DNA of 64,000 nt. It comes from Chthoniobacteraceae bacterium (lineage in GTDB: Bacteria; Verrucomicrobiota; Verrucomicrobiia; Chthoniobacterales; Chthoniobacteraceae). The notes beneath the pieces were generated by a model. The model was not told the origin of the DNA. It worked only from the letters and a program-made list of their open reading frames with translations, and did not search any database. The DNA lies in the NCBI GenBank assembly GCA_028293625.1, contig JAQGOL010000040.1, positions 1-64,000 on the forward strand. Direction: 5' to 3'. A program made the translations under genes and the position numbers. Position 1 is the first letter of the stretch, and the number at the start of each line of letters is the position of its first letter. Positions 1 to 64,000 of this stretch are shown piece by piece.

Positions 1-237
1 GGCTTCCGTAAAGGAGCGTCGGCTCTCGGGGTTCTTAAGGATTTGGGATTGCACGGGGGTCTGTTTCACTTTCATTGGTATCTTCCAGATACCCGCCCCT
101 TGTGTCCACTAAAGTGGAGCAAGCTCAACCCGATAGGCGCGAAGCCCACCGGGCAAGGTGCGGAGACGTCACTAGGCGACTCAAACCCGAACGCGACCAA
201 AGACCAAAGCCAAGACACCCGGAAGGATCAAAAATAG
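1..237 (+). other. Unassigned open frame entering from the left edge
   Basis: The first reading frame is open from base 1 to a TAG at 235-237. It could be the 3' end of a gene that begins outside the window, because the last part is hydrophilic and charged (ends DTRKDQK), as many C-termini are. No motif is recognised and there is no convincing internal start. Bases 238-357 hold nothing I can assign. It may be non-coding. Confidence 0.15.
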
Positions 238-357
238 GAGAATAACATAAGCGTCGTTGCTGAAGTGCTATAAAGTTCTATCGCTTTTTGTTAAGTGATT
301 ATCTGAGCGGAATCTAGCGTTATTGGTCAGCTGAGAACGGCTTGCCCTTCAAGGAAT

Positions 358-1019
358 TTATCTGGCAGCAATATAAACTTTATGCCGAAAGGCTCGATCT
401 GGAGCATCTGCCAAAATCATTTCCGGAACGCGGGCAGTTAGAGCCGGTTGCGCAAGCGCTCGGGCGCCGGCGGGGACGAGGATCACCTTCCACCCCACAC
501 TCATCCCCAAACCACAGTTCAATGCCACGATCATCCTGAAGCGTGCGCAGCTCTTCAAGAAAGGCTGTGCGCGCGACTTCATCCTGGCGCTCCGGCCAGC
601 ATTGGGCACGCGCAAATTATAGTTGAGTTCGTGCAGGTAACGAATTGTCGTGCGGTAGCCGAGTTCGATTTGAAGCTGCTCTTTAAGCCATCCGTGGACT
701 TTGACTCCGGTCCAATGCTCGATGCCCGCTTTGGCAGGGTCTTCAAGCACTGGCACCAGCAGATTACCGAAGCGCTCCAGCTTACTTTGCGAGGCCGGCC
801 CGGTCGGGGCTTGCTTGCCAGCGCGTCGATGCCTCCCTGATTAAACTTGGTAATCCACAGATGAATGAAGCATCGCTGCGGCCAAAAATGTTGCATACCG
901 GCTCCCGCGCTACTCCATTCATCAAAGCTCAAATCGCAGCCAGCCGCACAAAGCTGCGCTTGTTGGGGGGGCGGCCTCCATTGCCACCAGCAACTCAGCG
1001 TCGTTAGCGTGCTCGGCAT
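358..1019 (-). pseudogene. IS630-family transposase remnant, frameshifted and truncated
   Basis: Pieces of one transposase lie in different frames on the minus strand. Near 800-870 is the helix-turn-helix part (WITKFNQGGIDALASKPRPG). Around 600-720 is the winged-helix stretch (QIELGYRTTIRYLHE). Near 500-540 a third frame reads IELWFGDECGVEGDPRPRRR, the start of the DDE catalytic domain typical of IS630 relatives. The rest of the DDE domain, with its second and third acidic residues, is not seen, so the element cannot be active. Terminal inverted repeats were not found. It lies just downstream of a convergent-free gap next to the GH2 gene and marks this end of the window as an accessory, decaying region. 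Confidence 0.75.
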
Positions 1020-1148
1020 TGGGCTCTACACGATCTGCAAGCACTCCACCTTCTGGATTTTACGGGATCTTCCTATCTTTTTCTGGGCTTACCGTGTCCG
1101 CAAGTTGAGCACAGGCTCAACCAGTCAAGACGCTCACCCAGTTCGGGA

Positions 1149-3947
1149 CTATTCGATCAAAAGGGTTGGGCTTACAGGAAAACGCCCGCAGTCGCCCCCG
1201 TAAATTGTCAGACCCCCTGATGTAATGCCTGGCGGAACCTCACAGCGGAGAACCAAGGTGGTGTCAATGGATGCCGCGAGAACTTCGCGCAGCAGTTCGC
1301 CCTCCAGCGTCGTGGAAACAAGGTAACCATACGCCCCGCAGCCGCCCCGCAGATAGCTTAGCGCGCCGCGTGTGTCGTGTGGATGATTGGGCAGCACACT
1401 TTCATGAATGCGCTGGCCGTTGAGCTTAATTTGCAGGGTGGTCGGCCGCACAAAGCTGTCGGTCTGCGGGCAGCCTTCTCGCCTGGAGGAGGCCTCGCAA
1501 AGAACACGGATCTTCTTGCAATCTCTAGCATCGCGCGGCGTAAACGGCAGCCGCCATTCAAACCATCCGTGACCTTCCCCGTAAGCTGATCCACCCTCGA
1601 GCGCCTCGGTGGCACTGCTCGCCGCCCCGGACCATTCCGCGGAGGAAAATTCGTGCGGCTGGACGCGCAACACGATGAGCGACTCGGTTTCAGTGCACGC
1701 TGGAAAACCGTCATCGACGAAAAACTGCACAAAGTTTCTGGCGGCTACCGAGCCGTCGGCCGCCACTGCTCGCACCCACAATGTACAGAGCATCGTCTCC
1801 TTCGGTAGCCGAAGCACAAGCCGTTCGACTAGTTCCACATGATAGTGTGTGAAAGGGATTGGTTTTATACCGCCCGCCAGATCATCGTCTATCCAGCCGA
1901 GGGAATCTATGCCGCTCAGTCGCCAGTGCAGTGAGACGTTTTCCTGGGGCTTGCGCGAGAAATGCGATGAAAAGACTTCGATCACGCATTCTTCGCCCGG
2001 CCGGCAGCGCATAATTGGGGGCGCATCAATCGGCAGGGTGTCGCCGTGATTCACGACGCGCGGATCATAGCCAAAGTCCTTCGGCGTGCGATCGTAATTA
2101 AGGAAGCCATTCCGCTCCCATTCGACGTCATGTAGTTCCGTAAAAATATAGGCTGAGAGCTTGCCATGGCGGCGCAGTTCGTTTGTCAGAAATTTGAAAC
2201 TCCAGCTTATATCTCGGTCCCCATCGAGCGCCCCGATTCCGCCGTATTCGCTATTGATCAAAGGCTGCGTGCCTTGGACAAAACCGGGCACGTAGTTGAA
2301 GGTGGATCCGGTGTAGGTGTTCTCGACCACATCCTGAATGTGTGCGCGCGCCTTGGCGTAATCGTGCGAGTAAAAATGCCACGAATTGATGTCGGTGCCG
2401 CCATGGCCGTAGTGCTCCAAGTGATCCCACGCAACCACGCTCATATCTTCTACCAGGCGAGTCGGATCGAGCGACTTGGCCAGGTTCCACATTGCTTCGA
2501 CCCAGTAATAGGCGTCGCGATTCGCGAGCTTCGTCCCTGGGAGTTGCAGCAGATCGGGCGGCCTCACTGTTAGTGGCTGAGGATTGATCAGTTTCACAAT
2601 CTCGTCCTGTCCGCCAAAGCCCCACGTCTCATTAAAGAGACACCAGGCAATGATTGAAGGGTGATTGAAGTCACGGGCGATGGCGGCGCGCATCATCTCC
2701 TCAAACCGCCGCCTCCCCAGCGGCGTGTCGCCGCCTTCGCCGAAATTTGGAAAGTCGGCCATGAGCAGAATGCCGAGCGTGTCCGCATAATAGAGCAGCA
2801 GCGGATCGTCAATCTTGATATGCACGCGGAGCATGTCAAAGCCGGCGCGTTTGGCAAAGTTGATATCGTCGATTAAGGCTTGGACGTCGCCCGCGGTATA
2901 GATGCCTTCCGGATGGTAAGACTGATAAAGTGCGCCGCGCAGATAGATTGGCTGGCCATTCAGACAGAGCGCAGCGGGCGCGCCCATTTCCTCGACCGGG
3001 CTGGCGGAAAGGCTGCGCATGCCGAAGTATCCATGCACAACATCGGACTCAGCGCCTTCCCGGAGCGTCAGCTGCAGGAAATAGAGTTGCGGATCATTTG
3101 GGTCCCACAGAATCAGCGGATCAATCGGAATTGCGGCGCAAACAAACCCATGAATCACTTCAAATTGTTTGACGCTCTCAGCTCCATTTGGGCTCGTCAC
3201 GCGCACGTCGAGCAGGGCGCCTCCGTTTGTGAAGACCTCGATAGTAGCCGTCCCGGCATCGAGATTGCTTGTGATCTCAAACCGTTGGATGAAATGCGCC
3301 GCGCGTGGTTCCAGGAAAACCGTCTGCCAGATTCCGCTGGCTGTTGAATACCAGCCCCACTGCTTGCCAACGGGCTGTTCGCGATTGTCCATGGGGTCTC
3401 TGACGCGAAGGACCAACTGCGCGAAAAGGTGATCATCGGGCCCGCTCTTCAAAAAGTCAGTGAGGTCAAACTCAATTGGCGTGAATCCGCCTTCGTGATG
3501 TCCGACGTGCTCACCGTTGCACCAACAATCCGTGAAAAAATCGGCCGCGCCGATAGTTAGGATCACGCGTTTGCCGTGCCAGTGCTCGTTTTGCGGGATC
3601 ATCACACAACGTCGATACCAGCCGACCTCATGCCGCAAAGCCTGGCGATAGTTCTCATGGTCAAGTTCCAGAGGCTGCCGATAGGCGCGCCGGGAAAAAA
3701 AATTGTCATTCCCTGCTGCGCCGGCTTCGCCCCACGCGGCGAGCGACTCCCAACAGAACGGAACGATAATCTGTTCGGTCCAGCGCGGACCTGCAGTAAA
3801 CCACAGTTCCGAGACGCCGACCTGCTCCGGGTCAAAGCGAAACTCCCATGCACCATTGAGATTCAACCAATCTACGCCGTGGACGAAGCTCCGTTGGCGA
3901 TCGGGACGTGGATATTCTGGCCGAGGAAGAAAGACGCGCGTTCGCAT
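1149..3947 (-). CDS. Glycoside hydrolase family 2 protein
   Basis: A 932-residue GH2 enzyme of the beta-galactosidase/beta-glucuronidase/beta-mannosidase group. The N-terminal part is the sugar-binding jelly roll (LNGAWEFRFDP, then FTDCWCNGEHVGHHEGGFTP). An immunoglobulin-like domain follows, then the TIM barrel. The acid/base pair is visible as CLFNETWG near residues 436-443, and the nucleophile as NSEYGGIG near 565-572. A further roughly 250 residues form C-terminal beta domains. No signal peptide is seen at the chosen ATG, so a cytoplasmic location is likely, although the start could be wrong. It is divergent from the glycosyltransferase at 4126, with about 180 bases between the two starts. 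The substrate cannot be told from sequence alone. The gene is intact, unlike much of its surroundings. Confidence 0.93.
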   Translation of the reverse strand: MRTRVFLPRPEYPRPDRQRSFVHGVDWLNLNGAWEFRFDPEQVGVSELWFTAGPRWTEQIIVPFCWESLAAWGEAGAAGNDNFFSRRAYRQPLELDHENYRQALRHEVGWYRRCVMIPQNEHWHGKRVILTIGAADFFTDCWCNGEHVGHHEGGFTPIEFDLTDFLKSGPDDHLFAQLVLRVRDPMDNREQPVGKQWGWYSTASGIWQTVFLEPRAAHFIQRFEITSNLDAGTATIEVFTNGGALLDVRVTSPNGAESVKQFEVIHGFVCAAIPIDPLILWDPNDPQLYFLQLTLREGAESDVVHGYFGMRSLSASPVEEMGAPAALCLNGQPIYLRGALYQSYHPEGIYTAGDVQALIDDINFAKRAGFDMLRVHIKIDDPLLLYYADTLGILLMADFPNFGEGGDTPLGRRRFEEMMRAAIARDFNHPSIIAWCLFNETWGFGGQDEIVKLINPQPLTVRPPDLLQLPGTKLANRDAYYWVEAMWNLAKSLDPTRLVEDMSVVAWDHLEHYGHGGTDINSWHFYSHDYAKARAHIQDVVENTYTGSTFNYVPGFVQGTQPLINSEYGGIGALDGDRDISWSFKFLTNELRRHGKLSAYIFTELHDVEWERNGFLNYDRTPKDFGYDPRVVNHGDTLPIDAPPIMRCRPGEECVIEVFSSHFSRKPQENVSLHWRLSGIDSLGWIDDDLAGGIKPIPFTHYHVELVERLVLRLPKETMLCTLWVRAVAADGSVAARNFVQFFVDDGFPACTETESLIVLRVQPHEFSSAEWSGAASSATEALEGGSAYGEGHGWFEWRLPFTPRDARDCKKIRVLCEASSRREGCPQTDSFVRPTTLQIKLNGQRIHESVLPNHPHDTRGALSYLRGGCGAYGYLVSTTLEGELLREVLAASIDTTLVLRCEVPPGITSGGLTIYGGDCGRFPVSPTLLIE

Positions 3948-4125
3948 GGCAAGAAAAATTCGTCGCTTACCCAGCGTTCGTCCGTCGGGCTGCGCCCTGA
4001 GAATTCTGCCAGTCCCGCAGAAAAACCCGGCCGCATTGCAGCCGCGCGCGTTACCTTACCCTCTCAATCCTTTCTCGGGGCGAAAACTGACGTACAGAGG
4101 CCTCAGCTCACACGAAAAAGAAGAC

Positions 4126-5364
4126 ATGGAAATGACCTCACTGAATCTGCCCCCATCTGTTACCGGCAGTGGTCACGAGCCGGCCCCCAAGCAACACTCG
4201 GAAGGCCCCCGCAAAGGGTATTCGATCCTCGTTCATTCGCATCTGCGCTGGGATTGGGTTTGGCAGCGCCCGCAGCAGTTTCTTTCCCGCCTCGCGCAGC
4301 GCCATCCAATCTTGTTTGTGGAAGAGCCGGTATGCGTCGAAGGGCTTGCCAAGCCGCGAGCCAAGATCCGAGGCGCGGAAGGGTTGCCAAATCTTACGAT
4401 CCTTACCGCCGAGTTTCCCGAATCGCTGATGGCCGAGCGCGAGACCCGCGATGAAGCCCATTACCACCTCGTGCGGGAGACACTCACCGGAGCGCTGGGC
4501 CGCACCTTTGTGCGACCGCTGCAATGGTTCTACAATCCAATGGCCGTGGTTCCGTTTGCGGGTAAAATGAATGAGCGTGCGATCGTCTATGATTGCATGG
4601 ACCAGCTTTCGCAGTTCCGAGGCGCTCCGCCGGAACTGATCCATCGAGAGCACAAGCTGCTTAGTGTGGCAGATGTGGTTTTTGCAGGCGGACCGAAGAT
4701 CCATAAAGCAAAACGCCTCTTAAACCCGAATTGTCACTGCTACGGTTGTGGCGTGGATGTCAAGCATTTTGGGCAGGCCATACTTCCGACGACCGCCGTT
4801 CCCAATGAGCTCGCGGTGCTCCCTAAACCTCGTCTTGGATATTTCGGGGCAGTCGATGAACGCATGGATTACAAACTGATCGCCGCCCTCGCGGACGCGC
4901 ACCCGGAGTGGAGTGTCATCATCATCGGCCCATGGACCAAAGTTGATCCGGCAACTTTTCCGCGGAGAACTAACCTGCACTGGCTCGGCAGCCGCGATTA
5001 TCAGCAACTCCCCAGCTACGTAAAAGGGCTTAATGTATGCTTGATGCCCTTTGCCATTAATAAGGCAACAGAATTTATCAACCCAACGAAGGCTCTCGAA
5101 TACATGGCTGCAGAGCGCCCAATCGTCTCAACCGCGATAGAGGATGTGGTTCTGCAGTTTTTTGACGTCGTGCGCGTGGCGCAGAATAGGAAGGAATTCA
5201 TTCGAGGCTGCGAAGAAGCCGTACGTCGTCCCGATCGACATCGGATTCGCCGAGGCCGCGAACTTGCTATCCGGAACTCCTGGGAGGCAATTGTCGCTCA
5301 GCTGGAACGTCACCTCGAAGACGCGCTCGAAGTGCGGCGCCAGTTCGAAATCTTCGCTGGATGA
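4126..5364 (+). CDS. Glycosyltransferase (GT-B fold, GT4-like)
   Basis: About 412 residues from the ATG at 4126, which follows an A/G-rich stretch (AAAAAGAAG). Upstream in-frame codons overlap the divergent GH2 gene and do not look coding. The N-terminus reads YSILVHSHLRWDWVWQRPQQ, typical of group-1-like glycosyltransferases of exopolysaccharide clusters. A second Rossmann half follows (PRLGYFGAVDERMDYKLI, then SVIIIGPW). The sugar-nucleotide site includes PFAINKATEFINPTKALEYM, with the conserved NPTKALEY element. The stop overlaps the ATG of a UDP-galactopyranose mutase remnant (ATGA), so the two were once translationally coupled. A role in galactofuranose-containing glycan synthesis is an inference from that neighbour. 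Confidence 0.88.
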   Translation: MEMTSLNLPPSVTGSGHEPAPKQHSEGPRKGYSILVHSHLRWDWVWQRPQQFLSRLAQRHPILFVEEPVCVEGLAKPRAKIRGAEGLPNLTILTAEFPESLMAERETRDEAHYHLVRETLTGALGRTFVRPLQWFYNPMAVVPFAGKMNERAIVYDCMDQLSQFRGAPPELIHREHKLLSVADVVFAGGPKIHKAKRLLNPNCHCYGCGVDVKHFGQAILPTTAVPNELAVLPKPRLGYFGAVDERMDYKLIAALADAHPEWSVIIIGPWTKVDPATFPRRTNLHWLGSRDYQQLPSYVKGLNVCLMPFAINKATEFINPTKALEYMAAERPIVSTAIEDVVLQFFDVVRVAQNRKEFIRGCEEAVRRPDRHRIRRGRELAIRNSWEAIVAQLERHLEDALEVRRQFEIFAG

Positions 5365-5775
5365 ACGGGCGCGGCGCCTTCCATTACCTGAAAGCGAGAG
5401 TAGGCTTTGCTGGTAGCATTCTCGCGGAGCCACTTGCACGAGGGCTGGCAAGCGCGTGCTGGTGGTGGATAAACGCTTTTACATCGGCGGCAATGCCTGC
5501 GATCACCATGACGACGCGTGTGTGCTCGTGCATCGTCACGGTCGCCACATCTTCCACACCAATTCGCCGGAGGTATTCGATTATCTCTCTCAGTCACGGC
5601 ATGGCGTAACTATGAGTATCGTGTCGTGGCGAGCTCGTTTCGATGCCAATCAATTCGGATGCCGTTAATACGCTCTAGGTTCTGAAGCTTGGTGATAAAG
5701 CGGGAGTCTTTTTGAGCACCCTGGCGGAACCACCCAAATTAATCCGCACATCCAGCTTGGCCGGTGCTAAGTGCG
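5361..5775 (+). pseudogene. glf: UDP-galactopyranose mutase remnant
   Basis: Recognisable Glf pieces appear in order but in several frames. First is RVGFAGSILAEPLARGL (the FAD-binding GAGFAGS region, here with R-V-G in place of the first glycine). Next is RVLVVDKRFYIGGNACDHHD, then GRHIFHTNSPEVFDYLSQ, then NYEYRVVAS, and finally AGVFLSTLAEPPKLIRTS, just after an in-frame TAG. At least three frameshifts and one stop are needed to read through. The sequence leaves the family at about 5775, roughly 140 codons in of a normal length near 370-400, and the IS3-type remnant starts at once. The start overlaps the stop of the glycosyltransferase by ATGA. The gene is dead. Confidence 0.82.
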
Positions 5776-5811
5776 CGTTTCTGTTACCAACTGGGAGTAA
5801 CACGTTCGATG

Positions 5812-6600
5812 CTCCATTATGTGCCCGCGGCAGAAGGTGCGGGGGATCTGCGCATCAAGCGGCTCCTTGATGAAATTTGCCTGCTCGATCCATGCTTGGA
5901 ACGCGCCGGCTCGTGACGCTACTCGAGCGCGCTCACAAAGAGACGGTCGACAGCAAGAAGCTTCTGCGGCCGCGCCCGGAGATGGGCGTAAAAACGATCT
6001 GATGTCGTCCGCGAACGGGCATTTCAATCGACTCGCACCGCAAATACCTCCACCTGCTTGGCGACCTGGATGTTACGCGTGCGGACCAGGCTTGGTGCGC
6101 AAACATCACCTATGTACCGATGCGCTACGGCAAAGCAAATCTGTGCGCGGTGATGGATTGGCATTCGCGCAAAGTGCTCGGCTGGGCGCTTTCAAATATA
6201 ATGGACGGCTCGCTCTGCCAGGAGGCGTCGACGGCCGCTGTGGCACAAAGCAAAGAGCTGCCCGAGATCTTCAATACCGATCAGGGCAGCCAGTCTGCCC
6301 CGCAGGAATGGACCGGGAGACTTACCGGCTTGGCATAAAGATCAGCATGGATGGAAAGGGTCGCTAGATGGGCAACGTCTTCATCGAGCGGCTCTGGCGC
6401 AGTGTAAAATACGAGGAGATCTATCGCGCGAATATAGCACCGTGCCGGAATTGGAAGCAGGGCTTGGAGAATGGTTTGAGCGCTATAACACGTGGCGCCC
6501 GCGCCAAGCCTTGGGCAAACAAACGCCGCACCAACACTACGAGGAGGAACGCCGAAAACCAACCGATAAAGCCAGTGACGCAATACTCCAGGCAGCCGCA
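5812..6600 (+). pseudogene. IS3-family transposase OrfB remnant
   Basis: An IS3-type integrase-like transposase in broken frames. The start reads LRIKRLLDEICLLDP, the helical part before the catalytic core. It is followed by RKYLHLLGDLDVTRADQAW and CANITYVPM. Then come AVMDWHSRKVLGWALSN, EIFNTDQGSQS (the second catalytic Asp context) and, after a frameshift and a TAG near 6366, NVFIERLWRSVKYEEIY, which carries the catalytic Glu. Stops and frameshifts break the frame between these blocks, so no functional transposase can be made. OrfA (the upstream HTH partner) is missing. The element follows directly on the truncated glf gene, consistent with an insertion there followed by decay. Confidence 0.85.
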
Positions 6601-7227
6601 TGAAAGGGAGAGTGGGACCCGGTTCTGGAACCAATTTTTGGTTCTTCCACTTCAGGTCATGCAGGCCACTTCGCTACGCTTCGTGGCCTTGCGTTCCAGA
6701 ACCAAAATTGGGGCACTCCCGGATTGATGTTGCCTTCCGACAAGCAGTTCTTTTACACACGAAACGTCCCACCCATCATAGCTTAAGTTCTGCTATCTTT
6801 GGCCGAAGAACGGGGTCGACCTCAAAGATCGTCGTGATGCCGAGCTCCGCGATGCGTTCCAAATCGGCAAGGCTCCCGGTCAACGTCCGTCGCTTAAGCT
6901 GGCTATTAAAGCGGTTCCCGACGCAGTTAATTCTGCAGTCACACCAGCCACACAGCTCCAGTCTTTTGCTATCAAGAAGTAAGCCTATTACAGAACGTTT
7001 TCGCACAAGCGGCTCTCGGCCCTCTCCGCTCGCTGGATGGTTAGCGACTCAAGGTGCAGGATTTGACCAGCAGAGCCGTCTTTAGAAAGCTCCGCCTCTG
7101 CAGTGGCCATCGCATCATGCAATCAACATTTTTTTCGAATAAATGCGCCGGATTTCAACGTAGCTTCGGATTGGTAACCGGATAACTTCACCGATCTTAT
7201 TGCTGCAAGGCTGGCTCCCTGGGCGTT
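6601..7227 (+). other. Gene-poor spacer after the IS3 remnant
   Basis: No gene is supported here. Near 6628-6645 there is a short palindrome (GAACCA, T-rich centre, TGGTTC), with a further partial copy around 6695-6710, which may belong to the end of the decayed insertion element. A 76-codon frame on the minus strand (6776-7006) has no recognisable motif and may be chance. Confidence 0.4.
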
Positions 7228-8184
7228 TCAGGAAAGAACCTTGGCGTAGTGTTTGATCATTTCAGGATCAATTTCTCCGGGTGAAGGAAGCTGCGGTTCT
7301 TCCTCCAGATCCGGCGCAGGAAAGCCCGGCGGCATCTCATCGAGAACCACTAGTTCCTGGCCGTCTTCGGGATGCGGTCCGTTCCAGATTTCATTTATCC
7401 GAGTATAATCGGTGGGACTAAAATGATACATGATCGTGTGGAGCCCTTTTACTTCATGTTTCATGGCTTCAGGAAATTTTTTGTTACTTACATCAGGAAT
7501 GGGAAGGAGCCGGCCTACGTCCGCACCTGTAAGCTTCTCCAAGGCCTTTGCATAGGCGACGATATGCACACCCCCACGCACAAGAAGATAGCCCACCATG
7601 GCGCGGGCAACGGGATCTGCAGTCATCTCATATACCCGCATTTTGTTGGCGCGCGCACCGCACTCCAAAAAGAAGTTGTGCAACAGATCGAGCTTTAAAT
7701 TTCCTGTCGCAGTCACATAACTTCCATTCCAAGGATTTCCCATTGAATCAAACGGCAACGCCGTCTGGCCCGAAGAGATAAAATGGTAGGCATACCGCTG
7801 GGAAAGCCCCTCGGCAAGAGGTGCGGGATCAGTCGAGCCGCTCGTAACCAGATTGGCGACCATTGCGATCGGAGATTCAGCGCTCGCCCCTTCAGGCTTG
7901 TTGCGATTGGCACGCGTGGTTGAACCGGTCAGAAGCAAGTTGATGGCGTAGGAAACGGCTTCGATGTGACTGAATTCTTCTGCGGCAATATTACAGAGGA
8001 GATCGTAAAATGGCCGGTATTTCGTTCTGCCCCGGAAATTGAACGATTGGAAGGTATAGTTCATGAGAGTAGACATCTCCCCGAACTTGCCGCCCATGAG
8101 CTCCTGCACAGCCGCTGCTGCGGCCGGGTTTGGACTATTAGGCACGGGGAAGTCGACAGCGATTTTATCGAAACGTTGGATCAT
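7228..8184 (-). CDS. Manganese catalase
   Basis: A 318-residue di-manganese catalase that disproportionates hydrogen peroxide without heme. The four-helix-bundle metal ligands are visible: Glu36 in GEMSTLMNY, the ExxH pair at Glu70/His73 (AAEEFSHIEAVSYA), a third-helix Glu in HNFFLECGAR and a His in VRGGVHIVAYAKAL. The length is in the usual range of about 270-320. The C-terminus is acidic and proline-rich (DLEEEPQLPSP), as is common in this family. It is monocistronic, flanked by an IS-derived spacer on one side and a 450-base non-coding stretch on the other. Such genes are frequently carried on accessory segments and serve oxidative-stress protection. Confidence 0.95.
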   Translation of the reverse strand: MIQRFDKIAVDFPVPNSPNPAAAAAVQELMGGKFGEMSTLMNYTFQSFNFRGRTKYRPFYDLLCNIAAEEFSHIEAVSYAINLLLTGSTTRANRNKPEGASAESPIAMVANLVTSGSTDPAPLAEGLSQRYAYHFISSGQTALPFDSMGNPWNGSYVTATGNLKLDLLHNFFLECGARANKMRVYEMTADPVARAMVGYLLVRGGVHIVAYAKALEKLTGADVGRLLPIPDVSNKKFPEAMKHEVKGLHTIMYHFSPTDYTRINEIWNGPHPEDGQELVVLDEMPPGFPAPDLEEEPQLPSPGEIDPEMIKHYAKVLS

Positions 8185-8639
8185 AAACTGTAAGTTCGTG
8201 GAACCGAGAGTTATTGGATGACACTAAATCCCATCTGATCAGGTTGTCAGGTAAACCCTTATCGATCGTAGTTTTCTTCTTGTTTAGGACGATAGTGCTT
8301 TTCCTCAGGCAGGAAGCGCCCTGCTTTGTACGGCGCATCAAAGTCGATGCTGAGAGGGGGTGCGGGGATCAACCGAATTGGCTAACTACTCAAAGCAGGC
8401 AATAGTTGAACTGTAGTGTTTCTGGATACATAGAACCCGACTTCGCACGACGCGGGAGTCGGGCTTCTATTTTTATATACGATACCAAAAAATCGGACGC
8501 GCCGGCCTTTGCGTAAAAAATTCGGTTATGTGAATCAACAACCGAAGGCGTATCAGTATAAAAACAATTACCTACCTAACGAGCTGACAACCATCCGCCA
8601 CTTTTAACGCTGGCGGGAACGCCCCCTGCGCTGACGTGC
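8185..8639. other. Intergenic region between the catalase gene and the kai operon
   Basis: This AT-richer stretch contains no convincing gene. A 63-codon frame on the plus strand (8214-8405) has a hydrophobic centre but no recognisable family and no clear ribosome binding site. The only clear element is the hairpin with a T-rich tail at 8433-8475. Confidence 0.5.
8433..8475 (+). terminator. Intrinsic terminator-like hairpin, plus strand
   Basis: GAACCCGACT pairs with AGTCGGGCTTC (one bulge) across a short GC-rich loop, followed by TATTTTTAT. The T tract lies on the plus strand only, yet no established plus-strand gene ends just upstream. It could therefore end a small untranslated transcript starting somewhere in 8185-8430. 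Confidence 0.5.
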
Positions 8640-8804
8640 TCAGCCTTCCATGTTACTGATGACTGAACTCCCAGTAGTTTGACACAACTGCGCCCAGTTG
8701 AGCCCTCTCTCAATCTTCCCTTCAAGTAAATCCACTTTTTCTTTCATGAGCTGTGGAACGCGGGCGGGGGACTTGACTTTCAGCGCATCCTTAAAATGCC
8801 ACAT
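8640..8804 (-). CDS. Possible 54-residue third cistron of the kai operon
   Basis: An ATG at 8804-8802 lies 18 bases beyond the kaiB stop and is preceded by AAAGG at a spacing of 5 bases. It opens a 54-codon frame ending in TGA at 8642-8640. The product is mostly charged and probably helical (VPQLMKEKVDLLEGKIERG), with no family I recognise. The spacing and ribosome binding site suggest co-translation with kaiB. Two alternatives remain: it is a remnant of a longer protein, or chance. Confidence 0.35.
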   Translation of the reverse strand: MWHFKDALKVKSPARVPQLMKEKVDLLEGKIERGLNWAQLCQTTGSSVISNMEG

Positions 8805-8822
8805 TTGAGCCTTTAAAGAGGC

Positions 8823-9143
8823 TTAAGGGGGCTCACTAATTACTCCAAGCGCGGCGAGTACCCTGGCCTCTTCACTCAAATCTCCGATAATCCTAAGCTG
8901 CGGTTCAGGGCTTAACTTAATAAGCGTCAGTGTAGCCAAAATCCGATCGGTTAGGATACAACACGGATGCTCCATTACATCCCTGATTTCGAGCCTGTAG
9001 TGCCCGGCAAAATACTTTTCACAGAGGGCCTTTAGGCGGGCTACCGCCAGCATTGAATGCGGCGTGCCTTCGGCGATATAGAGCCGGAACGCAAATTCCG
9101 GCTTGGCGTCACCTTGCTTTTTTGAGCGGTGACGCAGACTCAT
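8823..9143 (-). CDS. kaiB: KaiB-domain protein
   Basis: A 106-residue thioredoxin-like KaiB protein. The characteristic pattern is FAFRLYIAEGTPHSMLAV at the start of the fold, then LEIRDVMEHPCCILTDRILATLTL and PEPQLRIIGDLSEEARVL. In cyanobacteria KaiB binds the KaiC CI ring to close the clock cycle. Outside them the partners act in stress or output roles that are less clear. The ATG overlaps the stop of the extended kaiC frame (ATGA at 9143-9140), indicating translational coupling with kaiC. An N-terminal basic extension (RHRSKKQGD) precedes the domain. No kaiA is present. Confidence 0.9.
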   Translation of the reverse strand: MSLRHRSKKQGDAKPEFAFRLYIAEGTPHSMLAVARLKALCEKYFAGHYRLEIRDVMEHPCCILTDRILATLTLIKLSPEPQLRIIGDLSEEARVLAALGVISEPP

Positions 9144-10896
9144 TTTGCATTCTCCTTTTTACGAGAAGATTTGCGGATCTTTTTCGGGGCAACGGATTGG
9201 CCGGAGTGCTGCGGAGAGATAGCGATTTTGGGATGTTCAAGACGTGAAGATTCCCCGCTGCGGCTGGCTTCAGTGGCAACTAAAGCCTCAAGCTCTGCCT
9301 GTTTAAGTTCGAGCTGACGGCGCAACGCTTCAATCTGACCTGGCAATTCGGACCGTGCCTGGGCCAACTCCTGTCGCACCTTTTCAATCTCGGCCTGGGC
9401 ACGCAGATGTTCGGCTTTTTCGGCGCGTTGTCGTTCCCAGCGAAGATTACCCATGACCACATCCCCTGGGAAACATACACGTCGGTCAAGGATATCCCCT
9501 CATCAGTGAGGATCATCTCACAGATGCGGTTTGAATGTTTCATTCCTCGCGATTTAACGATAGATAGTGAACGATTGCGCTCCCCGTTTTGGATGAAGTA
9601 GCCGACGTGAATCCACACGTCGACAATCGTGCCGACATGAATTGGTATGTTGCCAAGGAGCGGCGGTTTTTCATCGGCAAGACTCGTGCAAACGATTGTT
9701 ATTCCCCGTGCACGACTTAAATAGAGAAGCCGCTCGGCTACTTCTGCGGCCGGTTTCTCGCCGCCGGCGCGGATCAACGAAGAGATGGGATCAATCACCA
9801 AGCATTTCGGTTGAAATTCGTCGATGATCGACTTGATCTTCATCAGATGCATCGGGCCGCTGATAGCTTCCGTGCGGGCCGCGTAAATGTAGAGCAAGCC
9901 GCTGCGGCGATATTGTGGCAAGTGCAGGTTGACGGAAGCCATATTGCGCTCGATTCCCTCAGCATTTTCATCAAATGCGACATAAAGCGTGCGTTCATTC
10001 CGCAGGCATGCCGCTTGAGTAAAAGCGCTTGCGATGGTTGATTTTGCCGTGCCGGGGGGGCCGGTTAAAAGCACGGAGCTGCTGCGGTAATAGCCTCCGT
10101 GGAGCATTGTATCGAGCTGTTTGATTCCTGTGGAGACGTGGGCGGTTGATGCCGGGCGTTTCAGCTCATGAGAAGTGCTCGCGGCAACCTCAATGCCTGT
10201 GGAGAGAATGACAAAAGACGTTTGATTATCTGAATGGGCCGAGCCGCGATATTTTACGACCTGCAGTTGACGCATGGAAAAATGATTTACTAAACAGTGA
10301 GCCAGCATCACTACGCAATCGCTATGGAATTTCACGAACGCATAACAATCTATCACCTCGTCGTTGGCATCCATTTTCATAGTTAGGAGCCCTGTAAATT
10401 CGTTGGTTACTAACCAATCGCAAAGCCGATAGATTTCCTGGCGTCTGGTGTCCAGGTCGCTCAGCAAGGAAAGTAGCACGTCTATTGAATCAAATGCGAT
10501 GCGTTTGGCGCCGGTTTCAATGGCTTTGGTCTTGATGCCAACTAGGATACCCGTCAGATCGAAATCCCCTCCCTTAACCAAATCCGGAGTAACGCGCGCG
10601 TCGTAAATAAACACTTTCTTGTTCTCAAATTCACGCAGCCCCCACGTAAAACTCGCTGCATTGTCCACGATCTGATCGGCGTTTTCTTCAAATGCCACGA
10701 AAATACCTGGCTCATCATAATTGCGGGCGCCGTTGACTAAAGTCTGAAGTGCGAAAACGGTTTTCCCGCTGCCCGTGCTGCCCATAATCAGCGTTAGACG
10801 GGCCTTTGGCAGGCCTCCATTGGTAATCTCGTCAAATCCAGTGATACCCGTCGGGGTTTTAGATACGTGCTTAATCCGCGTGTTCCTCTTTGGCAT
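9140..10896 (-). CDS. kaiC: KaiC-like double RecA ATPase, with a one-base frameshift near the 3' end
   Basis: Two KaiC/RadA-type ATPase domains. CI has Walker A GSTGSGKT (residues 39-46) and the catalytic pair E70-E71. CII has Walker A GPPGTAKST (279-287), but the pair reads D309-E310. The cyanobacterial Ser/Thr phosphosite appears as G422-T423. As sequenced, the frame leaves the family after VYVSQG and ends at 9280. Adding one G to the four-base run at 9463-9466 restores VVMGNLRWERQRAEKAEHL and a coiled-coil tail that stops at 9140, exactly overlapping the kaiB ATG. The repaired protein would be about 585 residues. A GGAGGG motif precedes the ATG at 10896. The indel may be a sequencing error, a real mutation or slippage. 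Confidence 0.9.
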
Positions 10897-10973
10897 CGCT
10901 CATCCCTCCATCTTTAAATCGGTATTACCCTGCCATTGGCGTGCCATTTCTCCCATTTTGAATATTTCATTGA

Positions 10974-11958
10974 ATGTTGAGGGCAGCTCGAATGTCCGAT
11001 TGTTTACTGTGCGCATTCATGTTCGGAGAAGAGCGCAAGGCAAGGGAACTTCCGAAAGTGGAGGCAATTTTTCCGGGTCAACTTCCATTCCCTACGCCGT
11101 CTCCTATATTAATCACAGGAGCGACTGGGACGTTGGGACGCGCCTTCGCCCGGATATGCGCAATTCGCAATATTTCTTATGTGCTTTTTAAGCCGGGAGG
11201 AAATGGGCATTGCCAATCGGGAGTCTGTAAAGCAGGTAATGGAAGAACATCGGCCCTGGGCGTTAATCAATGCGGCAGGTTTTGCAAGAGTGGACGAAGC
11301 GGAATTAAACAAGGAGCTTTGCTTCCGGGAGAACGCGTTGGGTCCCGTCATCTTGGCCAAACTCTGCCAGGAATACGGAGCCATATTCCTCACGTTTTCC
11401 TCCCACATGGTGTTTGATGGGCAAAGCAACTCGCCTTATCTGGAAAGCAGCCCGGCAGCACCCCTGAATATCTATGGCTTATCCAAACTTGAAGCCGAGG
11501 CCAAAGTATTGGAAATCAATCCCACTGCATTGGTAATCAGAAGCAGTTCTTTCTTCGGGCCTTGGGATGAGCGCAACTTCCTTTTCGAAATGATCGGCAG
11601 ATTGGAAGAAGGGCAGCCTTTCCAGGCGTCAAAGGATCATGTGATCTCACCTACTTATGTGCCGGACTTGGTGAACAATTGCCTTGATCTCATCATCGAT
11701 AAAGCGAGAGGTATCTGGCATTGGACGAATCCCTCCCAAGTAACCTGGGCTGAATTTGCCTTCATGGCGGCAGAGACGATCCGCCTGAATACCGCTCTGA
11801 TCGAAACCGTTGATAGGAACCAATTAGGCTATCGTGCCAAAAGACCTGCCTTCAGCGCATTGGCAAGCGAGAATGGCAGCTTACTTCCTAGACTTCACGA
11901 CGCGATCAACCGTTTTGCGTTGGAAAGGGCCTGCACGCAGACTTTGATAGAACGATGA
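10974..11958 (+). CDS. RmlD-like sugar nucleotide reductase, frameshifted
   Basis: An extended short-chain dehydrogenase of the dTDP-4-dehydrorhamnose reductase (RmlD) group. The NAD(P)-binding GATGTLG is in the first frame (ILITGATGTLGRAFARI) and the rest in a second frame: HRPWALINAAGFARVDEAE, HMVFDGQ, and the catalytic YxxxK in YGLSKLEAEA. The two join if one T is removed from the five-T run at 11185-11189. The repaired product is about 327 residues, with a roughly 45-residue N-terminal extension that is not part of the Rossmann fold. That extension may be the relic of a larger fusion; related genes are sometimes fused behind a GH1-like domain. As it stands, translation from the first ATG would stop early at about 11417. 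The gene diverges from kaiC. Confidence 0.75.
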
Positions 11959-12326
11959 TCAGTAATATGAGCGTCCAGCACCGCCGCCACGTGCGCTGGC
12001 AGCGTTGAAGGAGGGTTAGGAGAGGATGACGAGCGTTTTTTAAATCTCCACTTCGCGGATCGTATCCGGATCCTCACATAGAACGGCCGTCAGACCACGC
12101 GACCTGGTATCTTAGACGTAATATCTGTCTTGGATCCCGGCGGATTCGAGTTCTTTGGCTCTCGCGAACCGGCCTTTCGGCGTCCTCTGGGAAGCCCGAA
12201 TGTAAGTCTCAGGTAGCTTTTGCAGTGATCCCAATAGGGTTATAGGATCTGGTAGGATTTCCGCTTTTTCCCGGGCTGTGACAGGACCGCCCGCAAACCC
12301 TTTATCCATCAGGTTTCAGAGAAAAG
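11959..12326. other. Intergenic stretch before tRNA-Leu
   Basis: Nothing supportable is seen. A 65-codon minus-strand frame (12112-12309) has no recognised motif. No copy of the tRNA 3' end that could serve as an attachment repeat was spotted here. Confidence 0.4.
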
Positions 12327-12408
12327 TGCCGGAGAGGGGACTTGAACCCCTACATCTTTCGATACCAGATCCTAAGTCTGGCGCGTCTGCCAATTTCGCC
12401 ACCCCGGC
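12327..12408 (-). tRNA. tRNA-Leu (anticodon UAG)
   Basis: An 82-base gene. The acceptor stem GCCGGGG pairs with CTCCGGC (one G-U), followed by discriminator A. The anticodon stem CCAGA/TCTGG encloses the loop CTTAGGA, giving anticodon TAG. The T arm is GGGG-TTCAAGT-CCCC. A short variable arm (TATCGAAAGATG) is consistent with a class II leucine tRNA. CCA is not encoded. The 3' end points toward the accessory segment at 1-12 kb. Confidence 0.97.
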
Positions 12409-12628
12409 GGGAGTCTCTGCAAACCGGCCTACGCCTCGTTTGAAGTTTCCGGCGCCGACGCATTGCGATTTGTCGGGAATCCCGATAACGCAGAGCAGCC
12501 AACCCCGGAGGAGCGGTATCTCTACAGCACCGTCTGCACACCACGCAAGCAGCCAATTCGCAAACTTTTACATCCGCGGTCCGTGCGCGGCTCTGCGATG
12601 TAAACGGCCAATCGCAGCGGAAGGCGTT

Positions 12629-13000
12629 TTAATGGGCGGAAGCCGGTTTCTTATCGAGCGGGTTTCGGTAGTTTTTGAACATCCAGTCACCTCGCTTAGG
12701 TGTCGCTGAAGCTGCTTTTACCTGAAAACCGGAAACGATGCCGTTGGTGAAAGTCACCGCGACACCGGAGGGATAATACCATTGATCGGTGACGATGTTC
12801 CCGGATTTGCTTGTCAAGACGTGATCGGGATTGCCGAGGCTTGCGATGACACTCTGAGTGCTCATCCCGCTGATCACTGTATGCTGGGAAATTGCGTTCC
12901 GCTCGTGTTCAACCTCGATCGCGGGCTTTTTTGGGCTGGGGCAGGCGGTAAGGAAAATCAACGAAAAGCCAGGGAGAAGGAGCCAGCGGTGTGACGTCAT
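12629..13000 (-). CDS. Small lipoprotein, SmpA/OmlA (BamE)-like fold
   Basis: About 123 residues from the ATG at 13000, chosen because a lipoprotein signal follows directly (SHRWLLLPGFSLIFLTAC, lipobox LTAC). An ATG 12 codons further upstream is possible. After the lipid-anchored Cys comes a linker. Then GMSTQSVIASLGNPDHVLTS resembles the SmpA/OmlA repeat, in which a short helix and a GxP turn precede two beta strands (DQWYYPSGVAVTFTNGIVSG). Such proteins sit in the outer membrane or periplasm. Similarity to BamE itself is only at the fold level, so a role in outer-membrane assembly is not established. It is divergent from dnaE with 160 bases between them. Confidence 0.75.
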   Translation of the reverse strand: MTSHRWLLLPGFSLIFLTACPSPKKPAIEVEHERNAISQHTVISGMSTQSVIASLGNPDHVLTSKSGNIVTDQWYYPSGVAVTFTNGIVSGFQVKAASATPKRGDWMFKNYRNPLDKKPASAH

Positions 13001-13142
13001 AAGTAGCAGGGGGGAGCGGTAGAGAGGTGCGATCACGACAGAAATTTATCTCAATGGTGCAGATCCGGGGGGCGGGAAGCAAGCGGGAGTGATTCCAGGG
13101 GACACGATGAAATTCGCCCTTCGCCCCCGGGCGGCGCGGGAG

Positions 13143-13148
13143 TATAAT
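13143..13148 (+). promoter_or_regulatory. Perfect -10 hexamer directly before dnaE
   Basis: TATAAT ends 11 bases before the dnaE ATG. With normal geometry transcription would begin around 13155, leaving a leader of only about five bases. No good -35 is seen (TTCGCC at 13120-13125 is the best placed), and no ribosome binding site lies between this hexamer and the ATG. Confidence 0.45.
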
Positions 13149-13159
13149 ACCCCTCTGCC

Positions 13160-16100
13160 ATGTCCACTGACTCTTTTGTCCACCTGCATCTCCATACGGA
13201 ATACTCGCTGCTCGACGGGGCAAACCGGGTCTCGGCGGTGATGAAAAAAGCCAAGGAATTCGCGATGCCAGCCGTAGCGATGACCGATCACGGCAATTTA
13301 TTCGGAGCAATCGACTTCTTTCAGAAGGCCAAAAAGAACGGGATTAAGCCAATCATCGGGTGCGAGGTTTACATGGCGCCAGGCAAACGGACAGACCGCG
13401 GGGCATCGAGCGGGCGGGATGCCTCGAATCATTTCACGTTATTATGTTCAAATGAACAGGGCTACAAAAATCTGGTTAAGCTGGTCTCAATCGCGCACCT
13501 CGACGGCATGTATTACAAGCCGCGCATCGACAAGGATGACCTGCGGAAATACAGCGCCGGCTTGATCGGACTGAGTGGCTGCCTCAAGGGCGAGGTGGCG
13601 CAGGCGATCGTGGCCGATGATTACCAAAAAGCGGTGGAAACGGCGGCCGTTTACCGTGAGATCCTCGGGCCTGAGAACTTTTACCTCGAAATGCACAATC
13701 ACGGCATCGAGGCGCAGATCAAGGTCAACAAGGTGCTGCCGCGTATGGCCAAGGAACTCGGGCTCGGGCTTGTGGCTGCCAATGATGTTCATTTTTTGGA
13801 AAGAAAACATCACGACGCCCACGATGTGATGATCTGCATCGGGACCGGCTCCAACGTCACCGACGAGCGCCGGATGAAATATACGCCAGAGCTTTATTTC
13901 AAATCACCCGCCGAGATGCGTGAGCTTTTCCGCGATTTCCCCGAGGCATGTGACAATACCCTCGCGATTGCCGAGCGGTGCAATTTGCAGATTGAGTTTG
14001 GAGTTCCCAAGTATCCCAACTACACGCCGCCCGCCGGCATGACTCAGAATCAGTATCTGCGCGAGATTTCCGAGGAAGGCGTGCGCCGTCGGTATGGGGC
14101 GGCGGCCGACTCGGAGGAAGTGCGTGCCCGGCTTGAACGGGAGATCGCCGTGTTGGAGACGCAGGGATTCGTCAATTATTTCCTGATCGTGTGGGACTTT
14201 ATCAACTGGGCGAAGGAACATGGCATCCCGGTCGGCCCGGGGCGCGGTTCGGCGGCCGGTTCGATTGTCGCTTACGTGATGGGAATCACGGATATCGATC
14301 CGATCAAATTCAAGCTGCTCTTTGAGCGGTTCCTAAATCCGGAACGAGTTTCACCGCCGGATATCGACGTCGATTTTTGCCAGAACCGGCGTCCGGAAGT
14401 GATCAGTTATGTGCGCGACAAATACGGCGACCGGGCCGTGTCGCAGATTGTCACGTTTGGGACCATGGGTGCCAAATCGGTGGTGCGCGACGTCGGCAGG
14501 GTGCTTGGCTGGAGTTACGGGGACGGTGATCGGATTGCAAAGATGATCCCGAACGAACTCGGCATCACGCTGGCGGGCCTGGATAAGAAGAACAAGGAGA
14601 CAGGTGAAAAAGAGCACATCGCCGGAGCCATCGACAAAAATCCGGAGTTAAAAAAAGCGGTCGACGAAGAGCACGCGGTTCGGCAGTTGTGGGAATATGC
14701 GACAACGCTGGAAGGGCTGACCCGCGGCGTTGGCGTGCATGCGGCGGGCGTGGTTATCAGTGACCGCGATCTGTCGGAATACATCCCGCTGACCCGTGCC
14801 AACGACGGCTCGATCGTGAGCCAGTATGCCATGGGGCCGCTGACCGATCTGGGAATGCTCAAGATGGATTTTCTTGGGCTCAAAACGCTGACGGTCATCA
14901 CCGACGCGGTCGTGATGATCCATCGCACAAAGCCGGACTTCGACATTGCGACCATCCCGCTGGACGATCAACCAACCTTTGATCTTTTAAACAAAGGAGA
15001 GTCGATCGCCGTGTTCCAGCTGGAATCGGGCGGCATGGTAAATGTCTGCAAACAATTCGATATCTCGGACATTGAAGATATCAACGCGATCCTAGCGCTT
15101 TACCGGCCGGGTCCGATGGACTTGATTCCCGACTATATCAAGCGCAAGAAGGGTTTGGCCAAAATCAAGTATATCCATCCGCTGATCGCCAAGGTCTGCG
15201 CGGATACCTACGGCATCTTTGTCTACCAGGAACAGGTTATGGCGGCCGCTTCGGTCCTTGGAGGCTATACGCTGGGCGGCGCCGATTTGCTGCGGCGCGC
15301 CATGGGTAAGAAGGACAAGGAGAAGATGGCAGTTGAGCGGGTGAAATTCGTCGACGGGTGCAAAAAGCTCAACGACATCGAAGAGAAGAAGGCGAATGAG
15401 ATTTTCGATCTGCTCGAAAAATTTGCCGGCTACGGTTTCAACCGCTCACATTCGGCCGCTTACGCGTGGGTGAGTTATCAGACCGCATATCTAAAAGCCA
15501 ATTATCCGGTCGAATTCATGGCCGCGGTGATGAGCAACGAGATTAATAACACGGATAAAATCAGTATTTTCGTGGCGGAATGCGAGCGAATGGGGATCAA
15601 GATCCTGCCGCCGGACGTGAATAAGAGCGGCCAGAAATTCATCCCGGAAGAGATCAGCAGCGAAGGGGTGGAAGCCGTGAAGGTTTCGCGCCGGAGAAAA
15701 GCGACTGATCTGCTTGATCTTGATATCGATTCTGAAGCGCCGCCGTGGGCCGGCGATGATGTGCGATTTGAAGATCTGCCGGGTGCAGACGGCGAGGAAT
15801 CGCTCGTCATGGGAGAAGATCTGCCGGGTGAAACGCTGGCCATTCCCGCAGCCGATGGCGGCAAGATTTATGTCGGGTCGATCCGGTTCGGGCTGGCAGC
15901 GATTAAGAACGTGGGGGAAGCGGCAATGGCCGGTGCCATTGAAGAACGCGAAAAAGAGGGGCCATTCAAGTCGTTGGAAGAATTCTGCGGCCGCGTGGAC
16001 ACCAAAAAGACGAGCAAGAAGTCGCTCGAGTGTCTGGTCAAATGCGGGGCATTTGATTGGACCGGGGAGGAACGGTCGCAGCTTTTCAGTGAAATCGACG

Positions 16101-16843
16101 CCTCAATGGGAGCGGCCGCCAGCGCGCATAAAGACAAAGCCGCGGGCCAGGTCTCGTTATTTGACTCTTTCTTTGACGCGGCACCAAAGGCGTCGAAAAA
16201 ATCGGCGCCAGCGGCTTCGCTCTGGAGCGTCGCGGAGAAGCTGGCGTTTGAAAAAGAGCTGCTTGGCTTCTATGTGACCGGTCATCCGCTCGATGAATAC
16301 CGGACTCTGCTTGAAGGGGGCAAATTTGTGCCGATCGGCAAGCTGGCCGAACAGGAAGACAAAAGCACGGTGGCAATCGCGGGGGCGCTGGCGTCCGTGG
16401 AAAAGAAGTTTACCAAAAAAGAAGGCAAACCATTTGCGATCGTCGTGCTGGAGGATCGGAGCGGGGGAATGGAAGTAATGATTTGGGGCGAGGCATTCGG
16501 CAAATATTCCCAGCACCTTGAAGCGGGCGCGGTGGTGTCGATCATCGGCCGTCTTGATAAGCGCGAGGAGCCGCCCCGGCTCGTTGCCAATGAGGTGAAA
16601 CCACTAAAGAAGCCTGAGCCCCGCGAAAAGCCGATCGTCCTTGAGTTCCAGTGTGGAAAAACCACCGAAGCCGATCTCGTGGCCGTGCGCGACATCCTTT
16701 CGCAGAGCCCTGGCAAACGCCGTGTGGAATTTCACTTTCGCACCGAGGGAGGCCGCCAGGTCCGGATGCTGCCCCATGATACATTCCGCGTGGCCTGGAG
16801 TCCGGAAACGGAAGGCAAGCTTGCGACCTGGTTGAAACGGTAA
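13160..16843 (+). CDS. dnaE: DNA polymerase III subunit alpha
   Basis: A 1227-residue replicative polymerase of the DnaE1 type. The PHP domain is at the N-terminus (VHLHLHTEYSLLDG, MTDHGN). The palm acidic motif PDIDVDF lies near residues 399-405 and the third catalytic Asp in KMDFLGLKT near 568. The fingers and thumb region includes RPGPMDLIPDYIKRK and RSHSAAYAWVSYQ. A C-terminal OB fold follows (VAIAGALASVEKKF, MEVMIWGEAF). Between FIPEEISSEG (about 830) and IRFGLAAIKNVG (about 905) is an acidic, low-complexity insertion of some 65 residues (DSEAPPWAGDDVRFEDLPG), absent from the E. coli enzyme as I know it. The protein is otherwise complete. It extends DNA as the core of the replisome. Confidence 0.98.
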   Translation: MSTDSFVHLHLHTEYSLLDGANRVSAVMKKAKEFAMPAVAMTDHGNLFGAIDFFQKAKKNGIKPIIGCEVYMAPGKRTDRGASSGRDASNHFTLLCSNEQGYKNLVKLVSIAHLDGMYYKPRIDKDDLRKYSAGLIGLSGCLKGEVAQAIVADDYQKAVETAAVYREILGPENFYLEMHNHGIEAQIKVNKVLPRMAKELGLGLVAANDVHFLERKHHDAHDVMICIGTGSNVTDERRMKYTPELYFKSPAEMRELFRDFPEACDNTLAIAERCNLQIEFGVPKYPNYTPPAGMTQNQYLREISEEGVRRRYGAAADSEEVRARLEREIAVLETQGFVNYFLIVWDFINWAKEHGIPVGPGRGSAAGSIVAYVMGITDIDPIKFKLLFERFLNPERVSPPDIDVDFCQNRRPEVISYVRDKYGDRAVSQIVTFGTMGAKSVVRDVGRVLGWSYGDGDRIAKMIPNELGITLAGLDKKNKETGEKEHIAGAIDKNPELKKAVDEEHAVRQLWEYATTLEGLTRGVGVHAAGVVISDRDLSEYIPLTRANDGSIVSQYAMGPLTDLGMLKMDFLGLKTLTVITDAVVMIHRTKPDFDIATIPLDDQPTFDLLNKGESIAVFQLESGGMVNVCKQFDISDIEDINAILALYRPGPMDLIPDYIKRKKGLAKIKYIHPLIAKVCADTYGIFVYQEQVMAAASVLGGYTLGGADLLRRAMGKKDKEKMAVERVKFVDGCKKLNDIEEKKANEIFDLLEKFAGYGFNRSHSAAYAWVSYQTAYLKANYPVEFMAAVMSNEINNTDKISIFVAECERMGIKILPPDVNKSGQKFIPEEISSEGVEAVKVSRRRKATDLLDLDIDSEAPPWAGDDVRFEDLPGADGEESLVMGEDLPGETLAIPAADGGKIYVGSIRFGLAAIKNVGEAAMAGAIEEREKEGPFKSLEEFCGRVDTKKTSKKSLECLVKCGAFDWTGEERSQLFSEIDASMGAAASAHKDKAAGQVSLFDSFFDAAPKASKKSAPAASLWSVAEKLAFEKELLGFYVTGHPLDEYRTLLEGGKFVPIGKLAEQEDKSTVAIAGALASVEKKFTKKEGKPFAIVVLEDRSGGMEVMIWGEAFGKYSQHLEAGAVVSIIGRLDKREEPPRLVANEVKPLKKPEPREKPIVLEFQCGKTTEADLVAVRDILSQSPGKRRVEFHFRTEGGRQVRMLPHDTFRVAWSPETEGKLATWLKR

Positions 16844-16897
16844 GCGAAATCGGATGCTTGCTTAGTGGAACCAACTTACGCCAATTCATCACCGCTT

Positions 16898-17359
16898 ATG
16901 GAACTGACCTCAGAACAGAAACAACAAGTTGGCTCATGGCTCGAACAGGGTGCCAACCTTGCCGAAGTCCAGCTACGTCTCAGCAAGGAGTTCGGCATCG
17001 GACTCACTTACATGGATACCCGCTTTCTCATTGATGATCTGCGGCTCAATTTCAAGGAACCCGAGCCCGAGCCGGTGCAGGAACCGGCAGTGGTAAACGC
17101 GGAGTTTGACACAATCGCCCCGGAGGCGTTCCCGCCGGCCGGCAGCGGCGTAAATATCAAAGTCGATTCAATCACGCGTCCCGGCTCGATGGTGAGCGGC
17201 AGTGTGGTGTTTAGCGACGGCAAAAAGGCCGTCTGGTATCTCGATCAGACCGGCAGCTTGGGAATGATCCCTGAAGAACCAGGATACCGGCCGCCAAGTG
17301 CCGACGTGCCTGAGTTTCAGGCCGGCTTGGAGCGCGAGCTTGTGAAGCTGGGCATCTAA
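16898..17359 (+). CDS. Conserved-looking protein of unknown function
   Basis: 153 residues from the ATG at 16898; a GTG 33 bases upstream is also in frame. The N-terminal 50 residues look helical and resemble a small HTH-like module (SEQKQQVGSWLEQGANLAEV, then LSKEFGIGLTYMDTRFL). A proline/glutamate linker (EPEPEPVQEPA) follows. The C-terminal half is a beta-rich domain (VNIKVDSITRPGSMVSGSVV, then FSDGKKAVWYLDQTGSLGM). I do not recognise a named family. It follows dnaE by 54 bases and could be co-transcribed. It converges with the nitrate reductase gene, only 10 bases apart. Confidence 0.7.
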   Translation: MELTSEQKQQVGSWLEQGANLAEVQLRLSKEFGIGLTYMDTRFLIDDLRLNFKEPEPEPVQEPAVVNAEFDTIAPEAFPPAGSGVNIKVDSITRPGSMVSGSVVFSDGKKAVWYLDQTGSLGMIPEEPGYRPPSADVPEFQAGLERELVKLGI

Positions 17360-17369
17360 CCCCGCACCG

Positions 17370-19592
17370 TTACAGCCGCGCGCTTTTTGCCGTAAGCCGG
17401 ACGGCGCAAGCTTTGTAGGAAGGCTGGCGCGAGTACGGGTCGAAGGCCGGAAATGTGAGCTCATTGACGCTTGGGTAATGCATCGGCAAAAAGAGCTGGC
17501 CGGGCTGGACCGAGTTGGTGACAAAAGCCGTGGCCTCGATCTGCGCACGCCGGGACGCGATTTCCACCGGCGCGTTTGGAGCAATCCCAAGGCGCTCAGC
17601 GTCAATGGGATTGATTTCCACGTAAACGTTCTCGGGATAAAGCTTTCGCAATACATCGGATTTTCCCGTCCGCGTCTGGGTGTGCCATTGCGACGATGTT
17701 CCCCGCCCGGTCAGCAGGATAAAGGGAAAGTCGACGTCGGCCGGCTCGGGATTTGGGCGCGGCGCTTCAAAGAGAAACCGTGCCCGCTGGTCAGCATGGT
17801 AAAAACGGCCATCTTCAAACAGGCGCCGTTCGGTGGCGGGCGGCGCGGCGTCGATTGAAACAGGACATGGCCACTGGACGCCGCCGCAATCGTCAAGCAT
17901 CCGGTAATCTTTGATGCCGTCGATCTCACACGGCTGACCGCTGGAGACGCGTTTGAGAATTTGAAACACGGCCTCTGGCGACGACCATTCGCGGAACATC
18001 TCCCCGCAGCCCCAATACTGGGCGATGAGCTTAAAGATGTTAAAATCGGCAAGCGCCTGGCCCGGGGCGCGCGTGACACGTTTGACCAAGCCGATTCGGC
18101 GCTCGGAATTAATGAGTGTCCCTTCCTTCTCTCCCCAACCCGCAGCCGGCAGGACCAGGTCGGCCCGGCGCGCGGTTTCCGTAGTGGAATAGAGGTCCTG
18201 CACGACGAGGAAATCGAGCTTTTTGAGCGTCTCATTAAATCGGCTCTGATTAATCCACGAATGGGAGGCGTTGGTGGCCACGACCCAAAGCCCCTTGATT
18301 TTGCCCGCCTCGATATCGTCAACGATCTGATCGTAGGAGCGGCTGTTGCGATTTGGGATGGCGGCGGGATCAATGCGCAATTGTTCAGCCACATGCTTGC
18401 GATGAACCGTGTTAAGAAAATCGTATCCGCCGAGGATGCCTGTCACATTCGCAAACAGACGCGAGCCCATTGCGTTGCACTGGCCAGTGATGGAGTTCGC
18501 GCCGGTGCCGGGCCTGCCCATGTTGCCGGTCATCAACGCGAGGTTGATCACGGCTTGGGCGGTGCGCGTCGATTCGTGTCCCTGGTTGACGCCCATGGTC
18601 CACCAGAACGAGACCCGTTTGCCATCGCCGATGGTTTGCGCCAGACGCCAAAGCCGGTCGACTGAAATGCCGGTCAGTCCACTGACAACTTCCGGGGTAA
18701 ATTGCGCCACAAAGTTGGCAAAATCCTCAAACCCAGTCGTATGCGCATCGATATAATCACGCCGGATCCAGTGGCTTGCGATCAGAATATTGGCCAGCCC
18801 GTAGAGCAGCACGAGATCGCTTTTCGGCAGGATGGCGAAATGCTGGGTGGCAGCCATCGCGGTTTCGGTTGCGCGCGGATCGATGACGATGATCTCGGGA
18901 TTATGCCGGTTCCTTAGGACTCGCTGCCAGAGGATCGGATGCGCGATGCACGGGTTTGATCCGATAAAAAGAAGGACGTCCGATTCTTCAAAGTCGTTGT
19001 AAGAATAAGGCGGCGCGTCAAAGCCGAATGATTGCTTATAAGCGACAGCGGAGGTGGCCATACATTGCCGTGTATTGCTGTCGCAATGTACAAACCCCAT
19101 CCCGAACTTAAAAAGCGCGCCCAGGAATGCCATCTCTTCGGTGACAATCTGGCCGGTGCTCAAAAACGCGACCGATTCGGGGCCGTGGTTGCGTTTGATT
19201 TCCTTAAAACGTTCGCAAAAAAGCAGCAATGCGCGATCCCAGTCGACGGGTTCAAGTTCGCCCGTGGTTTCATTGCGCAACAACGGCGTCGTGGCCCGGT
19301 CGGGCGCGGCCAATGGCGTCAGCGCTTCCCATCCTTTGGGACACGCCATGCCAAGATTGACGGGGTAATGCGTATCGGCGCTCAGGTTGATGGCGCGCCC
19401 ATCCTTGAGATGCACGTTGAGGCCGCATCCGGTGGAGCAATAACCACACACCATCGTGGTCGTATCATCGGGAGTCAGGCGGGCGGGGATCTTTCCCAAT
19501 CCAAATTCCCCGGGCCGAAGCACCAGATCATCGGTTTGGGGTCCCTCCCATTGGCGTACTAGTCCCGCAATTTTTCCGACGATTTTTTTCAT
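17370..19592 (-). CDS. nasA: Assimilatory nitrate reductase, molybdopterin catalytic subunit
   Basis: About 740 residues from the ATG at 19592, chosen because it overlaps the stop of the upstream gene (ATGA) and begins the conserved part ([17 protein letters not shown]). The [4Fe-4S] site is CGYCSTGCG with the fourth Cys in MACPKGW. Molybdopterin-binding stretches follow ([70 protein letters not shown]). It reduces nitrate to nitrite. No twin-arginine signal is present, so the enzyme is cytoplasmic. The C-terminal BFD-like [2Fe-2S] domain of some NasA proteins is absent. It is the last gene of a three-gene operon after nirA and an iron-sulfur/membrane fusion that probably supplies electrons. 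Confidence 0.95.
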
Positions 19593-21244
19593 GCTGCAAC
19601 TCCTCCGGGCATTCGCGGTGCAACGACCGCCGTAAAGTAAAAATAACGTTCCACCAAGTGGGCTCCAAAGCTCAGGGCAAAAGCAATCATGGCTCCTCTC
19701 CAATGCGCGCCGCCTATGAACGAGGCGAGAACCGCGCCGCCTGAGAGCGCGCAAAAGAGCCATAGGACCGGACGCCTTAAACTCCAGATGGTCAGTGCCG
19801 AGCGATGATTAAGTTCTTCGGTGTCAGCCAAATCGGCGGTGAAATTTTGCGATTCCCAGGTAAATAAGGCGACCCGCAGGAGAGCGGCTCCGGTCAAAAG
19901 GAACGCTATCAAATCCGTCTGTCCGGCTGGATTCAGCCACGCAAGGATCGATGCGGCGCCCGAACCGCCCAGCAAAATGGTGGTGCCGAAAAAGCGCGGG
20001 ATGGTCAGCTCTCTTTTCCAGAACGGCCGTTGCGTATCGATATAAATCATGGCCGAGCAATAAACCCCCAGCAATGCAAGCACGGCCGTGAAGACGGCGA
20101 GAGGCATGGCAAAAGCGGCAGGTCGAATGAATAACTCAACTTGCCTGAGGATTGGGACCAGCCCGCTAAGTGGTTCCCAGACGCAACATACAGTGCAGGC
20201 CGCAGCTGCCCCGGCAAAAATCCCAAACGCGAATATCTCGCGGCTCATCCAGGAAGTGCGCAATCCCAGAAATGCACGCCATGCACCGAGCGGCCGGCCA
20301 AGATGGAGCACGCTGACGGCGAGTCCGGCGTTCAGGATCGCAAAGGCAATCAGCGCCAACGGGGCTTTGCTGATTTCAAAAACAGGCGCGGTCCCCAGGA
20401 TGCCAATCAGCGCAAGGACGGCAAAAAGGCCGGCGCTCAATTGCGTTAACACCAGCATCAAAATCAGTGGCAGATGCGCGTGTTCGATTCGCAGCGAAAA
20501 AGCGTCGCTGGCGCGGGCGTTGGCGGGAATTGTTTTCCGGGTGGAATAGAGCGTTGAGGGCTTTGTGTAATCGGAGGTGAAGGTGTCCGGCAGAAGCTGG
20601 TCTTCGGGATGAATGCCTGCCGTCAACTCGGCCTTGTTGACGATTCGGATACTAATCGCGCCGGTTGGACACGCCTGAACGCAAGCCGGCGCTTCATTAG
20701 CCGCCAGGCGGTTGTAGCACATGTCGCATTTCCGGACGATTCCCCGCTTTTTTGAATACTTCGGGACATCGTATGGGCATTTGAGCACGCAATACTGGCA
20801 GCCAATGCATTGATCATCCAGATGCCGGACAATCCCGGTTGCCTCGTCTTTTTCATAGGCTTTAACCGGGCATCCGTTCAGGCAGGCGGGATCGGCGCAA
20901 TGATGGCATGCCGTTGTAATAGTCTGCTGGTAGGCGTGATCGGAGTCGCCACCATGAATGAAGCCGACATTGCGCCAGACTTCTTCTTCATCGAGCCCGT
21001 TTAAGGAATGGCACGCACTGACACACGCCTTGCAACCGGTGCAGGCATCAAGATCGACCCCGAACGCGTATTGCTCCCCAAAACGCGGTTTTTCCACCGG
21101 CAGCAGCGCGCGATAATAACGTTCCTGGGCCGGCAGCCCGCCGGAATCGTGCCGGCGCGAAAAACGCTGTACCGCCGTGAGCTGTTGCTGTTCGGCCAGC
21201 AAATCGTCAATCAGCGTGCGGGATTCCCCTTCGAGCGTCGTCAT
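19589..21244 (-). CDS. DmsB-DmsC fusion: iron-sulfur electron-transfer protein with membrane anchor
   Basis: 551 residues combining two subunits normally encoded separately. Residues 60-230 form a four-cluster ferredoxin of the DmsB/NarH type ([48 protein letters not shown]...CVQACP). From about 255 on there are eight or so membrane segments of the DmsC/YnfH anchor type ([38 protein letters not shown]). DmsC proteins oxidise menaquinol and pass electrons through DmsB to the molybdenum subunit. By position between nirA and nasA and overlap with nasA, I infer that it feeds electrons from the quinone pool to nitrate reductase, in place of a soluble donor. Confidence 0.9.
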
Positions 21245-21277
21245 GAGAGAACGCGACTTTCCAATTCCGGAGGCTGC

Positions 21278-23002
21278 CTATTCTTCATTGGAAAAGATGG
21301 CCTGGAGGGTGTTGAGGTCGTGCCTGGCGGAGAAGGCCTGGAAATTCTCGCCCGGTGTCCGATGCCTCAGATAACCGCGCAGCATTTTTTCGAGTGTCAG
21401 CTTGAGATCTTCAAACACGACGCCGGTAAAAACCTGGCGTCCCACGGCCTGCTGCGAACCAAAGCCACCACCGACAAAGACGTGATAACCCTCGACGCTT
21501 TCCCCGGCGACCTTGGTTTTTGTCCCGAGCAATCCGATGTCGCCCATGTAATGCTGGGCACACGAGTTGGGGCATCCGGTGACGTGAATGTTGATCGGCT
21601 GATCAAGCGTCAGCTTCTTCTCAAGATAATCGGCCAGCGCGGCGGCGTGTCCTTTCGTGTTGGTTTGCGCAAACTTGCAATACGCGTTGCCGGTGCAGGC
21701 AATAAGGCCGCCCCGCAACTTCGATTGTTGTGTGTCGAAGCCAAGTTTCTTAAGCGCCTTTTTAACTGTCTCGACGTAAGCATCGCTCACGTTGGGAATA
21801 ATGAAGTTTTGCCACACCGTCAGCCGGATTTCGCCGGAGCCGTACAGCTCCGCGATCTCCGCAATCCGGATCATCTGCTTGGATGTCATCTGCCCGACCG
21901 GGATCGCCACACCGACGTAGTTGAGCCCCTTCTGTTTCTGTGCGTAAACGCCGATATGCGAATGCGCGATGGCAGCAGCCGGGTATTGCATGGCCGTCGG
22001 GTCCAGCGGTGAACGTTCGAGAGTCGTTCCAAGCTGTTTCTCCGCCTCAGCCAGGTATTTCTCAAGAGTCCAGGAATCGAGGAGATGTTTCAGACGCGCT
22101 TTTTTGCGGTCGCCACGGTTGCCGTTGGCAATAAAGACACGGACCAGGGCCACGATCACTTTATTGATCTCGGACGGTTTGACCTGGACGCCAAGATCGC
22201 GGGCAAACGCCTTGTGTCCCGTCGCGCCGCCGAGCGCGATTCGAAAATAGATTTCATCCCCGACCCTGACTGCTTTTACCCCGATGTCGTTGGTATCTTC
22301 GACCGTGCCGATCAATCCGCCGCCGTCGTAGGCGATGTTGAACTTGCGCGGCATGTCATAGAAGGCGCGATCGTTGATGATGATCTGCGCGAGTTCGTGG
22401 CAGAGCGGCATCACATCGATCAATTCCGCCGGATCAATACCGGCGGTCGGATTTGCCGTCAGGTTGCGAATATTGTCCGCGCCGGCTCCGCGTGTATGCA
22501 GGCCGACGCTCTGTATCCGATGCAGGACATCCGGCGCATCCTTGGGCTGGATAAGGCGAATCTGGAGGTTTGCCCGTGTCGTAATCTGGACGTAGCCGGT
22601 GGTTAATTGCTGCGCGACATGGGCAAGCTCGCGCAGTTGGAATGAACGGAGCTGGCCGCCGGGAATCCGCAACCGGGCCATGAACGCCTCCTTATTGGGA
22701 GTGAGGAAAAAGAGGCCATTCCATTTAAACCGGAAGAGATCATCCTTCTCGGGCGCCTTATTGCCAACCGCGTTGTCGAGAAGCTGTTGATAGGCGTCGA
22801 GCGGATGGAGCTCCTTCTTGACGCGCTCCTCGAAAATGAGGTCATCCAGGGAAACCTGCTTTTCCACCATTGGTGCCGGCTCCACATTATCGAAACGGAG
22901 TCCGCGCGCAGCCATCCCGGCGAAGAACCCGGTCAGATAGTTGGACTGGTCAGCCGAGAGGGCCTGCCCGTTGATCTGGTTAATAGATGGCATCTTGTTC
23001 AT
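21278..23002 (-). CDS. nirA: Ferredoxin-type nitrite reductase (siroheme, [4Fe-4S])
   Basis: 574 residues of the nitrite/sulfite reductase family. The half-domains include RLRIPGGQLRSFQLRELAH and TTRANLQIRLIQ. The cluster/siroheme ligands appear as ACTGNAYCKFAQ (C-x5-C) and TGCPNSCAQHYMGD (C-x3-C). The six-electron reduction of nitrite to ammonium is the expected reaction; sulfite reduction is the main alternative, but the nasA context favours nitrite. It is the first gene of the operon, 33 bases ahead of the iron-sulfur/membrane fusion gene. The start may be the ATG at 23002 or the in-frame ATG at 22993. A sigma54-like element lies immediately upstream. Confidence 0.94.
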   Translation of the reverse strand: MNKMPSINQINGQALSADQSNYLTGFFAGMAARGLRFDNVEPAPMVEKQVSLDDLIFEERVKKELHPLDAYQQLLDNAVGNKAPEKDDLFRFKWNGLFFLTPNKEAFMARLRIPGGQLRSFQLRELAHVAQQLTTGYVQITTRANLQIRLIQPKDAPDVLHRIQSVGLHTRGAGADNIRNLTANPTAGIDPAELIDVMPLCHELAQIIINDRAFYDMPRKFNIAYDGGGLIGTVEDTNDIGVKAVRVGDEIYFRIALGGATGHKAFARDLGVQVKPSEINKVIVALVRVFIANGNRGDRKKARLKHLLDSWTLEKYLAEAEKQLGTTLERSPLDPTAMQYPAAAIAHSHIGVYAQKQKGLNYVGVAIPVGQMTSKQMIRIAEIAELYGSGEIRLTVWQNFIIPNVSDAYVETVKKALKKLGFDTQQSKLRGGLIACTGNAYCKFAQTNTKGHAAALADYLEKKLTLDQPINIHVTGCPNSCAQHYMGDIGLLGTKTKVAGESVEGYHVFVGGGFGSQQAVGRQVFTGVVFEDLKLTLEKMLRGYLRHRTPGENFQAFSARHDLNTLQAIFSNEE

Positions 23003-23016
23003 CGGCAGCCGCGTTT

Positions 23017-23032
23017 AGCAGTGCCGGTGCCA
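23017..23032 (-). promoter_or_regulatory. Sigma54-type -24/-12 element before nirA
   Basis: Read on the minus strand the site is TGGCACCGGCACTGCT, matching the GG-N10-GC rule and most of the TGGCAC-N5-TTGCW consensus. Transcription would start about 3-4 bases before the ATG at 23002, or about 13 bases before the ATG at 22993, which favours the latter start. Nitrogen control of nitrate assimilation through sigma54 is well known in Proteobacteria. No enhancer site was identified. Confidence 0.3.
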
Positions 23033-23332
23033 AGAGCCGCGTTTTCCGGCCCCGGAATTGCGATCGGTTCCATGAACAAAATTCATTCATCACCAAATCC
23101 AGTGGTGTCCGCTCACTCTCCAGCCTGCCGATGTGAAGCGTCATCTGCGTGAAATAGACAGGGCGACCACACTTGGAGTGCTTTACTGGCAAACCACGAG
23201 CGCCGATGAATAGGGCAATTCAAGCCAGTTTGCTCAAAGCGCGACAGCTGGCCGGCACTGGTTTCACGCTCCCTGCCCGGAGTAAAGAACCGGACCCGCG
23301 GCCCCATGTTGGCCGCTCAAGAATGGAGCCGC
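23033..23332. other. Non-coding stretch between nirA and the spermidine-synthase-like gene
   Basis: No gene is supported. It is the upstream region of the nitrate operon and would hold any activator site. I see no obvious long inverted repeat. Confidence 0.4.
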
Positions 23333-24022
23333 CTATTTTACTTCAACCCGTTCGCCTACATAAATCGTATGGGCGAGCCGTTTGGCACTTGGATGCGACT
23401 TCGCGCCGAATGCTTCAACCTTGAACCCGCTCCGGGAGAGGCGCTTTGCAAATGCCGGATCTTCAACGGCCGACCAGTATGCGACCCGGCCCGGCGGCGT
23501 CAGCTTCAGCGCACGTGCGATCCGGCCAAAGCCGAAGCGGTCGTAAAGCCGCGAATTTTGCCCGGCGACAAGCGCATTCGGCCCGTTGTCGACATCGAGG
23601 AGGATGGCGTCGTAGGTGGCAGCCGGAGCGCGGCCTATTGTTTTAAAAACGTCTTCGGCAAAAACTTCAACGCGCGGATCTTCCAATAATGCGCCGTTGA
23701 GTGAAGTTAAGAACTGCCGGTTCCAGTCAATGACCTCCTGAAGCAGCTCGGCGACGTGAACTCGCGCATTGAGCCCGACAAGTTCCAGGACGCGCCGCAG
23801 GGAGAACCCGAGGCCCAGTCCGCCAATCAGGATGGACGGACCGGGCTTGTTGCGGACGGCGTCGCAGGCCAGTTCGGCGATCCTCAGTTCAGAGGAAGCC
23901 GCCGTGCTGCTCATCAGCTGGCGGCCGTTTAGCTTGAGATAAAACTGGCCGTCATGCTCCTGCAGCGTGAGCTGCGCGCCATTTGGGGTGCGTGTTTGCG
24001 CCAGCGTGCTAAACGGTTTCAT
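23333..24022 (-). CDS. Spermidine-synthase-like methyltransferase-fold protein
   Basis: 229 residues with a Rossmann fold like that of polyamine synthases. The glycine-rich motif is ILIGGLGLGFSLRRVLEL. Then VHVAELLQEVIDWNR carries the acidic residue at the end of strand 2, and YDAILLDVDNGPNAL corresponds to the active-site Asp region of spermidine synthase. The N-terminal tetramerisation strand pair is short (LTLQEHDGQFYLKLNGRQLM). Many bacterial proteins of this type lack polyamine synthase activity, so the substrate is uncertain. It follows the NIPSNAP gene by 26 bases on the same strand and could share its transcript. Confidence 0.8.
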   Translation of the reverse strand: MKPFSTLAQTRTPNGAQLTLQEHDGQFYLKLNGRQLMSSTAASSELRIAELACDAVRNKPGPSILIGGLGLGFSLRRVLELVGLNARVHVAELLQEVIDWNRQFLTSLNGALLEDPRVEVFAEDVFKTIGRAPAATYDAILLDVDNGPNALVAGQNSRLYDRFGFGRIARALKLTPPGRVAYWSAVEDPAFAKRLSRSGFKVEAFGAKSHPSAKRLAHTIYVGERVEVK

Positions 24023-24048
24023 CTTATTACCTCGCCGGCGGGATAGCT

Positions 24049-24816
24049 CTACTTGGTTGGCGAGTAATCGGTGGCTTTCATAAAGACCGACTTGACGCCA
24101 TCTGGAATAGTTAGCGATCCGCCTCCCTTGGTTTCAGACGCGGTTTTCGCGGCGACCCAAGCTGGATCAAGGCGGAACGCATCAAAGGAAGTCTTGGCGG
24201 CATCGACGGAGGCGTGCGCCAAAAGATAGACCAGGGTGCGATCAGCAGCGGCTTGGTCGGGGGTAAGCTGCCAGTAGAAAAGGTTGGTCATCCCGTACTT
24301 GGTGAAGAGTCTGATAGTATGGTCGCGGAACCTGGAATGGAGCAAGGCCAGCGTCTCCGGGGAAGTTGTCGTGTAGGTGCGCAGCTCAAATACCCGGTCA
24401 GCCTGGCCAACCGACGGCTTGATCTCAGGAGAGAAATCGGTGGCTGTCATGAAAAGCTGTTCCACTTTGGCAACAAGTTTCCCGTCTACTTCGGAGGCGG
24501 CATGGGCTTTTTTCCAATCCGGATCGGCCGCGAACTCTTTCCATGAGCTATCACGCGCCTCGCGGTTCGGATAGGAGAGCACATAGACCAGTTTGCTCTC
24601 GGTATTTTCAATCGGAACCCAGTAGCCGATGTTGGTGATATTGTGTTTGGTAAAGAGCGCCATCGTGTGGTCCCGGAACCGGGCATGGAGAGCGTCGAGC
24701 TTGCCGGGCGCCGCGTAGTAGGTGCGCATTTCAAATACTCGCGAATCTTTCTCGGCCGATTGCGCCGTGAACAGGGAGGTCAGCATCATGGTTGCCAGGA
24801 GGGAGAGGAGTTTCAT
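24049..24816 (-). CDS. Secreted protein with two NIPSNAP domains
   Basis: About 255 residues from the ATG at 24816 (a GTG three codons upstream is also possible). A signal peptide is clear (KLLSLLATMMLTSLFTAQSA). Two tandem ferredoxin-like NIPSNAP domains follow. Each starts with the same pattern (RVFEMRTYYAAPGKLDALHA and RVFELRTYTTTSPETLALLH) and continues with RFRDHT, an aromatic GYW/FYW strand and a VYVLSY/VYLLAH strand. The molecular role of secreted bacterial NIPSNAP proteins is not established; they recur in Planctomycetes-Verrucomicrobia genomes. Export to the periplasm is inferred from the leader. Confidence 0.88.
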   Translation of the reverse strand: MKLLSLLATMMLTSLFTAQSAEKDSRVFEMRTYYAAPGKLDALHARFRDHTMALFTKHNITNIGYWVPIENTESKLVYVLSYPNREARDSSWKEFAADPDWKKAHAASEVDGKLVAKVEQLFMTATDFSPEIKPSVGQADRVFELRTYTTTSPETLALLHSRFRDHTIRLFTKYGMTNLFYWQLTPDQAAADRTLVYLLAHASVDAAKTSFDAFRLDPAWVAAKTASETKGGGSLTIPDGVKSVFMKATDYSPTK

Positions 24817-24929
24817 CGGCGCCACGATGAAGCAGACCTTTCAAACTGAAAAGCAAAGATGCGGTCATCGTTTCTTCATCCGCAATGGATTGACGCTTTA
24901 ACAGAATGCTTCAAAGGTGGCTGGCGTTG

Positions 24930-27002
24930 ATGAAAACTGAAATTTCACGATTTTGCGAAGCGTCGCTTGAGAGCCTGAACGCGTTGCCGCCTGCCTTGGA
25001 TAACGCCGCGCTGCAAATGGAGAAAGCGGGCGAAGCTAAACTGCTTCAGAAGCCGCTTGCCGCGCTCAATGAACTGCGCGCCCGGTTGCGCTCATTGGTG
25101 GAAAAACTGGCGAGCCAGCAGGCTTACCTCCTGATCTTCGGCCCGCTCAAGAGTGGAAAATCAACGCTGATGAATGCGATCAGCGGCACGTATGTCAGCG
25201 AGGTCACATCGCTGCCGGGCTATCCATGCCTTGTTTATGTCAAAAACGGGGCGGCTCCCCGGTTTTCAGTCACCCGCTATAACGGCCGGGAAACGGTCTT
25301 TGCAGATGGAGTGGTGCTTAATGACATGGTGGCCGACAGCCATGTGGCGCTTGCCCAGCAGATTCGCGTCACCGAACTGCGAGGCGAACAGTTTGATCCG
25401 CGCACGCATTTTACCGAGGCGATCCGGCGCATTGACGTGCAGTTTCCTGTGCAAACCCTGGCTGAATCAAGCACGGTGCTCGTCGATACTCCCGGACTTT
25501 ATAGCCGGATGAACTTTGGCTATGATGTTTTAACCAAGGAATTTCGCGATAGCGCGGCCTGCGCGGTATTTGTGGTAAAAGCCGACAATCTTTTTCTCGA
25601 ACAGGTTTTCGCCGAGTTTAATCAGCTGCTTGGGCTCTTCAGCCGGATTTTCCTGGTCATCAATGTCGATTCGAGCAAACGGGATTTGCGCGCCGACGGG
25701 ACGCTTGCTCCCAGCCAGGAGAGCCAGCATCCCGAGCGGATTATTGACGCTTTCAAAACTCTCTCGATGGCCGGTCCTTTGCGCCAGGCTTATGAGGAAC
25801 AGCGGGTCCGGATTCATGCCGTCGATCTGCTGAGCGCCGCCTCCGTTATTCTGAGCCGTAACAACGAGAACGGACAGGCGGCTCCCGCTTCTGATATGAA
25901 ACAGGAGAGGGCATTTAACGGCTTCATGGCGGACCTGACCAATTATTTGAACAGCAGCGATTACACGCTTGAGTTCATCGGCGACACGCTGCGCCAGGGC
26001 CACACGCTTTGCATTGAGGCTTCCCAAATCGAGCAATCGCCAGAGCTCCGGGAACTGAAAGAAACCCAGCGCCGGCTCACCCAGGAGATGGCGCTCCTTG
26101 ATGACAAAATCGCAATCGTCGACCGGTTGCTGCGTGTCGACTGGACGGCCGGTTTTGACAAGGTGCGCGCCGAAAACGCGATTCAATGCAAGACGAGCTG
26201 CGCCTCCAGGACCGTTGAGCTTGCCAACAGCATGCGCCGGGGCGTGGATGACTGGTATGAGGTTAATGAAAGCCTCGGCACCCTCGCCGGACATCGCTGG
26301 AATCCGCTTTTGATTGCCGCGGGCCAGGCACTTGCCATCGAAAGTCAGGCCCGGCTCAAAACGCTGCTCAGCACCACGCTCGGCGGGGCGGAGCCGGCGG
26401 CCTTGGTAATGACGGACCTGTATGCGGTTGGATTTAACCTTGGGTCGGTGATCCCAGCCGCGGAACCTGCTTTGGATGAAATGGAGACGCTCGCCCCGTA
26501 TGAGCTCTGGATTGATGGCACGCTGGTTCCGGTCCGTAAACTGTTCTTGGACTGGCTCCTTTTCCGCAAGATTGCCTCGGTAAAACGCCGTCTTTTCGGC
26601 GAGAACCTCGAGCAACCGATTGAACCGGTTATCAAGCGAAAGCGCCTTCCTGAATTGAGCAAGGAAGTTCTGTTTGGGCTGATTGATGACAACCTTAAAA
26701 CCAAACTGCCCGCGTTGCCGTGCCAATATGCGGATCAGCTTGTCACTGCGTATGTGGAAAAATTTACCGCTGGCGTCATTGAGGGACTACGCCAGTTGCG
26801 CAAGGAGTTTGTGCACCAACGGGGAGAGCGCCAGACACCCTTCGACCTCAATACACTCGTTCTCAATTCCATCGAAGCGCTTACCACGCGTGCTTCCACG
26901 GTGCTCGGCGAACTTCGGGCGATGGCGCAAAACGAGGCGGGCGCGGCCGCAAAACGGGTGGAACCGGTCGTGGCGCCCACCTCCTCGATCCCGGCAATGT
27001 AA
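24930..27002 (+). CDS. Dynamin-like GTPase
   Basis: About 690 residues from the ATG at 24930, which has AGGTGG nine bases upstream; an ATG at 24906 is in frame but lacks such a site. G1 is GPLKSGKST (near residue 70) in YLLIFGPLKSGKSTLMNAIS. A Thr/Ser-rich switch I region follows (TSLPGYPCLVY). G3 is DTPGLYSRMNFG near 185, and G4 is probably VINVDSSK. The C-terminal two thirds are helical with coiled-coil character (ELRELKETQRRLTQEMALLD), as expected for the stalk of bacterial dynamin-like proteins. No strong transmembrane hairpin is evident. Such proteins remodel or protect membranes. Only one dynamin gene is present, whereas they often come in pairs. It is followed after 19 bases by rpiB. 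Confidence 0.85.
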   Translation: MKTEISRFCEASLESLNALPPALDNAALQMEKAGEAKLLQKPLAALNELRARLRSLVEKLASQQAYLLIFGPLKSGKSTLMNAISGTYVSEVTSLPGYPCLVYVKNGAAPRFSVTRYNGRETVFADGVVLNDMVADSHVALAQQIRVTELRGEQFDPRTHFTEAIRRIDVQFPVQTLAESSTVLVDTPGLYSRMNFGYDVLTKEFRDSAACAVFVVKADNLFLEQVFAEFNQLLGLFSRIFLVINVDSSKRDLRADGTLAPSQESQHPERIIDAFKTLSMAGPLRQAYEEQRVRIHAVDLLSAASVILSRNNENGQAAPASDMKQERAFNGFMADLTNYLNSSDYTLEFIGDTLRQGHTLCIEASQIEQSPELRELKETQRRLTQEMALLDDKIAIVDRLLRVDWTAGFDKVRAENAIQCKTSCASRTVELANSMRRGVDDWYEVNESLGTLAGHRWNPLLIAAGQALAIESQARLKTLLSTTLGGAEPAALVMTDLYAVGFNLGSVIPAAEPALDEMETLAPYELWIDGTLVPVRKLFLDWLLFRKIASVKRRLFGENLEQPIEPVIKRKRLPELSKEVLFGLIDDNLKTKLPALPCQYADQLVTAYVEKFTAGVIEGLRQLRKEFVHQRGERQTPFDLNTLVLNSIEALTTRASTVLGELRAMAQNEAGAAAKRVEPVVAPTSSIPAM

Positions 27003-27021
27003 ACGTCTGTTCTATATTTTT

Positions 27022-27450
27022 ATGAAAATCTCCCTTGGGTCCGATCACGCAGGATTTGGTTATAAAGAACGCGTCAAAGCGCTCCTTGAGAGCCTTGGCC
27101 ATGAAGTGCGCGATTTCGGCACTTTCAGCGATGAATCAGTCGATTATCCGGCTTTTATCCGGCCGGCTGCGCAAGCGGTGGCAAGCGGCGATTGCGAACG
27201 GGGCATTGTCTTTGGCGGCTCCGGAAATGGGGAGGCGATCGTGGCCAACAAAGTGCGCGGAGTGCGATGCACGCTTTGCTGGAGCCTTGATACGGCCCGC
27301 TGGGGACGCGAACATAACGACTCCAACGTGCTGGCATTAGGGCAACGGACGATCTCCCTTGAAATGGCGCTCGATATTGTGAGGATCTGGCTCGCTACAC
27401 CGTTTGAAGGCGGCCGGCATGTCGCCCGGATCAATCAGATCGAGCAATAG
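27022..27450 (+). CDS. rpiB: Ribose-5-phosphate isomerase B
   Basis: 142 residues of the RpiB/LacA/LacB family, interconverting ribose 5-phosphate and ribulose 5-phosphate. SLGSDHAGFGYKERVKALLE is the N-terminal phosphate-binding signature. The catalytic region reads GIVFGGSGNGEAIVANKVRG. The E. coli enzyme uses a Cys as base at this loop. Here the loop has GGSGNGE with Glu71, the form I associate with the mycobacterial enzyme, where Glu is the base. EHNDSNVLALGQR follows. The ATG at 27022 is chosen because it begins the conserved fold; upstream codons overlap the dynamin-like gene. Confidence 0.93.
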   Translation: MKISLGSDHAGFGYKERVKALLESLGHEVRDFGTFSDESVDYPAFIRPAAQAVASGDCERGIVFGGSGNGEAIVANKVRGVRCTLCWSLDTARWGREHNDSNVLALGQRTISLEMALDIVRIWLATPFEGGRHVARINQIEQ

Positions 27451-27485
27451 ATCCCGGGGCGGAGGTTCGTTCGCCCGCGAAAACG

Positions 27486-28196
27486 TTATTTGGAAGCGGC
27501 TCGTTTCCTGACGTTGTCGACATTGGCCAAAGCGTGCGCGTAGGTGGCCGGATATTGGTCAGGCCCATCGAGGGTAATATTCAGGTCGCGTGCGATTCCA
27601 TCGTCAATGCCATAAGCCCAGCCATGGACGGAAAGCTCCTGCCCGCGTTCCCAGGCATCGCGCACTACGGTTGTCTCGCATACATTGCCTACCTGCTCGA
27701 TGGCGTTGAGTTCACAAAGGCGTTCGGCGCGATCCACCACGTTCTCAATGGCATCAAGACGCGGGGCGTGCTTGGTGCAAACATCCTGGATATGCCGCAA
27801 CCAATTATCCGCCAAACCGATTTTTTCCCGGCGTAAAGCGGCCCCGACACCGCTGCAACCGTAATGCCCGCAAACAATGATGTGTTTTACCTTCAGCACG
27901 TCGACGGCGAATTGCATGACGGAAAGGCAGTTCAAATCGGTGTGCACCACTACATTGGCGATGTTTCGATGCACAAAAATTTCACCCGGGAGCAAGCCCG
28001 TGATCTGATTGGCAGGAACCCGGCTGTCTGAGCAGCCGATCCAGAGGTATTGAGGCGACTGTTGTTGAGCCAGCTTCGCAAAAAATTCCGGGTCGCCCTC
28101 CTTGATGGAGGTCGCCCATGCGCGATTTTGATCGAACAAATGAGACAAGGTAGACACGACCGCGCGTTTTAGCGGAAATGCACGCAGCTGCAACAA
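27486..28196 (-). CDS. can: Beta-carbonic anhydrase
   Basis: 236 residues. The zinc site is visible as C55 and D57-R59 in CSDSRVPANQITGLLPGEIF, with H111 and C114 in CGHYGCSGV. HRNIANVV and the C-terminal VHGWAYGIDDG complete the family pattern of the E. coli Can type. It hydrates carbon dioxide to bicarbonate in the cytoplasm. The first 14 residues look atypical, so the true start may be the GTG at 28154 (STLSHLFDQN). It is convergent with rpiB, with 35 bases between the ends. Confidence 0.95.
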   Translation of the reverse strand: MLQLRAFPLKRAVVSTLSHLFDQNRAWATSIKEGDPEFFAKLAQQQSPQYLWIGCSDSRVPANQITGLLPGEIFVHRNIANVVVHTDLNCLSVMQFAVDVLKVKHIIVCGHYGCSGVGAALRREKIGLADNWLRHIQDVCTKHAPRLDAIENVVDRAERLCELNAIEQVGNVCETTVVRDAWERGQELSVHGWAYGIDDGIARDLNITLDGPDQYPATYAHALANVDNVRKRAASK

Positions 28197-28415
28197 GCGA
28201 AATTGGAAAGCGGCAGCGCCTGAAACCGGAAAAACTCCTTGGCGCTGCGTTTCCGGACGGTAGTGATTAAGGGATGCGCTTCAGCTGGCTGTTTTACGCG
28301 GCGTTTTTAAATTGCTGCGTTTCGCGATTTGCGAACTTCCATTCACCCTCAGAACGGATCGGCGGAAGGGCGGCGTTTTCCGGGGCTGAAACTGAAGCCG
28401 TGAGGAAATTCTGAA

Positions 28416-29321
28416 ATGGAGAACGCAATTGAGCCGGTGTGCGCGTCGGTGCTGGAAGTGCGCGGGTTGCGGCGGCATTTCGGGAAAGTGAGCGCGGTTG
28501 ATGGTGTGGATCTCACGGTGCGGGAAGGGGAGATCTATGGGTTTCTGGGAATCAACGGAGCGGGCAAGACGACCACGATCCGGATCCTCATGGGGATTAT
28601 CGCGGCCGAAGCGGGCACAATCACGCTTTTGGGGGAAACCACGCGACGCACTTCCATCGCGCAGAAACAGCGGATTGGTTACGTTTCGCAGGAGCAGAAT
28701 TTCTATCCCTGGATGACCTGCCGCGCTTTGGGGCGCTTTGTCGGTTCGTTTTATCCGACCTGGGAGCAGGGTGAGTTTGACCGGCTCCTCGGCGTCTTTG
28801 ATCTTCCAGAGAACCGCCGCGTCTCCGATTTATCCGGCGGCATGCGGGCCAAGCTGGCCTTGGCACTGGCACTGGCGCCGCGTCCCGCGGTGCTGATTCT
28901 TGATGAGCCAACCGCCGGTCTCGATCCGGTGGCGCGCCGTGAGTTTATGCAGATCATTGTCGCCCAAGCCAGGCAGCACGGGCGCACGACATTTTTCTCT
29001 TCGCATTTGATTGACGAGGTGGAGCGTTGCGCCGACCGGGTCGGCATTCTTCACCAGGGGAAGATGCGATTTGAAGGCGCGCTTGACGAATTGCGCGAAC
29101 GCGTGCGGCGGGTGCGGATGCCCGCGGGCACCGTATTTGAAGCGCCTCCGCACTTTGAAGTCTGGCGTGACGAAGAGTTTGATGGAACACGCACGCTCGC
29201 TCTCAGCGCGGACCCGGCCGTCTGGCGGGGGTTGGAAATACCGCCCGAAGTCGAAGTGACGGTGATGGGCCTTGAAGATATTTTCATCGCCTGCGTCGGC
29301 TCGCGAATCGTACGCGTATGA
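28416..29321 (+). CDS. ABC transporter ATP-binding protein
   Basis: 301 residues, single nucleotide-binding domain of the ABC-2 (CcmA/NatA) export type. Walker A is GINGAGKTTT, the Q loop is YVSQEQNFYPW, the signature is LSGGMRAKLALALAL, Walker B is AVLILDEPTAGLDP, and the H-loop is SSHLIDEVE. A C-terminal extension of about 80 residues ends in VMGLEDIFIACV, usual for this subfamily. It is the first gene of a three-gene unit; the stop overlaps the next ATG by four bases. The partners are two membrane proteins with large peptidase-like C-termini. The transported substrate is unknown. Confidence 0.95.
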   Translation: MENAIEPVCASVLEVRGLRRHFGKVSAVDGVDLTVREGEIYGFLGINGAGKTTTIRILMGIIAAEAGTITLLGETTRRTSIAQKQRIGYVSQEQNFYPWMTCRALGRFVGSFYPTWEQGEFDRLLGVFDLPENRRVSDLSGGMRAKLALALALAPRPAVLILDEPTAGLDPVARREFMQIIVAQARQHGRTTFFSSHLIDEVERCADRVGILHQGKMRFEGALDELRERVRRVRMPAGTVFEAPPHFEVWRDEEFDGTRTLALSADPAVWRGLEIPPEVEVTVMGLEDIFIACVGSRIVRV

Positions 29322-30868
29322 TCCGCGGATTGCTTGAAAAAGAACTCCGCCAGCACAGCCTGACGTTTTTCTTTCTGATTTTGACGCTGGCAGGCGGACT
29401 GACGCTGATCATGGGCAACCGCGTCGTGCATCTGTCGGGGGGAACGACGCTTTTTGCGCTCCAGATCCTGCATTACACCTTTGTGCCGATGGCTTGTTTT
29501 GTCCTGGGCCAGGTGCTGATCGCCATTGAATTTCGCCAGAAAACCCAGCTTTTTCTCGAAGGTCTGCCGCTGCCGCGCTGGCGCATGATTGCAGTCAAAT
29601 ACGTGCTCGGGCTAACGCTCATGCTGACAGCTGTCGGACTGGTGCTCGCATTGGCTGTGTGGAAAGGACGGGGAAGCGATGCGATGACTGGACGGTTTCT
29701 ACTGGCACTCGTCCTGCGCTCCGGGTTCTGGAGCTGGTTTATCTATAATCTGTTTTTCGCGTTCGCGTTCCTGGGCCGCTACCGACTTCTCTTTTTTGTG
29801 ATCGGATTAATCGGGTGGGCAGCGCTTTCCGAGGCAGATATTTCGCTCGCCAATTTTGCTCCGTTTCAGCTCATCGGTAGCCGGTTTTCCTACGAGCGGC
29901 ATGTGATTCCCACTCGGGACATCGTGCTTACTGGCGGATTCGCAGTTCTCCTCCTGGGATTCGGCTTTTTTCTCGGGCTCGTTCGCGATGCCAGCCTCGC
30001 CACGATGTTATCTGAGAAGATGTCATACCGCGAAAAGATGACGATCAGCTTTCTCGCGTTTGGAGCGGTGATGATTTTTGGGATGAACGTGGAGCGACTC
30101 AAACGTCTGGCGCCAGTGCAAATTCCCGGTGCGATTGAAGTGCTGCAAGGCGGGATCCGAGTGGGGGTATCGGCGGCGGTCGACACGCCCACTCCTGAGG
30201 AGGAAGCGGCGATTGCCTCGACAGCGGCACGGCTTGGCAGGGAGCTTTCCGAATTGGCGGCTTATCTGCATTGCGAGACGATGCCGCCGCTGTTTGTGGT
30301 GCACCGCCGCGATCTGGCCGAGGGGCTTTTTGAGAATGGCGCCCTTGAGTTTAAGCAAGGGCTGATGGTACGGGTGAATCTGACCGCCAAGGAGTTCAAA
30401 CCCGATCTGTTGCTGAGATGGATCGTGCGCGAGGAGCTGCTTGTTAAAAGCCAGAAACGCCTGGAGTTGGAGCGCAATGCCTGGGTGTTGGATGGATTTA
30501 CTGAATGGTGGCCAAAACGCGGGATATCCGCTCTTCAGATTGCCGAGGAAATAAAAACTGTTCCGTCGGATTTCTCCGCACCCGATCTGACGGACTGGTT
30601 GTCGTTTCGGAAACGAGCCGGTGAAGAAAAGGCGCGGAGTCTGGCGTGCACGGCAGTGCGATTGCTCGGGACGCTGCACGGGGAGGAAACGCGCCGGACT
30701 TTTCTCGCATCGGTTTTGGGGCACGTGGTGCAGAAGGATGCCAGAGCCTGGCTGCGTGAGACATGGAGCCCGGTATCGAGCCGGTTCAGGGCGGCAGCGG
30801 GAATCAGCCTTGAAGCCTTTGTTGCTGAATTGCACACGGCGCTCAATGCAGCCGTCGAAAAAACATGA
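29318..30868 (+). CDS. ABC-2-like membrane protein with degenerate peptidase-like C-terminal domain
   Basis: 516 residues. The first 255 hold about six or seven membrane segments (LTFFFLILTLAGGLTLIMG, FVPMACFVLGQVLIAIEF, LLFFVIGLIGWAALS, MTISFLAFGAVMIFGM). The remaining 260 residues are soluble. Compared with the next gene's product, they have the same layout, but where that protein has HETTH this one reads R371-E-E-L-L. Where that one has the third ligand in HEALATF, this one reads LDGFTEWW. Zinc binding and catalysis are therefore unlikely. The comparison is by eye. The gene is joined at both ends by ATGA overlaps, implying equimolar production with the ATPase and the second membrane protein. 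Confidence 0.8.
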   Translation: MIRGLLEKELRQHSLTFFFLILTLAGGLTLIMGNRVVHLSGGTTLFALQILHYTFVPMACFVLGQVLIAIEFRQKTQLFLEGLPLPRWRMIAVKYVLGLTLMLTAVGLVLALAVWKGRGSDAMTGRFLLALVLRSGFWSWFIYNLFFAFAFLGRYRLLFFVIGLIGWAALSEADISLANFAPFQLIGSRFSYERHVIPTRDIVLTGGFAVLLLGFGFFLGLVRDASLATMLSEKMSYREKMTISFLAFGAVMIFGMNVERLKRLAPVQIPGAIEVLQGGIRVGVSAAVDTPTPEEEAAIASTAARLGRELSELAAYLHCETMPPLFVVHRRDLAEGLFENGALEFKQGLMVRVNLTAKEFKPDLLLRWIVREELLVKSQKRLELERNAWVLDGFTEWWPKRGISALQIAEEIKTVPSDFSAPDLTDWLSFRKRAGEEKARSLACTAVRLLGTLHGEETRRTFLASVLGHVVQKDARAWLRETWSPVSSRFRAAAGISLEAFVAELHTALNAAVEKT

Positions 30869-32736
30869 TCGCCTTGTTACGAAAGGAACTGCGCGCGCTT
30901 TTTCCGCTGGCTCTTCTGATTTTCGGGTTTGTGGGTGCGCTTATTCTTGGGGATCTCTTCACGGAATTTCCCGATGCGCAGCGGCTTTGCGCCCGTTGCT
31001 GGATCGACAATTCCCGCAGCTCGATGGTCGTGTTTATCCTGCTATTTGGAATCATCACAGGATCCGGTTTGCTGACCGGAGAAAGCGCGCGCGGGACGCT
31101 TGGATTTCTTGATGCATTGCCGGTTTCACGCAGCCGCATCTTCTTCGCCAAAATGATCGCGGCTTCACTCGTCCTCGCGATGCTGCCGATCCTCGGTTGG
31201 GTTGATGACGCAATACTCGGTTTGCTTTCCCTGCAATCGACGGATGCCGTGTTCCCGTGGAATTTTATTGGCCTCGAGTTTTTACTCGAAATGGTCGCGA
31301 TCGGCTACGTCCTTGCCCTGGCCGCCGCATTCTCAATGACACGGCAATGGTTCGCGCTGGTGGTCGGGGTGGTATTTTGGATTTTTCTTTGGGCGCGTGC
31401 CCGTGGGATTGGGTGGATAGGGTTGTTTGATCCAAACGAATTACTTTCCCCGGGCATTGATGGCGCATCGGTGCGGATCCCGTGGCGTCATTTGGCGGCG
31501 CACTTGTCGGTGGGAATTGCGGCGCTTTTCCTTGCGTGGCTTGGGTTTCTTGCGATGGGCGATCGCACCCAGCACGCCTTCGATAAACTGAGCCGCAACC
31601 GTTTTGTGCGGCTGCTCCATTTCCTGCGACTTGGAATCGTGCCCGTGGTTTGGTTTGCCGCGTTAAATCAATGCGACAACCATTCCGCCCCGGATCCAAA
31701 GGCGGCTCGTCCCGCCGCCGAAAGCGCTTTTGCGTCCGCAGAGACGAAACGGTATGAGTTTTTGTTCAGGGAAAGCCAGCGTGCGAACGCGCAGGCGTTG
31801 ATCGCAGAAGCCGACGCGGTGCACGACACCGTCACCCGATTTCTTCGTGCCAAGGCGACTCCGTCGCGGATTGTTGTCGATCTTGCCAGCCCCGTCGTTG
31901 AACACGCGGCAGGGCAGGCGAACTGGACTAAAATTCGGATCCCGCTTGGCCAGGGCGTTCCGATTGCCAGACTCAAATCACTGCTGGCTCATGAAACAAC
32001 TCACGTTTACATCGAGCAGTTGAGCGACGGCGCGATGGGACGTTTTTTTGCGAGTACCCAATTTTTTCACGAAGCACTCGCGACATTTGTTCAGGAGCGG
32101 TTTTTTGGTTCGGAAACCGATCGAACCGCATTGCGTCGTGCGGGTGCGGCGGCAACCGCGCGTGGCAAGGTTTCCTTTGAAACGCTTGCCAGTAACCAGA
32201 CGTTGGGAGCCAGTCGCGATCCGTTTCTGGTTTATCCACTCGGGGAAGTTTTCTGCCGTGCGCTGGTAAGGAGTTATGGGAAACGAGCGCCATCCAAAAT
32301 TCTGAAGGCGCTTGCCCGTAAGAATGCACCGTCCAGTTTGAGCGGAGCACCGCTTTGGCGCGATGCGATGCAATCGTGCGGCTACAATTTGGATCGCGTT
32401 ATTGGCGCCTACAATGGTGAACTGGCGCTCGCGATGAAGGAAGAGGCGGACTTCATCGCGCAGATTCCTGTGCTGACGGCGCATGTGGAACTGGAAGGCG
32501 ATCAGATTTTGATTCGCACGCAACACGCCTCCAAGGCGCCCGGGGAGATGCTTTGCCTGGTCCGGATCAATACGGGGCTCAGTGAAGAGCAACAGAGCGT
32601 CTACGCTGATAAGGAGGGCGTTTTCCGAGTGCCGCGCGCCCGGTCGTCCGGCTCCGTTTTCCGTTATCTGCTTGGATGGAAGATCGAGGGAATGGAGTGG
32701 CCGATCTTTGAACCGTGGAGTGAAACCACGCTTTGA
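30865..32736 (+). CDS. ABC-2-like membrane protein fused to a gluzincin-type metallopeptidase domain
   Basis: 623 residues. The N-terminal 260 hold about six or seven membrane segments (LALLIFGFVGALILGDLF, VVFILLFGIITGSGLLTGES, LVVGVVFWIFLWARA, VGIAALFLAWLGFLAMG), with GESARGTLGFLDALPVSR as in ABC-2 permeases. The C-terminal half carries a zinc protease signature, H376-E-T-T-H380 in SLLAHETTHVYIEQL. A plausible third ligand is E403, in FFHEALATF, 22 residues on, the gluzincin (peptidase MA clan) layout. Because the domain follows a membrane segment, it may face outward; this is not proven. It overlaps the preceding gene by ATGA. A combined export-and-cleavage unit is inferred. Confidence 0.85.
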   Translation: MIALLRKELRALFPLALLIFGFVGALILGDLFTEFPDAQRLCARCWIDNSRSSMVVFILLFGIITGSGLLTGESARGTLGFLDALPVSRSRIFFAKMIAASLVLAMLPILGWVDDAILGLLSLQSTDAVFPWNFIGLEFLLEMVAIGYVLALAAAFSMTRQWFALVVGVVFWIFLWARARGIGWIGLFDPNELLSPGIDGASVRIPWRHLAAHLSVGIAALFLAWLGFLAMGDRTQHAFDKLSRNRFVRLLHFLRLGIVPVVWFAALNQCDNHSAPDPKAARPAAESAFASAETKRYEFLFRESQRANAQALIAEADAVHDTVTRFLRAKATPSRIVVDLASPVVEHAAGQANWTKIRIPLGQGVPIARLKSLLAHETTHVYIEQLSDGAMGRFFASTQFFHEALATFVQERFFGSETDRTALRRAGAAATARGKVSFETLASNQTLGASRDPFLVYPLGEVFCRALVRSYGKRAPSKILKALARKNAPSSLSGAPLWRDAMQSCGYNLDRVIGAYNGELALAMKEEADFIAQIPVLTAHVELEGDQILIRTQHASKAPGEMLCLVRINTGLSEEQQSVYADKEGVFRVPRARSSGSVFRYLLGWKIEGMEWPIFEPWSETTL

Positions 32737-32738
32737 CT

Positions 32739-33176
32739 TCACTCCACTTTGGTCGCTTCCACCCTCAGCAGGTAAATCTCAAGCTCGCTGGGCAACGTGG
32801 AAGTTTTGTGCACGGCTAAGAGGATCCGTTCACCATTATGCAGCCGCAATGTTGTCGTCGTTTTTGTGGTCTCGAACTCGGGCTGCTCCACGACAACCTT
32901 GCGCTCGTCTCCGGGTTTTTCGAGGCTTATTTTGTTAAACCCCTTCAACCTGACGCGTTGCACGGCAACAGCGAATTGGATGAGCTTGCCCTCCTCAACG
33001 ACGGCCGGATCGACTTCCAGTGTGACCCCCGTGTTGCGCACTTCAAATTGCACGGGCGTCGCTTCAAAAATTGTCGCGTCGACATTGAGTTTGCCCGCAT
33101 CCGGTTCATCCGATTTGGGTGCAACCGTTCGCGGACTGAATTCCGTGGCGTAACGGAGTTCGTCAATGGACTCCAT
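32739..33176 (-). CDS. Small protein resembling a secretin-type beta segment
   Basis: 145 residues with no signal peptide. The central part (TGVTLEVDPAVVEEGKLIQF) followed by TTTLRLHNGERILLAVHK resembles, in pattern, the beta-lip region of secretin/GspD-type proteins (a 'G..L.v.P.V..dg..v.l' strand pair, then 'T.v.v.dGet..lgG'). On its own it is far too short to form a secretin channel. It could be a stand-alone domain or an unrelated beta-sandwich. It converges with the ABC/peptidase gene, leaving two bases between the stops. Confidence 0.55.
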   Translation of the reverse strand: MESIDELRYATEFSPRTVAPKSDEPDAGKLNVDATIFEATPVQFEVRNTGVTLEVDPAVVEEGKLIQFAVAVQRVRLKGFNKISLEKPGDERKVVVEQPEFETTKTTTTLRLHNGERILLAVHKTSTLPSELEIYLLRVEATKVE

Positions 33177-33273
33177 GACGGCCCGTGCTCCGCTTTATAA
33201 AACGCACAAACCCAGCTAAACTATTTGACGTTTTGTTATCAATTGCAAAACGCCGCCCGGAATTCTCGGCAGG

Positions 33274-35166
33274 CTATATCTCCACGACCTGGCTCACTTC
33301 ATAGACGCGATTGGGCGGGAGCTGAAAGAAATCGGCGGCGTTCTCGGAATGTTTGCTCAGGAACACAAAGAGATGTTCCCTCCAGAGCGCCATGCCCGGT
33401 TTCGCAGTCGGCACGATCCGCTCTTTACCCACGAAGAACGTTGCTTTCTGGGGGTCAAAACTAAAGCCATGGCGCTCGCAGGCTCGCACCACTTCATCAA
33501 TGTGCGGCGCTTCCATGAAACCGAATTTGGCTGTGACTCGGAAGAATCCCTCGGTGCGATCTTCAACAGTGACGCGTTCTTCGCAAGGAACGTGTGGCTG
33601 GCGGTGATCGGTGACAATGGTGAGGAAGATGTTCCGGGTATGAAGCACCTGGTTATGCTTGATGTTTTTGGTCAGCGCATTCGGCGTTCCTTCCGAGTTG
33701 CTGCTTAAAAAGACGGCAGTCCCCTGGCTGCGATGAAGCTTGTTATGTTCATCCAGGATGCCGGCCATGCTGATGGAAGCGATGAAGTCGTCGAGCGGCA
33801 TTCCCGGCGGCAGATTGTTTCGCAGCATGTCGCGTCCATTTTTCCACGTGATCATCAGCGTAAAAATGATGGCACCGGCCGCCAGCGGGAACCATCCGCC
33901 ATGCAGAATCTTGAGGGAGTTCGCGGCGAAAAACGTCCCTTCAATGATCGCAAAGACGGTGCAGACAAGTATCGCTTTCAACTGGCTCCATCCCCAGAGT
34001 TTCATGGAAGCGAAGTAGAAAAGCGCCGTGGTGGCCAGCATTGTCAGGGTGACCGCGATTCCATACGCGCTTGCCAGGGCAGAACTGCTTTTAAATCCGA
34101 TGACCAATGCGATGCAGCCGAGAAAAAGGAGCACGTTGATTTTGGGAATGTAGATCTGGCCGTGCTCGTCTTTCGAAGTATGCAGAATCTCCATCCGCGG
34201 AATGTAGCCCATTTGGATTCCCTGCATGGTCAGGGAGAAGGCACCTGAAATAAGAGCTTGGGAGGCGATGATCGTGGCCGCTGTGGCAATTCCAATGAGC
34301 GGATAAAGCGCCCAGGTCGGCGCCATGTGGAAAAACGGATTCTCCCGGGTAGCCGGATCGGCGATGACCATTGCGCCTTGACCAAGGTAATTAAGAATCA
34401 GGGCCGGGCAGACCAGAAAAGTCCAGGCGCGGGCAATTGGAGTTCGCCCGAAGTGGCCCATATCGGCATAAAGAGCTTCGCCGCCGGTCACCACAAGAAA
34501 GACGCTGCCCATGATGGCCAGGGCTTTTGTCCCGTGGCGGCCGATAAATTCGAGGCCTTCAAGCGGGTTAAGCGCCATGAGAACGCCCGGGTATTGAAAA
34601 ATATGGGCAATGCCGAGCCCCCCCAGAAGAGTAAACCAGACGAGCATGATCGGCCCAAACCACTTGCCGATCGCGCCGGTTCCCTTGGATTGGACGAGAA
34701 ACAGGCCCATCAAAATCCCAAGGGTAAGCGGAATGACGAACGGTTTAAGTTTCTGTGTAGCGATCAGAAGGCCTTCGACAGCGGAAAGCACTGAGATGGC
34801 CGGTGTGATGACGCCATCACCATAAAGCAGCGCGGCTCCAAAGATGCCGATGGCAATCATTCCCGCCGCAGTGGCACCCGCCGCCTTGCCGCGATTTGGA
34901 AAGGCAAGAGAAAGCAACGCGAGGATTCCTCCCTCGCCCTGGTTATCGGCGCGCATGATGTTGCCGAGATATTTGATTCCGACCAGGCTGAAGAGGCTCC
35001 AGATGATCAGGGAAAGGACGCCAATCACATCGCGCTGGCTGCTGAGGTGGTGCTCCAGACACTCTTTGAAGGCATAAAGCACACTGGTGCCGATATCGCC
35101 GTATACGACGCCGAGGGCGCCAAGTGAACGGCTGAAGGTGAACGTGTTCTGACGTTGCTCGTGCAT
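33274..35166 (-). CDS. kup: KUP-family potassium uptake protein
   Basis: About 630 residues from the ATG at 35166, which directly precedes the conserved start (SLGALGVVYGDIGTSVLYAF); upstream codons look non-coding. The KUP signature runs through GIKYLGNIMRADNQGEGGI, LYGDGVITPAISVLSAVEGL, DMGHFGRTPIARAW and the LALSYLGQGA-like LILNYLGQGAMVIADP. Twelve membrane segments fit the length. The hydrophilic C-terminus of about 180 residues is typical. It imports potassium with protons at the inner membrane. A roughly 425-base region without a gene lies upstream, long enough for a regulated leader. Confidence 0.96.
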   Translation of the reverse strand: MHEQRQNTFTFSRSLGALGVVYGDIGTSVLYAFKECLEHHLSSQRDVIGVLSLIIWSLFSLVGIKYLGNIMRADNQGEGGILALLSLAFPNRGKAAGATAAGMIAIGIFGAALLYGDGVITPAISVLSAVEGLLIATQKLKPFVIPLTLGILMGLFLVQSKGTGAIGKWFGPIMLVWFTLLGGLGIAHIFQYPGVLMALNPLEGLEFIGRHGTKALAIMGSVFLVVTGGEALYADMGHFGRTPIARAWTFLVCPALILNYLGQGAMVIADPATRENPFFHMAPTWALYPLIGIATAATIIASQALISGAFSLTMQGIQMGYIPRMEILHTSKDEHGQIYIPKINVLLFLGCIALVIGFKSSSALASAYGIAVTLTMLATTALFYFASMKLWGWSQLKAILVCTVFAIIEGTFFAANSLKILHGGWFPLAAGAIIFTLMITWKNGRDMLRNNLPPGMPLDDFIASISMAGILDEHNKLHRSQGTAVFLSSNSEGTPNALTKNIKHNQVLHTRNIFLTIVTDHRQPHVPCEERVTVEDRTEGFFRVTAKFGFMEAPHIDEVVRACERHGFSFDPQKATFFVGKERIVPTAKPGMALWREHLFVFLSKHSENAADFFQLPPNRVYEVSQVVEI

Positions 35167-35591
35167 GGGTAAAACTTGGGTTTCTGGATACGGGCGGGAC
35201 CAGGACGCCGAATGACGCCGGGTTGAATTCGCCCCGCTCTGGGAGGATTCAGTGAAAGACGGGCACAGGCCGGACACTCAATCTGGAAGAGAAAAGCGGT
35301 TTTCGAGAAAGCCAATAACGGGAATTCATGAGACGCACATCGGTGAGCAAAGACCAAACTTTGCCCGCTGTCGAGCAGCCCGAAAACGCCACGAACCGCG
35401 CGTTAGTCCCGATGAAAGGCGAACATCCAGGGAAACAGTGGATTTTTGCAGGACCAGGAAATTTTGAGCCGCCGTTCCAGCAAAGCACCACTCCAAGCGT
35501 GACGATTGGCTTGGCCCGGGTTATCGGTAAGGAGATCTGCGCTCAGGCGAGGGCAGATTTCAAGAATCGAAAACTAAGAAGGAGTCTCATT
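35167..35591. other. Upstream region shared by kup and the small basic protein
   Basis: No gene is supported, although one plus-strand frame stays open from 35328 into the small protein gene. I looked for a c-di-AMP (ydaO) or other potassium-linked riboswitch on the minus strand and found no convincing match. Confidence 0.35.
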
Positions 35592-35666
35592 ATGGCCAAA
35601 GGTAATAACAGTCACAAAAAAGAAGTTAAAAAACCGAAGAAAGAAAAGCCAAAGCAGCAGCCATAA
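35592..35666 (+). CDS. 24-residue lysine-rich small protein
   Basis: The ATG at 35592 has AAGGAG ten bases upstream, and the frame ends with TAA at 35664-35666. The product begins AKGNNSHKKEVKKPKKEK and ends in KQQP: lysine-rich, proline-spaced and surely disordered. Very short proteins starting with this same AKGNNS pattern are, from my general knowledge, annotated in several bacterial phyla, with no known function. A strong terminator hairpin follows about 100 bases on, consistent with a monocistronic transcript. Confidence 0.6.
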   Translation: MAKGNNSHKKEVKKPKKEKPKQQP

Positions 35667-35764
35667 CGGTTTTTGGGGAATCTCTTCCCTTCGATAAATT
35701 CCATCGGTTGCCGGGGGCGCGAGCGATCCACCAACATGGATGCATCGGCCGTTCCGGAGCGCGA

Positions 35765-35800
35765 AAAAGGGACGACCACAAAGTCGTCCCTTTTTCTTTA
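35765..35800. terminator. Bidirectional intrinsic terminator
   Basis: GGGACGAC and GTCGTCCC form a perfect 8-bp stem around CACAAA, flanked by AAAAA on the left and TTTTTC on the right. It can end the small-protein transcript (plus) and the DUF4142 gene transcript (minus). Confidence 0.85.
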
Positions 35801-35852
35801 GCAGCGGCCTGATTTGGCGCCTTAAGCGCAATTTCGCGCGTCGCCGATGATG

Positions 35853-36428
35853 CTATTTCTTGGTGATTTCGGCCTGCACTGCTTCTACTCGCTCAAGATG
35901 ACTGCGCAAGGTTGGCAATGTCTTCTCGGCGAAGGCCTTCACATCGGGATCTTCCGCGGATTTGGCGATTGCCTCAAATTCCGCGATGTCAGTTTTGTGG
36001 TCCTTAATCAAGTCAGCCACATAAGCGCGATCAAACTCGGCGCCCTGAAGCTTGGAAAGGCGTTCCACCTTGGTCTTGTGCTTTGAATCCACATCCGAAG
36101 GAAAGGTGAGCCCTTTCTTGGAGGCAATGGATTTAAGCTCCTCGTTGGCTTTGGTATGGTCGGCAATCATCTGGGTTCCCAGATCCTTGACCTGCGGCTG
36201 GCTGGCCTGTTGTTTTGCCAGTTCGCCCAAGCGCACTTCCGCCATGCCGTCCTCGGCCGCTTCCTTCAGGAACTTCCAGTCCTTGGCGTCGAGCTTACTT
36301 TTGGTTTCGCTCGTGGCGATGTTGCTTGGCCGATCCGCTGCAAAGGAGACGGTTCCAGCTGCCAGACTAAGTCCCAGTAGAGTGACGGCGAGTTTGGTGC
36401 CCAGATTGCGATGCTGATAGAGTTTCAT
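35853..36428 (-). CDS. Secreted DUF4142 protein (ferritin-like four-helix fold)
   Basis: About 191 residues from the ATG at 36428, chosen because it starts a signal peptide (KLYQHRNLGTKLAVTLLGLS, then LAAGTVSFA). The mature part shows the DUF4142 pattern: KDWKFLKEAAEDGMAEVRLG, then LAKQQASQPQVKDLGTQMI and ADHTKANEELKSIASKKGL, and AYVADLIKDHKTDIAEFEA. The family adopts a ferritin-like helical bundle in the periplasm, and its members are often stress-related. The metal ligands expected in true ferritins are not all evident. It shares the bidirectional terminator at 35765-35800 with the convergent small-protein gene. Confidence 0.9.
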   Translation of the reverse strand: MKLYQHRNLGTKLAVTLLGLSLAAGTVSFAADRPSNIATSETKSKLDAKDWKFLKEAAEDGMAEVRLGELAKQQASQPQVKDLGTQMIADHTKANEELKSIASKKGLTFPSDVDSKHKTKVERLSKLQGAEFDRAYVADLIKDHKTDIAEFEAIAKSAEDPDVKAFAEKTLPTLRSHLERVEAVQAEITKK

Positions 36429-36579
36429 AAGCAGTATTTGTAAGAGGTTTCTGCCTAAAAAGTTTCGAGTTGGCGTGCCGAATCGGTCTTGTGAACGGCG
36501 CATTCATTCCCGAAATACCCTCAGAACCAAGGCGCCTCGTGTAGGGCATGAAAAACACCAGCGAGTGCTTTCCGGGCTT

Positions 36580-38579
36580 CTATGGCATTACCAGCAAGCG
36601 TGCGAATTCACTCATCGCATCGGGTGCGATCGTGAACTTTACCCGCACTCTCGGATCGCCGGTCACAGGGTCGGCCGGGAGTATCTCAGTTACATCCGGT
36701 GCCACATTCAGCCACGTCCCGATTTGCCGCTGTGATCCCGTTGAGCGTTAGCGAGCTGTTTGTCGCTCCGTTGATTGGGCTGCCATTAAAGCTCCACTGA
36801 TAGCTGAATGGACCCGGCCCCGTCGCGATAACGCTCATCGTCGCGTTAACTCAAGCGGACAAACTCTGGGTGGCGGGAAACACACTTAGCAGCGCGTTTT
36901 TCCCTCCCGGCGTCGCCGAAAAAGGCATTGCCACCACACTGGCGGCGCCGTCCGGGAAACAGCCCTGGGAAACGCCGATCGTCTGAAATCCAAAACTGAT
37001 GGTGTCGATCGAGGAAAGGTCAGGATTCGAAAGCCGCAAGTATTCAGCTCCTGAATCGAGGTTGAAATTTACGTGTTTGCGGCCCAGCTCGGGCGAATTG
37101 TCCGCTTCCCATCGGATCCAGCCGGTTGAGGCAATAAAGCTCAGGGGCGGGATCCTGAATTTTGCACGGCCGACCTCGCTTGGATCGTCGGCAAGATAAA
37201 GGCCGCCCATGTCCACGGGATTTGGAGCGGCATTATAGAGCTTAAACCAATCGGGGCCCATGGACGGAAATGGGGACCATTCGTTAATTTTCAAGCCACC
37301 CGGCGCATCCAATAGAGCAGGCGCGGAGTTCGCCGATGCCCGGGTGGAATTTGCCAATAACTTCCAGGAGCCCGCGGTGAGTCGAATTGATTGATCGGCA
37401 AGCTGGAATCCCCATTCGATGGAATTAACAAGTTGTCCAATCGAATTGAAAAGATAGAGCGAACCACTGGCGTCGCCGAGGCCGGAGCCGGTATTGAGGT
37501 CTGCGCCGGCCACCGTGCTTTGGGCGTGAGCCGGATCGCACCAGATGGCCAGATAACCTTGCGACGGGATGATTGTATTGGGTGGAATCGTCCGGGCAGT
37601 CGCCGCGTTGATTACACTTAGCTTCATGCCGCCCAGATCAACCGGGGCGTTTGAAGGGCTGTATAGCTCGACCCAATCGGCCCGGGTTCCCCACGGGGCT
37701 TGCGCTCCGGTGATATTGCAGGCAAGTATTTCATTAAGTGCTGGGCCTGTGTAAGTAATCGAATAGTTCACCGCGCCGCCGGTACCGCCGGAGCTAAAGC
37801 TCATGATTGCACCGGTCCCATCCGGCACCCGCCCTTGGGAAATGCCTTGTGCTTGCGGCCCAAAGCTCACGGTATCAAATTTTACTCCGTTGGGGTCAAG
37901 GATCGAAAAGATGGCGCCGCCCGCGGCGAGCTTGAAGTCGAGCTGATTGACTCCCGGTTTTTCGTCGCAAAAGAGCTGCAGGTAGTCATTTGGCGCGATA
38001 AAAGCCAGCGCGCTGACGCGGAAAGCGTCGCCGTTTGTTTGAATATAAAGTCCGTTGAGGGCGGCGGGCAGCGTTGCGTTTTTGTTGTAAAGCTCAATCC
38101 AATCACTCCCGCCGGGGTTTGGGGTTGGCAAGCCACTCGTTCAGAGCAATGTCCCGATTTGGCGCCACCGCGGCGGCCATGTTATCGGCGCCGGGCGTGG
38201 GACTGTTCAGTACCCAAGCCGTCCCTATGCGGCCAACCGAGAAGTTCGCAACCTGGTTCCCGTACTCAAACGCATCGGCACGCACACCGGCCGGTGTGAA
38301 TAATTGTACGATGCCGCCTGCATCAGGAAGCGCCACCGGGAGATGAAATGAGCCGGCCGCCGCCGAGCAGGGAACAATCAGGTAACCGCCAGGCGGGATA
38401 ATGACACTGGTGGTAAAAGCAGGTGCCGCGCCCGCCCCGGTCAGCGGCCAGCCGTTGAGGTCGCTGTCGGCGGCTCCCGCGTTTTTGAGTTCAATAGAAT
38501 GCTTTTGACCCCGGTTTGCGGGAAAAGGGAAGACCCTGCAACCCGTTGCGGAAAAGTGTGAACCGTTTATCTCAGGCAT
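36580..38579 (-). pseudogene. Lamin-tail-domain (LTD) protein, broken by a frameshift and a nonsense codon
   Basis: At least four LTD-like beta domains are visible in the minus strand. The first is in one frame (SIELKNAGAADSDLNGWPLTG). The others are in a second frame (SDWIELYNKN, ADWVELYSPSNAPVDLGGMK, PDWFKLYNAAPNPVDMGG). The frames join within LNEWLANP if one A of the AAA (38118-38120) is removed. After TQSLSA an in-frame TGA at about 36855 is followed, still in frame, by an immunoglobulin-like piece (GPGPFSYQWSFNGSPINGAT), and then by another shifted end stopping near 36580. The N-terminus, with any signal peptide, seems lost. It is divergent from the PVC gene, with 65 bases between them. 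Confidence 0.75.
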
Positions 38580-38644
38580 TGGCGGCGGGGAGCGAAGCTG
38601 AGTATTAATGGGCTCCTTCAAGTCCTTACCCCGAACTGTTCTCC

Positions 38645-41600
38645 ATGAAATGCCCCCTCTTTTTCGCAGTGCTAACCTTGTTTGGTTTTTTGTATGCGCG
38701 TGCCGAACCACCGCCGGCACCGTTGAATCCCAAAGCGCTTTTTGACGGCAAAACGCTGGCTGGCTGGGAAGGGGACCCAAAGATATGGCGTGTCCAGGAC
38801 GGCTGCATTACCGGCGGCTCACTGGAGAACAAAATTGCGCATAACGATTTTCTTTGCACGACAGCGAGTTACGCGAATTTTGTTTTAAGAACGAAGTTCA
38901 AGCTCATGGGCGATCCGGCTACGGGGATGATCAACAGCGGGGTGCAGATTCGCACCAAACGGATTCCCAATAACAACGAGGTTTCCGGGTACCAATGCGA
39001 CATGGGCGATCCAGAATGGTGGGGCGCTATTTATGATGAAGGCCGGCGCAACAAATTGCTGGCCCCTTCGGATATGAAAGCGCTCGAGCCGGTCCTTCAT
39101 CGCACTGACTGGAACGAATATGTGATCCGGGCCGACGGAGCGCGTCTCACGCTTTGGATCAACGGCGTGCAGACCTGCGATTATACCGAGACCGATCCGA
39201 CGATCGCCGACTCGGGGATTATTGGAATGCAGATTCACGCCGGTGGAAAGGCGCTGGTGCAGTATAAGGAAATGACGATTGAGGAACTGCCGCCAACGCC
39301 TGCCGGTAAAAAGTTCGTCGGAGCTGCTGAACCGGCCAAAGAAGCCAAAGTTTCACCTCTGACAGCTGAGGAACAAAAACCGACTTTTACCGTGCCGCCG
39401 GGATTTGAAATTGAACTGGTGGCCGCGGAAGAACCCGGGATCGGCAAGTTCGTGACGGTCGATTGGGATCAACAGGGCCGGATGTGGAGTATGACGGCAT
39501 TTGACTATCCCGTCGATGGAAGTGAAAACGCGGAGGCGGCCAAGGCGCTTTACGGCAATCCCGGCAAGGACAAGGTGATTGTGTTTGATACGCCTTTTGC
39601 ATCCGGGGTGCAGAAACCGCGCGTGTTTGCCGAGGGACTCGCCATCCCGCTTGGCGTGCTTCCATATAAAAATGGTGCTTATGTGCATCACGGCTCGGAG
39701 ATCAAGTTCCTGAGCGACACGGATGGGGATGGCAAAGCCGATAAAAGCGAGGTGATCCTGGGCGGGTTCGGCACGCAGGATTCCCATTTGATGCCGCATC
39801 AGTTTACCCGGGCGCCGGGCGGCTGGATTTGGATGGCCCAGGGTGCGTTTATCTCCGGGAAGGTGCGCGATGCCAAAGGCGGCGAGGTGCAGTTTGACCG
39901 GACCCGGATGGCGCGGTTTCGATACGACGGCTCACAATTTGACATCACTTCCCAGGGGCCCTGCAATATCTGGGGTCTCGTGATGAACTCGGAGGGCGAA
40001 ACCTTCATCCAGGAAGCCAACGATTACGGCTATCCGGTGATGCCGTTCCATGAGTATGCCAATTATCCGGGTTGCTCGGATGGCATTTTTAAGAGTTACG
40101 CCCCGGATTTTCCCGGCACGGCGGAGTTTCGCATGGGCGGCACAGGCCTGAGCGGCCTGGCGCTTTCGGATAAAAACGGGGCCTGGCCGGAGGCATACGC
40201 GGATGTGATGTATGTGGCCAACCCAATCACGCGCCGGATTAATTCCATCAAGATCCTGCGTGATGGACCGCGCTATAAGCTCTTGAAACTGCCCGACTTG
40301 GTCGCTTCAAGCGATGAATGGTTCCGGCCGGTCTCCATCCACTTCGGTCCTGATGGCTGCCTTTATATCGTCGATTGGTATAACAAGATCATTTCCCATA
40401 ACGAAGTGCCGCGCAACCATCCCGACCGGGACAAGACGCGGGGGCGGATCTGGCGGGTCAAGCCGGTGGATCAGCATCCTTTCCCCGTGGCGGACTTCAC
40501 CAAACTTCCCGGCGAATCGCTCGTTGCAAAGCTGGGCGGCAACTCGCTTACCCAAAGCCATCTGGCCTGGCAGGCGATTACGGATCGCCAGCTCGTCGAT
40601 CTGGCGCCGGGTTTAAAAACGATCGTTGCCGATAAAACCGAGCCGGCCGGCCGCCGGATTGCCTCGCTCTGGGCTTTGGAAGGTTTGAAGAAAATTGATT
40701 TTGCCATCCTTCAACCGCTTCTCAGCGATGGCAGCCGCAATGTGCGCCGCGAGGCGGTGCGCGCCTTTGGTGAGAGCTCACTTGTGGCGGCGGATTGGTT
40801 GCCTTCGGTTTCTGCCTTGGTCGACGATGAGGACCCGGAAGTGCGGGCCCAGGTCATCCGGACTGCCGGGACCCTGATTGCACATCCGTGGAGCGGCAGT
40901 TTCGCCCGCGTCGATTCCCCGGAGAGTTCGGTCATTACGACGCTGGTCAAATCAGCTCGCGGACCATTGGCCGGCCCGATTGCTCCCGCCACACGCGATG
41001 GCAAGCCGCAAAAGGTCAGGGAAGCGTACGAGCGCGAGTTTGAACGTTACCTGGTCCGTTTATTTCTTGAACAACAGCCTGGGGCGCTCGCCAAATGGCT
41101 CGATTCGGAGGAGGCAAAAGGGTTGCCGATTGAAAACCGGCTGGTTGCTTCGCTTGCGCTTGAACCGAGGATGAGCGCTGCACGAGTCGCCCAGCTTTTG
41201 CCCAAGCTGACCAGGGCACCGGGCCAGGAAGAGGTGCTGCGGCTTGCTCAGTTCCTCGATGAACCGGGAGTAGGGGAGGCGCTCGCTGCGACCTTGCAAA
41301 ATGTGGCGACACGCACGGCGGTGCTTGAAGCGCTGTTGGCGGTGCGCAACCGCTTGGATAATGGCAAGCTTCAACCGATACTCACCGCAACGGCCCGCAA
41401 ACTCTTCGTTACTGACGAGGCGGGCCGCGATCTGGCGGTGCGGCTTGCGAGTGGTTTCCAATTGTCGAGCTTGGAGCCTGAGCTGCTTGAGATTTTAAAT
41501 TCTTCCGCTTCGAGTGAACGTCAGCTGGCGGCATTGCGGGCATTGCGTGAGATGGGCAGCCTCCGGAGCGATCTGTTTTTTAAATTGGTCAAAAGCGCCG

Positions 41601-42937
41601 CCGATCCTTTGGTACGGGATGAAGCGCTCAATACCCTCGCTTCGTCAAAAAATGAAGCCACTGGCAAACTGGTGCTCGCACTCTGGCCTGATCTGAGCGC
41701 GCCGCAGAAACGAAATGCCCTGGCGCGGCTGGCCTCAACCAAAGCCGGTGCGCATTCGATTGTTGAAGCGATCAAGGGCGGCGCGATGGCGAAGGCGGAT
41801 CTTGACGGCGCAGCCGTTGACAAGCTGCAGGCCGTCCTTGGCGATGATCGCGACCTTGCAGCGCTCATGCAGGAACTCGGAGATCTGTTCCGGCCGGTGC
41901 TTCTGCTCGATGGAACCGCCCAGGCGTTTGTCGATCCCGAGCTGACCCTCGATGGCGCTTTTACCATTGAAAGCTGGGTTCGCCTTGAACCGGGAATCGG
42001 TAACGAGGACGGTCTCCTTAGCGCGCCCGGCCAGGTCGACATGAATTTCTACGGCGGCAATTTCCGTGTCTGGATTGGCGGCGGGGTGGGGGACATCGCG
42101 ATCGCCAAAAAGGCCACGACGCCGGATCTTTGGACCCATTATGCGGTCACCCGCGACATAAAAGGGAACTATAAAATCTATATTGATGGGACACTTGACA
42201 GTCAGTCGATCCGGCCGGTGCCCGGGAAGCTGGAGCATTTGCGCATCGGGTCGACGCAGCAAAAAAGCGGCACGGCCGGCGCCATCAGCGAATTTCGCGT
42301 CTGGAACCGCGTTCGCACTGACGACGAGATCCGCACGGCATTCGATCGAAGTTTTGAAGGGCGTGCCCGGCCCGAAGGCGTGATTTTTTACGCATCCGGC
42401 GCCGGGCCATGGGGCAAGCCCGGGAGCGGGGCGAAAGTAGCCAAGACAAGCGATTTCCCGCCATTGCTCACCGAGGCGGAGGCCGTTGCGCTCGATACAA
42501 AGTTTGCAAAAGCGCGCAATCTCGCGGCAGTCAAAGGTGATTCCGAGCACGGAAAAACGGTCGCTTCACTCTGCATGGCATGCCATTTGATCAAAGGACA
42601 AGGCGGAAATCTTGCGCCCAACCTAAGCAGCGCCGGGGCGATGGGACTGGAAGCGTTGTTGCGCAATATCATTACGCCAAACGCCGCCATGGAAGCCGGT
42701 TACCGGATTTTCCGGGTAGAACTTAAAAGCGGCGATGTGATCGATGGGTTTTTTGTTTCAGAAGACAAGAATGCGCTCCTCATCCGGATCCCGGGCGCGG
42801 ACGAGCGCCGGATTGGCAAAAATGAAATCCGTAAGGCGGCTTACCTGAGGCGTTCACTGATGCCCGAAGGGATACTCGAGGGGATGCCGGCCCAGGATGT
42901 GAGCGATCTTTTTGCCTATCTGCTCTCACTGAAATAG
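38645..42937 (+). CDS. Multidomain secreted PVC-type dehydrogenase with DUF1080, HEAT, LamG and cytochrome c domains
   Basis: 1430 residues. The signal peptide covers about 1-20 (FFAVLTLFGFLYARA). Residues 25-215 are a DUF1080 (3-keto-disaccharide hydrolase-like) domain (LFDGKTLAGWEG, NSGVQIRTKR). About 245-640 is the PVC-type membrane-bound dehydrogenase propeller (FTVPPGFEIELVAAEEP, MWSMTAFDYP, HFGPDGCLYIVDWYNKII). About 660-1070 are helical HEAT-like repeats (SRNVRREAVRAFGES, DDEDPEVRAQVIRTAG). About 1085-1235 is a LamG-type sandwich (GAFTIESWVRLEPG). About 1300-1430 is a heme domain with CMACH in GKTVASLCMACHLIKGQGG. Such proteins are known from Planctomycetes and Verrucomicrobia and are linked to extracellular sugar oxidation; the exact substrate is unknown. 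Confidence 0.93.
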   Translation: MKCPLFFAVLTLFGFLYARAEPPPAPLNPKALFDGKTLAGWEGDPKIWRVQDGCITGGSLENKIAHNDFLCTTASYANFVLRTKFKLMGDPATGMINSGVQIRTKRIPNNNEVSGYQCDMGDPEWWGAIYDEGRRNKLLAPSDMKALEPVLHRTDWNEYVIRADGARLTLWINGVQTCDYTETDPTIADSGIIGMQIHAGGKALVQYKEMTIEELPPTPAGKKFVGAAEPAKEAKVSPLTAEEQKPTFTVPPGFEIELVAAEEPGIGKFVTVDWDQQGRMWSMTAFDYPVDGSENAEAAKALYGNPGKDKVIVFDTPFASGVQKPRVFAEGLAIPLGVLPYKNGAYVHHGSEIKFLSDTDGDGKADKSEVILGGFGTQDSHLMPHQFTRAPGGWIWMAQGAFISGKVRDAKGGEVQFDRTRMARFRYDGSQFDITSQGPCNIWGLVMNSEGETFIQEANDYGYPVMPFHEYANYPGCSDGIFKSYAPDFPGTAEFRMGGTGLSGLALSDKNGAWPEAYADVMYVANPITRRINSIKILRDGPRYKLLKLPDLVASSDEWFRPVSIHFGPDGCLYIVDWYNKIISHNEVPRNHPDRDKTRGRIWRVKPVDQHPFPVADFTKLPGESLVAKLGGNSLTQSHLAWQAITDRQLVDLAPGLKTIVADKTEPAGRRIASLWALEGLKKIDFAILQPLLSDGSRNVRREAVRAFGESSLVAADWLPSVSALVDDEDPEVRAQVIRTAGTLIAHPWSGSFARVDSPESSVITTLVKSARGPLAGPIAPATRDGKPQKVREAYEREFERYLVRLFLEQQPGALAKWLDSEEAKGLPIENRLVASLALEPRMSAARVAQLLPKLTRAPGQEEVLRLAQFLDEPGVGEALAATLQNVATRTAVLEALLAVRNRLDNGKLQPILTATARKLFVTDEAGRDLAVRLASGFQLSSLEPELLEILNSSASSERQLAALRALREMGSLRSDLFFKLVKSAADPLVRDEALNTLASSKNEATGKLVLALWPDLSAPQKRNALARLASTKAGAHSIVEAIKGGAMAKADLDGAAVDKLQAVLGDDRDLAALMQELGDLFRPVLLLDGTAQAFVDPELTLDGAFTIESWVRLEPGIGNEDGLLSAPGQVDMNFYGGNFRVWIGGGVGDIAIAKKATTPDLWTHYAVTRDIKGNYKIYIDGTLDSQSIRPVPGKLEHLRIGSTQQKSGTAGAISEFRVWNRVRTDDEIRTAFDRSFEGRARPEGVIFYASGAGPWGKPGSGAKVAKTSDFPPLLTEAEAVALDTKFAKARNLAAVKGDSEHGKTVASLCMACHLIKGQGGNLAPNLSSAGAMGLEALLRNIITPNAAMEAGYRIFRVELKSGDVIDGFFVSEDKNALLIRIPGADERRIGKNEIRKAAYLRRSLMPEGILEGMPAQDVSDLFAYLLSLK

Positions 42938-43103
42938 AGCGAAGCGCGAACCCTCCGGATTGCCGGCTTAGAGAAGTCTCAAAAGAATTTGAAGAGATTT
43001 CTAACGGATCGGCGTGTGTGGGGTCTTAGCTTTCGTTCCGGGGGGAACAAGCGGGGTCGTCGGCCATTCGGCTGACGGCCTCGCATTTTTTTTGCCGGAG
43101 AGT

Positions 43104-44051
43104 TTAAGCGGATTCCGGGCAATGCGGCTGCGGTTCAATAGGCATGCCTGCCTCGGCGGCGGCATCAACTTCAAGGAGCGCCTGGTTGATCGCGAACGCA
43201 GCCTGGGTTCCTTCGGCCGCTGCAATGATGACCAACTGCAACCCCCGGCTCACGTTGCCTGCCGCGAATAATCCAGGGATGCACGTGGCGGCGTTTTCCC
43301 CACATTCGATAGCCTCCTCATTGTTAAGTTCGCATCCGAGCTGCGTGGCAAGGGCGTTGCATTGCTTTTGTTGGGGAGAAAAAAACAACGCCTCACGGGC
43401 GAGAAAATTACCGTCTTTAAATCGCACTCCACTGAGTTGATCTTCGTCGCCCTCAAGCCGGGCGATCGGCGTTTCAATCACCCGGACCCCAAGACAGGCG
43501 AGTTTTTTGGATCCGATGTCGTCCAGCTCAGAGGGACCGTCCGTGCAAAGAACGAGGTCCCGGCTCCAAACGAGAAGCTCGACGGCAAATTCAAGGCCGG
43601 ATGTGCCACGGCCATAAACGGCCAGAGGCCGGTCCCGATGCTCCCATCCGTCGCAGTATGGGCAATGATGCACGGTCCGGCCATAAAAGCGTTCGATTGC
43701 CTCGATGTCAGGGAGCGTATCCGAAATTCCCGTGGCAAGCAGCAGCATGCGCGACCGGGCGGTGGTGCCGTCGGCCATCACAACCTCAAATCCATCTTCA
43801 CAGCTTCGGGCGGTGGCGACTTCCCCCAAACGGATTTCCACATCCGCGTAGCGACGAAGCTGTTCCCGGGAAACCTTAAGAAACTCGGCGGGATCCATTC
43901 CATCGCGGCTTAGGAACCCATGCATCGCTTTTGATGGAGCGTTTCGCGGATGCCCGGCATCAAACAGAAGAACACGGCGTCTCGATCGTCCCAGGACGAG
44001 CGCAGCACTCAGTCCCGCCGGTCCGCCGCCGACAATTATTACATCAATCAT
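43104..44051 (-). CDS. Thioredoxin-reductase-like FAD-dependent oxidoreductase
   Basis: 315 residues from the ATG at 44051, which starts the first FAD motif (DVIIVGGGPAGLSAALVLG); codons upstream look non-coding. The redox pair C130-x-x-C133 is in HHCPYCDGWEHRD. The NADPH-binding motif is degenerate, AVYGRGTSGLEFAVELL. The second FAD motif is GLFAAGNVSRGLQ in place of the usual GD. This resembles the family of small thioredoxin reductase-like proteins whose partner is not necessarily thioredoxin. It is divergent from the MBL-fold gene, the two starts being about 125 bases apart. Confidence 0.88.
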   Translation of the reverse strand: MIDVIIVGGGPAGLSAALVLGRSRRRVLLFDAGHPRNAPSKAMHGFLSRDGMDPAEFLKVSREQLRRYADVEIRLGEVATARSCEDGFEVVMADGTTARSRMLLLATGISDTLPDIEAIERFYGRTVHHCPYCDGWEHRDRPLAVYGRGTSGLEFAVELLVWSRDLVLCTDGPSELDDIGSKKLACLGVRVIETPIARLEGDEDQLSGVRFKDGNFLAREALFFSPQQKQCNALATQLGCELNNEEAIECGENAATCIPGLFAAGNVSRGLQLVIIAAAEGTQAAFAINQALLEVDAAAEAGMPIEPQPHCPESA

Positions 44052-44177
44052 ATTTGGCAGGAACCGGACTGTAACGGTCCAAGGCGATGTCGGAAACTGG
44101 AAAATCACGCAAGTCGTAAGCCGCTCCGCACCGCCGTAAACCGAAGCGTTCACGATTTAGCAATAGGGAGGACTACC

Positions 44178-45179
44178 ATGATTGGATTTGCTCGAAGACA
44201 TGCTCATCCGCGCTTTGAGATGGCGCGAAAAATTGGTTCACTTTATCAGGTCGCACCCGACATTGCCGGGCTTCGAACGGGTATTTCCAACGTCTATTTT
44301 CTCGGTGAACCAGGTGCGGTAAACTGGGTCTTGGTCGATGCCGGGCTGCCAGGATACGCACGGCGGATCCGGCACGCGGCGGAGGAGCGTTTTGGGGCGG
44401 GAGCAAAACCGGCGGCGATCATCCTGACGCATGGTCACTTTGATCATGTCGGCGCGCTGCGTTCCCTGCTTGAGCATTGGAATGTGACCGTTTTTGCGCA
44501 TCGGCTTGAGATGCCTTACCTGACAGGCCGCTCCAGTTACCCGCCTCCGGATCCAAGCGTCGGTGGCGGAATGCTCGCATGGATGGCATCTATTTATCCC
44601 AAAGGCCCGATCGTTCTTGGAAGTCACGTTCAGCCATTGCCGGTGGATGGCTCAGTGCCAGGTGCGCTGGGATGGCGTTGGATACATACGCCCGGGCATT
44701 CCTCCGGACATATTTCCCTTTTTCGGGAATCGGATCGGGCGCTTATTGCCGGAGATGCGTTGGTTACCGTCCGGCAGGAGTCGCTGCTGGCCGTGCTGCG
44801 ACAGGAACCCGAAGTGCATGGTCCGCCTGCGTATTTCACCTCCGATTGGGAGGCGGCGCGAGAGTCAGTTGAGCAACTAATCTCGCTTAATCCACGCATG
44901 GTTGCCACCGGGCACGGGATTCCGCTTCGGGGCGATGAGATGATCATCGAATTGCGGGAGCTGGGCACCCATTTTGATGCGCTAGCCCTGCCCAGGCAGG
45001 GCCGTTATGTCCGCCACCCGGCGATTGCGGATCAGACCGGGGTTGTGAGCTTACCGCCTCAGGCGGAGCATCCGGTGCAACGCGCACTTTTTCTGGGAGC
45101 CTCCGCTTTCCTGATCGCGTGGCTGGGTGGCACTATTATTCAAAGCCTACGAAATCGAAGGTCCCGCTTTATCGAGTAA
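44178..45179 (+). CDS. MBL-fold metallohydrolase with C-terminal membrane segment
   Basis: 333 residues; the ATG at 44178 is set by GGGAGG six bases upstream. The metal-binding HGHFDH is at residues 85-90 (IILTHGHFDHVGALRSLL), with further ligands in WIHTPGHSSGHISLF, then IAGDAL and ATGHGIPL. This is the general glyoxalase II/lactonase-like layout for hydrolysis of thioester, lactone or phosphodiester bonds; the substrate cannot be named. A hydrophobic C-terminal segment (ALFLGASAFLIAWLGGTII) suggests membrane attachment with the enzymatic part on the N-terminal side. The neighbouring divergent flavoprotein may be linked functionally, but nothing shows how. Confidence 0.9.
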   Translation: MIGFARRHAHPRFEMARKIGSLYQVAPDIAGLRTGISNVYFLGEPGAVNWVLVDAGLPGYARRIRHAAEERFGAGAKPAAIILTHGHFDHVGALRSLLEHWNVTVFAHRLEMPYLTGRSSYPPPDPSVGGGMLAWMASIYPKGPIVLGSHVQPLPVDGSVPGALGWRWIHTPGHSSGHISLFRESDRALIAGDALVTVRQESLLAVLRQEPEVHGPPAYFTSDWEAARESVEQLISLNPRMVATGHGIPLRGDEMIIELRELGTHFDALALPRQGRYVRHPAIADQTGVVSLPPQAEHPVQRALFLGASAFLIAWLGGTIIQSLRNRRSRFIE

Positions 45180-45255
45180 TTTTTAAATGCCTGAATGCCC
45201 GATTTTGCAGGGAATAACCTCCAAAAAAAACAATATGGGGGGGCTGCGCTGGCTT

Positions 45256-46221
45256 TTAACAGTGGATCCACCAAAGTCCTGCCTGAATCCATAGTGGAAT
45301 CGTGACAAGACCCAGCGCTGTCGTTACCAGGACGATGCGCATCGCGACACCGGGATCGCCACCGTAGTGTTTGCTTAAAAGAACAGGAATCAAGGCGCAC
45401 GGCATGGCGGCCTGTACGACGATGATCCGGCGTAATTCAATCGGGCAGGGGAGCCATCGTGCCAAAGCGAGCATCAGCAGCGGGATGATTCCAAGGCGCA
45501 ATAAAACCGAGCCGATGGAGACCGATGCGCCTCCCTCGATTGAGAGATGCCGCATTTGATCGGCGAAAGTAGCGCCTGTGAGAATCAGGCCAAGAGGCAG
45601 CGCCGCCGCGCCCATGCTATGGATGGCGCTCAGGGCGATTTCCGGAAGCCAAAGCCGCGCACCGCAAAAATGCAGGGCGATGGCCGCGAGGATGGCGACT
45701 ACAGGGCCGTTAAATAGATGGGTCCAACGGCGCTCATCGCCGGCCGGATTTGCTGCGCCGGTCAGCAGCACGACGCCGGCGGTCCAAAGCGCAATTTCGA
45801 CGCCGACATTGTGAATAAACAGAATGGCGGTCGTGGATGCCGCGTCTGCCGGAAAGAGCTTGGGAATAAGCGGTAAGGGGACGTAGGCGTAGTTGTAGAT
45901 CCCCGCTGTAAAAGCAAATGTGCGGCGCTGGCGGGTGTCGCGAACCCCAAATAACGGAGCGGCATAATAACAAACCAGATATCCGAGAACGACGGTGAAA
46001 AAGCCGACCGCTGGGGCCAGGAGGACGTTCCCAGCTTTCTGCAAGGCTGCGTTGCCCAAGATTGTATCCAGGATCAGGCACGGGAAGAGCAGGTTAACGA
46101 TCACGCGCATGAGCGAAGCGTCGGCATCGACGCTCAACCAATGGATCCGCCGGATGATGTATCCGGCTCCAATAATTAAAAAAACCGGCGCAACAGCGGC
46201 AAGCAGTGCGAGAAAACTCAT
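45256..46221 (-). CDS. AEC-family transporter
   Basis: 321 residues with about ten membrane segments, consistent with the auxin efflux carrier (AEC) family. It begins LAAVAPVFLIIGAGYIIRR, continues with SLMRVIVNLLFPCLILDTIL and ends with a second five-helix half (GAAALPLGLILTGATFADQM, VVQAAMPCALIPVLLSKHYG). The paired inverted halves are typical. Bacterial members export small organic acids or related anions; the substrate is unknown here. The stop lies 76 bases from the convergent MBL gene. Confidence 0.9.
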   Translation of the reverse strand: MSFLALLAAVAPVFLIIGAGYIIRRIHWLSVDADASLMRVIVNLLFPCLILDTILGNAALQKAGNVLLAPAVGFFTVVLGYLVCYYAAPLFGVRDTRQRRTFAFTAGIYNYAYVPLPLIPKLFPADAASTTAILFIHNVGVEIALWTAGVVLLTGAANPAGDERRWTHLFNGPVVAILAAIALHFCGARLWLPEIALSAIHSMGAAALPLGLILTGATFADQMRHLSIEGGASVSIGSVLLRLGIIPLLMLALARWLPCPIELRRIIVVQAAMPCALIPVLLSKHYGGDPGVAMRIVLVTTALGLVTIPLWIQAGLWWIHC

Positions 46222-46265
46222 TCCGGCAAGTTTCTGCGCGAGCGCACGCGCAAACGCGAGAGCTT

Positions 46266-46751
46266 CTACTTTCTTTTTCCAGTCTGGCCGATCAAAGGAA
46301 ACTGCTTTTGAAGCTCGTTGATTTCCAATTGGGTAAAGCCGCGAGGAATATAAATAATTCCGTCGGTGATTGGCTTATCGATGATCATTTCAGGCAACTG
46401 GCGGGGGCCTGCTTTGGTGTTGACCACGGGAACCACCACCGCGCCGCGCCGCTCAGTGCTTAATGTCTGAAGCCCGATCGTGCCATGGAGATCGAGTTTA
46501 AACACGCATCCGAAACTGTCGTCCTGGGCCGGCACGGGGCGGATCGCGGCAATCTCACGCTCTGAAACGGAAGCAACCCGTTCCACAAAACCATCTCTGT
46601 CAGGATTGTGAAATTTCGCGGGGACGGCGAACGATTCACCGTCGCGCGGATTGGCCTGGACATGGAATCGCACGGAGACAGTCTGTTTTTTTCCCATTCC
46701 CATCAGGCTCAATGCGAGAAGCGGTAGGAGAAAAAGGCGGGCAAGTTTCAT
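46266..46751 (-). CDS. Exported protein of unknown function
   Basis: About 161 residues from the ATG at 46751, chosen for the signal peptide that follows (KLARLFLLPLLALSLMGMG). The mature part is beta-rich (TVSVRFHVQANPRDGESFAV, FVERVASVSEREIAAIRPVP, CVFKLDLHGTIGLQTLS). Near the end it has IIYIPRGFTQLEINELQKQF. I recognise no family. It is 44 bases downstream of the AEC gene's start, on the same strand and upstream of it, so the two may be co-transcribed. It is divergent from the BsuPI-like gene. Confidence 0.72.
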   Translation of the reverse strand: MKLARLFLLPLLALSLMGMGKKQTVSVRFHVQANPRDGESFAVPAKFHNPDRDGFVERVASVSEREIAAIRPVPAQDDSFGCVFKLDLHGTIGLQTLSTERRGAVVVPVVNTKAGPRQLPEMIIDKPITDGIIYIPRGFTQLEINELQKQFPLIGQTGKRK

Positions 46752-46818
46752 GGGCGCCGAGTGTCGTGCATCAAAAGCGATTTGCAACTCGTGAGGCTCG
46801 TGACGTATTGCTCGCACG

Positions 46819-47361
46819 ATGAAATTCCGCCACGCAATTCCTCTTCTTCTTTGGATGGCTCTAGTCTCCGCCCACGCCTCCGAGGAACCAAGCCGCGAGC
46901 CAGGAAAACCAAGCGTGGCCAGCCGGTTTTTGAAGCCGTGGACGATCTTTCGCGGCTCGTCGGAAAAAGAGAAAAAGCAGGGGACCGTAAGTTGGAAAGA
47001 TCTCGCACTCACAACCACCTTTGATCCGGTTTCGGTCAAGCTATCGGAGACCCGCCAAATCAAGGTGACATTGCGACTGGCGAATAAAGGCAAACGGCTT
47101 CAGCAGCTCTCGTTTCCGACGACCCAGCGCATTGAGGTGCTTGTCCGAAATAACGCGGGCAAACTCGTTGAACAATGGTCGGAGGATCAGTCTTTTTCAG
47201 ACGAGCCAACGCTTGTGGCCATCAATCCCGGTGAGCGTCTGGAGTATTCCGTGTCGATTTCCACCCGTGACATGACCGCTGGACAAAGCTACTCGGTCGA
47301 GGCGTTTTTCCCGAATTACGATCATCTGAAGGCGACCAAAACGATCGTACCTGAAAAATAA
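46819..47361 (+). CDS. Exported BsuPI-like domain protein
   Basis: 180 residues. The signal peptide is RHAIPLLLWMALVSAHASEE-like at the N-terminus. After a basic linker (RFLKPWTIFRGSSEKEKKQG), about 105 residues form an Ig-like sandwich. The pattern is QIKVTLRLANKGKRLQQLSF, QRIEVLVRNNAGKLVEQWSE, then VAINPGERLEYSVSI and TAGQSYSVEAFF. This matches the intracellular proteinase inhibitor (BsuPI) domain as I know it, where the strand pair 'v.N.....l.f.tsq..e..v.d..G..vw.ws' is diagnostic. Here it is secreted, so a role against cytoplasmic proteases is unlikely. A hairpin follows the stop. Confidence 0.72.
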   Translation: MKFRHAIPLLLWMALVSAHASEEPSREPGKPSVASRFLKPWTIFRGSSEKEKKQGTVSWKDLALTTTFDPVSVKLSETRQIKVTLRLANKGKRLQQLSFPTTQRIEVLVRNNAGKLVEQWSEDQSFSDEPTLVAINPGERLEYSVSISTRDMTAGQSYSVEAFFPNYDHLKATKTIVPEK

Positions 47362-47363
47362 AA

Positions 47364-47393
47364 GCCGCCAGTCACCTGAAGGTGCTGACGGCT
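47364..47393. terminator. Imperfect hairpin between convergent genes
   Basis: AAGCCG and CGGCTT pair at the base, with CAG/CTG and CACC/GGTG above separated by mismatches. There is no T tract on either strand, so a rho-independent role is only tentative. It lies between the BsuPI-like gene and the RGG-rich gene. Confidence 0.4.
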
Positions 47394-47409
47394 TGAATTC
47401 ATTGATCGC

Positions 47410-49113
47410 TTAACCTTGGGTGGGCGCGGCTTCGGCGGGAGACTCAGCCGGGAGCTCCGCCTCCGGTTCATTGGAGCCGGCTTGTTGCTCGGCAGTGAAT
47501 GACTCCGAGGAGGCTTTTGCCTGGCTCGCAAGCGCTTCCTGCCGTGCGGCTTCCAAATCGGATTCAAATTCCGCGGACTCCTGAAGATCGGCTTCGGAAG
47601 GAGCCTCTCCGCCGATTAATTCGGCAGCGGCGCGTTCGGCACGCACCAAGCTCGCGGCGCCCGAAAGCGGCTTCTGGCGCCAAACCTGATGCTTGGGACG
47701 CTGACCCGAGACCGGAGCATGCGAGATTTCGCCTTCCGCTTTCGGCGAAAGTGGCAAATCAAGCGTGCCATCGTGGAACTCGATCACATTTCCGGCATGG
47801 ATGAGATAATGCAGATCCGAAGCGAGGACCGATTTTTTCGGTAAAAGCTCCGGAGACTCATGCTCATCGCCGAGTAGTTTTTTTGCCAGCAAAGGGCGGG
47901 TGATCTTCGGCTGCTCTTCAATGGCACTTAGGATCGAGGCGATTCCTTCAGAGAAATTCTCCGAGGAAGCATGCCGTTGAGGACGGATCGGCGAAATGTA
48001 GAGGACCCGTTTGCGATGCTTGAAGAAGTGCAGCCCGATATCGACAAATCGCGACCGCAGATGATGCACAATGCTGCCAGGGAATCCGCGTTCCTGTTCC
48101 CAGGCTTCACGGAGGCCGGCAATAATTCCGCGATCGGTGCAATCCCGGCTGGCGGCCCCATTGGTTTCGAGCGTGACGCCTGTCTTGATCAACTGCGGCA
48201 GATAGGTCTTTTTGAAGTGTTGCTCCGCTTCAAAGCCACTTTTGAAAATGACCGGTTCAGCCTCCTTGAGCGTCGTGAAAGTGGTCGACGAACGAGCTTG
48301 TTCCTTCCAGTCGTTGATAATCTGCTCGTCGGTGACGACCACGATATCTTCCTGCTGAAAGTCTGAGAACGACATGCGGCGGCTGAAGCGCTCCTCATAG
48401 AGTTTGCGCATCGCCGGTTGGTACGAATGATAGTTCGTGGGTCCAAGGAAAGCGCCAGTGGAACGGCTCCGGGCAACATTGGTGAATTTGCCTTTGATCG
48501 GATCGCCCTGAAGGACTTCCTCCTTGTAATACTCGTCTTTGAAGCGCTGGAACGCATTTCGCTCAAGGCCGGTCCGATCAAAAGAAATCGGGCCGTCATC
48601 GATCTGGAAAAGCGGCTTTGCAGCATCCAACGATGTGATCCGCACCCGATGGCGTTCCGGTTTTTCCAAAAACATGCGAGCCGTGCCGAAAAGCGGATAG
48701 GCCCGGAAACCGGAACGAATCTGCTTGGCAATGCCGGTGACGCCATTGGGCTCGGGAAGAAATTCGACGCGGACGGTAGGCGCAAGCGGTGCCGCGGGTG
48801 GACGCGGTTCAAACCGGCGCTCGGCGCCGCCACCGGCACGGTCGTCCCGGCGTGGATCACGGCGATCGCCACCGGGCCTGGGCGGGCCGCTGCGGCGGTC
48901 GTTGCGTGGGCCGCCAGGAGAAGGCCGGCCGCCACCGCCCGAAGGCCTTCCGCCACCAGGGCGTCCTCCTTGTGATCCGCCGCGATCTCGATCGCCTCGG
49001 TTGCCGCGTTCGTGGGTGTCACCTTGAAAATTCGCATAGCGATTCTCCGTGGGGCCTTCCTTCAGCCAATCCGGGAGGAATTTCAGGTCAAGTTCAGAGG
49101 ACAAATCGCTCAT
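47410..49113 (-). CDS. Large protein with RGG-rich disordered region, function unknown
   Basis: 567 residues. A short head (SELDLKFLPDWLKEGPTENR) is followed at about 30-105 by a Gly/Arg/Pro-rich stretch with many RGG/GGR units (RDRGGSQGGRPGGGRPSGGG), a composition typical of RNA-binding disordered regions. The middle (110-430) looks folded (GIAKQIRSGFRAYPLFGTAR, RHRVRITSLD, DWKEQARSSTTFTTL, VHHLRSRFVDIGLHFFKHRK). The C-terminal 130 residues are acidic and Ala/Glu-rich (SESFTAEQQAGSNEPEAELP). I do not recognise a named domain. An RNA-related role is an inference from the RGG stretch alone. It is divergent from acpP, about 170 bases apart. Confidence 0.8.
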   Translation of the reverse strand: MSDLSSELDLKFLPDWLKEGPTENRYANFQGDTHERGNRGDRDRGGSQGGRPGGGRPSGGGGRPSPGGPRNDRRSGPPRPGGDRRDPRRDDRAGGGAERRFEPRPPAAPLAPTVRVEFLPEPNGVTGIAKQIRSGFRAYPLFGTARMFLEKPERHRVRITSLDAAKPLFQIDDGPISFDRTGLERNAFQRFKDEYYKEEVLQGDPIKGKFTNVARSRSTGAFLGPTNYHSYQPAMRKLYEERFSRRMSFSDFQQEDIVVVTDEQIINDWKEQARSSTTFTTLKEAEPVIFKSGFEAEQHFKKTYLPQLIKTGVTLETNGAASRDCTDRGIIAGLREAWEQERGFPGSIVHHLRSRFVDIGLHFFKHRKRVLYISPIRPQRHASSENFSEGIASILSAIEEQPKITRPLLAKKLLGDEHESPELLPKKSVLASDLHYLIHAGNVIEFHDGTLDLPLSPKAEGEISHAPVSGQRPKHQVWRQKPLSGAASLVRAERAAAELIGGEAPSEADLQESAEFESDLEAARQEALASQAKASSESFTAEQQAGSNEPEAELPAESPAEAAPTQG

Positions 49114-49284
49114 GAGTTCGTTGTTATGGTGTTTCTAGGAAAATGTAAACCGGCGGCGTATTTCAACTGATAGATGGGGCGGAGGATTTTTTTTGGATAA
49201 TTATGGAGTTGCCAAGATTTTCTGCCGTCTCTAAAGCGTGTGCCCCAAAACCAACCCAAAGCAACTTCTCAACGAACCAATTTT

Positions 49285-49530
49285 ATGTCAGAAAAATCCA
49301 TCGAGGATAAAGTCAAAGATATCATCGTCGAGCAGCTCGGCGTGAACCCGGAGCAGGTCACCACCGATGCCTCATTCATTGAGCATCTCGGCGCTGATTC
49401 TCTCGACACGGTAGAGCTAGTCATGGCGTTCGAAGAGGAATTTTCGGTCGAAGTTCCTGATGAAGATGCGGAAAAGCTGCAAACTGTCGGCGACGTCGTC
49501 AAATACATCGAGGAAAAGACCTCGAAGTAA
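49285..49530 (+). CDS. acpP: Acyl carrier protein
   Basis: 81 residues from the ATG at 49285. This start fits the family length; a GTG 15 codons upstream would add an unusual extension. The phosphopantetheine attachment site is the Ser in [20 protein letters not shown], and the flanking helices ([17 protein letters not shown] and [11 protein letters not shown]) are standard. It carries growing acyl chains in fatty acid synthesis. Unusually for many bacteria, no other fab genes adjoin it in this window. A strong terminator follows at once, so it is monocistronic. Confidence 0.97.
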
Positions 49531-49563
49531 ATCCTTTTACGCGCCTTGGGGCGCTTAGCAGTG

Positions 49564-49598
49564 AAAAAGACACGGTTTCCAAGCCGTGTCTTTTTTTT
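49564..49598 (+). terminator. Intrinsic terminator of acpP
   Basis: AGACACGG and CCGTGTCT form a perfect 8-bp stem around TTTCCAAG, followed by eight T residues, 34 bases after the acpP stop. An A run precedes the stem, so it may work in both directions. Confidence 0.92.
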
Positions 49599-50338
49599 GT
49601 GCTGGCAGAGCGCGGGGGAGCTTTTCGGAGTGATTGAGGTCAATTTTGACCACGGTAAACACGGCACCTCATAACATCATACAATATATGTCATATAAAA
49701 TCGACCTCTCTATTCTGCATGAAATGAGCCGATTCGGCCACCCCTTAATTCGATGCCTGAGTTTCCTCTGCCGAATCGGTGCCGTGAGTCAAAGCTTTGC
49801 TTTTCACTCTCACGGGATCGAGATGCGCTGACTTCTCACGGTTTGCCGTAAATTGTGTTCATCGCAAAATTTCCGGCGTTTGGGACAGTGCGCCCAAGTT
49901 TCACCCAGATGTTTCCTGCCGGACTAATAAGGATTTAAACCGCCGTAAAAAGCCTTTAGATCGATCCTCGATGCATTGCCGAGCCGGGAGTTTGCAACGC
50001 GGCCTGAGCCTCAGGAAGCTGCAAGATGAGCGTTTTATGGGCGTATGAATTCCGAAAATCTGCGATGCGGATGGATCGGAACTATTTATTGTCTGATCGC
50101 ATCCAGGCACGGCCTAAAAGATGGCACGATCCTGGCTGAAAAATGCCGTGCCATCACCGTTGAGCCGTGCTCCGGGCACTTTACGCTTCCTTCGTGACCA
50201 CCCTCGGCCTACTTTCGCACTCCCATATCCTCTCCACCGGTCGTTGGCAGTCCGAAATCGAGACACGCTATCGACGAGGATCCAGCGCCTCGATTATCTA
50301 ACGCTTTCCCCTAGCGGCCCCAGACACCGTTTCACTTC
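49599..50338. other. Structured 740-base intergenic region upstream of the kinase gene
   Basis: No protein gene is supported. Several inverted repeats stand out. CCGATTCGGC (49729-49738) pairs with GCCGAATCGG (49770-49779). CCGTGAG (near 49783) pairs with CTCACGG (near 49811). GGCACGGC (50106-50113) and GATGGCACG (50120-50128) can each pair with overlapping parts of 50145-50155 (GCCGTGCCATC). The first two could belong to a small RNA. The last set offers alternative hairpins in a kinase mRNA leader. Confidence 0.4.
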
Positions 50339-52711
50339 ATGGATCTCGCCCCAGAAATCACGCCCGACTCTCAAATTCAACCGTGCCCGCATTGCTCGGC
50401 GCTAATCGATGTGGGCGACGAGGAACCGCTCACTGAGATTGTGTGTCCAGGCTGTAACATGGCGATGACGGTTCGTGGCCGAGTCAGCCATTTTGAGCTT
50501 GTCGACGTGGCGGGCCGCGGCGGCATGGGAGTTGTTTACAAGGCACACGATTCCGGACTGGATCGCGACGTGGCTCTCAAGCTTCTGCGCAAGGATCATA
50601 GCGATAACGTGACGCTCATTGCCCAGCTTGAAACCGAGGCCGCCATCACTGCCTCCATCAACCATCCCCATGTGGTTAAAGTTTTCTCCACGGGCAGCGA
50701 TCGGGGCCGCTTTTTCATCGTCATGGAGCTCGTCGACAAAGGATCGCTCGATGATCTCATGCGCATCCAGGGCCGGGTTACCGAGGCGCAGACGCTGGAG
50801 GTGGCCATCGACATTGCCAACGGGCTCAAAGCCGCCCGCGAACACGGCCTTATCCATCGCGATGTCAAACCGGGAAACATCCTCTTCGCGGATGCGCATA
50901 CTGCCAAAATCGTGGATTTCGGCCTCGCCATTTTCATGGAGCAGGAGGAAAGCGCGCGAGGCGAAATCTGGGGCACCCCCTATTACGTCGCCCCTGAAAA
51001 GCTTGATGGAAAAGCCGAGGACTTTCGCAGCGACATTTATTCGCTAGGCGCCACGCTTTTCCACGCAATGGCGGGTCGCCCGCCTTTTGAGGCCGAGAGC
51101 GCCTCGTTGGTCGCTTTAAAACATCTCAAATCACAGCCGGTCAGCCTGCAAGCCTTTGCGCCGCATGTGTCGGGGCGCACGGCCTTTATTATTAACCGCA
51201 CGCTTTTGAAGGATCCCGACGCGCGCTATCAGAGCTACGAGGAATTGATTGAGCATCTCCAGTATGCGCGGGAGGAGCTTTTGGATGGAGCAGGCAAAGT
51301 GCCTCAGAGCAAACGTGTGGTGCTTGAAAGTGAGCAGGATCAGCAGGCGTGGGGCTGGGTGACCCTTGGCATGATCGTGCTTATTTTAGCCGGCGCGGGC
51401 GTGCTCTTTTTCTTTCGCAGCCAGATTTTTGGCGATGCCATGCCTGCCGCGACAGCTGCCAGCGTTGAAAAAGCGGCTGCTGCTCCACAGGGTGAATCGG
51501 GCGTCGCAATGCAAAAAGCGCGGGCCAAACTGCTCGACGGACATGCGTTGGAAGCCGCGGATGCATTTCGCGCCATTAAGGCAAATGCAAAGCTGCCGAA
51601 AGTGGAAGCCGCATGGGCAAGCTTGCAGGAAGGGATCGCCGAATTGCAGGCCGCACACGTGCCCGCAGCGCAAAACGCCTTTAAGGCCCTCGGACAGGAA
51701 GGCGTCGAGCTCTCAAACGAACCCGCAAACGCGCGGCTGGGTGCATTATTTGTGGAGCTTTCCAGGCATTTGGAAGGGACGACCGCGGCTGGCTCGCTTA
51801 AGGACATCGATAAAAACGAGCCGGAGATCATTACACTCCTGGCTGTTGGACTAAAGGATTGGCAGCTTGGAAATGTGGAGGAATCCGTGACCCTTTTGCG
51901 GCAGTTTCGCTCAGCCACTCCTACCGGTCCTTATGCCTGGATCGCCGATCTTAAGCCCCTCGCCTCACAGTGCATTGAGGATTTCACGCGGTTTCAGATG
52001 CTAGCGGAAAGGATGAAATCCGCGGAATCAAAGGAGCAGGCAGCGGCGGTTTCCGATGAGTTTAAAAAATTTTCCGGCCCTCTCATTACACGCGCCCAGA
52101 GCCTGGAATCCGCGACGAGCGAAAAGATTGCGGCGATTGAGAAATCACTCGATGGCTGGATGAGCGCCGATTTTGGCGAAACCAACACTCCTGGAAGTAC
52201 AATTCGCGACCCTGCAAGTGGCGTGATCAGTATCAAATCGAGTGGAACCGATCTTTATGGCACCAGCGACTCCGCGCGCTTTGTTTATAAGGCGATCAGT
52301 GGCGATTTTGAGTTCAGTGCGAAAGTCGCTAGAATTGACAAAACCGATGAGTTCTCGAAGGCGGGCATTTGCATTCGCAAATGGACACGGGCCGATTCAC
52401 GCAATGTTGCAATGGCGCTCACGACAACCCGGATTGGGTTTCAAGTCCGGCCTGAGTCGGGCAAGGATTGCACGGAAGTCCTCGATACAAAGATCGGAGC
52501 TCCGCAATGGGTGAAAATCGTCCGGCAAGGCAGCACAATGACAGGATTCCATTCCGCTGACGGCAAGACTTGGATTCGGCTTGGGGAGCACACGTTTGAT
52601 GCCATGCCGCCCGAGCTTTTTGCGGGCTTCGTTGTTTCCTCCCATGGAAATGGCGCACTGGCAACGGGAGTCTTTGAGTCAGTGCAACTAAAGACGAAGT
52701 CCTCCAAATAA
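50339..52711 (+). CDS. Membrane Ser/Thr protein kinase with zinc ribbon and C-terminal beta-sandwich sensor
   Basis: 790 residues. An N-terminal zinc ribbon (CPHC...CPGC, residues 16-42) precedes a Hanks-type kinase domain at about 50-320. The glycine loop is GRGGMGVVYKAH, the Lys is in VALKLL, and the catalytic loop is IHRDVKPGN near 172. DFGLA and VAPEKL follow. All residues needed for activity are present. One membrane segment (LGMIVLILAGAGVLFFF) is near 345-365. The part beyond the membrane has helical repeats and then a DUF1349/concanavalin-like sandwich from about 600 (GDFEFSAKVARIDKTDEFSK, KAGICIRKWTRADSRN). A sugar- or polymer-sensing role is inference. It may be co-transcribed with the ThuA-like gene 27 bases downstream. 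Confidence 0.93.
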   Translation: MDLAPEITPDSQIQPCPHCSALIDVGDEEPLTEIVCPGCNMAMTVRGRVSHFELVDVAGRGGMGVVYKAHDSGLDRDVALKLLRKDHSDNVTLIAQLETEAAITASINHPHVVKVFSTGSDRGRFFIVMELVDKGSLDDLMRIQGRVTEAQTLEVAIDIANGLKAAREHGLIHRDVKPGNILFADAHTAKIVDFGLAIFMEQEESARGEIWGTPYYVAPEKLDGKAEDFRSDIYSLGATLFHAMAGRPPFEAESASLVALKHLKSQPVSLQAFAPHVSGRTAFIINRTLLKDPDARYQSYEELIEHLQYAREELLDGAGKVPQSKRVVLESEQDQQAWGWVTLGMIVLILAGAGVLFFFRSQIFGDAMPAATAASVEKAAAAPQGESGVAMQKARAKLLDGHALEAADAFRAIKANAKLPKVEAAWASLQEGIAELQAAHVPAAQNAFKALGQEGVELSNEPANARLGALFVELSRHLEGTTAAGSLKDIDKNEPEIITLLAVGLKDWQLGNVEESVTLLRQFRSATPTGPYAWIADLKPLASQCIEDFTRFQMLAERMKSAESKEQAAAVSDEFKKFSGPLITRAQSLESATSEKIAAIEKSLDGWMSADFGETNTPGSTIRDPASGVISIKSSGTDLYGTSDSARFVYKAISGDFEFSAKVARIDKTDEFSKAGICIRKWTRADSRNVAMALTTTRIGFQVRPESGKDCTEVLDTKIGAPQWVKIVRQGSTMTGFHSADGKTWIRLGEHTFDAMPPELFAGFVVSSHGNGALATGVFESVQLKTKSSK

Positions 52712-52738
52712 CGCAAAGTCCCCCGCCCTTTTCCCGGA

Positions 52739-53647
52739 ATGAACCGTCGCGCTTTTGTTTATACCACCGCCCTGATTGCCCTTGCCACTGCCGCGTTTGG
52801 AGCCGATGCGGCGCCGGCCCACAGGATCCTTTTTTTCTCAAAGTCGAGCGGTTTTGAACACTCGGTAATCAGCTATAAAAACGGCATGCCGAGCCACGCA
52901 GAGAAAGTGCTGGCGGAGCTTGGTAAAAAGAACAATTGGGAGTTTACGTTTTCGAAGGACGGCTCCCTTTTTTCACCCGGTTACTTAAATCAATACGACG
53001 CTGTTTTTTTCTATACCACCGGCGATTTAACCACGCCGGGAACAGATGGGCAGCTGGCGATGACTCCTGCCGGAAAACAGGCGCTTCTCGATTATGTGGC
53101 AGGTGGCAAAGGTTTCATTGGCAGCCACAGTGCCAGCGACACTTTTCATACCAATAACGAGTCGAAAAAAGGCCCCGACCGCTATAAAAACTTTGGTCCC
53201 CTCGCCGATCCTTATGTCAGAATGCTGGGCGGCGAATTCATCAAACACGGAGCACAGCAAAACGCCAGGATGCGGAGCGTGGACTCCAAATTTCCAGGGT
53301 TCGACAAGGTCGGCGCCGGTTTTGATATGCAGGAGGAATGGTATTCCCTCAAGGATTTCTCAGACGACCTCCACGTGCTTCTCGTTCAAGAGACAGACGC
53401 CATGAAAGGGATCGAGTACCAACGGCCTGCCTTCCCAGCTACATGGGCACGGATGCACGGCAAAGGCCGTGTTTTTTATACCTCCATGGGTCATCGGGAA
53501 GATGTCTGGCTCAACCCGCTTTTTCAGGAGCTTCTCATTGGTGGAATCCGCTGGGCCGTGGGTGAGGTGCAAGCAGACGTCAGCCCTAACCTCAAGGATG
53601 TGGCTCCTGGCTGGGCTCAGAATCCGCCCTTTCCTCCGGCAAAATAA
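52739..53647 (+). CDS. Secreted ThuA-like protein
   Basis: 302 residues. The signal peptide is AFVYTTALIALATAAFGADA-like. The mature part is the ThuA/class I glutamine-amidotransferase-like fold (HRILFFSKSSGFEHSVISY, then QYDAVFFYTTGDL, then GGKGFIGSHSASDTFH and GRVFYTSMGHREDVW). ThuA acts in trehalose/disaccharide 3-keto pathways in Rhizobiales. Secreted relatives are numerous in Planctomycetes-Verrucomicrobia and usually accompany PVC-type dehydrogenases and DUF1080 proteins, such as the one at 38.6-42.9 kb. The catalytic function is not established. It probably shares a transcript with the kinase. Confidence 0.92.
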   Translation: MNRRAFVYTTALIALATAAFGADAAPAHRILFFSKSSGFEHSVISYKNGMPSHAEKVLAELGKKNNWEFTFSKDGSLFSPGYLNQYDAVFFYTTGDLTTPGTDGQLAMTPAGKQALLDYVAGGKGFIGSHSASDTFHTNNESKKGPDRYKNFGPLADPYVRMLGGEFIKHGAQQNARMRSVDSKFPGFDKVGAGFDMQEEWYSLKDFSDDLHVLLVQETDAMKGIEYQRPAFPATWARMHGKGRVFYTSMGHREDVWLNPLFQELLIGGIRWAVGEVQADVSPNLKDVAPGWAQNPPFPPAK

Positions 53648-53656
53648 GAAACTCTG

Positions 53657-54046
53657 TCAGTCCCTTGGCTCGTCGTCCGGCGGCAATTCGTCACTGGCTG
53701 CAAGCCGGATATCGTGATCAGCCTCTTCCAGGCCTTCCTGCACGAGCGATTCGCCAAGCGTTGCTTCATCCTCGAGCGTCTGGGTTTGCACCGGGCCGCC
53801 TGAGTCGCCCAACAGATCGTCCCAGGAAGTGATATTTTCCACTTCTGTTCCAGCAGCTTCGGGCGGCGGTGGAATGACCTCGCTGCCGAGCAACTCAGCT
53901 CGGGCTTCGGCAAGATCCTTGTCAGTGAATGAATGGCGTCCCTCGATTTTGGCCAGCTCGGCCGCTCGTTTCTCCAACATAGTGGCGTCAACCAGACCGC
54001 GGCCTTCGCCTCCAATTTCAATCTTCGCGGGATTCTCGTTACTCAT
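53657..54046 (-). CDS. Acidic protein of unknown function
   Basis: 129 residues, strongly acidic, no signal peptide or membrane segment. The N-terminal 50 residues look helical (DATMLEKRAAELAKIEGRHS, then FTDKDLAEARAELLG). The rest is disordered, with a proline run and repeated acidic patches (WDDLLGDSGG, LEEADHDIRLAA, DELPPDDEP). I recognise no family. It lies tail to tail with the ThuA-like gene, ten bases apart. Confidence 0.65.
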   Translation of the reverse strand: MSNENPAKIEIGGEGRGLVDATMLEKRAAELAKIEGRHSFTDKDLAEARAELLGSEVIPPPPEAAGTEVENITSWDDLLGDSGGPVQTQTLEDEATLGESLVQEGLEEADHDIRLAASDELPPDDEPRD

Positions 54047-54163
54047 AGGCCTGTTTTAAGGGATGCGGGTGGCTTAGGACGCAATTTCACCAATGCCCCC
54101 AAGATAAAATCGGGTACGGGCGGCCCGTTGTGGGTCTGAACACGGGTGAATCCCTGGCTTTTT

Positions 54164-56179
54164 TTACGGCTGCGCAGTTACTGGAGTGCCAGATTGCGGA
54201 GGTGGCGTCGCACCGGGTTTGCGAGTTGGATCCGGTCTCGCTGGAGGAGTTAATCCAGCAGGCCGATCACGGCGGCCGGATTTGATGTCCGGCACCGGCG
54301 TGGAAGCGTTCGGGGATGCATCGCCTGGCACGGTTTCACGGTTTGGAGTCGCCGGTGCCACGGGCGGTGTGGGCAACTGATTTCGCCGTTTCATGCCGCG
54401 CCCAGCAGGCGCTAATTCGGTATTTGAAGGTGTTGCAACCGGGCGATCTGGTCCGGGTTCCGTATTTGGCTTTGAAGGTGCCGCCGGAGGCGTGGCCGGA
54501 CTGGGGCCAGGCGCCGGCTTGGACGCGTTTGGCAATATAGCCGGCTCACTGATTGCAGAACCACGGTTTGGAACCGGGGCTGACATGGGTGAAAGATCCC
54601 GCCGTTTTATGCCGCGGCCGTTAGGCGTTGCTTCCCTGTTTGCCGGCGGTGCATCCGGGCGATCTGGCCTGCTTTCCGGGTTCGGAAAAGGAGTTGCCGC
54701 CGGGGTCGCAAGAGATTCACCTGGCCGGGTGCGCTCCTGCCCGGCTTCTTTCGATTTTGGCTTATCCAAAGCTCCGGGCGGGCGGCTGAAAGGCGATTTT
54801 GTTACCGGCGGCGTCGGCGGCGTGACTGGCGCCACGGACGGGGGCTCCGTTTTCGGAATCTCCGGATCGGGATTCCCATTGGGCGCCGGTGTGATCTCAC
54901 GCACACGCCGCTGGTTGGGAGCGGGTTTCGTTGGAATCTCAGCTGCTGCCGGTTTTTGCACCACGGCATTGGCTTCCTGATTCATCTTGGCGCGCACCTT
55001 CTGGATGGCCTGCGCGTCGCCGCCGCCCGACCAGCCATTATCGACGTCGGCAGCTTTTGCGTGTTCTTTGACTTTGGTAGGCGCCGCAGCCGGTTTGGCA
55101 TTGGTGGGGACGATCGGGGCGGCAAGCTGAAGGACGTTGCCTTTTTGAACGGATGGCCCCTGCCCCGCGACCTTTTCCACCGTGAGCTGACGAACCGGCT
55201 GCCGGCTGCGCGCATCAATGAGATTAATTTCGGGTCCGGCATTGTAGACAACGGACTTGTTCTCGACCGTGCGGTAAGTCACGCGGGTGACGTTCACGGT
55301 TTGATTAATAATGGTGAGGTTGCGCTCCGGCTCGATCAGTTGCCCCACATACGTAGGCTCGCCAAAGTTTTCCACCGGCACAAACGAATAGCTCCCCGGC
55401 CCGATATCATAGTCGCGATCGACGGCGGCGGTGAATCCCGAGCCGGAATGCGCATCGGGTGGCAAAGGCGCCCAGCCGATATGGTTTTCGCCGCGCCGCC
55501 ATGCGACCCAGGCGGGCGCCCATTCCGAACCGGGCACCCAGACCCAGCCGATCCTTTTTACGTGGGCCCAGCGTCCATAATGATAGGCCGCCCACCCGAA
55601 CGGCTCCTTAGAGGTCCAGGTCCAGCCGTAATTAGTCCACGCCCAGTTCCCGTCGGTGTACGGGCGCCAGCGCGGATTCTGAGCCTCGCGCGGCTGCCAG
55701 ACGTATCCGTATTTTTCCATTTCGATCCAATCGCCAAACGGGTCGAGGGCGTCATAAAAAAAGTCGATCTTCTGGGCGGCGCGCGCGTCCTGGGCCGCAT
55801 CGCGTTTTGCCCGTTCAACGGCGGCCAGCCGTTCGTCTTCGCGGCGTTGTTCAGCCTGGCGATCGTTCTCACGGAGCTGGGCGTCGCGCTGTTCGCCCAA
55901 ATGACGTTGCGCCTCGGCCAGCCGCACTTTTTCGCGATTTACCGCGGCGCGTTCGGATTCGATTTTTTGGCGATCGGCGTCGTTCATGGCCGCTTGTGAA
56001 GCCGCATCGCGTTCGGCGGCACGTTGTTCAAGGGCGCGCAACTCGCTGATCCGGCGCTCATCGGCCTGTCGTGTTTCCTCGCTGCGCCGCTCGGAATCGG
56101 CGTCGTGAGCCCTCGGTTTGCGGTCGCACGCCGCCGAAAACCCGATGAGGACGATGAGCAGGGAACGGGAGATTTTCAT
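54164..56179 (-). CDS. DUF6600 lipoprotein with coiled coil and proline-rich tandem repeats
   Basis: 671 residues. A lipoprotein signal (SRSLLIVLIGFSAAC) is followed by a long charged coiled coil at about 30-135 (ISELRALEQRAAERDAASQA). The DUF6600 aromatic repeat domain follows (DPFGDWIEMEKYGYVWQP, NWAWTNYGWTWTSKEPFGWA, WVWVPGSEWAPAWVAWR, IGWAPLPPDA). The rest is proline/alanine-rich. Near the C-terminus two roughly 52-residue units repeat, each with a GRGxKRR motif (PNGRGIKRRDLSP, PAGRGMKRRNQLP) and a following ASxPxP end. The protein is presumably anchored to the envelope. Function unknown. It is divergent from the CysE gene. Confidence 0.88.
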   Translation of the reverse strand: MKISRSLLIVLIGFSAACDRKPRAHDADSERRSEETRQADERRISELRALEQRAAERDAASQAAMNDADRQKIESERAAVNREKVRLAEAQRHLGEQRDAQLRENDRQAEQRREDERLAAVERAKRDAAQDARAAQKIDFFYDALDPFGDWIEMEKYGYVWQPREAQNPRWRPYTDGNWAWTNYGWTWTSKEPFGWAAYHYGRWAHVKRIGWVWVPGSEWAPAWVAWRRGENHIGWAPLPPDAHSGSGFTAAVDRDYDIGPGSYSFVPVENFGEPTYVGQLIEPERNLTIINQTVNVTRVTYRTVENKSVVYNAGPEINLIDARSRQPVRQLTVEKVAGQGPSVQKGNVLQLAAPIVPTNAKPAAAPTKVKEHAKAADVDNGWSGGGDAQAIQKVRAKMNQEANAVVQKPAAAEIPTKPAPNQRRVREITPAPNGNPDPEIPKTEPPSVAPVTPPTPPVTKSPFSRPPGALDKPKSKEAGQERTRPGESLATPAATPFPNPESRPDRPDAPPANREATPNGRGIKRRDLSPMSAPVPNRGSAISEPAILPNASKPAPGPSPATPPAAPSKPNTEPGPDRPVATPSNTELAPAGRGMKRRNQLPTPPVAPATPNRETVPGDASPNASTPVPDIKSGRRDRPAGLTPPARPDPTRKPGATPPPQSGTPVTAQP

Positions 56180-56264
56180 AAAATTGGACGGTTGGACAGA
56201 ATGGCGCGGCCTCTATTCACGGTTTGTTAAGTCGACTTTCTATATTGAACAAGGAGGCGCGAGC

Positions 56265-57188
56265 GTGGAACTTGCACGCCCCATGGACAAGGACCTCGGC
56301 AAAATCACCGAACAGATCCTGACCTCCTATCAGACAGGCGGCGGCATCAATAACATCGACGGCTCTAATCTGCCATCGAAGCGCGCATTGGCGACTATTT
56401 GCGAAGACCTTCTTCAGCTTCTGTTTCCCGGCTTTCACGACCTCGAACCGATCCACTCTGTTCATCTGCGCCGGGTGACGGGGCATCGCATTTATTCCAT
56501 CGCCGACCGGTTGAAGGAGGAGATCTGCAAAAGCCTGCGCCTTGGCGAGCCAGGCTGCCCCGATGCGCGGGCCGAGACACTGATGATCAAGTTTTTGGAA
56601 GGGGTGCCCGATGTGCGGGCATTGTTGCGCTCCGACGTGGAGGCGGCTTTCCAGGGCGATCCGGCAGCCGCCAACCTGGACGAGATCATTCTCGCATACC
56701 CGTATGTGGAGGCGATTGCCATCCAGCGCAGCGCCCACGTCCTTTACAAACTCAACCTTCCATTGATTCCGCGGATCATGACCGAATGGGCGCATGCGCG
56801 GACCGGCATCGATATCCATCCCGGAGCGCAGATCGGCTCCCATTTTTTCATCGATCACGGCACCGGCGTCGTGATTGGCGAGACATCGGTGCTTGGCCGG
56901 CATGTGAAGCTTTACCAGGGGGTCTCGCTGATTGCCCGTTCACTGGCGGGTGGTCAGGCGTTGAAAGGCAAAAAACGGCACCCGACCGTGGAAGATAACG
57001 TCACCATTTATGCCGGGGTCACCGTGATGGGGGGTGACACAGTGATTGGCGCCGGCAGCACGATTGGGGCGAGCGTCTTTTTAACCCACAGCATCCCCGC
57101 GCGATCGCTGGTTTTTTACGAGGAGAAACAGCTTCAGATCCTCGATAAAAACCGCCGCAACGAGTTCGTTGGGGATTGGATGATATAA
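56265..57188 (+). CDS. cysE: Serine O-acetyltransferase
   Basis: 307 residues from the GTG at 56265, chosen because AAGGAGG lies seven bases upstream; the ATG six codons later lacks such a site. The N-terminal helical part is long (KRALATICEDLLQLLFPGFH). The left-handed beta-helix carries the active-site His/Asp pairs in GIDIHPGAQIGSHFFIDHGT and GVVIGETSVLGRHVKLYQGV. GKKRHPTVEDNVTIYAGVTV follows. It transfers acetyl from acetyl-CoA to serine, the first step of cysteine synthesis. The form is of the longer EpsC/plant-like type. A cysteine desulfurase gene follows after 16 bases. Confidence 0.93.
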   Translation: MELARPMDKDLGKITEQILTSYQTGGGINNIDGSNLPSKRALATICEDLLQLLFPGFHDLEPIHSVHLRRVTGHRIYSIADRLKEEICKSLRLGEPGCPDARAETLMIKFLEGVPDVRALLRSDVEAAFQGDPAAANLDEIILAYPYVEAIAIQRSAHVLYKLNLPLIPRIMTEWAHARTGIDIHPGAQIGSHFFIDHGTGVVIGETSVLGRHVKLYQGVSLIARSLAGGQALKGKKRHPTVEDNVTIYAGVTVMGGDTVIGAGSTIGASVFLTHSIPARSLVFYEEKQLQILDKNRRNEFVGDWMI

Positions 57189-57204
57189 AGCTGCCGCCCC
57201 TGAC

Positions 57205-58344
57205 ATGATCTACCTCGACTACAACGCCACTACTCCCCTCGCCCCGGAGGCGATGCAGGCAATGCTCCCGTTTTTGGGTCAGCACTTTGGCAATCCTTCC
57301 AGCATCCATCAGGCCGGACGGGAGGCGCGCGCCGCTGTTGATGAAGCGCGTGACCGGATCGCCAGATTGCTTGGGGCCAAATCGCACGAAATCATCTTCA
57401 CGGGAGGCGGCACCGAATCGGATAATTTAGCCGTCATCGGGCTTGCCCGAAGCCAGGCTGATCGCGGGCGCCACCTTGTTACCAGCCGAAGTGAACACCA
57501 CGCCGTGCTCCATGCCTTCGAGCATCTGGAAAAACGCGAAGGATTTAGTGTCACATGGCTTCCGGTCGACTCACGCGGACGCATCGATCCGGATCAACTC
57601 TCCGATGCGCTGACTCCCCAAACAACGCTCGTCTCGCTGATGTCCGCCAATAATGAAACCGGCACGCTTCAGCCGGTTGGTGACGCCGCACGGATTTGCC
57701 GGGCCAAAGGCGTGCTCTTTCACACCGATGCCATCCAATCTTTTGGAAAGGAAGGGATCGTGGCTCGGGATTTTGATGCGGTCTCACTCGCGGCCCATAA
57801 ATTTCACGGGCCAAAAGGAGCTGGGGTGCTTTATCTCGGGTCGGGTATCGCCATTGATGCACTGCAATTTGGAGGTTCGCACGAAAACGCGAGGCGTCCG
57901 GGGACGGAAAATGTTGCGGCGATTGCCGGGATGGCGGCGGCCGCTGAAATCGCCATTGCCGGACTTGGCATGGAGCAGGAGCGACAGGCGGGTTTGCGCG
58001 ACCGGCTTTGGAACGGGATCGAGGAGGCATTTCCCGCGGCGATTCTCAATGGCGACCCGGAGTGGCGGCTGGCCAATACGCTTAACGTCAGTTTTCCAGG
58101 CCACGACGGCGAAAGCCTTTTGATGAACCTTGATCTTGCCGGGATCTGCGCCTCCAGCGGCTCCGCATGCATGGTCGGCTCAATTCTTCCCTCGCATGTG
58201 CTCCTGGCGATGGGGGTATCCGCCGAGCTTGCTCGAAGCACTGTTCGTTTTTCCGTTGGAAAATTGACAAGCGCCGAGGAAATCGAAAGCGCGATCGAAC
58301 GCATTGCCGGCATTTTTGCGCGGCTTGCTCCTGAAAACGCATGA
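57205..58344 (+). CDS. Cysteine desulfurase (NifS/IscS class)
   Basis: 379 residues. It begins IYLDYNATTPLAPEAMQAML, the standard NifS/IscS start. The PLP lysine is K199 in SLAAHKFHGPKGAG, and SRSEHHAVLH and DAIQSFGK are conserved. The persulfide-forming Cys is C322 in ASSGSACMVGS. The long, flexible catalytic loop marks it as a group I (NifS/IscS-like) enzyme. It removes sulfur from cysteine for iron-sulfur clusters or thiolated tRNA. No IscU or MnmA gene is next to it in the window. It lies 16 bases after cysE, so cysteine supply and use may be co-regulated. The group I assignment does not tell IscS from NifS. Confidence 0.93.
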   Translation: MIYLDYNATTPLAPEAMQAMLPFLGQHFGNPSSIHQAGREARAAVDEARDRIARLLGAKSHEIIFTGGGTESDNLAVIGLARSQADRGRHLVTSRSEHHAVLHAFEHLEKREGFSVTWLPVDSRGRIDPDQLSDALTPQTTLVSLMSANNETGTLQPVGDAARICRAKGVLFHTDAIQSFGKEGIVARDFDAVSLAAHKFHGPKGAGVLYLGSGIAIDALQFGGSHENARRPGTENVAAIAGMAAAAEIAIAGLGMEQERQAGLRDRLWNGIEEAFPAAILNGDPEWRLANTLNVSFPGHDGESLLMNLDLAGICASSGSACMVGSILPSHVLLAMGVSAELARSTVRFSVGKLTSAEEIESAIERIAGIFARLAPENA

Positions 58345-58363
58345 TTTTTTTCCTCAGCTAGAA

Positions 58364-58900
58364 ATGTCGCTCGCGCCACCGTCCAAGGGTGTTCCGTCCA
58401 TTGAAGGCCTTTTGAAAGAGGCCACGGAGCTGCTGCACAAAGCCGGGTGCGCCGATTTGGCGGCCCGTGTGCGGCTGCAATGGAATCCTCGGATGCGCAG
58501 CACCGCGGGGATGGCGTTTTCGGCCAAGGCATTGATCGTGCTTAATCCAAAGCTGATTGCGTTTGGGGTAGAGGAAATTGACCGAACGTTGCGGCATGAG
58601 CTGGCGCATCTCGTGGCGCACCATCGCAGCGGACGCCGCCGCATTGCAGCGCATGGACCGGAATGGAAGGCCGCCTGCATTGATCTTGGCCTCGTAGACG
58701 AAAAGCGGTGCCATAATCTTCCCCTGCCCCGGCGTCAGATGGAGCGGCGCCACATTTACCGCTGCCCAGGTTGCGGGATTGAAGTGCCGCGCGTGCGTCC
58801 GTTGCGGCGAAAATCGGCCTGCATCGTCTGTTGCCGGCTCCATGCGCGCGGCCACTATGACGAACGGTTTCGGTTTGTTAAGGTTAAACCAGAACGCTAG
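58364..58900 (+). CDS. SprT-like zinc protease-fold protein
   Basis: 178 residues from the ATG at 58364; an in-frame ATG at 58304 would overlap the desulfurase gene by 41 bases and is less likely. The SprT signature is HELAH (residues 78-82) in RTLRHELAHLVAHH, with a third ligand in AAHGPEWKAAC. A C-terminal zinc ribbon (YRCPGCGIEVPR, CIVCCR) follows. The family includes Spartan-type proteases that act on DNA-protein crosslinks; bacterial members are poorly known. The stop overlaps that of the convergent PQQ-propeller gene by four bases. Confidence 0.88.
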   Translation: MSLAPPSKGVPSIEGLLKEATELLHKAGCADLAARVRLQWNPRMRSTAGMAFSAKALIVLNPKLIAFGVEEIDRTLRHELAHLVAHHRSGRRRIAAHGPEWKAACIDLGLVDEKRCHNLPLPRRQMERRHIYRCPGCGIEVPRVRPLRRKSACIVCCRLHARGHYDERFRFVKVKPER

Positions 58901-60222
58901 TTCGCCAGAGAAACAGAGACCATTTCCCGATCGTTGCGGACATATACCGAACGATTGGCGAAAGCCGGGTGCGACCAGACCACGGGACGGCCGGGATCGC
59001 GGTTGGTCGGGTCAAGGAGATGCGCCCGGCTGATTTCCTCGTATCCTGAGGGAGTGAGTTTTGCGATGATCAGATCGCCTTTCTCGTTAAAAAGAAAATA
59101 ACGGTCCCCATTTTTAATGAGAAAAACATTGGCCCAGCGGACGGGCTTGTCGCCGGTGGTGGCGGCGAACGTTTCCCAGACACGTTCTCCGGTATCGGCT
59201 TTCAGGCAACGCAGCTGGCCGTAACTGCAGACACCGTAAATATAACCGTCCTCCAGGAACGGAGTGGACATGGTTGAATGCAAGGCGTCGGTATCTTTTT
59301 CGCTCGCCTTTTTGCTCTGCCAGATTTTCGCAGCGGCCGGTTTTTCCAGGTCGAGCCGCATCATCACGGACCCGTTGTAGAAGGAAGTGACAAATAAGAG
59401 ATCGCCCATTTTGCGCGGAGTGGCGATCGACATCCCTGCGTTGGCTTTGCCGGGTTCGGACCAGTAAACGGCGCCGGTCTCCGGATCGAGCGAGTTGAGC
59501 GCCTGAGGATGCCAGATAATCAACTGCCGTTTTCCTCCGGCCTCGTAAATGACAGGCGGCGCATAACCGGGCTCCATGGAACTGAGCGCCCGCCAGAGCT
59601 CCTTGCCGGTCTCTTTGTCAAAAGCCACGGCTACACTCCCCTCGCCTCCTGCAAGGCAGATAAGTTTGTTGCCATCAATAAGCGGATGCGCGGAAAAGCC
59701 CCAGACCGGCGTGGCAATATTGAAATCCTTCTTAAAATCGCGCGACCAGATTTCCTTGCCCGTGAGCGCATCGAGGCAGAAAAGGTTTCCCTCGGCGCCG
59801 AGGGTATAAACCTTCCCGGCGTTGACCAAGGGAGTGGCGCGGGGGCCGGCGGCATAACTCACCGTGTAAGGGCAGTCATATTCGTGAGTCCAGAGCAGCT
59901 TGCCATCGGCCTCATTAAAACAGAGAACACGCTCGTTGCCCGGAATCCGGCCGCGCTGAAATGCGTTGACCGGGTTGGCGGCCTCCTTTGCGAGTTCCCT
60001 ATCCATCACATAAACGCGTCCATCGGCCACGGCCGGTCCGGAATAGCCGGCGCTCAGTGGCACACGCCACCGGACCGAGGGACCATCGGCTGGAAATTTC
60101 TCCACAATGCCGGTCTCGCGCCAGACTCCATCGCGTTGGGGGCCGAGCCATTGCGGCCAATCATCGGCGTGAAGAGAGCCAGGCGCGAAAAGAAAAGCGA
60201 GGGCGAGGAAGGAGAGTTTCAC
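58897..60222 (-). CDS. Secreted PQQ-like beta-propeller protein
   Basis: 441 residues. The signal peptide is LSFLALAFLFAPGSLHA-like. The mature part starts DDWPQWLGPQRDGVW, the hallmark of a group of PQQ-type beta-propeller proteins abundant in Planctomycetes-Verrucomicrobia. Propeller blades follow, with GKLLWTHEYDCPY, GKVYTLGAEGNLFCLDALTG, FDKETGKELWRALSS and ETGAVYWSEPGK. The catalytic Cys-Cys and cofactor ligands of true quinoprotein alcohol dehydrogenases are not evident, so it may be a BamB-like scaffold. It is located outside the cytoplasm. Confidence 0.9.
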   Translation of the reverse strand: MKLSFLALAFLFAPGSLHADDWPQWLGPQRDGVWRETGIVEKFPADGPSVRWRVPLSAGYSGPAVADGRVYVMDRELAKEAANPVNAFQRGRIPGNERVLCFNEADGKLLWTHEYDCPYTVSYAAGPRATPLVNAGKVYTLGAEGNLFCLDALTGKEIWSRDFKKDFNIATPVWGFSAHPLIDGNKLICLAGGEGSVAVAFDKETGKELWRALSSMEPGYAPPVIYEAGGKRQLIIWHPQALNSLDPETGAVYWSEPGKANAGMSIATPRKMGDLLFVTSFYNGSVMMRLDLEKPAAAKIWQSKKASEKDTDALHSTMSTPFLEDGYIYGVCSYGQLRCLKADTGERVWETFAATTGDKPVRWANVFLIKNGDRYFLFNEKGDLIIAKLTPSGYEEISRAHLLDPTNRDPGRPVVWSHPAFANRSVYVRNDREMVSVSLAN

Positions 60223-60324
60223 GCGCGCGATTCAAACACGCCACCGGGTCGATCCACGAACGCAAAACGTTAAAACGCGATTTGTTTCAACCGCATCAAA
60301 ACGGATGGCAGACGCGCGATTGGA

Positions 60325-60711
60325 TTAAAAACCGCCCATCGCGCGCTGCATCATCTGAATGATGCCACGGAAGTGACGCTTTTTGCACAGCATGGAAGAG
60401 CGCGAAGCATTGAACTGAGTCAGAGTGATCACTGCGTTTGCCATTTTACATTGTATTCGTGCGGGATCCTGAAGCGCCGCGATGGGACGCAGCGGTGCCA
60501 GTCCCGCAGACTGGCGAACCTCGGTATAATGCTCGAAAAGCCAATGGAGCAGTTCGGCCGCGCTCAGCCGTCCGCCACGTGTACGGCATCCTGTGTCGAG
60601 GCAAAGGCGGACAAAAGCGCGGGAGGTGCCCAAATGAATGCTTACCTCCTCAACGGTAAGTAATTGAAGATCGTAATCCGAAAATGGGAGTGCCGAAAAT
60701 GCATCAGTCAT
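60325..60711 (-). CDS. Helix-turn-helix protein
   Basis: 128 residues. LLTVEEVSIHLGTSRAFV and the following RLCLDTGCRTRGGRLSA form a MerR/excisionase-like HTH of the type seen in small DNA-binding proteins ('l..eeva..lgvs...v..l...G.....g....s..ell.wl'). The second half (LAPLRPIAALQDPARIQCKM) is not recognised. It may be a regulator, or the relic of an excisionase. It diverges from ppk2, 220 bases away. No integrase is nearby. Confidence 0.65.
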   Translation of the reverse strand: MTDAFSALPFSDYDLQLLTVEEVSIHLGTSRAFVRLCLDTGCRTRGGRLSAAELLHWLFEHYTEVRQSAGLAPLRPIAALQDPARIQCKMANAVITLTQFNASRSSMLCKKRHFRGIIQMMQRAMGGF

Positions 60712-60931
60712 GTCGGATGTGTTCCCTTAGCACGGCACAGGCCACAAACGGGTCAAGGCGACAAATTACGTCAATTCAAGGATAGGATTCAAAACTCTGG
60801 CATGGCGATTAGTCCGGCTGAGAGATTTCCCGCGCTGGCTGGTAAAACCCCCGACAAGTTGAGACGGTTTGTGCCAACTCCAGCGCGGTCACGCCGTGAG
60901 CTCAAACCATTAGCACAGATATTTAACTCTC

Positions 60932-61837
60932 ATGAAAGCCAGCAAGGTTATCCGGCACGTACGCAAGTTTTCAAAACCGTACCGGGTCGTGAACGGCAAG
61001 AAATTCCACCTCAAGGATTTCGATCCGAAGGAAACCGGGGATTTAAGCTCGGACGATAAACCGCGCGCAAAGGAAGCGCTCGAAGAAGGAATTACGGCGC
61101 TGGCCACACTTCAGGAGGTTCTTTATGCGCAAAACCGATGGTCGGTGTTGGTCATTTTCCAGGCCATGGATGCAGCCGGAAAAGACGGCGCAATCAAGCA
61201 TGTGATGTCGGGGATCAATCCCCAGGGTTGCCAGGTATCCGTTTATAAAGCGCCTTCCGACGACGAGCTAGATCACGATTATTTATGGCGCTGTGTTCGA
61301 AACCTGCCTGAACGCGGGCGGATCGGGATTTTCAACCGGAGCTATTATGAGGAAACTTTGGCGGTGCGGGTGCATCCCGATTTTCTGGAGCGTCAGAAGC
61401 TGCCGGAAAGCGAGGTCAACAAGCAGATCTGGGAGCAACGTCATGGGCAGATCCGTGATTTCGAGCGTTACCTGAGGGAAAACGGGACGATTGTTTTGAA
61501 GTTTTTCCTGCACGTCTCAAAGGGTGAACAGAAAAAGCGCCTCCTTGAACGGCTCAACAACGCGGAGAAGCATTGGAAGTTTGATCCCAGGGATCTCGTG
61601 GAACGCCAATTCTGGGACGATTATATGAAGGCTTACGAGGAAACAATTTGTGGGACCGCCACCAAGGATGCGCCGTGGTACGTCGTCCCGGCCGACAATA
61701 AATGGTATACCCGCGTAGTTGTCGCCTCAGCCATTATCGATGCGCTTGATTCGCTCGATCTTGAGTATCCACGATTGGACAGCAAGCAGCGTGGAGCGCT
61801 TTCCAAAGCGCGGAAGGCACTCGCTGCGGAGAACTGA
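60932..61837 (+). CDS. ppk2: Polyphosphate kinase 2 family protein
   Basis: 301 residues with one PPK2 domain. The Walker A-like loop is QAMDAAGKDGAIKHV (residues 78-91). The Walker B/lid part reads GRIGIFNRSYYEETLAVRVH, with the family's RSYYE motif, and KFFLHVSKGEQKKRLLERL and KFDPRDLVERQFWDDYMKAY follow. It transfers phosphate between polyphosphate and nucleotides; the class (ADP/GDP or AMP use) cannot be settled from sequence alone. A perfect terminator follows the stop immediately, so the gene is monocistronic. It is tail-to-tail with the RNase P RNA gene. Confidence 0.93.
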   Translation: MKASKVIRHVRKFSKPYRVVNGKKFHLKDFDPKETGDLSSDDKPRAKEALEEGITALATLQEVLYAQNRWSVLVIFQAMDAAGKDGAIKHVMSGINPQGCQVSVYKAPSDDELDHDYLWRCVRNLPERGRIGIFNRSYYEETLAVRVHPDFLERQKLPESEVNKQIWEQRHGQIRDFERYLRENGTIVLKFFLHVSKGEQKKRLLERLNNAEKHWKFDPRDLVERQFWDDYMKAYEETICGTATKDAPWYVVPADNKWYTRVVVASAIIDALDSLDLEYPRLDSKQRGALSKARKALAAEN

Positions 61838-61870
61838 AAAGGCGCTTTCCGAATCGGAAAGCGCCTTTAA
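61838..61870. terminator. Intrinsic terminator between ppk2 and rnpB
   Basis: AAAGGCGCTTTCC and GGAAAGCGCCTTT form a perfect 13-bp stem around GAATC. The A run before and TTT after allow use from both sides: the end of ppk2 (plus) and, just past its 3' end, RNase P RNA (minus). Confidence 0.88.
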
Positions 61871-61875
61871 AGAGC

Positions 61876-62282
61876 GCGAGCGGCGATAAGCCGAATTTTG
61901 TTCCTCCACGCTTTCGCGCGGATTCGATGATCATTTCTCTCGTGCAGCTTTCGCCACACGCCTCGCTTGCGCGATGGGGCGACTATTACCCGGAAGCTGT
62001 TTCGCCGAAGCGAAACGGGGTCTGGCGGCCACTGCTTCCTGTTTTGTCTTGCACCGCATGGGGTTTTTCGTGCCCCGGAGCTTGCGCGCCGGGCGGTGGG
62101 CTCTTACCCCGCCTTTTCACCCTTACCCGTATTTTACGCGGGCGGTCTATTTTCTGTGACACTTTCCGTCACGCCGGACTTTGGCCCGACGTTCCCGTGT
62201 GTTTTACGCGGCATGCTGCCAGAAGGTGTTCGGACTTTCCTCTGCACCGGTAAACCAGCACAGCGATCATCTGCCAACTCGC
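61876..62282 (-). ncRNA. rnpB: RNase P RNA
   Basis: About 407 bases. On the minus strand the 5' part has GAGGAAAGTCCGAAC (near 62227-62242), the nearly invariant CRI motif. Then come GGAAAGTGTCACAGAAA and TAAGGGTGAAA (P11-P12 region). The 3' part has AACAAAATTCGGCTTATC (near 61886-61903), which pairs to form P4. P1 can form from GCGAG (5', near 62282) and CTCGC (3', near 61876). Ends are approximate. It is the catalytic RNA that processes tRNA 5' ends; class A-like by these motifs. Confidence 0.94.
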
Positions 62283-62410
62283 ATCGCCACTCTGCGGAGC
62301 CAAAGCAGACGGCGCAAGGAAAAGTATGTCGCGGACTGCCCGTCCGATCCGCTTTCACGCACTTCATCATTGTCTTGCCGCCCTTTGTCCCGATTCTGCA
62401 CCTCCACCTC

Positions 62411-63616
62411 ATGTCGCCTACCGCACAATTCCTGCAGAAACTCCGCGCCGCGCTGGAGAGCGACGCCTTTGTAAAGATCACGCTGAGCCGGTATCACGGA
62501 GAGGAAGCCGGATTGCGAAATATTTACGGCCGAATGGTGGAGTTAAAGGAGGGCCGTCTGCTCTCGTTGGTTTTTCATCACGCCACCCGCGATGTGACGA
62601 AGAATTATTCAATTTCCGAGGCGGTTGATCAAATCATCGGACCTTCTTTGAGCATGGCGGGGTTTGAGAGCGCCCATCTGTTTACGACGACGGGCGACTG
62701 GCAGTTGCGGTGCCATGTGCGGGAAGAAAAAAGCACGCTCAAGGCAAGTCGTCCCGTATTTACACTTGCGCCGGAGCCGGAGCATGATCGCCGGAAAGTG
62801 CAATCGGTCGCTCAAAGCGCCCCTTTTCTTCAGGCGCTCGGCGTTGCCAATTCCGGCGGCGAGCCGCGCCCGGGAATGGCTGATAAACTGCGGCAAATTC
62901 AGCGATTTGTGGAAATTCTCGGGCATCTCCTCGCTGACACCGCACTGCGGCCGGCAGACAGCCGCGAGCTGCGGGTGCTCGATATGGGCGCAGGCAAAGG
63001 TTACCTTACTTTTGCCACTTGTGAATTTCTTCAAAAACGCGGCTTGGATGCGCGTGTAACCGGGGTGGAGTTGCGCGCCGACCTCGTGGCGCTTACAAAT
63101 CAAACGGCCCGCCAGGTTGGTTATGAGAAACTGGAATTTGTGGAGGGTGCAATCGGCGCGTTCGAGGCCGGCCAGGTCGATATCCTAATCGCGTTGCATG
63201 CCTGCGATACCGCAACCGATGACGCCCTTTTTCAAGGAATCCGCGCCGGGGCATCGCTCATTGTAACTGCGCCATGCTGCCATAAAGAGATCCGTGCAAA
63301 ACTGACTCCGCCGGATGTGCTCCACGAGATAATGAGGCACGGAATCCTGCATGAACGTCAGGCTGAGATTGTGACCGATGCCATTCGCGCGCTGCTGCTG
63401 GAAATCCACGGCTACAAGGCGAGCGTCTTTGAATTTATTTCAAGTGAGCACACCGGCAAAAATTTGATGATAGCGGCCACTAAACGCCCGCATCCTCTTG
63501 CGCCGGATCTTTTAAGACGGCGGCTCCACGAGATGCTCGATTTTTACGGCATTCGAGAGCAGCACCTCGCCATGCTGCTTGGGGAATTGAACGGCGTCGA
63601 TTCGGCCCACTCCTAA
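62411..63616 (+). CDS. SAM-dependent methyltransferase, PF13679-like
   Basis: 401 residues from the ATG at 62411; a longer frame upstream overlaps the RNase P RNA gene and is not coding. The N-terminal part is unrecognised (HHATRDVTKNYSISEAVDQI). The methyltransferase core begins near residue 190 (ELRVLDMGAGKGYLTFA, motif I; then ARVTGVELRADLV). It continues with DILIALHACDTATDDALF and SLIVTAPCCHKEIRAKL, where the HACD and PCCH elements are typical of the methyltransf_32/METTL25 type. The substrate is not known; an RNA target is likely by family only. It is followed after eight bases by another methyltransferase gene. Confidence 0.85.
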   Translation: MSPTAQFLQKLRAALESDAFVKITLSRYHGEEAGLRNIYGRMVELKEGRLLSLVFHHATRDVTKNYSISEAVDQIIGPSLSMAGFESAHLFTTTGDWQLRCHVREEKSTLKASRPVFTLAPEPEHDRRKVQSVAQSAPFLQALGVANSGGEPRPGMADKLRQIQRFVEILGHLLADTALRPADSRELRVLDMGAGKGYLTFATCEFLQKRGLDARVTGVELRADLVALTNQTARQVGYEKLEFVEGAIGAFEAGQVDILIALHACDTATDDALFQGIRAGASLIVTAPCCHKEIRAKLTPPDVLHEIMRHGILHERQAEIVTDAIRALLLEIHGYKASVFEFISSEHTGKNLMIAATKRPHPLAPDLLRRRLHEMLDFYGIREQHLAMLLGELNGVDSAHS

Positions 63617-63623
63617 TTTTTCG

Positions 63624-64000
63624 ATGATCAAATACTGGACTCCTAGCGAACTCAAAACTTTGCGTCGTTTGCGCGAGGGATTTCTCAGCGGCACGGCCGG
63701 CAATGCCAATTACTGGCGCGCTGTTGAGGATTTGGCGCTCTACGACACGACGTTTGCCGAACGCATCGGTTGGAAATGGGACGGGGCGTTAAGGGAACTC
63801 ACCTTGCGCCAGTGGAGTCCTAAAAGCCGGCATATTCTCGATTGGGGTTGCGGCACCGGCATCGCAAGCCGCCGGGTCCTGGAATGGTGGCCGGACCAGT
63901 TTCGCTCCCTCTCTCTTCACGACCGCTCTTCAGCGGCCATGCGGTTTGCCGCCGAGCGCGCCCATCGTGAAAACCCGAAGTTGACCGTCCGGATGGGCGA
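63624..64000 (+). CDS. Rsm22-like methyltransferase (partial, cut by window end)
   Basis: The first 125 residues are inside the window and the gene runs off at base 64000. It begins IKYWTPSELKTLRRLREGFL and reaches motif I as HILDWGCGTGIASRRVLEWW. The segment before motif I (DGALRELTLRQWSPKSRHI) resembles the small-ribosomal-subunit Rsm22 methyltransferase family. The ATG at 63624 lies eight bases after the preceding methyltransferase stop, so both are probably co-transcribed. Whether the C-terminal cysteine cluster found in Rsm22 proteins is present cannot be seen here. Confidence 0.75.
   Translation, partial: MIKYWTPSELKTLRRLREGFLSGTAGNANYWRAVEDLALYDTTFAERIGWKWDGALRELTLRQWSPKSRHILDWGCGTGIASRRVLEWWPDQFRSLSLHDRSSAAMRFAAERAHRENPKLTVRMG

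Follow-up and report, generated by a model that had tools for sequence, protein, structure and literature searches.

What could an ABC ATPase do together with two membrane subunits that both carry a peptidase-like half, one with an intact active-site pattern and one without? The question is raised by three genes in a 64,000-nucleotide stretch of a Chthoniobacteraceae genome (referred to below, at its full length, as the window). The features of this trio are listed in Table 1. The initial annotation had described a three-gene unit with overlapping reading frames, and the window agreed with it: all three genes run in the same direction and share 4 bases at both joins. Likewise, genes 2 and 3 were each divided into a membrane half and a soluble one, and the reported motifs were present (HETTH at 376-380 and E403 within FHEALAT of gene 3; REELL at 371-375 and LDGFTEW at 391-397 of gene 2).

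Table 1. Positions in the window of the three genes, their soluble halves and the HETTH codons.
Feature	Coordinates	Strand	Basis
Gene 1, ABC ATPase, 301 aa	28416..29321	+	PF00005 match and motifs
Gene 2 (516 aa), membrane subunit; peptidase-like half degenerate	29318..30868	+	Profile homology to gene 3
Gene 2 soluble half, residues 266-516, predicted pseudopeptidase	30113..30865	+	hhalign match with the soluble half of gene 3
Gene 3 (623 aa), membrane subunit; peptidase-like half intact	30865..32736	+	PF12679 match
Gene 3 soluble half, residues 271-623, gluzincin-like; H376, E377, H380, E403, Y457	31675..32733	+	Invariance, hhalign
HETTH codons, gene 3 residues 376-380	31990..32004	+	Computed from gene start 30865

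The search for the same gene order in other genomes returned a conserved arrangement. Complete trios were present at nine loci (the window, L001, L007, L008, L009, L046, L047, L054 and L055), all of them inside the class of the window, and both the direction and the order (ATPase, degenerate subunit, intact subunit) agreed in all nine. With the starts chosen, four-base overlaps joined genes 1 and 2 in seven trios and genes 2 and 3 in six. The window copy of gene 1 matched PF00005 in Pfam with 102.9 bits against a cut-off of 25, and it contained a Walker A motif (GINGAGKT), a signature (LSGGM), a Walker B motif (VLILDEP) and an H-loop (SSHL). These motifs were intact in the nine orthologues, with the signature reading LSGGT in one. 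The three genes may well be parts of one membrane machine.

The active site of gene 3

Eight residues of the gene 3 soluble half (H376, E377, H380, H402, E403, Y457, P458 and G460) were invariant in the nine complete trios, and the patterns HE[TI]xH and HE[AG] were found in every one. Because the residues of the candidate zinc site did not vary across the nine trios, the HETTH/E403 pattern is beyond chance.

Profiles of the soluble halves, built from nine sequences each, were compared by hhalign with 17 M1 segments from related genomes and with a Peptidase_MA_2 profile of 32 reading frames, a few of which are repeated because some loci overlap. E-values in these comparisons refer to single pairs, and the scores were set against 100 column shuffles. 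Gene 3 aligned with M1 at a probability of 95.5% over 213 columns (score 69.3; best of 100 shuffles 25.3) and with Peptidase_MA_2 at 95.0% over 224 columns (score 67.2; best of 100 shuffles 22.5). Reversed profiles and an ATPase profile, used as controls, gave a probability of at most 1.2%. The HExxH motif and the distal glutamate of gene 3 were in register with those of both families, which bears out the earlier description of this half as gluzincin-like. In the M1 alignment, Y457-x-x-G460 fell on TYxKG and GQANW on GMENW. In M1 enzymes the tyrosine of the Tyr-x-x-Gly motif is the proton donor and the glutamate of GxMEN anchors the substrate amine. We take Y457 to be the candidate proton-donor tyrosine of gene 3. 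The position of the GxMEN glutamate was occupied by A or T in all nine gene 3 proteins, and 22 residues separated H380 from E403, compared with 18 in M1 proteins of related genomes.

No peptidase family was above its cut-off for the window trio in Pfam or NCBIfam, and Pfam peptidase models passed theirs in none of the nine gene 3 proteins, a result that we count against our main reading. The nearest miss was M48 in L001, at 18.8 bits against 20.3. The sub-threshold Pfam matches of single gene 3 proteins, namely M48 (best E 0.0015), SprT (0.053), DUF1570 (0.075) and M1 (0.12), point mostly to zinc peptidases, and none of them amounts to a family assignment. Among the window proteins, NCBIfam gave a flagellinolysin match (0.0071) far under its cut-off. 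PF01433 did not exceed its cut-off in any of the nine gene 3 proteins and appeared once (12.4 bits against 27.7); PF13485 was absent from the matches of all nine at E up to 0.5, and no gene of the trio matched a C39 family in Pfam at E up to 1. A search of the PDB with the soluble profile returned chance ribosomal matches only, and these were rejected.

As no Pfam peptidase cut-off was passed, the gene 3 half is, judging from its profile alignments, a divergent gluzincin close to both M1 and Peptidase_MA_2, and we file it in neither family. The missing amine-binding glutamate makes an exopeptidase activity of the M1 type unlikely, and the half is perhaps more likely to be an endopeptidase than an aminopeptidase. 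It is a putative zinc metallopeptidase that would bind zinc and cut polypeptides.

The degenerate soluble half of gene 2

Gene 2 had been read as a catalytically dead copy. Its description as a degenerate copy was supported, with HExxH absent from the whole gene 2 protein in all nine trios and with a soluble half homologous to that of gene 3 whose sites lie in register. The profile alignment refined this reading. Opposite H376, six proteins had R and the rest had E, F or G, so that histidine was never found there, and H380 faced a gap. A glutamate was retained opposite E377 in six of the nine, and an aspartate stood opposite E403 in all nine. Tyrosine was never found opposite Y457. Each of the nine trios thus had one paralogue with and one paralogue without the catalytic residues.

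The soluble halves of genes 3 and 2 aligned at a probability of 80.4% with nine sequences (score 47.5; best of 100 shuffles 23.6), and a chance likeness was ruled out, since none of the 100 shuffles reached the score. Three results are counted against this: with five sequences the domain-only probability was 12%; the score of gene 2 against Peptidase_MA_2 did not exceed that of the best shuffle, and 1 of 100 shuffles reached it; and its match to M1 was weak (2.3%, 0 of 100 shuffles reaching the score).

The gene 2 half had invariant residues of its own (P270, L317, P323, R330, D332, G348, N354, W389, D392, G393, W398, W427, G435, A439 and G495), and the mean fraction of the top residue was 0.53 (221 columns), compared with 0.54 (332 columns) for gene 3. 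Residues of its own and a conservation equal to that of gene 3 argue for a maintained pseudoenzyme rather than debris. A freshly decaying copy was ruled out by the identical loss in nine of nine trios and by the conserved half.

In two divergent trios gene 2 was longer, with 640 residues in L046 (L046:3019-4941) and 626 in L047 (L047:3879-5759), against 515-528 residues in the other seven trios. The 110-125 extra residues form a tail that by eye resembles the C-terminal part of gene 3, which suggests that the two subunits began as equal copies and that gene 2 was shortened afterwards.

Membrane halves and predicted topology

The membrane half of gene 3 matched PF12679 in the window copy (36.5 bits against a cut-off of 27.2), and an ABC2 model was above its Pfam cut-off in seven of the nine orthologues. 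For gene 2 the Pfam ABC2 models were below cut-off in all nine, the best being 26.9 against 27 in L046. Full-length profiles of genes 2 and 3, from five orthologues each, aligned at a probability of 96% (E 3e-9) over 485 columns, with HETTH opposite REELL and HEALAT opposite LDGFTE. In the PDB, the gene 3 profile matched the permease subunit NosY best (E 0.0016). This match, to a chain of 276 residues, covered the membrane half and excluded the soluble half; it is the membrane half that gene 3 has in common with NosY and other ABC-2 permeases.

Both subunits of the window showed seven membrane segments by hydropathy. Across five orthologues the number ranged from 6 to 8 and was not always 7, which we count against the main reading; some of the extra segments lay inside the soluble half. 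The loop preceding the seventh segment contained 2 to 6 lysines and arginines. ABC-2 subunits usually have six helices with the N terminus inside, and a seventh helix added to this arrangement would place what follows on the other side. From these segments, the soluble halves of genes 2 and 3 are probably outside the cytoplasm. A location of HETTH inside a membrane helix was rejected, as the 19-residue hydropathy mean at the site was -0.21.

AlphaFold models made from two-sequence alignments (window and L001) had mean pLDDT values of 44.6 and 37.9, a very low confidence that is also counted against the main reading. When the first of these low-confidence models was submitted to Foldseek, immune-receptor and MHC chains made up most of the matches; aminopeptidase N appeared at ranks 13 and 18 (E 0.02-0.03). 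As the model was poor, this result was not used for any conclusion.

Proposed mechanism

We propose that the trio encodes an exporter or an ATP-driven extractor coupled to a heterodimer of a protease and a pseudoprotease, and we regard this as about evenly balanced between right and wrong. The ATPase, presumably in two copies as is general in ABC biology, would drive a heterodimer of the two ABC-2-type subunits. In each subunit the transporter helices would be followed by the seventh membrane segment and then by a gluzincin-like half outside the cytoplasm. The gene 3 half would cut, by means of HExxH, the third-ligand glutamate and the candidate proton-donor tyrosine. The gene 2 half would be an old pseudopeptidase under selection, probably docking the substrate or shaping the active subunit. 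Most likely, the ATPase would export or extract a polypeptide, and the pair would recognise it and cut it on the opposite face of the membrane. We count in favour of this proposal the intact ATPase motifs, the invariant catalytic residues of gene 3 in register with both families, the degenerate yet equally conserved half of gene 2, the restriction of gene 2 to genomes with a full-length gene 3, the correlated identities of genes 2 and 3, the four-base overlaps and the replaced GxMEN glutamate. The interpretation in the initial annotation is supported in part, namely in the homology of the two halves, the gluzincin-like and degenerate sites and the conserved gene order.

A more specific form of this proposal is put forward tentatively and with more doubt than confidence. 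It describes a previously undescribed ABC machine that would use ATP to pass a polypeptide across the membrane, or pull it from there, to an endoprotease outside the cytoplasm that consists of a live and a dead M1-like domain in permanent pairing. The dead domain would predate the split between all the copies sampled and would be the substrate receptor.

Genes flanking the trio

No shared neighbour that could be a linked substrate gene was found among 837 frames of at least 50 codons flanking the nine trios, the flanks being short for L001, L007 and L008. Five matches between loci were obtained, each linking just two loci. Since no neighbour family occurred in more than two loci, the gene for the substrate probably lies elsewhere, or the substrate is a general one.

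A lack of any substrate gene beside the trio would also fit if nothing passed through the subunits, and ATP hydrolysis instead moved or opened the outside pair or pulled membrane proteins into it. The NosDFY complex acts by mechanical coupling, and of the solved structures NosY is closest to the gene 3 profile; however, the match is limited to the membrane half, where it reflects common ABC-2 ancestry and says nothing on function. We consider such mechanical transmission unlikely, and retain the exporter or extractor as the preferred explanation.

Some flanking frames were observed besides. A dynamin-family GTPase gene (24906-27002, + strand; PF00350, E 7e-8, over its cut-off) lies close upstream of the trio in the window, with other genes between. 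A short convergent frame (32739-33176, - strand) adjoins the end of gene 3; it has a secretin-like match just below the cut-off (26.9 bits against 27.5) and could be part of a broken secretin gene. Two short frames per locus matched between L009:1448-2087 and L046:936-1539 at 41-45% identity. Those of L009 lie far from the trio, and the frames are possibly a mobile or repeated element.

Distribution and inheritance

Matching genomes were few at each level sampled. In the order of the window 5 of 213 genomes matched with the window protein as query, one of them (G003) by a remnant only, and profile searches matched 5 of 384 genomes in the class sample and, in a different order of that class, 5 of 196. 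The phylum sample, searched at E 1e-10 with few candidates scored per genome, returned only the window's own genome among 387. This patchy distribution implies that the trio is not essential, and we count it, like the lack of a shared neighbour, against the main reading. Gene 2 was confined to the four genomes with a full-length gene 3 when 54 relatives were searched with both profiles. No relatives of gene 3 were found in viral contigs and plasmids.

Pairwise identities were correlated between genes 2 and 3 (0.92), genes 1 and 2 (0.84) and genes 1 and 3 (0.73). The L001 locus belongs to the Verrucomicrobiia metagenome-assembled genome SJ186, and genome G601 of the class sample is probably the same, by matching contig coordinates. 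The window and L001, which would be from another family if G601 is L001, were 51% identical in gene 2 and 49% in gene 3; the window and L009, from a genome of the same family (G030), were 34% and 32% identical. These pairwise identities, at odds with kinship, hint at horizontal transfer or old paralogues.

The contig of G825 (L053) begins within gene 3 and was excluded from the nine-locus counts; its gene 3 has HETTH and HEGL. G003, a genome in the genus of the window, retained no more of gene 3 than 45-77 residues of its C-terminal end (L010:9154-9405, - strand; also L015) and yielded no gene 2; apparently the operon was lost there. In G009 (L016/L017) a 537-residue open frame gave a weak 58-residue match (E 8.6e-4), which involved the beginning of the soluble profile of gene 3 and lay outside its HExxH region.

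A patchy occurrence, identities in conflict with kinship and a remnant in a congener would suit a complex for defence or detoxification, which recognises incoming peptides, antimicrobial ones for example, and destroys or expels them. However, patchiness is compatible with many functions, and no sensor or regulator family was common to the loci, and we judge such a role less likely still than mechanical transmission. Least likely of all, the gluzincin-like halves might both be non-proteolytic binding domains, the intact site being structural or having another role, as the missing M1 amine-binding glutamate and the lack of any peptidase cut-off passed would allow, but in nine of nine trios every candidate zinc ligand is invariant, as are the catalytic glutamate and the tyrosine proposed as proton donor, which is the pattern expected if the enzyme works.

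Comparison with known systems

The preferred reading, a transporter coupled to a live and dead protease pair, has parallels of several kinds. C39 domains are cysteine peptidases on the cytoplasmic side of the membrane. The trio differs from them in having a gluzincin, probably outside the cytoplasm, with live and dead versions within one operon. PCATs are ABC exporters with an active fused C39 peptidase domain (PMC6363468), and the C39-like domain of HlyB has no peptidase activity yet is essential for secretion through substrate contact (PMC11026475). The likeness to C39 PCAT/AMS transporters and to HlyB lies in the live or dead peptidase domain on an ABC exporter (PMC6363468, PMC11026475). 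In these exporters the C39 domain is N-terminal and in one polypeptide with the ATPase (PMC11026475, PMC6363468), whereas in the trio the domains are C-terminal and on two separate membrane subunits. Live and dead peptidase domains on ABC transporters are therefore already known through C39, and the arrangement of the trio did not turn up in searches of open-licence PMC papers. As only such papers were covered, the lack of a description is weak evidence of absence.

If the proposal is true, the trio would represent a second, chemically unrelated route to a protease in an ABC transporter, probably on the opposite side of the membrane from C39, in which recognition by the dead domain and cutting by the live domain are split between the two halves of one pump. 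Being compact and conserved, the pair would allow the contribution of a pseudoenzyme to be tested cleanly.

AlbE and AlbF are a pair of M16 peptidases, one subunit active and one inactive, beside an ABC exporter. They resemble the trio in combining an active and an inactive peptidase subunit and differ in the type of peptidase and in not being fused to the transporter. M1 aminopeptidases share with gene 3 the HExxH motif, the distal glutamate and Tyr-x-x-Gly in register, and are set apart by the spacing (18 against 22), by the GxMEN glutamate that gene 3 lacks and by the sub-cut-off PF01433 score of gene 3. ABC permease/M1 fusion protein is a name in public annotation. M1 proteins were present in 22 of 38 relatives, and L042, the single fusion candidate examined among the relatives, was not a fusion. 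Peptidase_MA_2 (PF13485) proteins of the same bacterial family have an HExxH and a distal glutamate like those of gene 3, and those aligned differ from it as stand-alone frames of less than 450 residues. Paired gluzincin-like genes were also seen in a second setting: in the relatives, where only HExxH-bearing frames were kept, closely spaced pairs of Peptidase_MA_2 frames were observed at L059, L062, L067, L075, L079 and L081.
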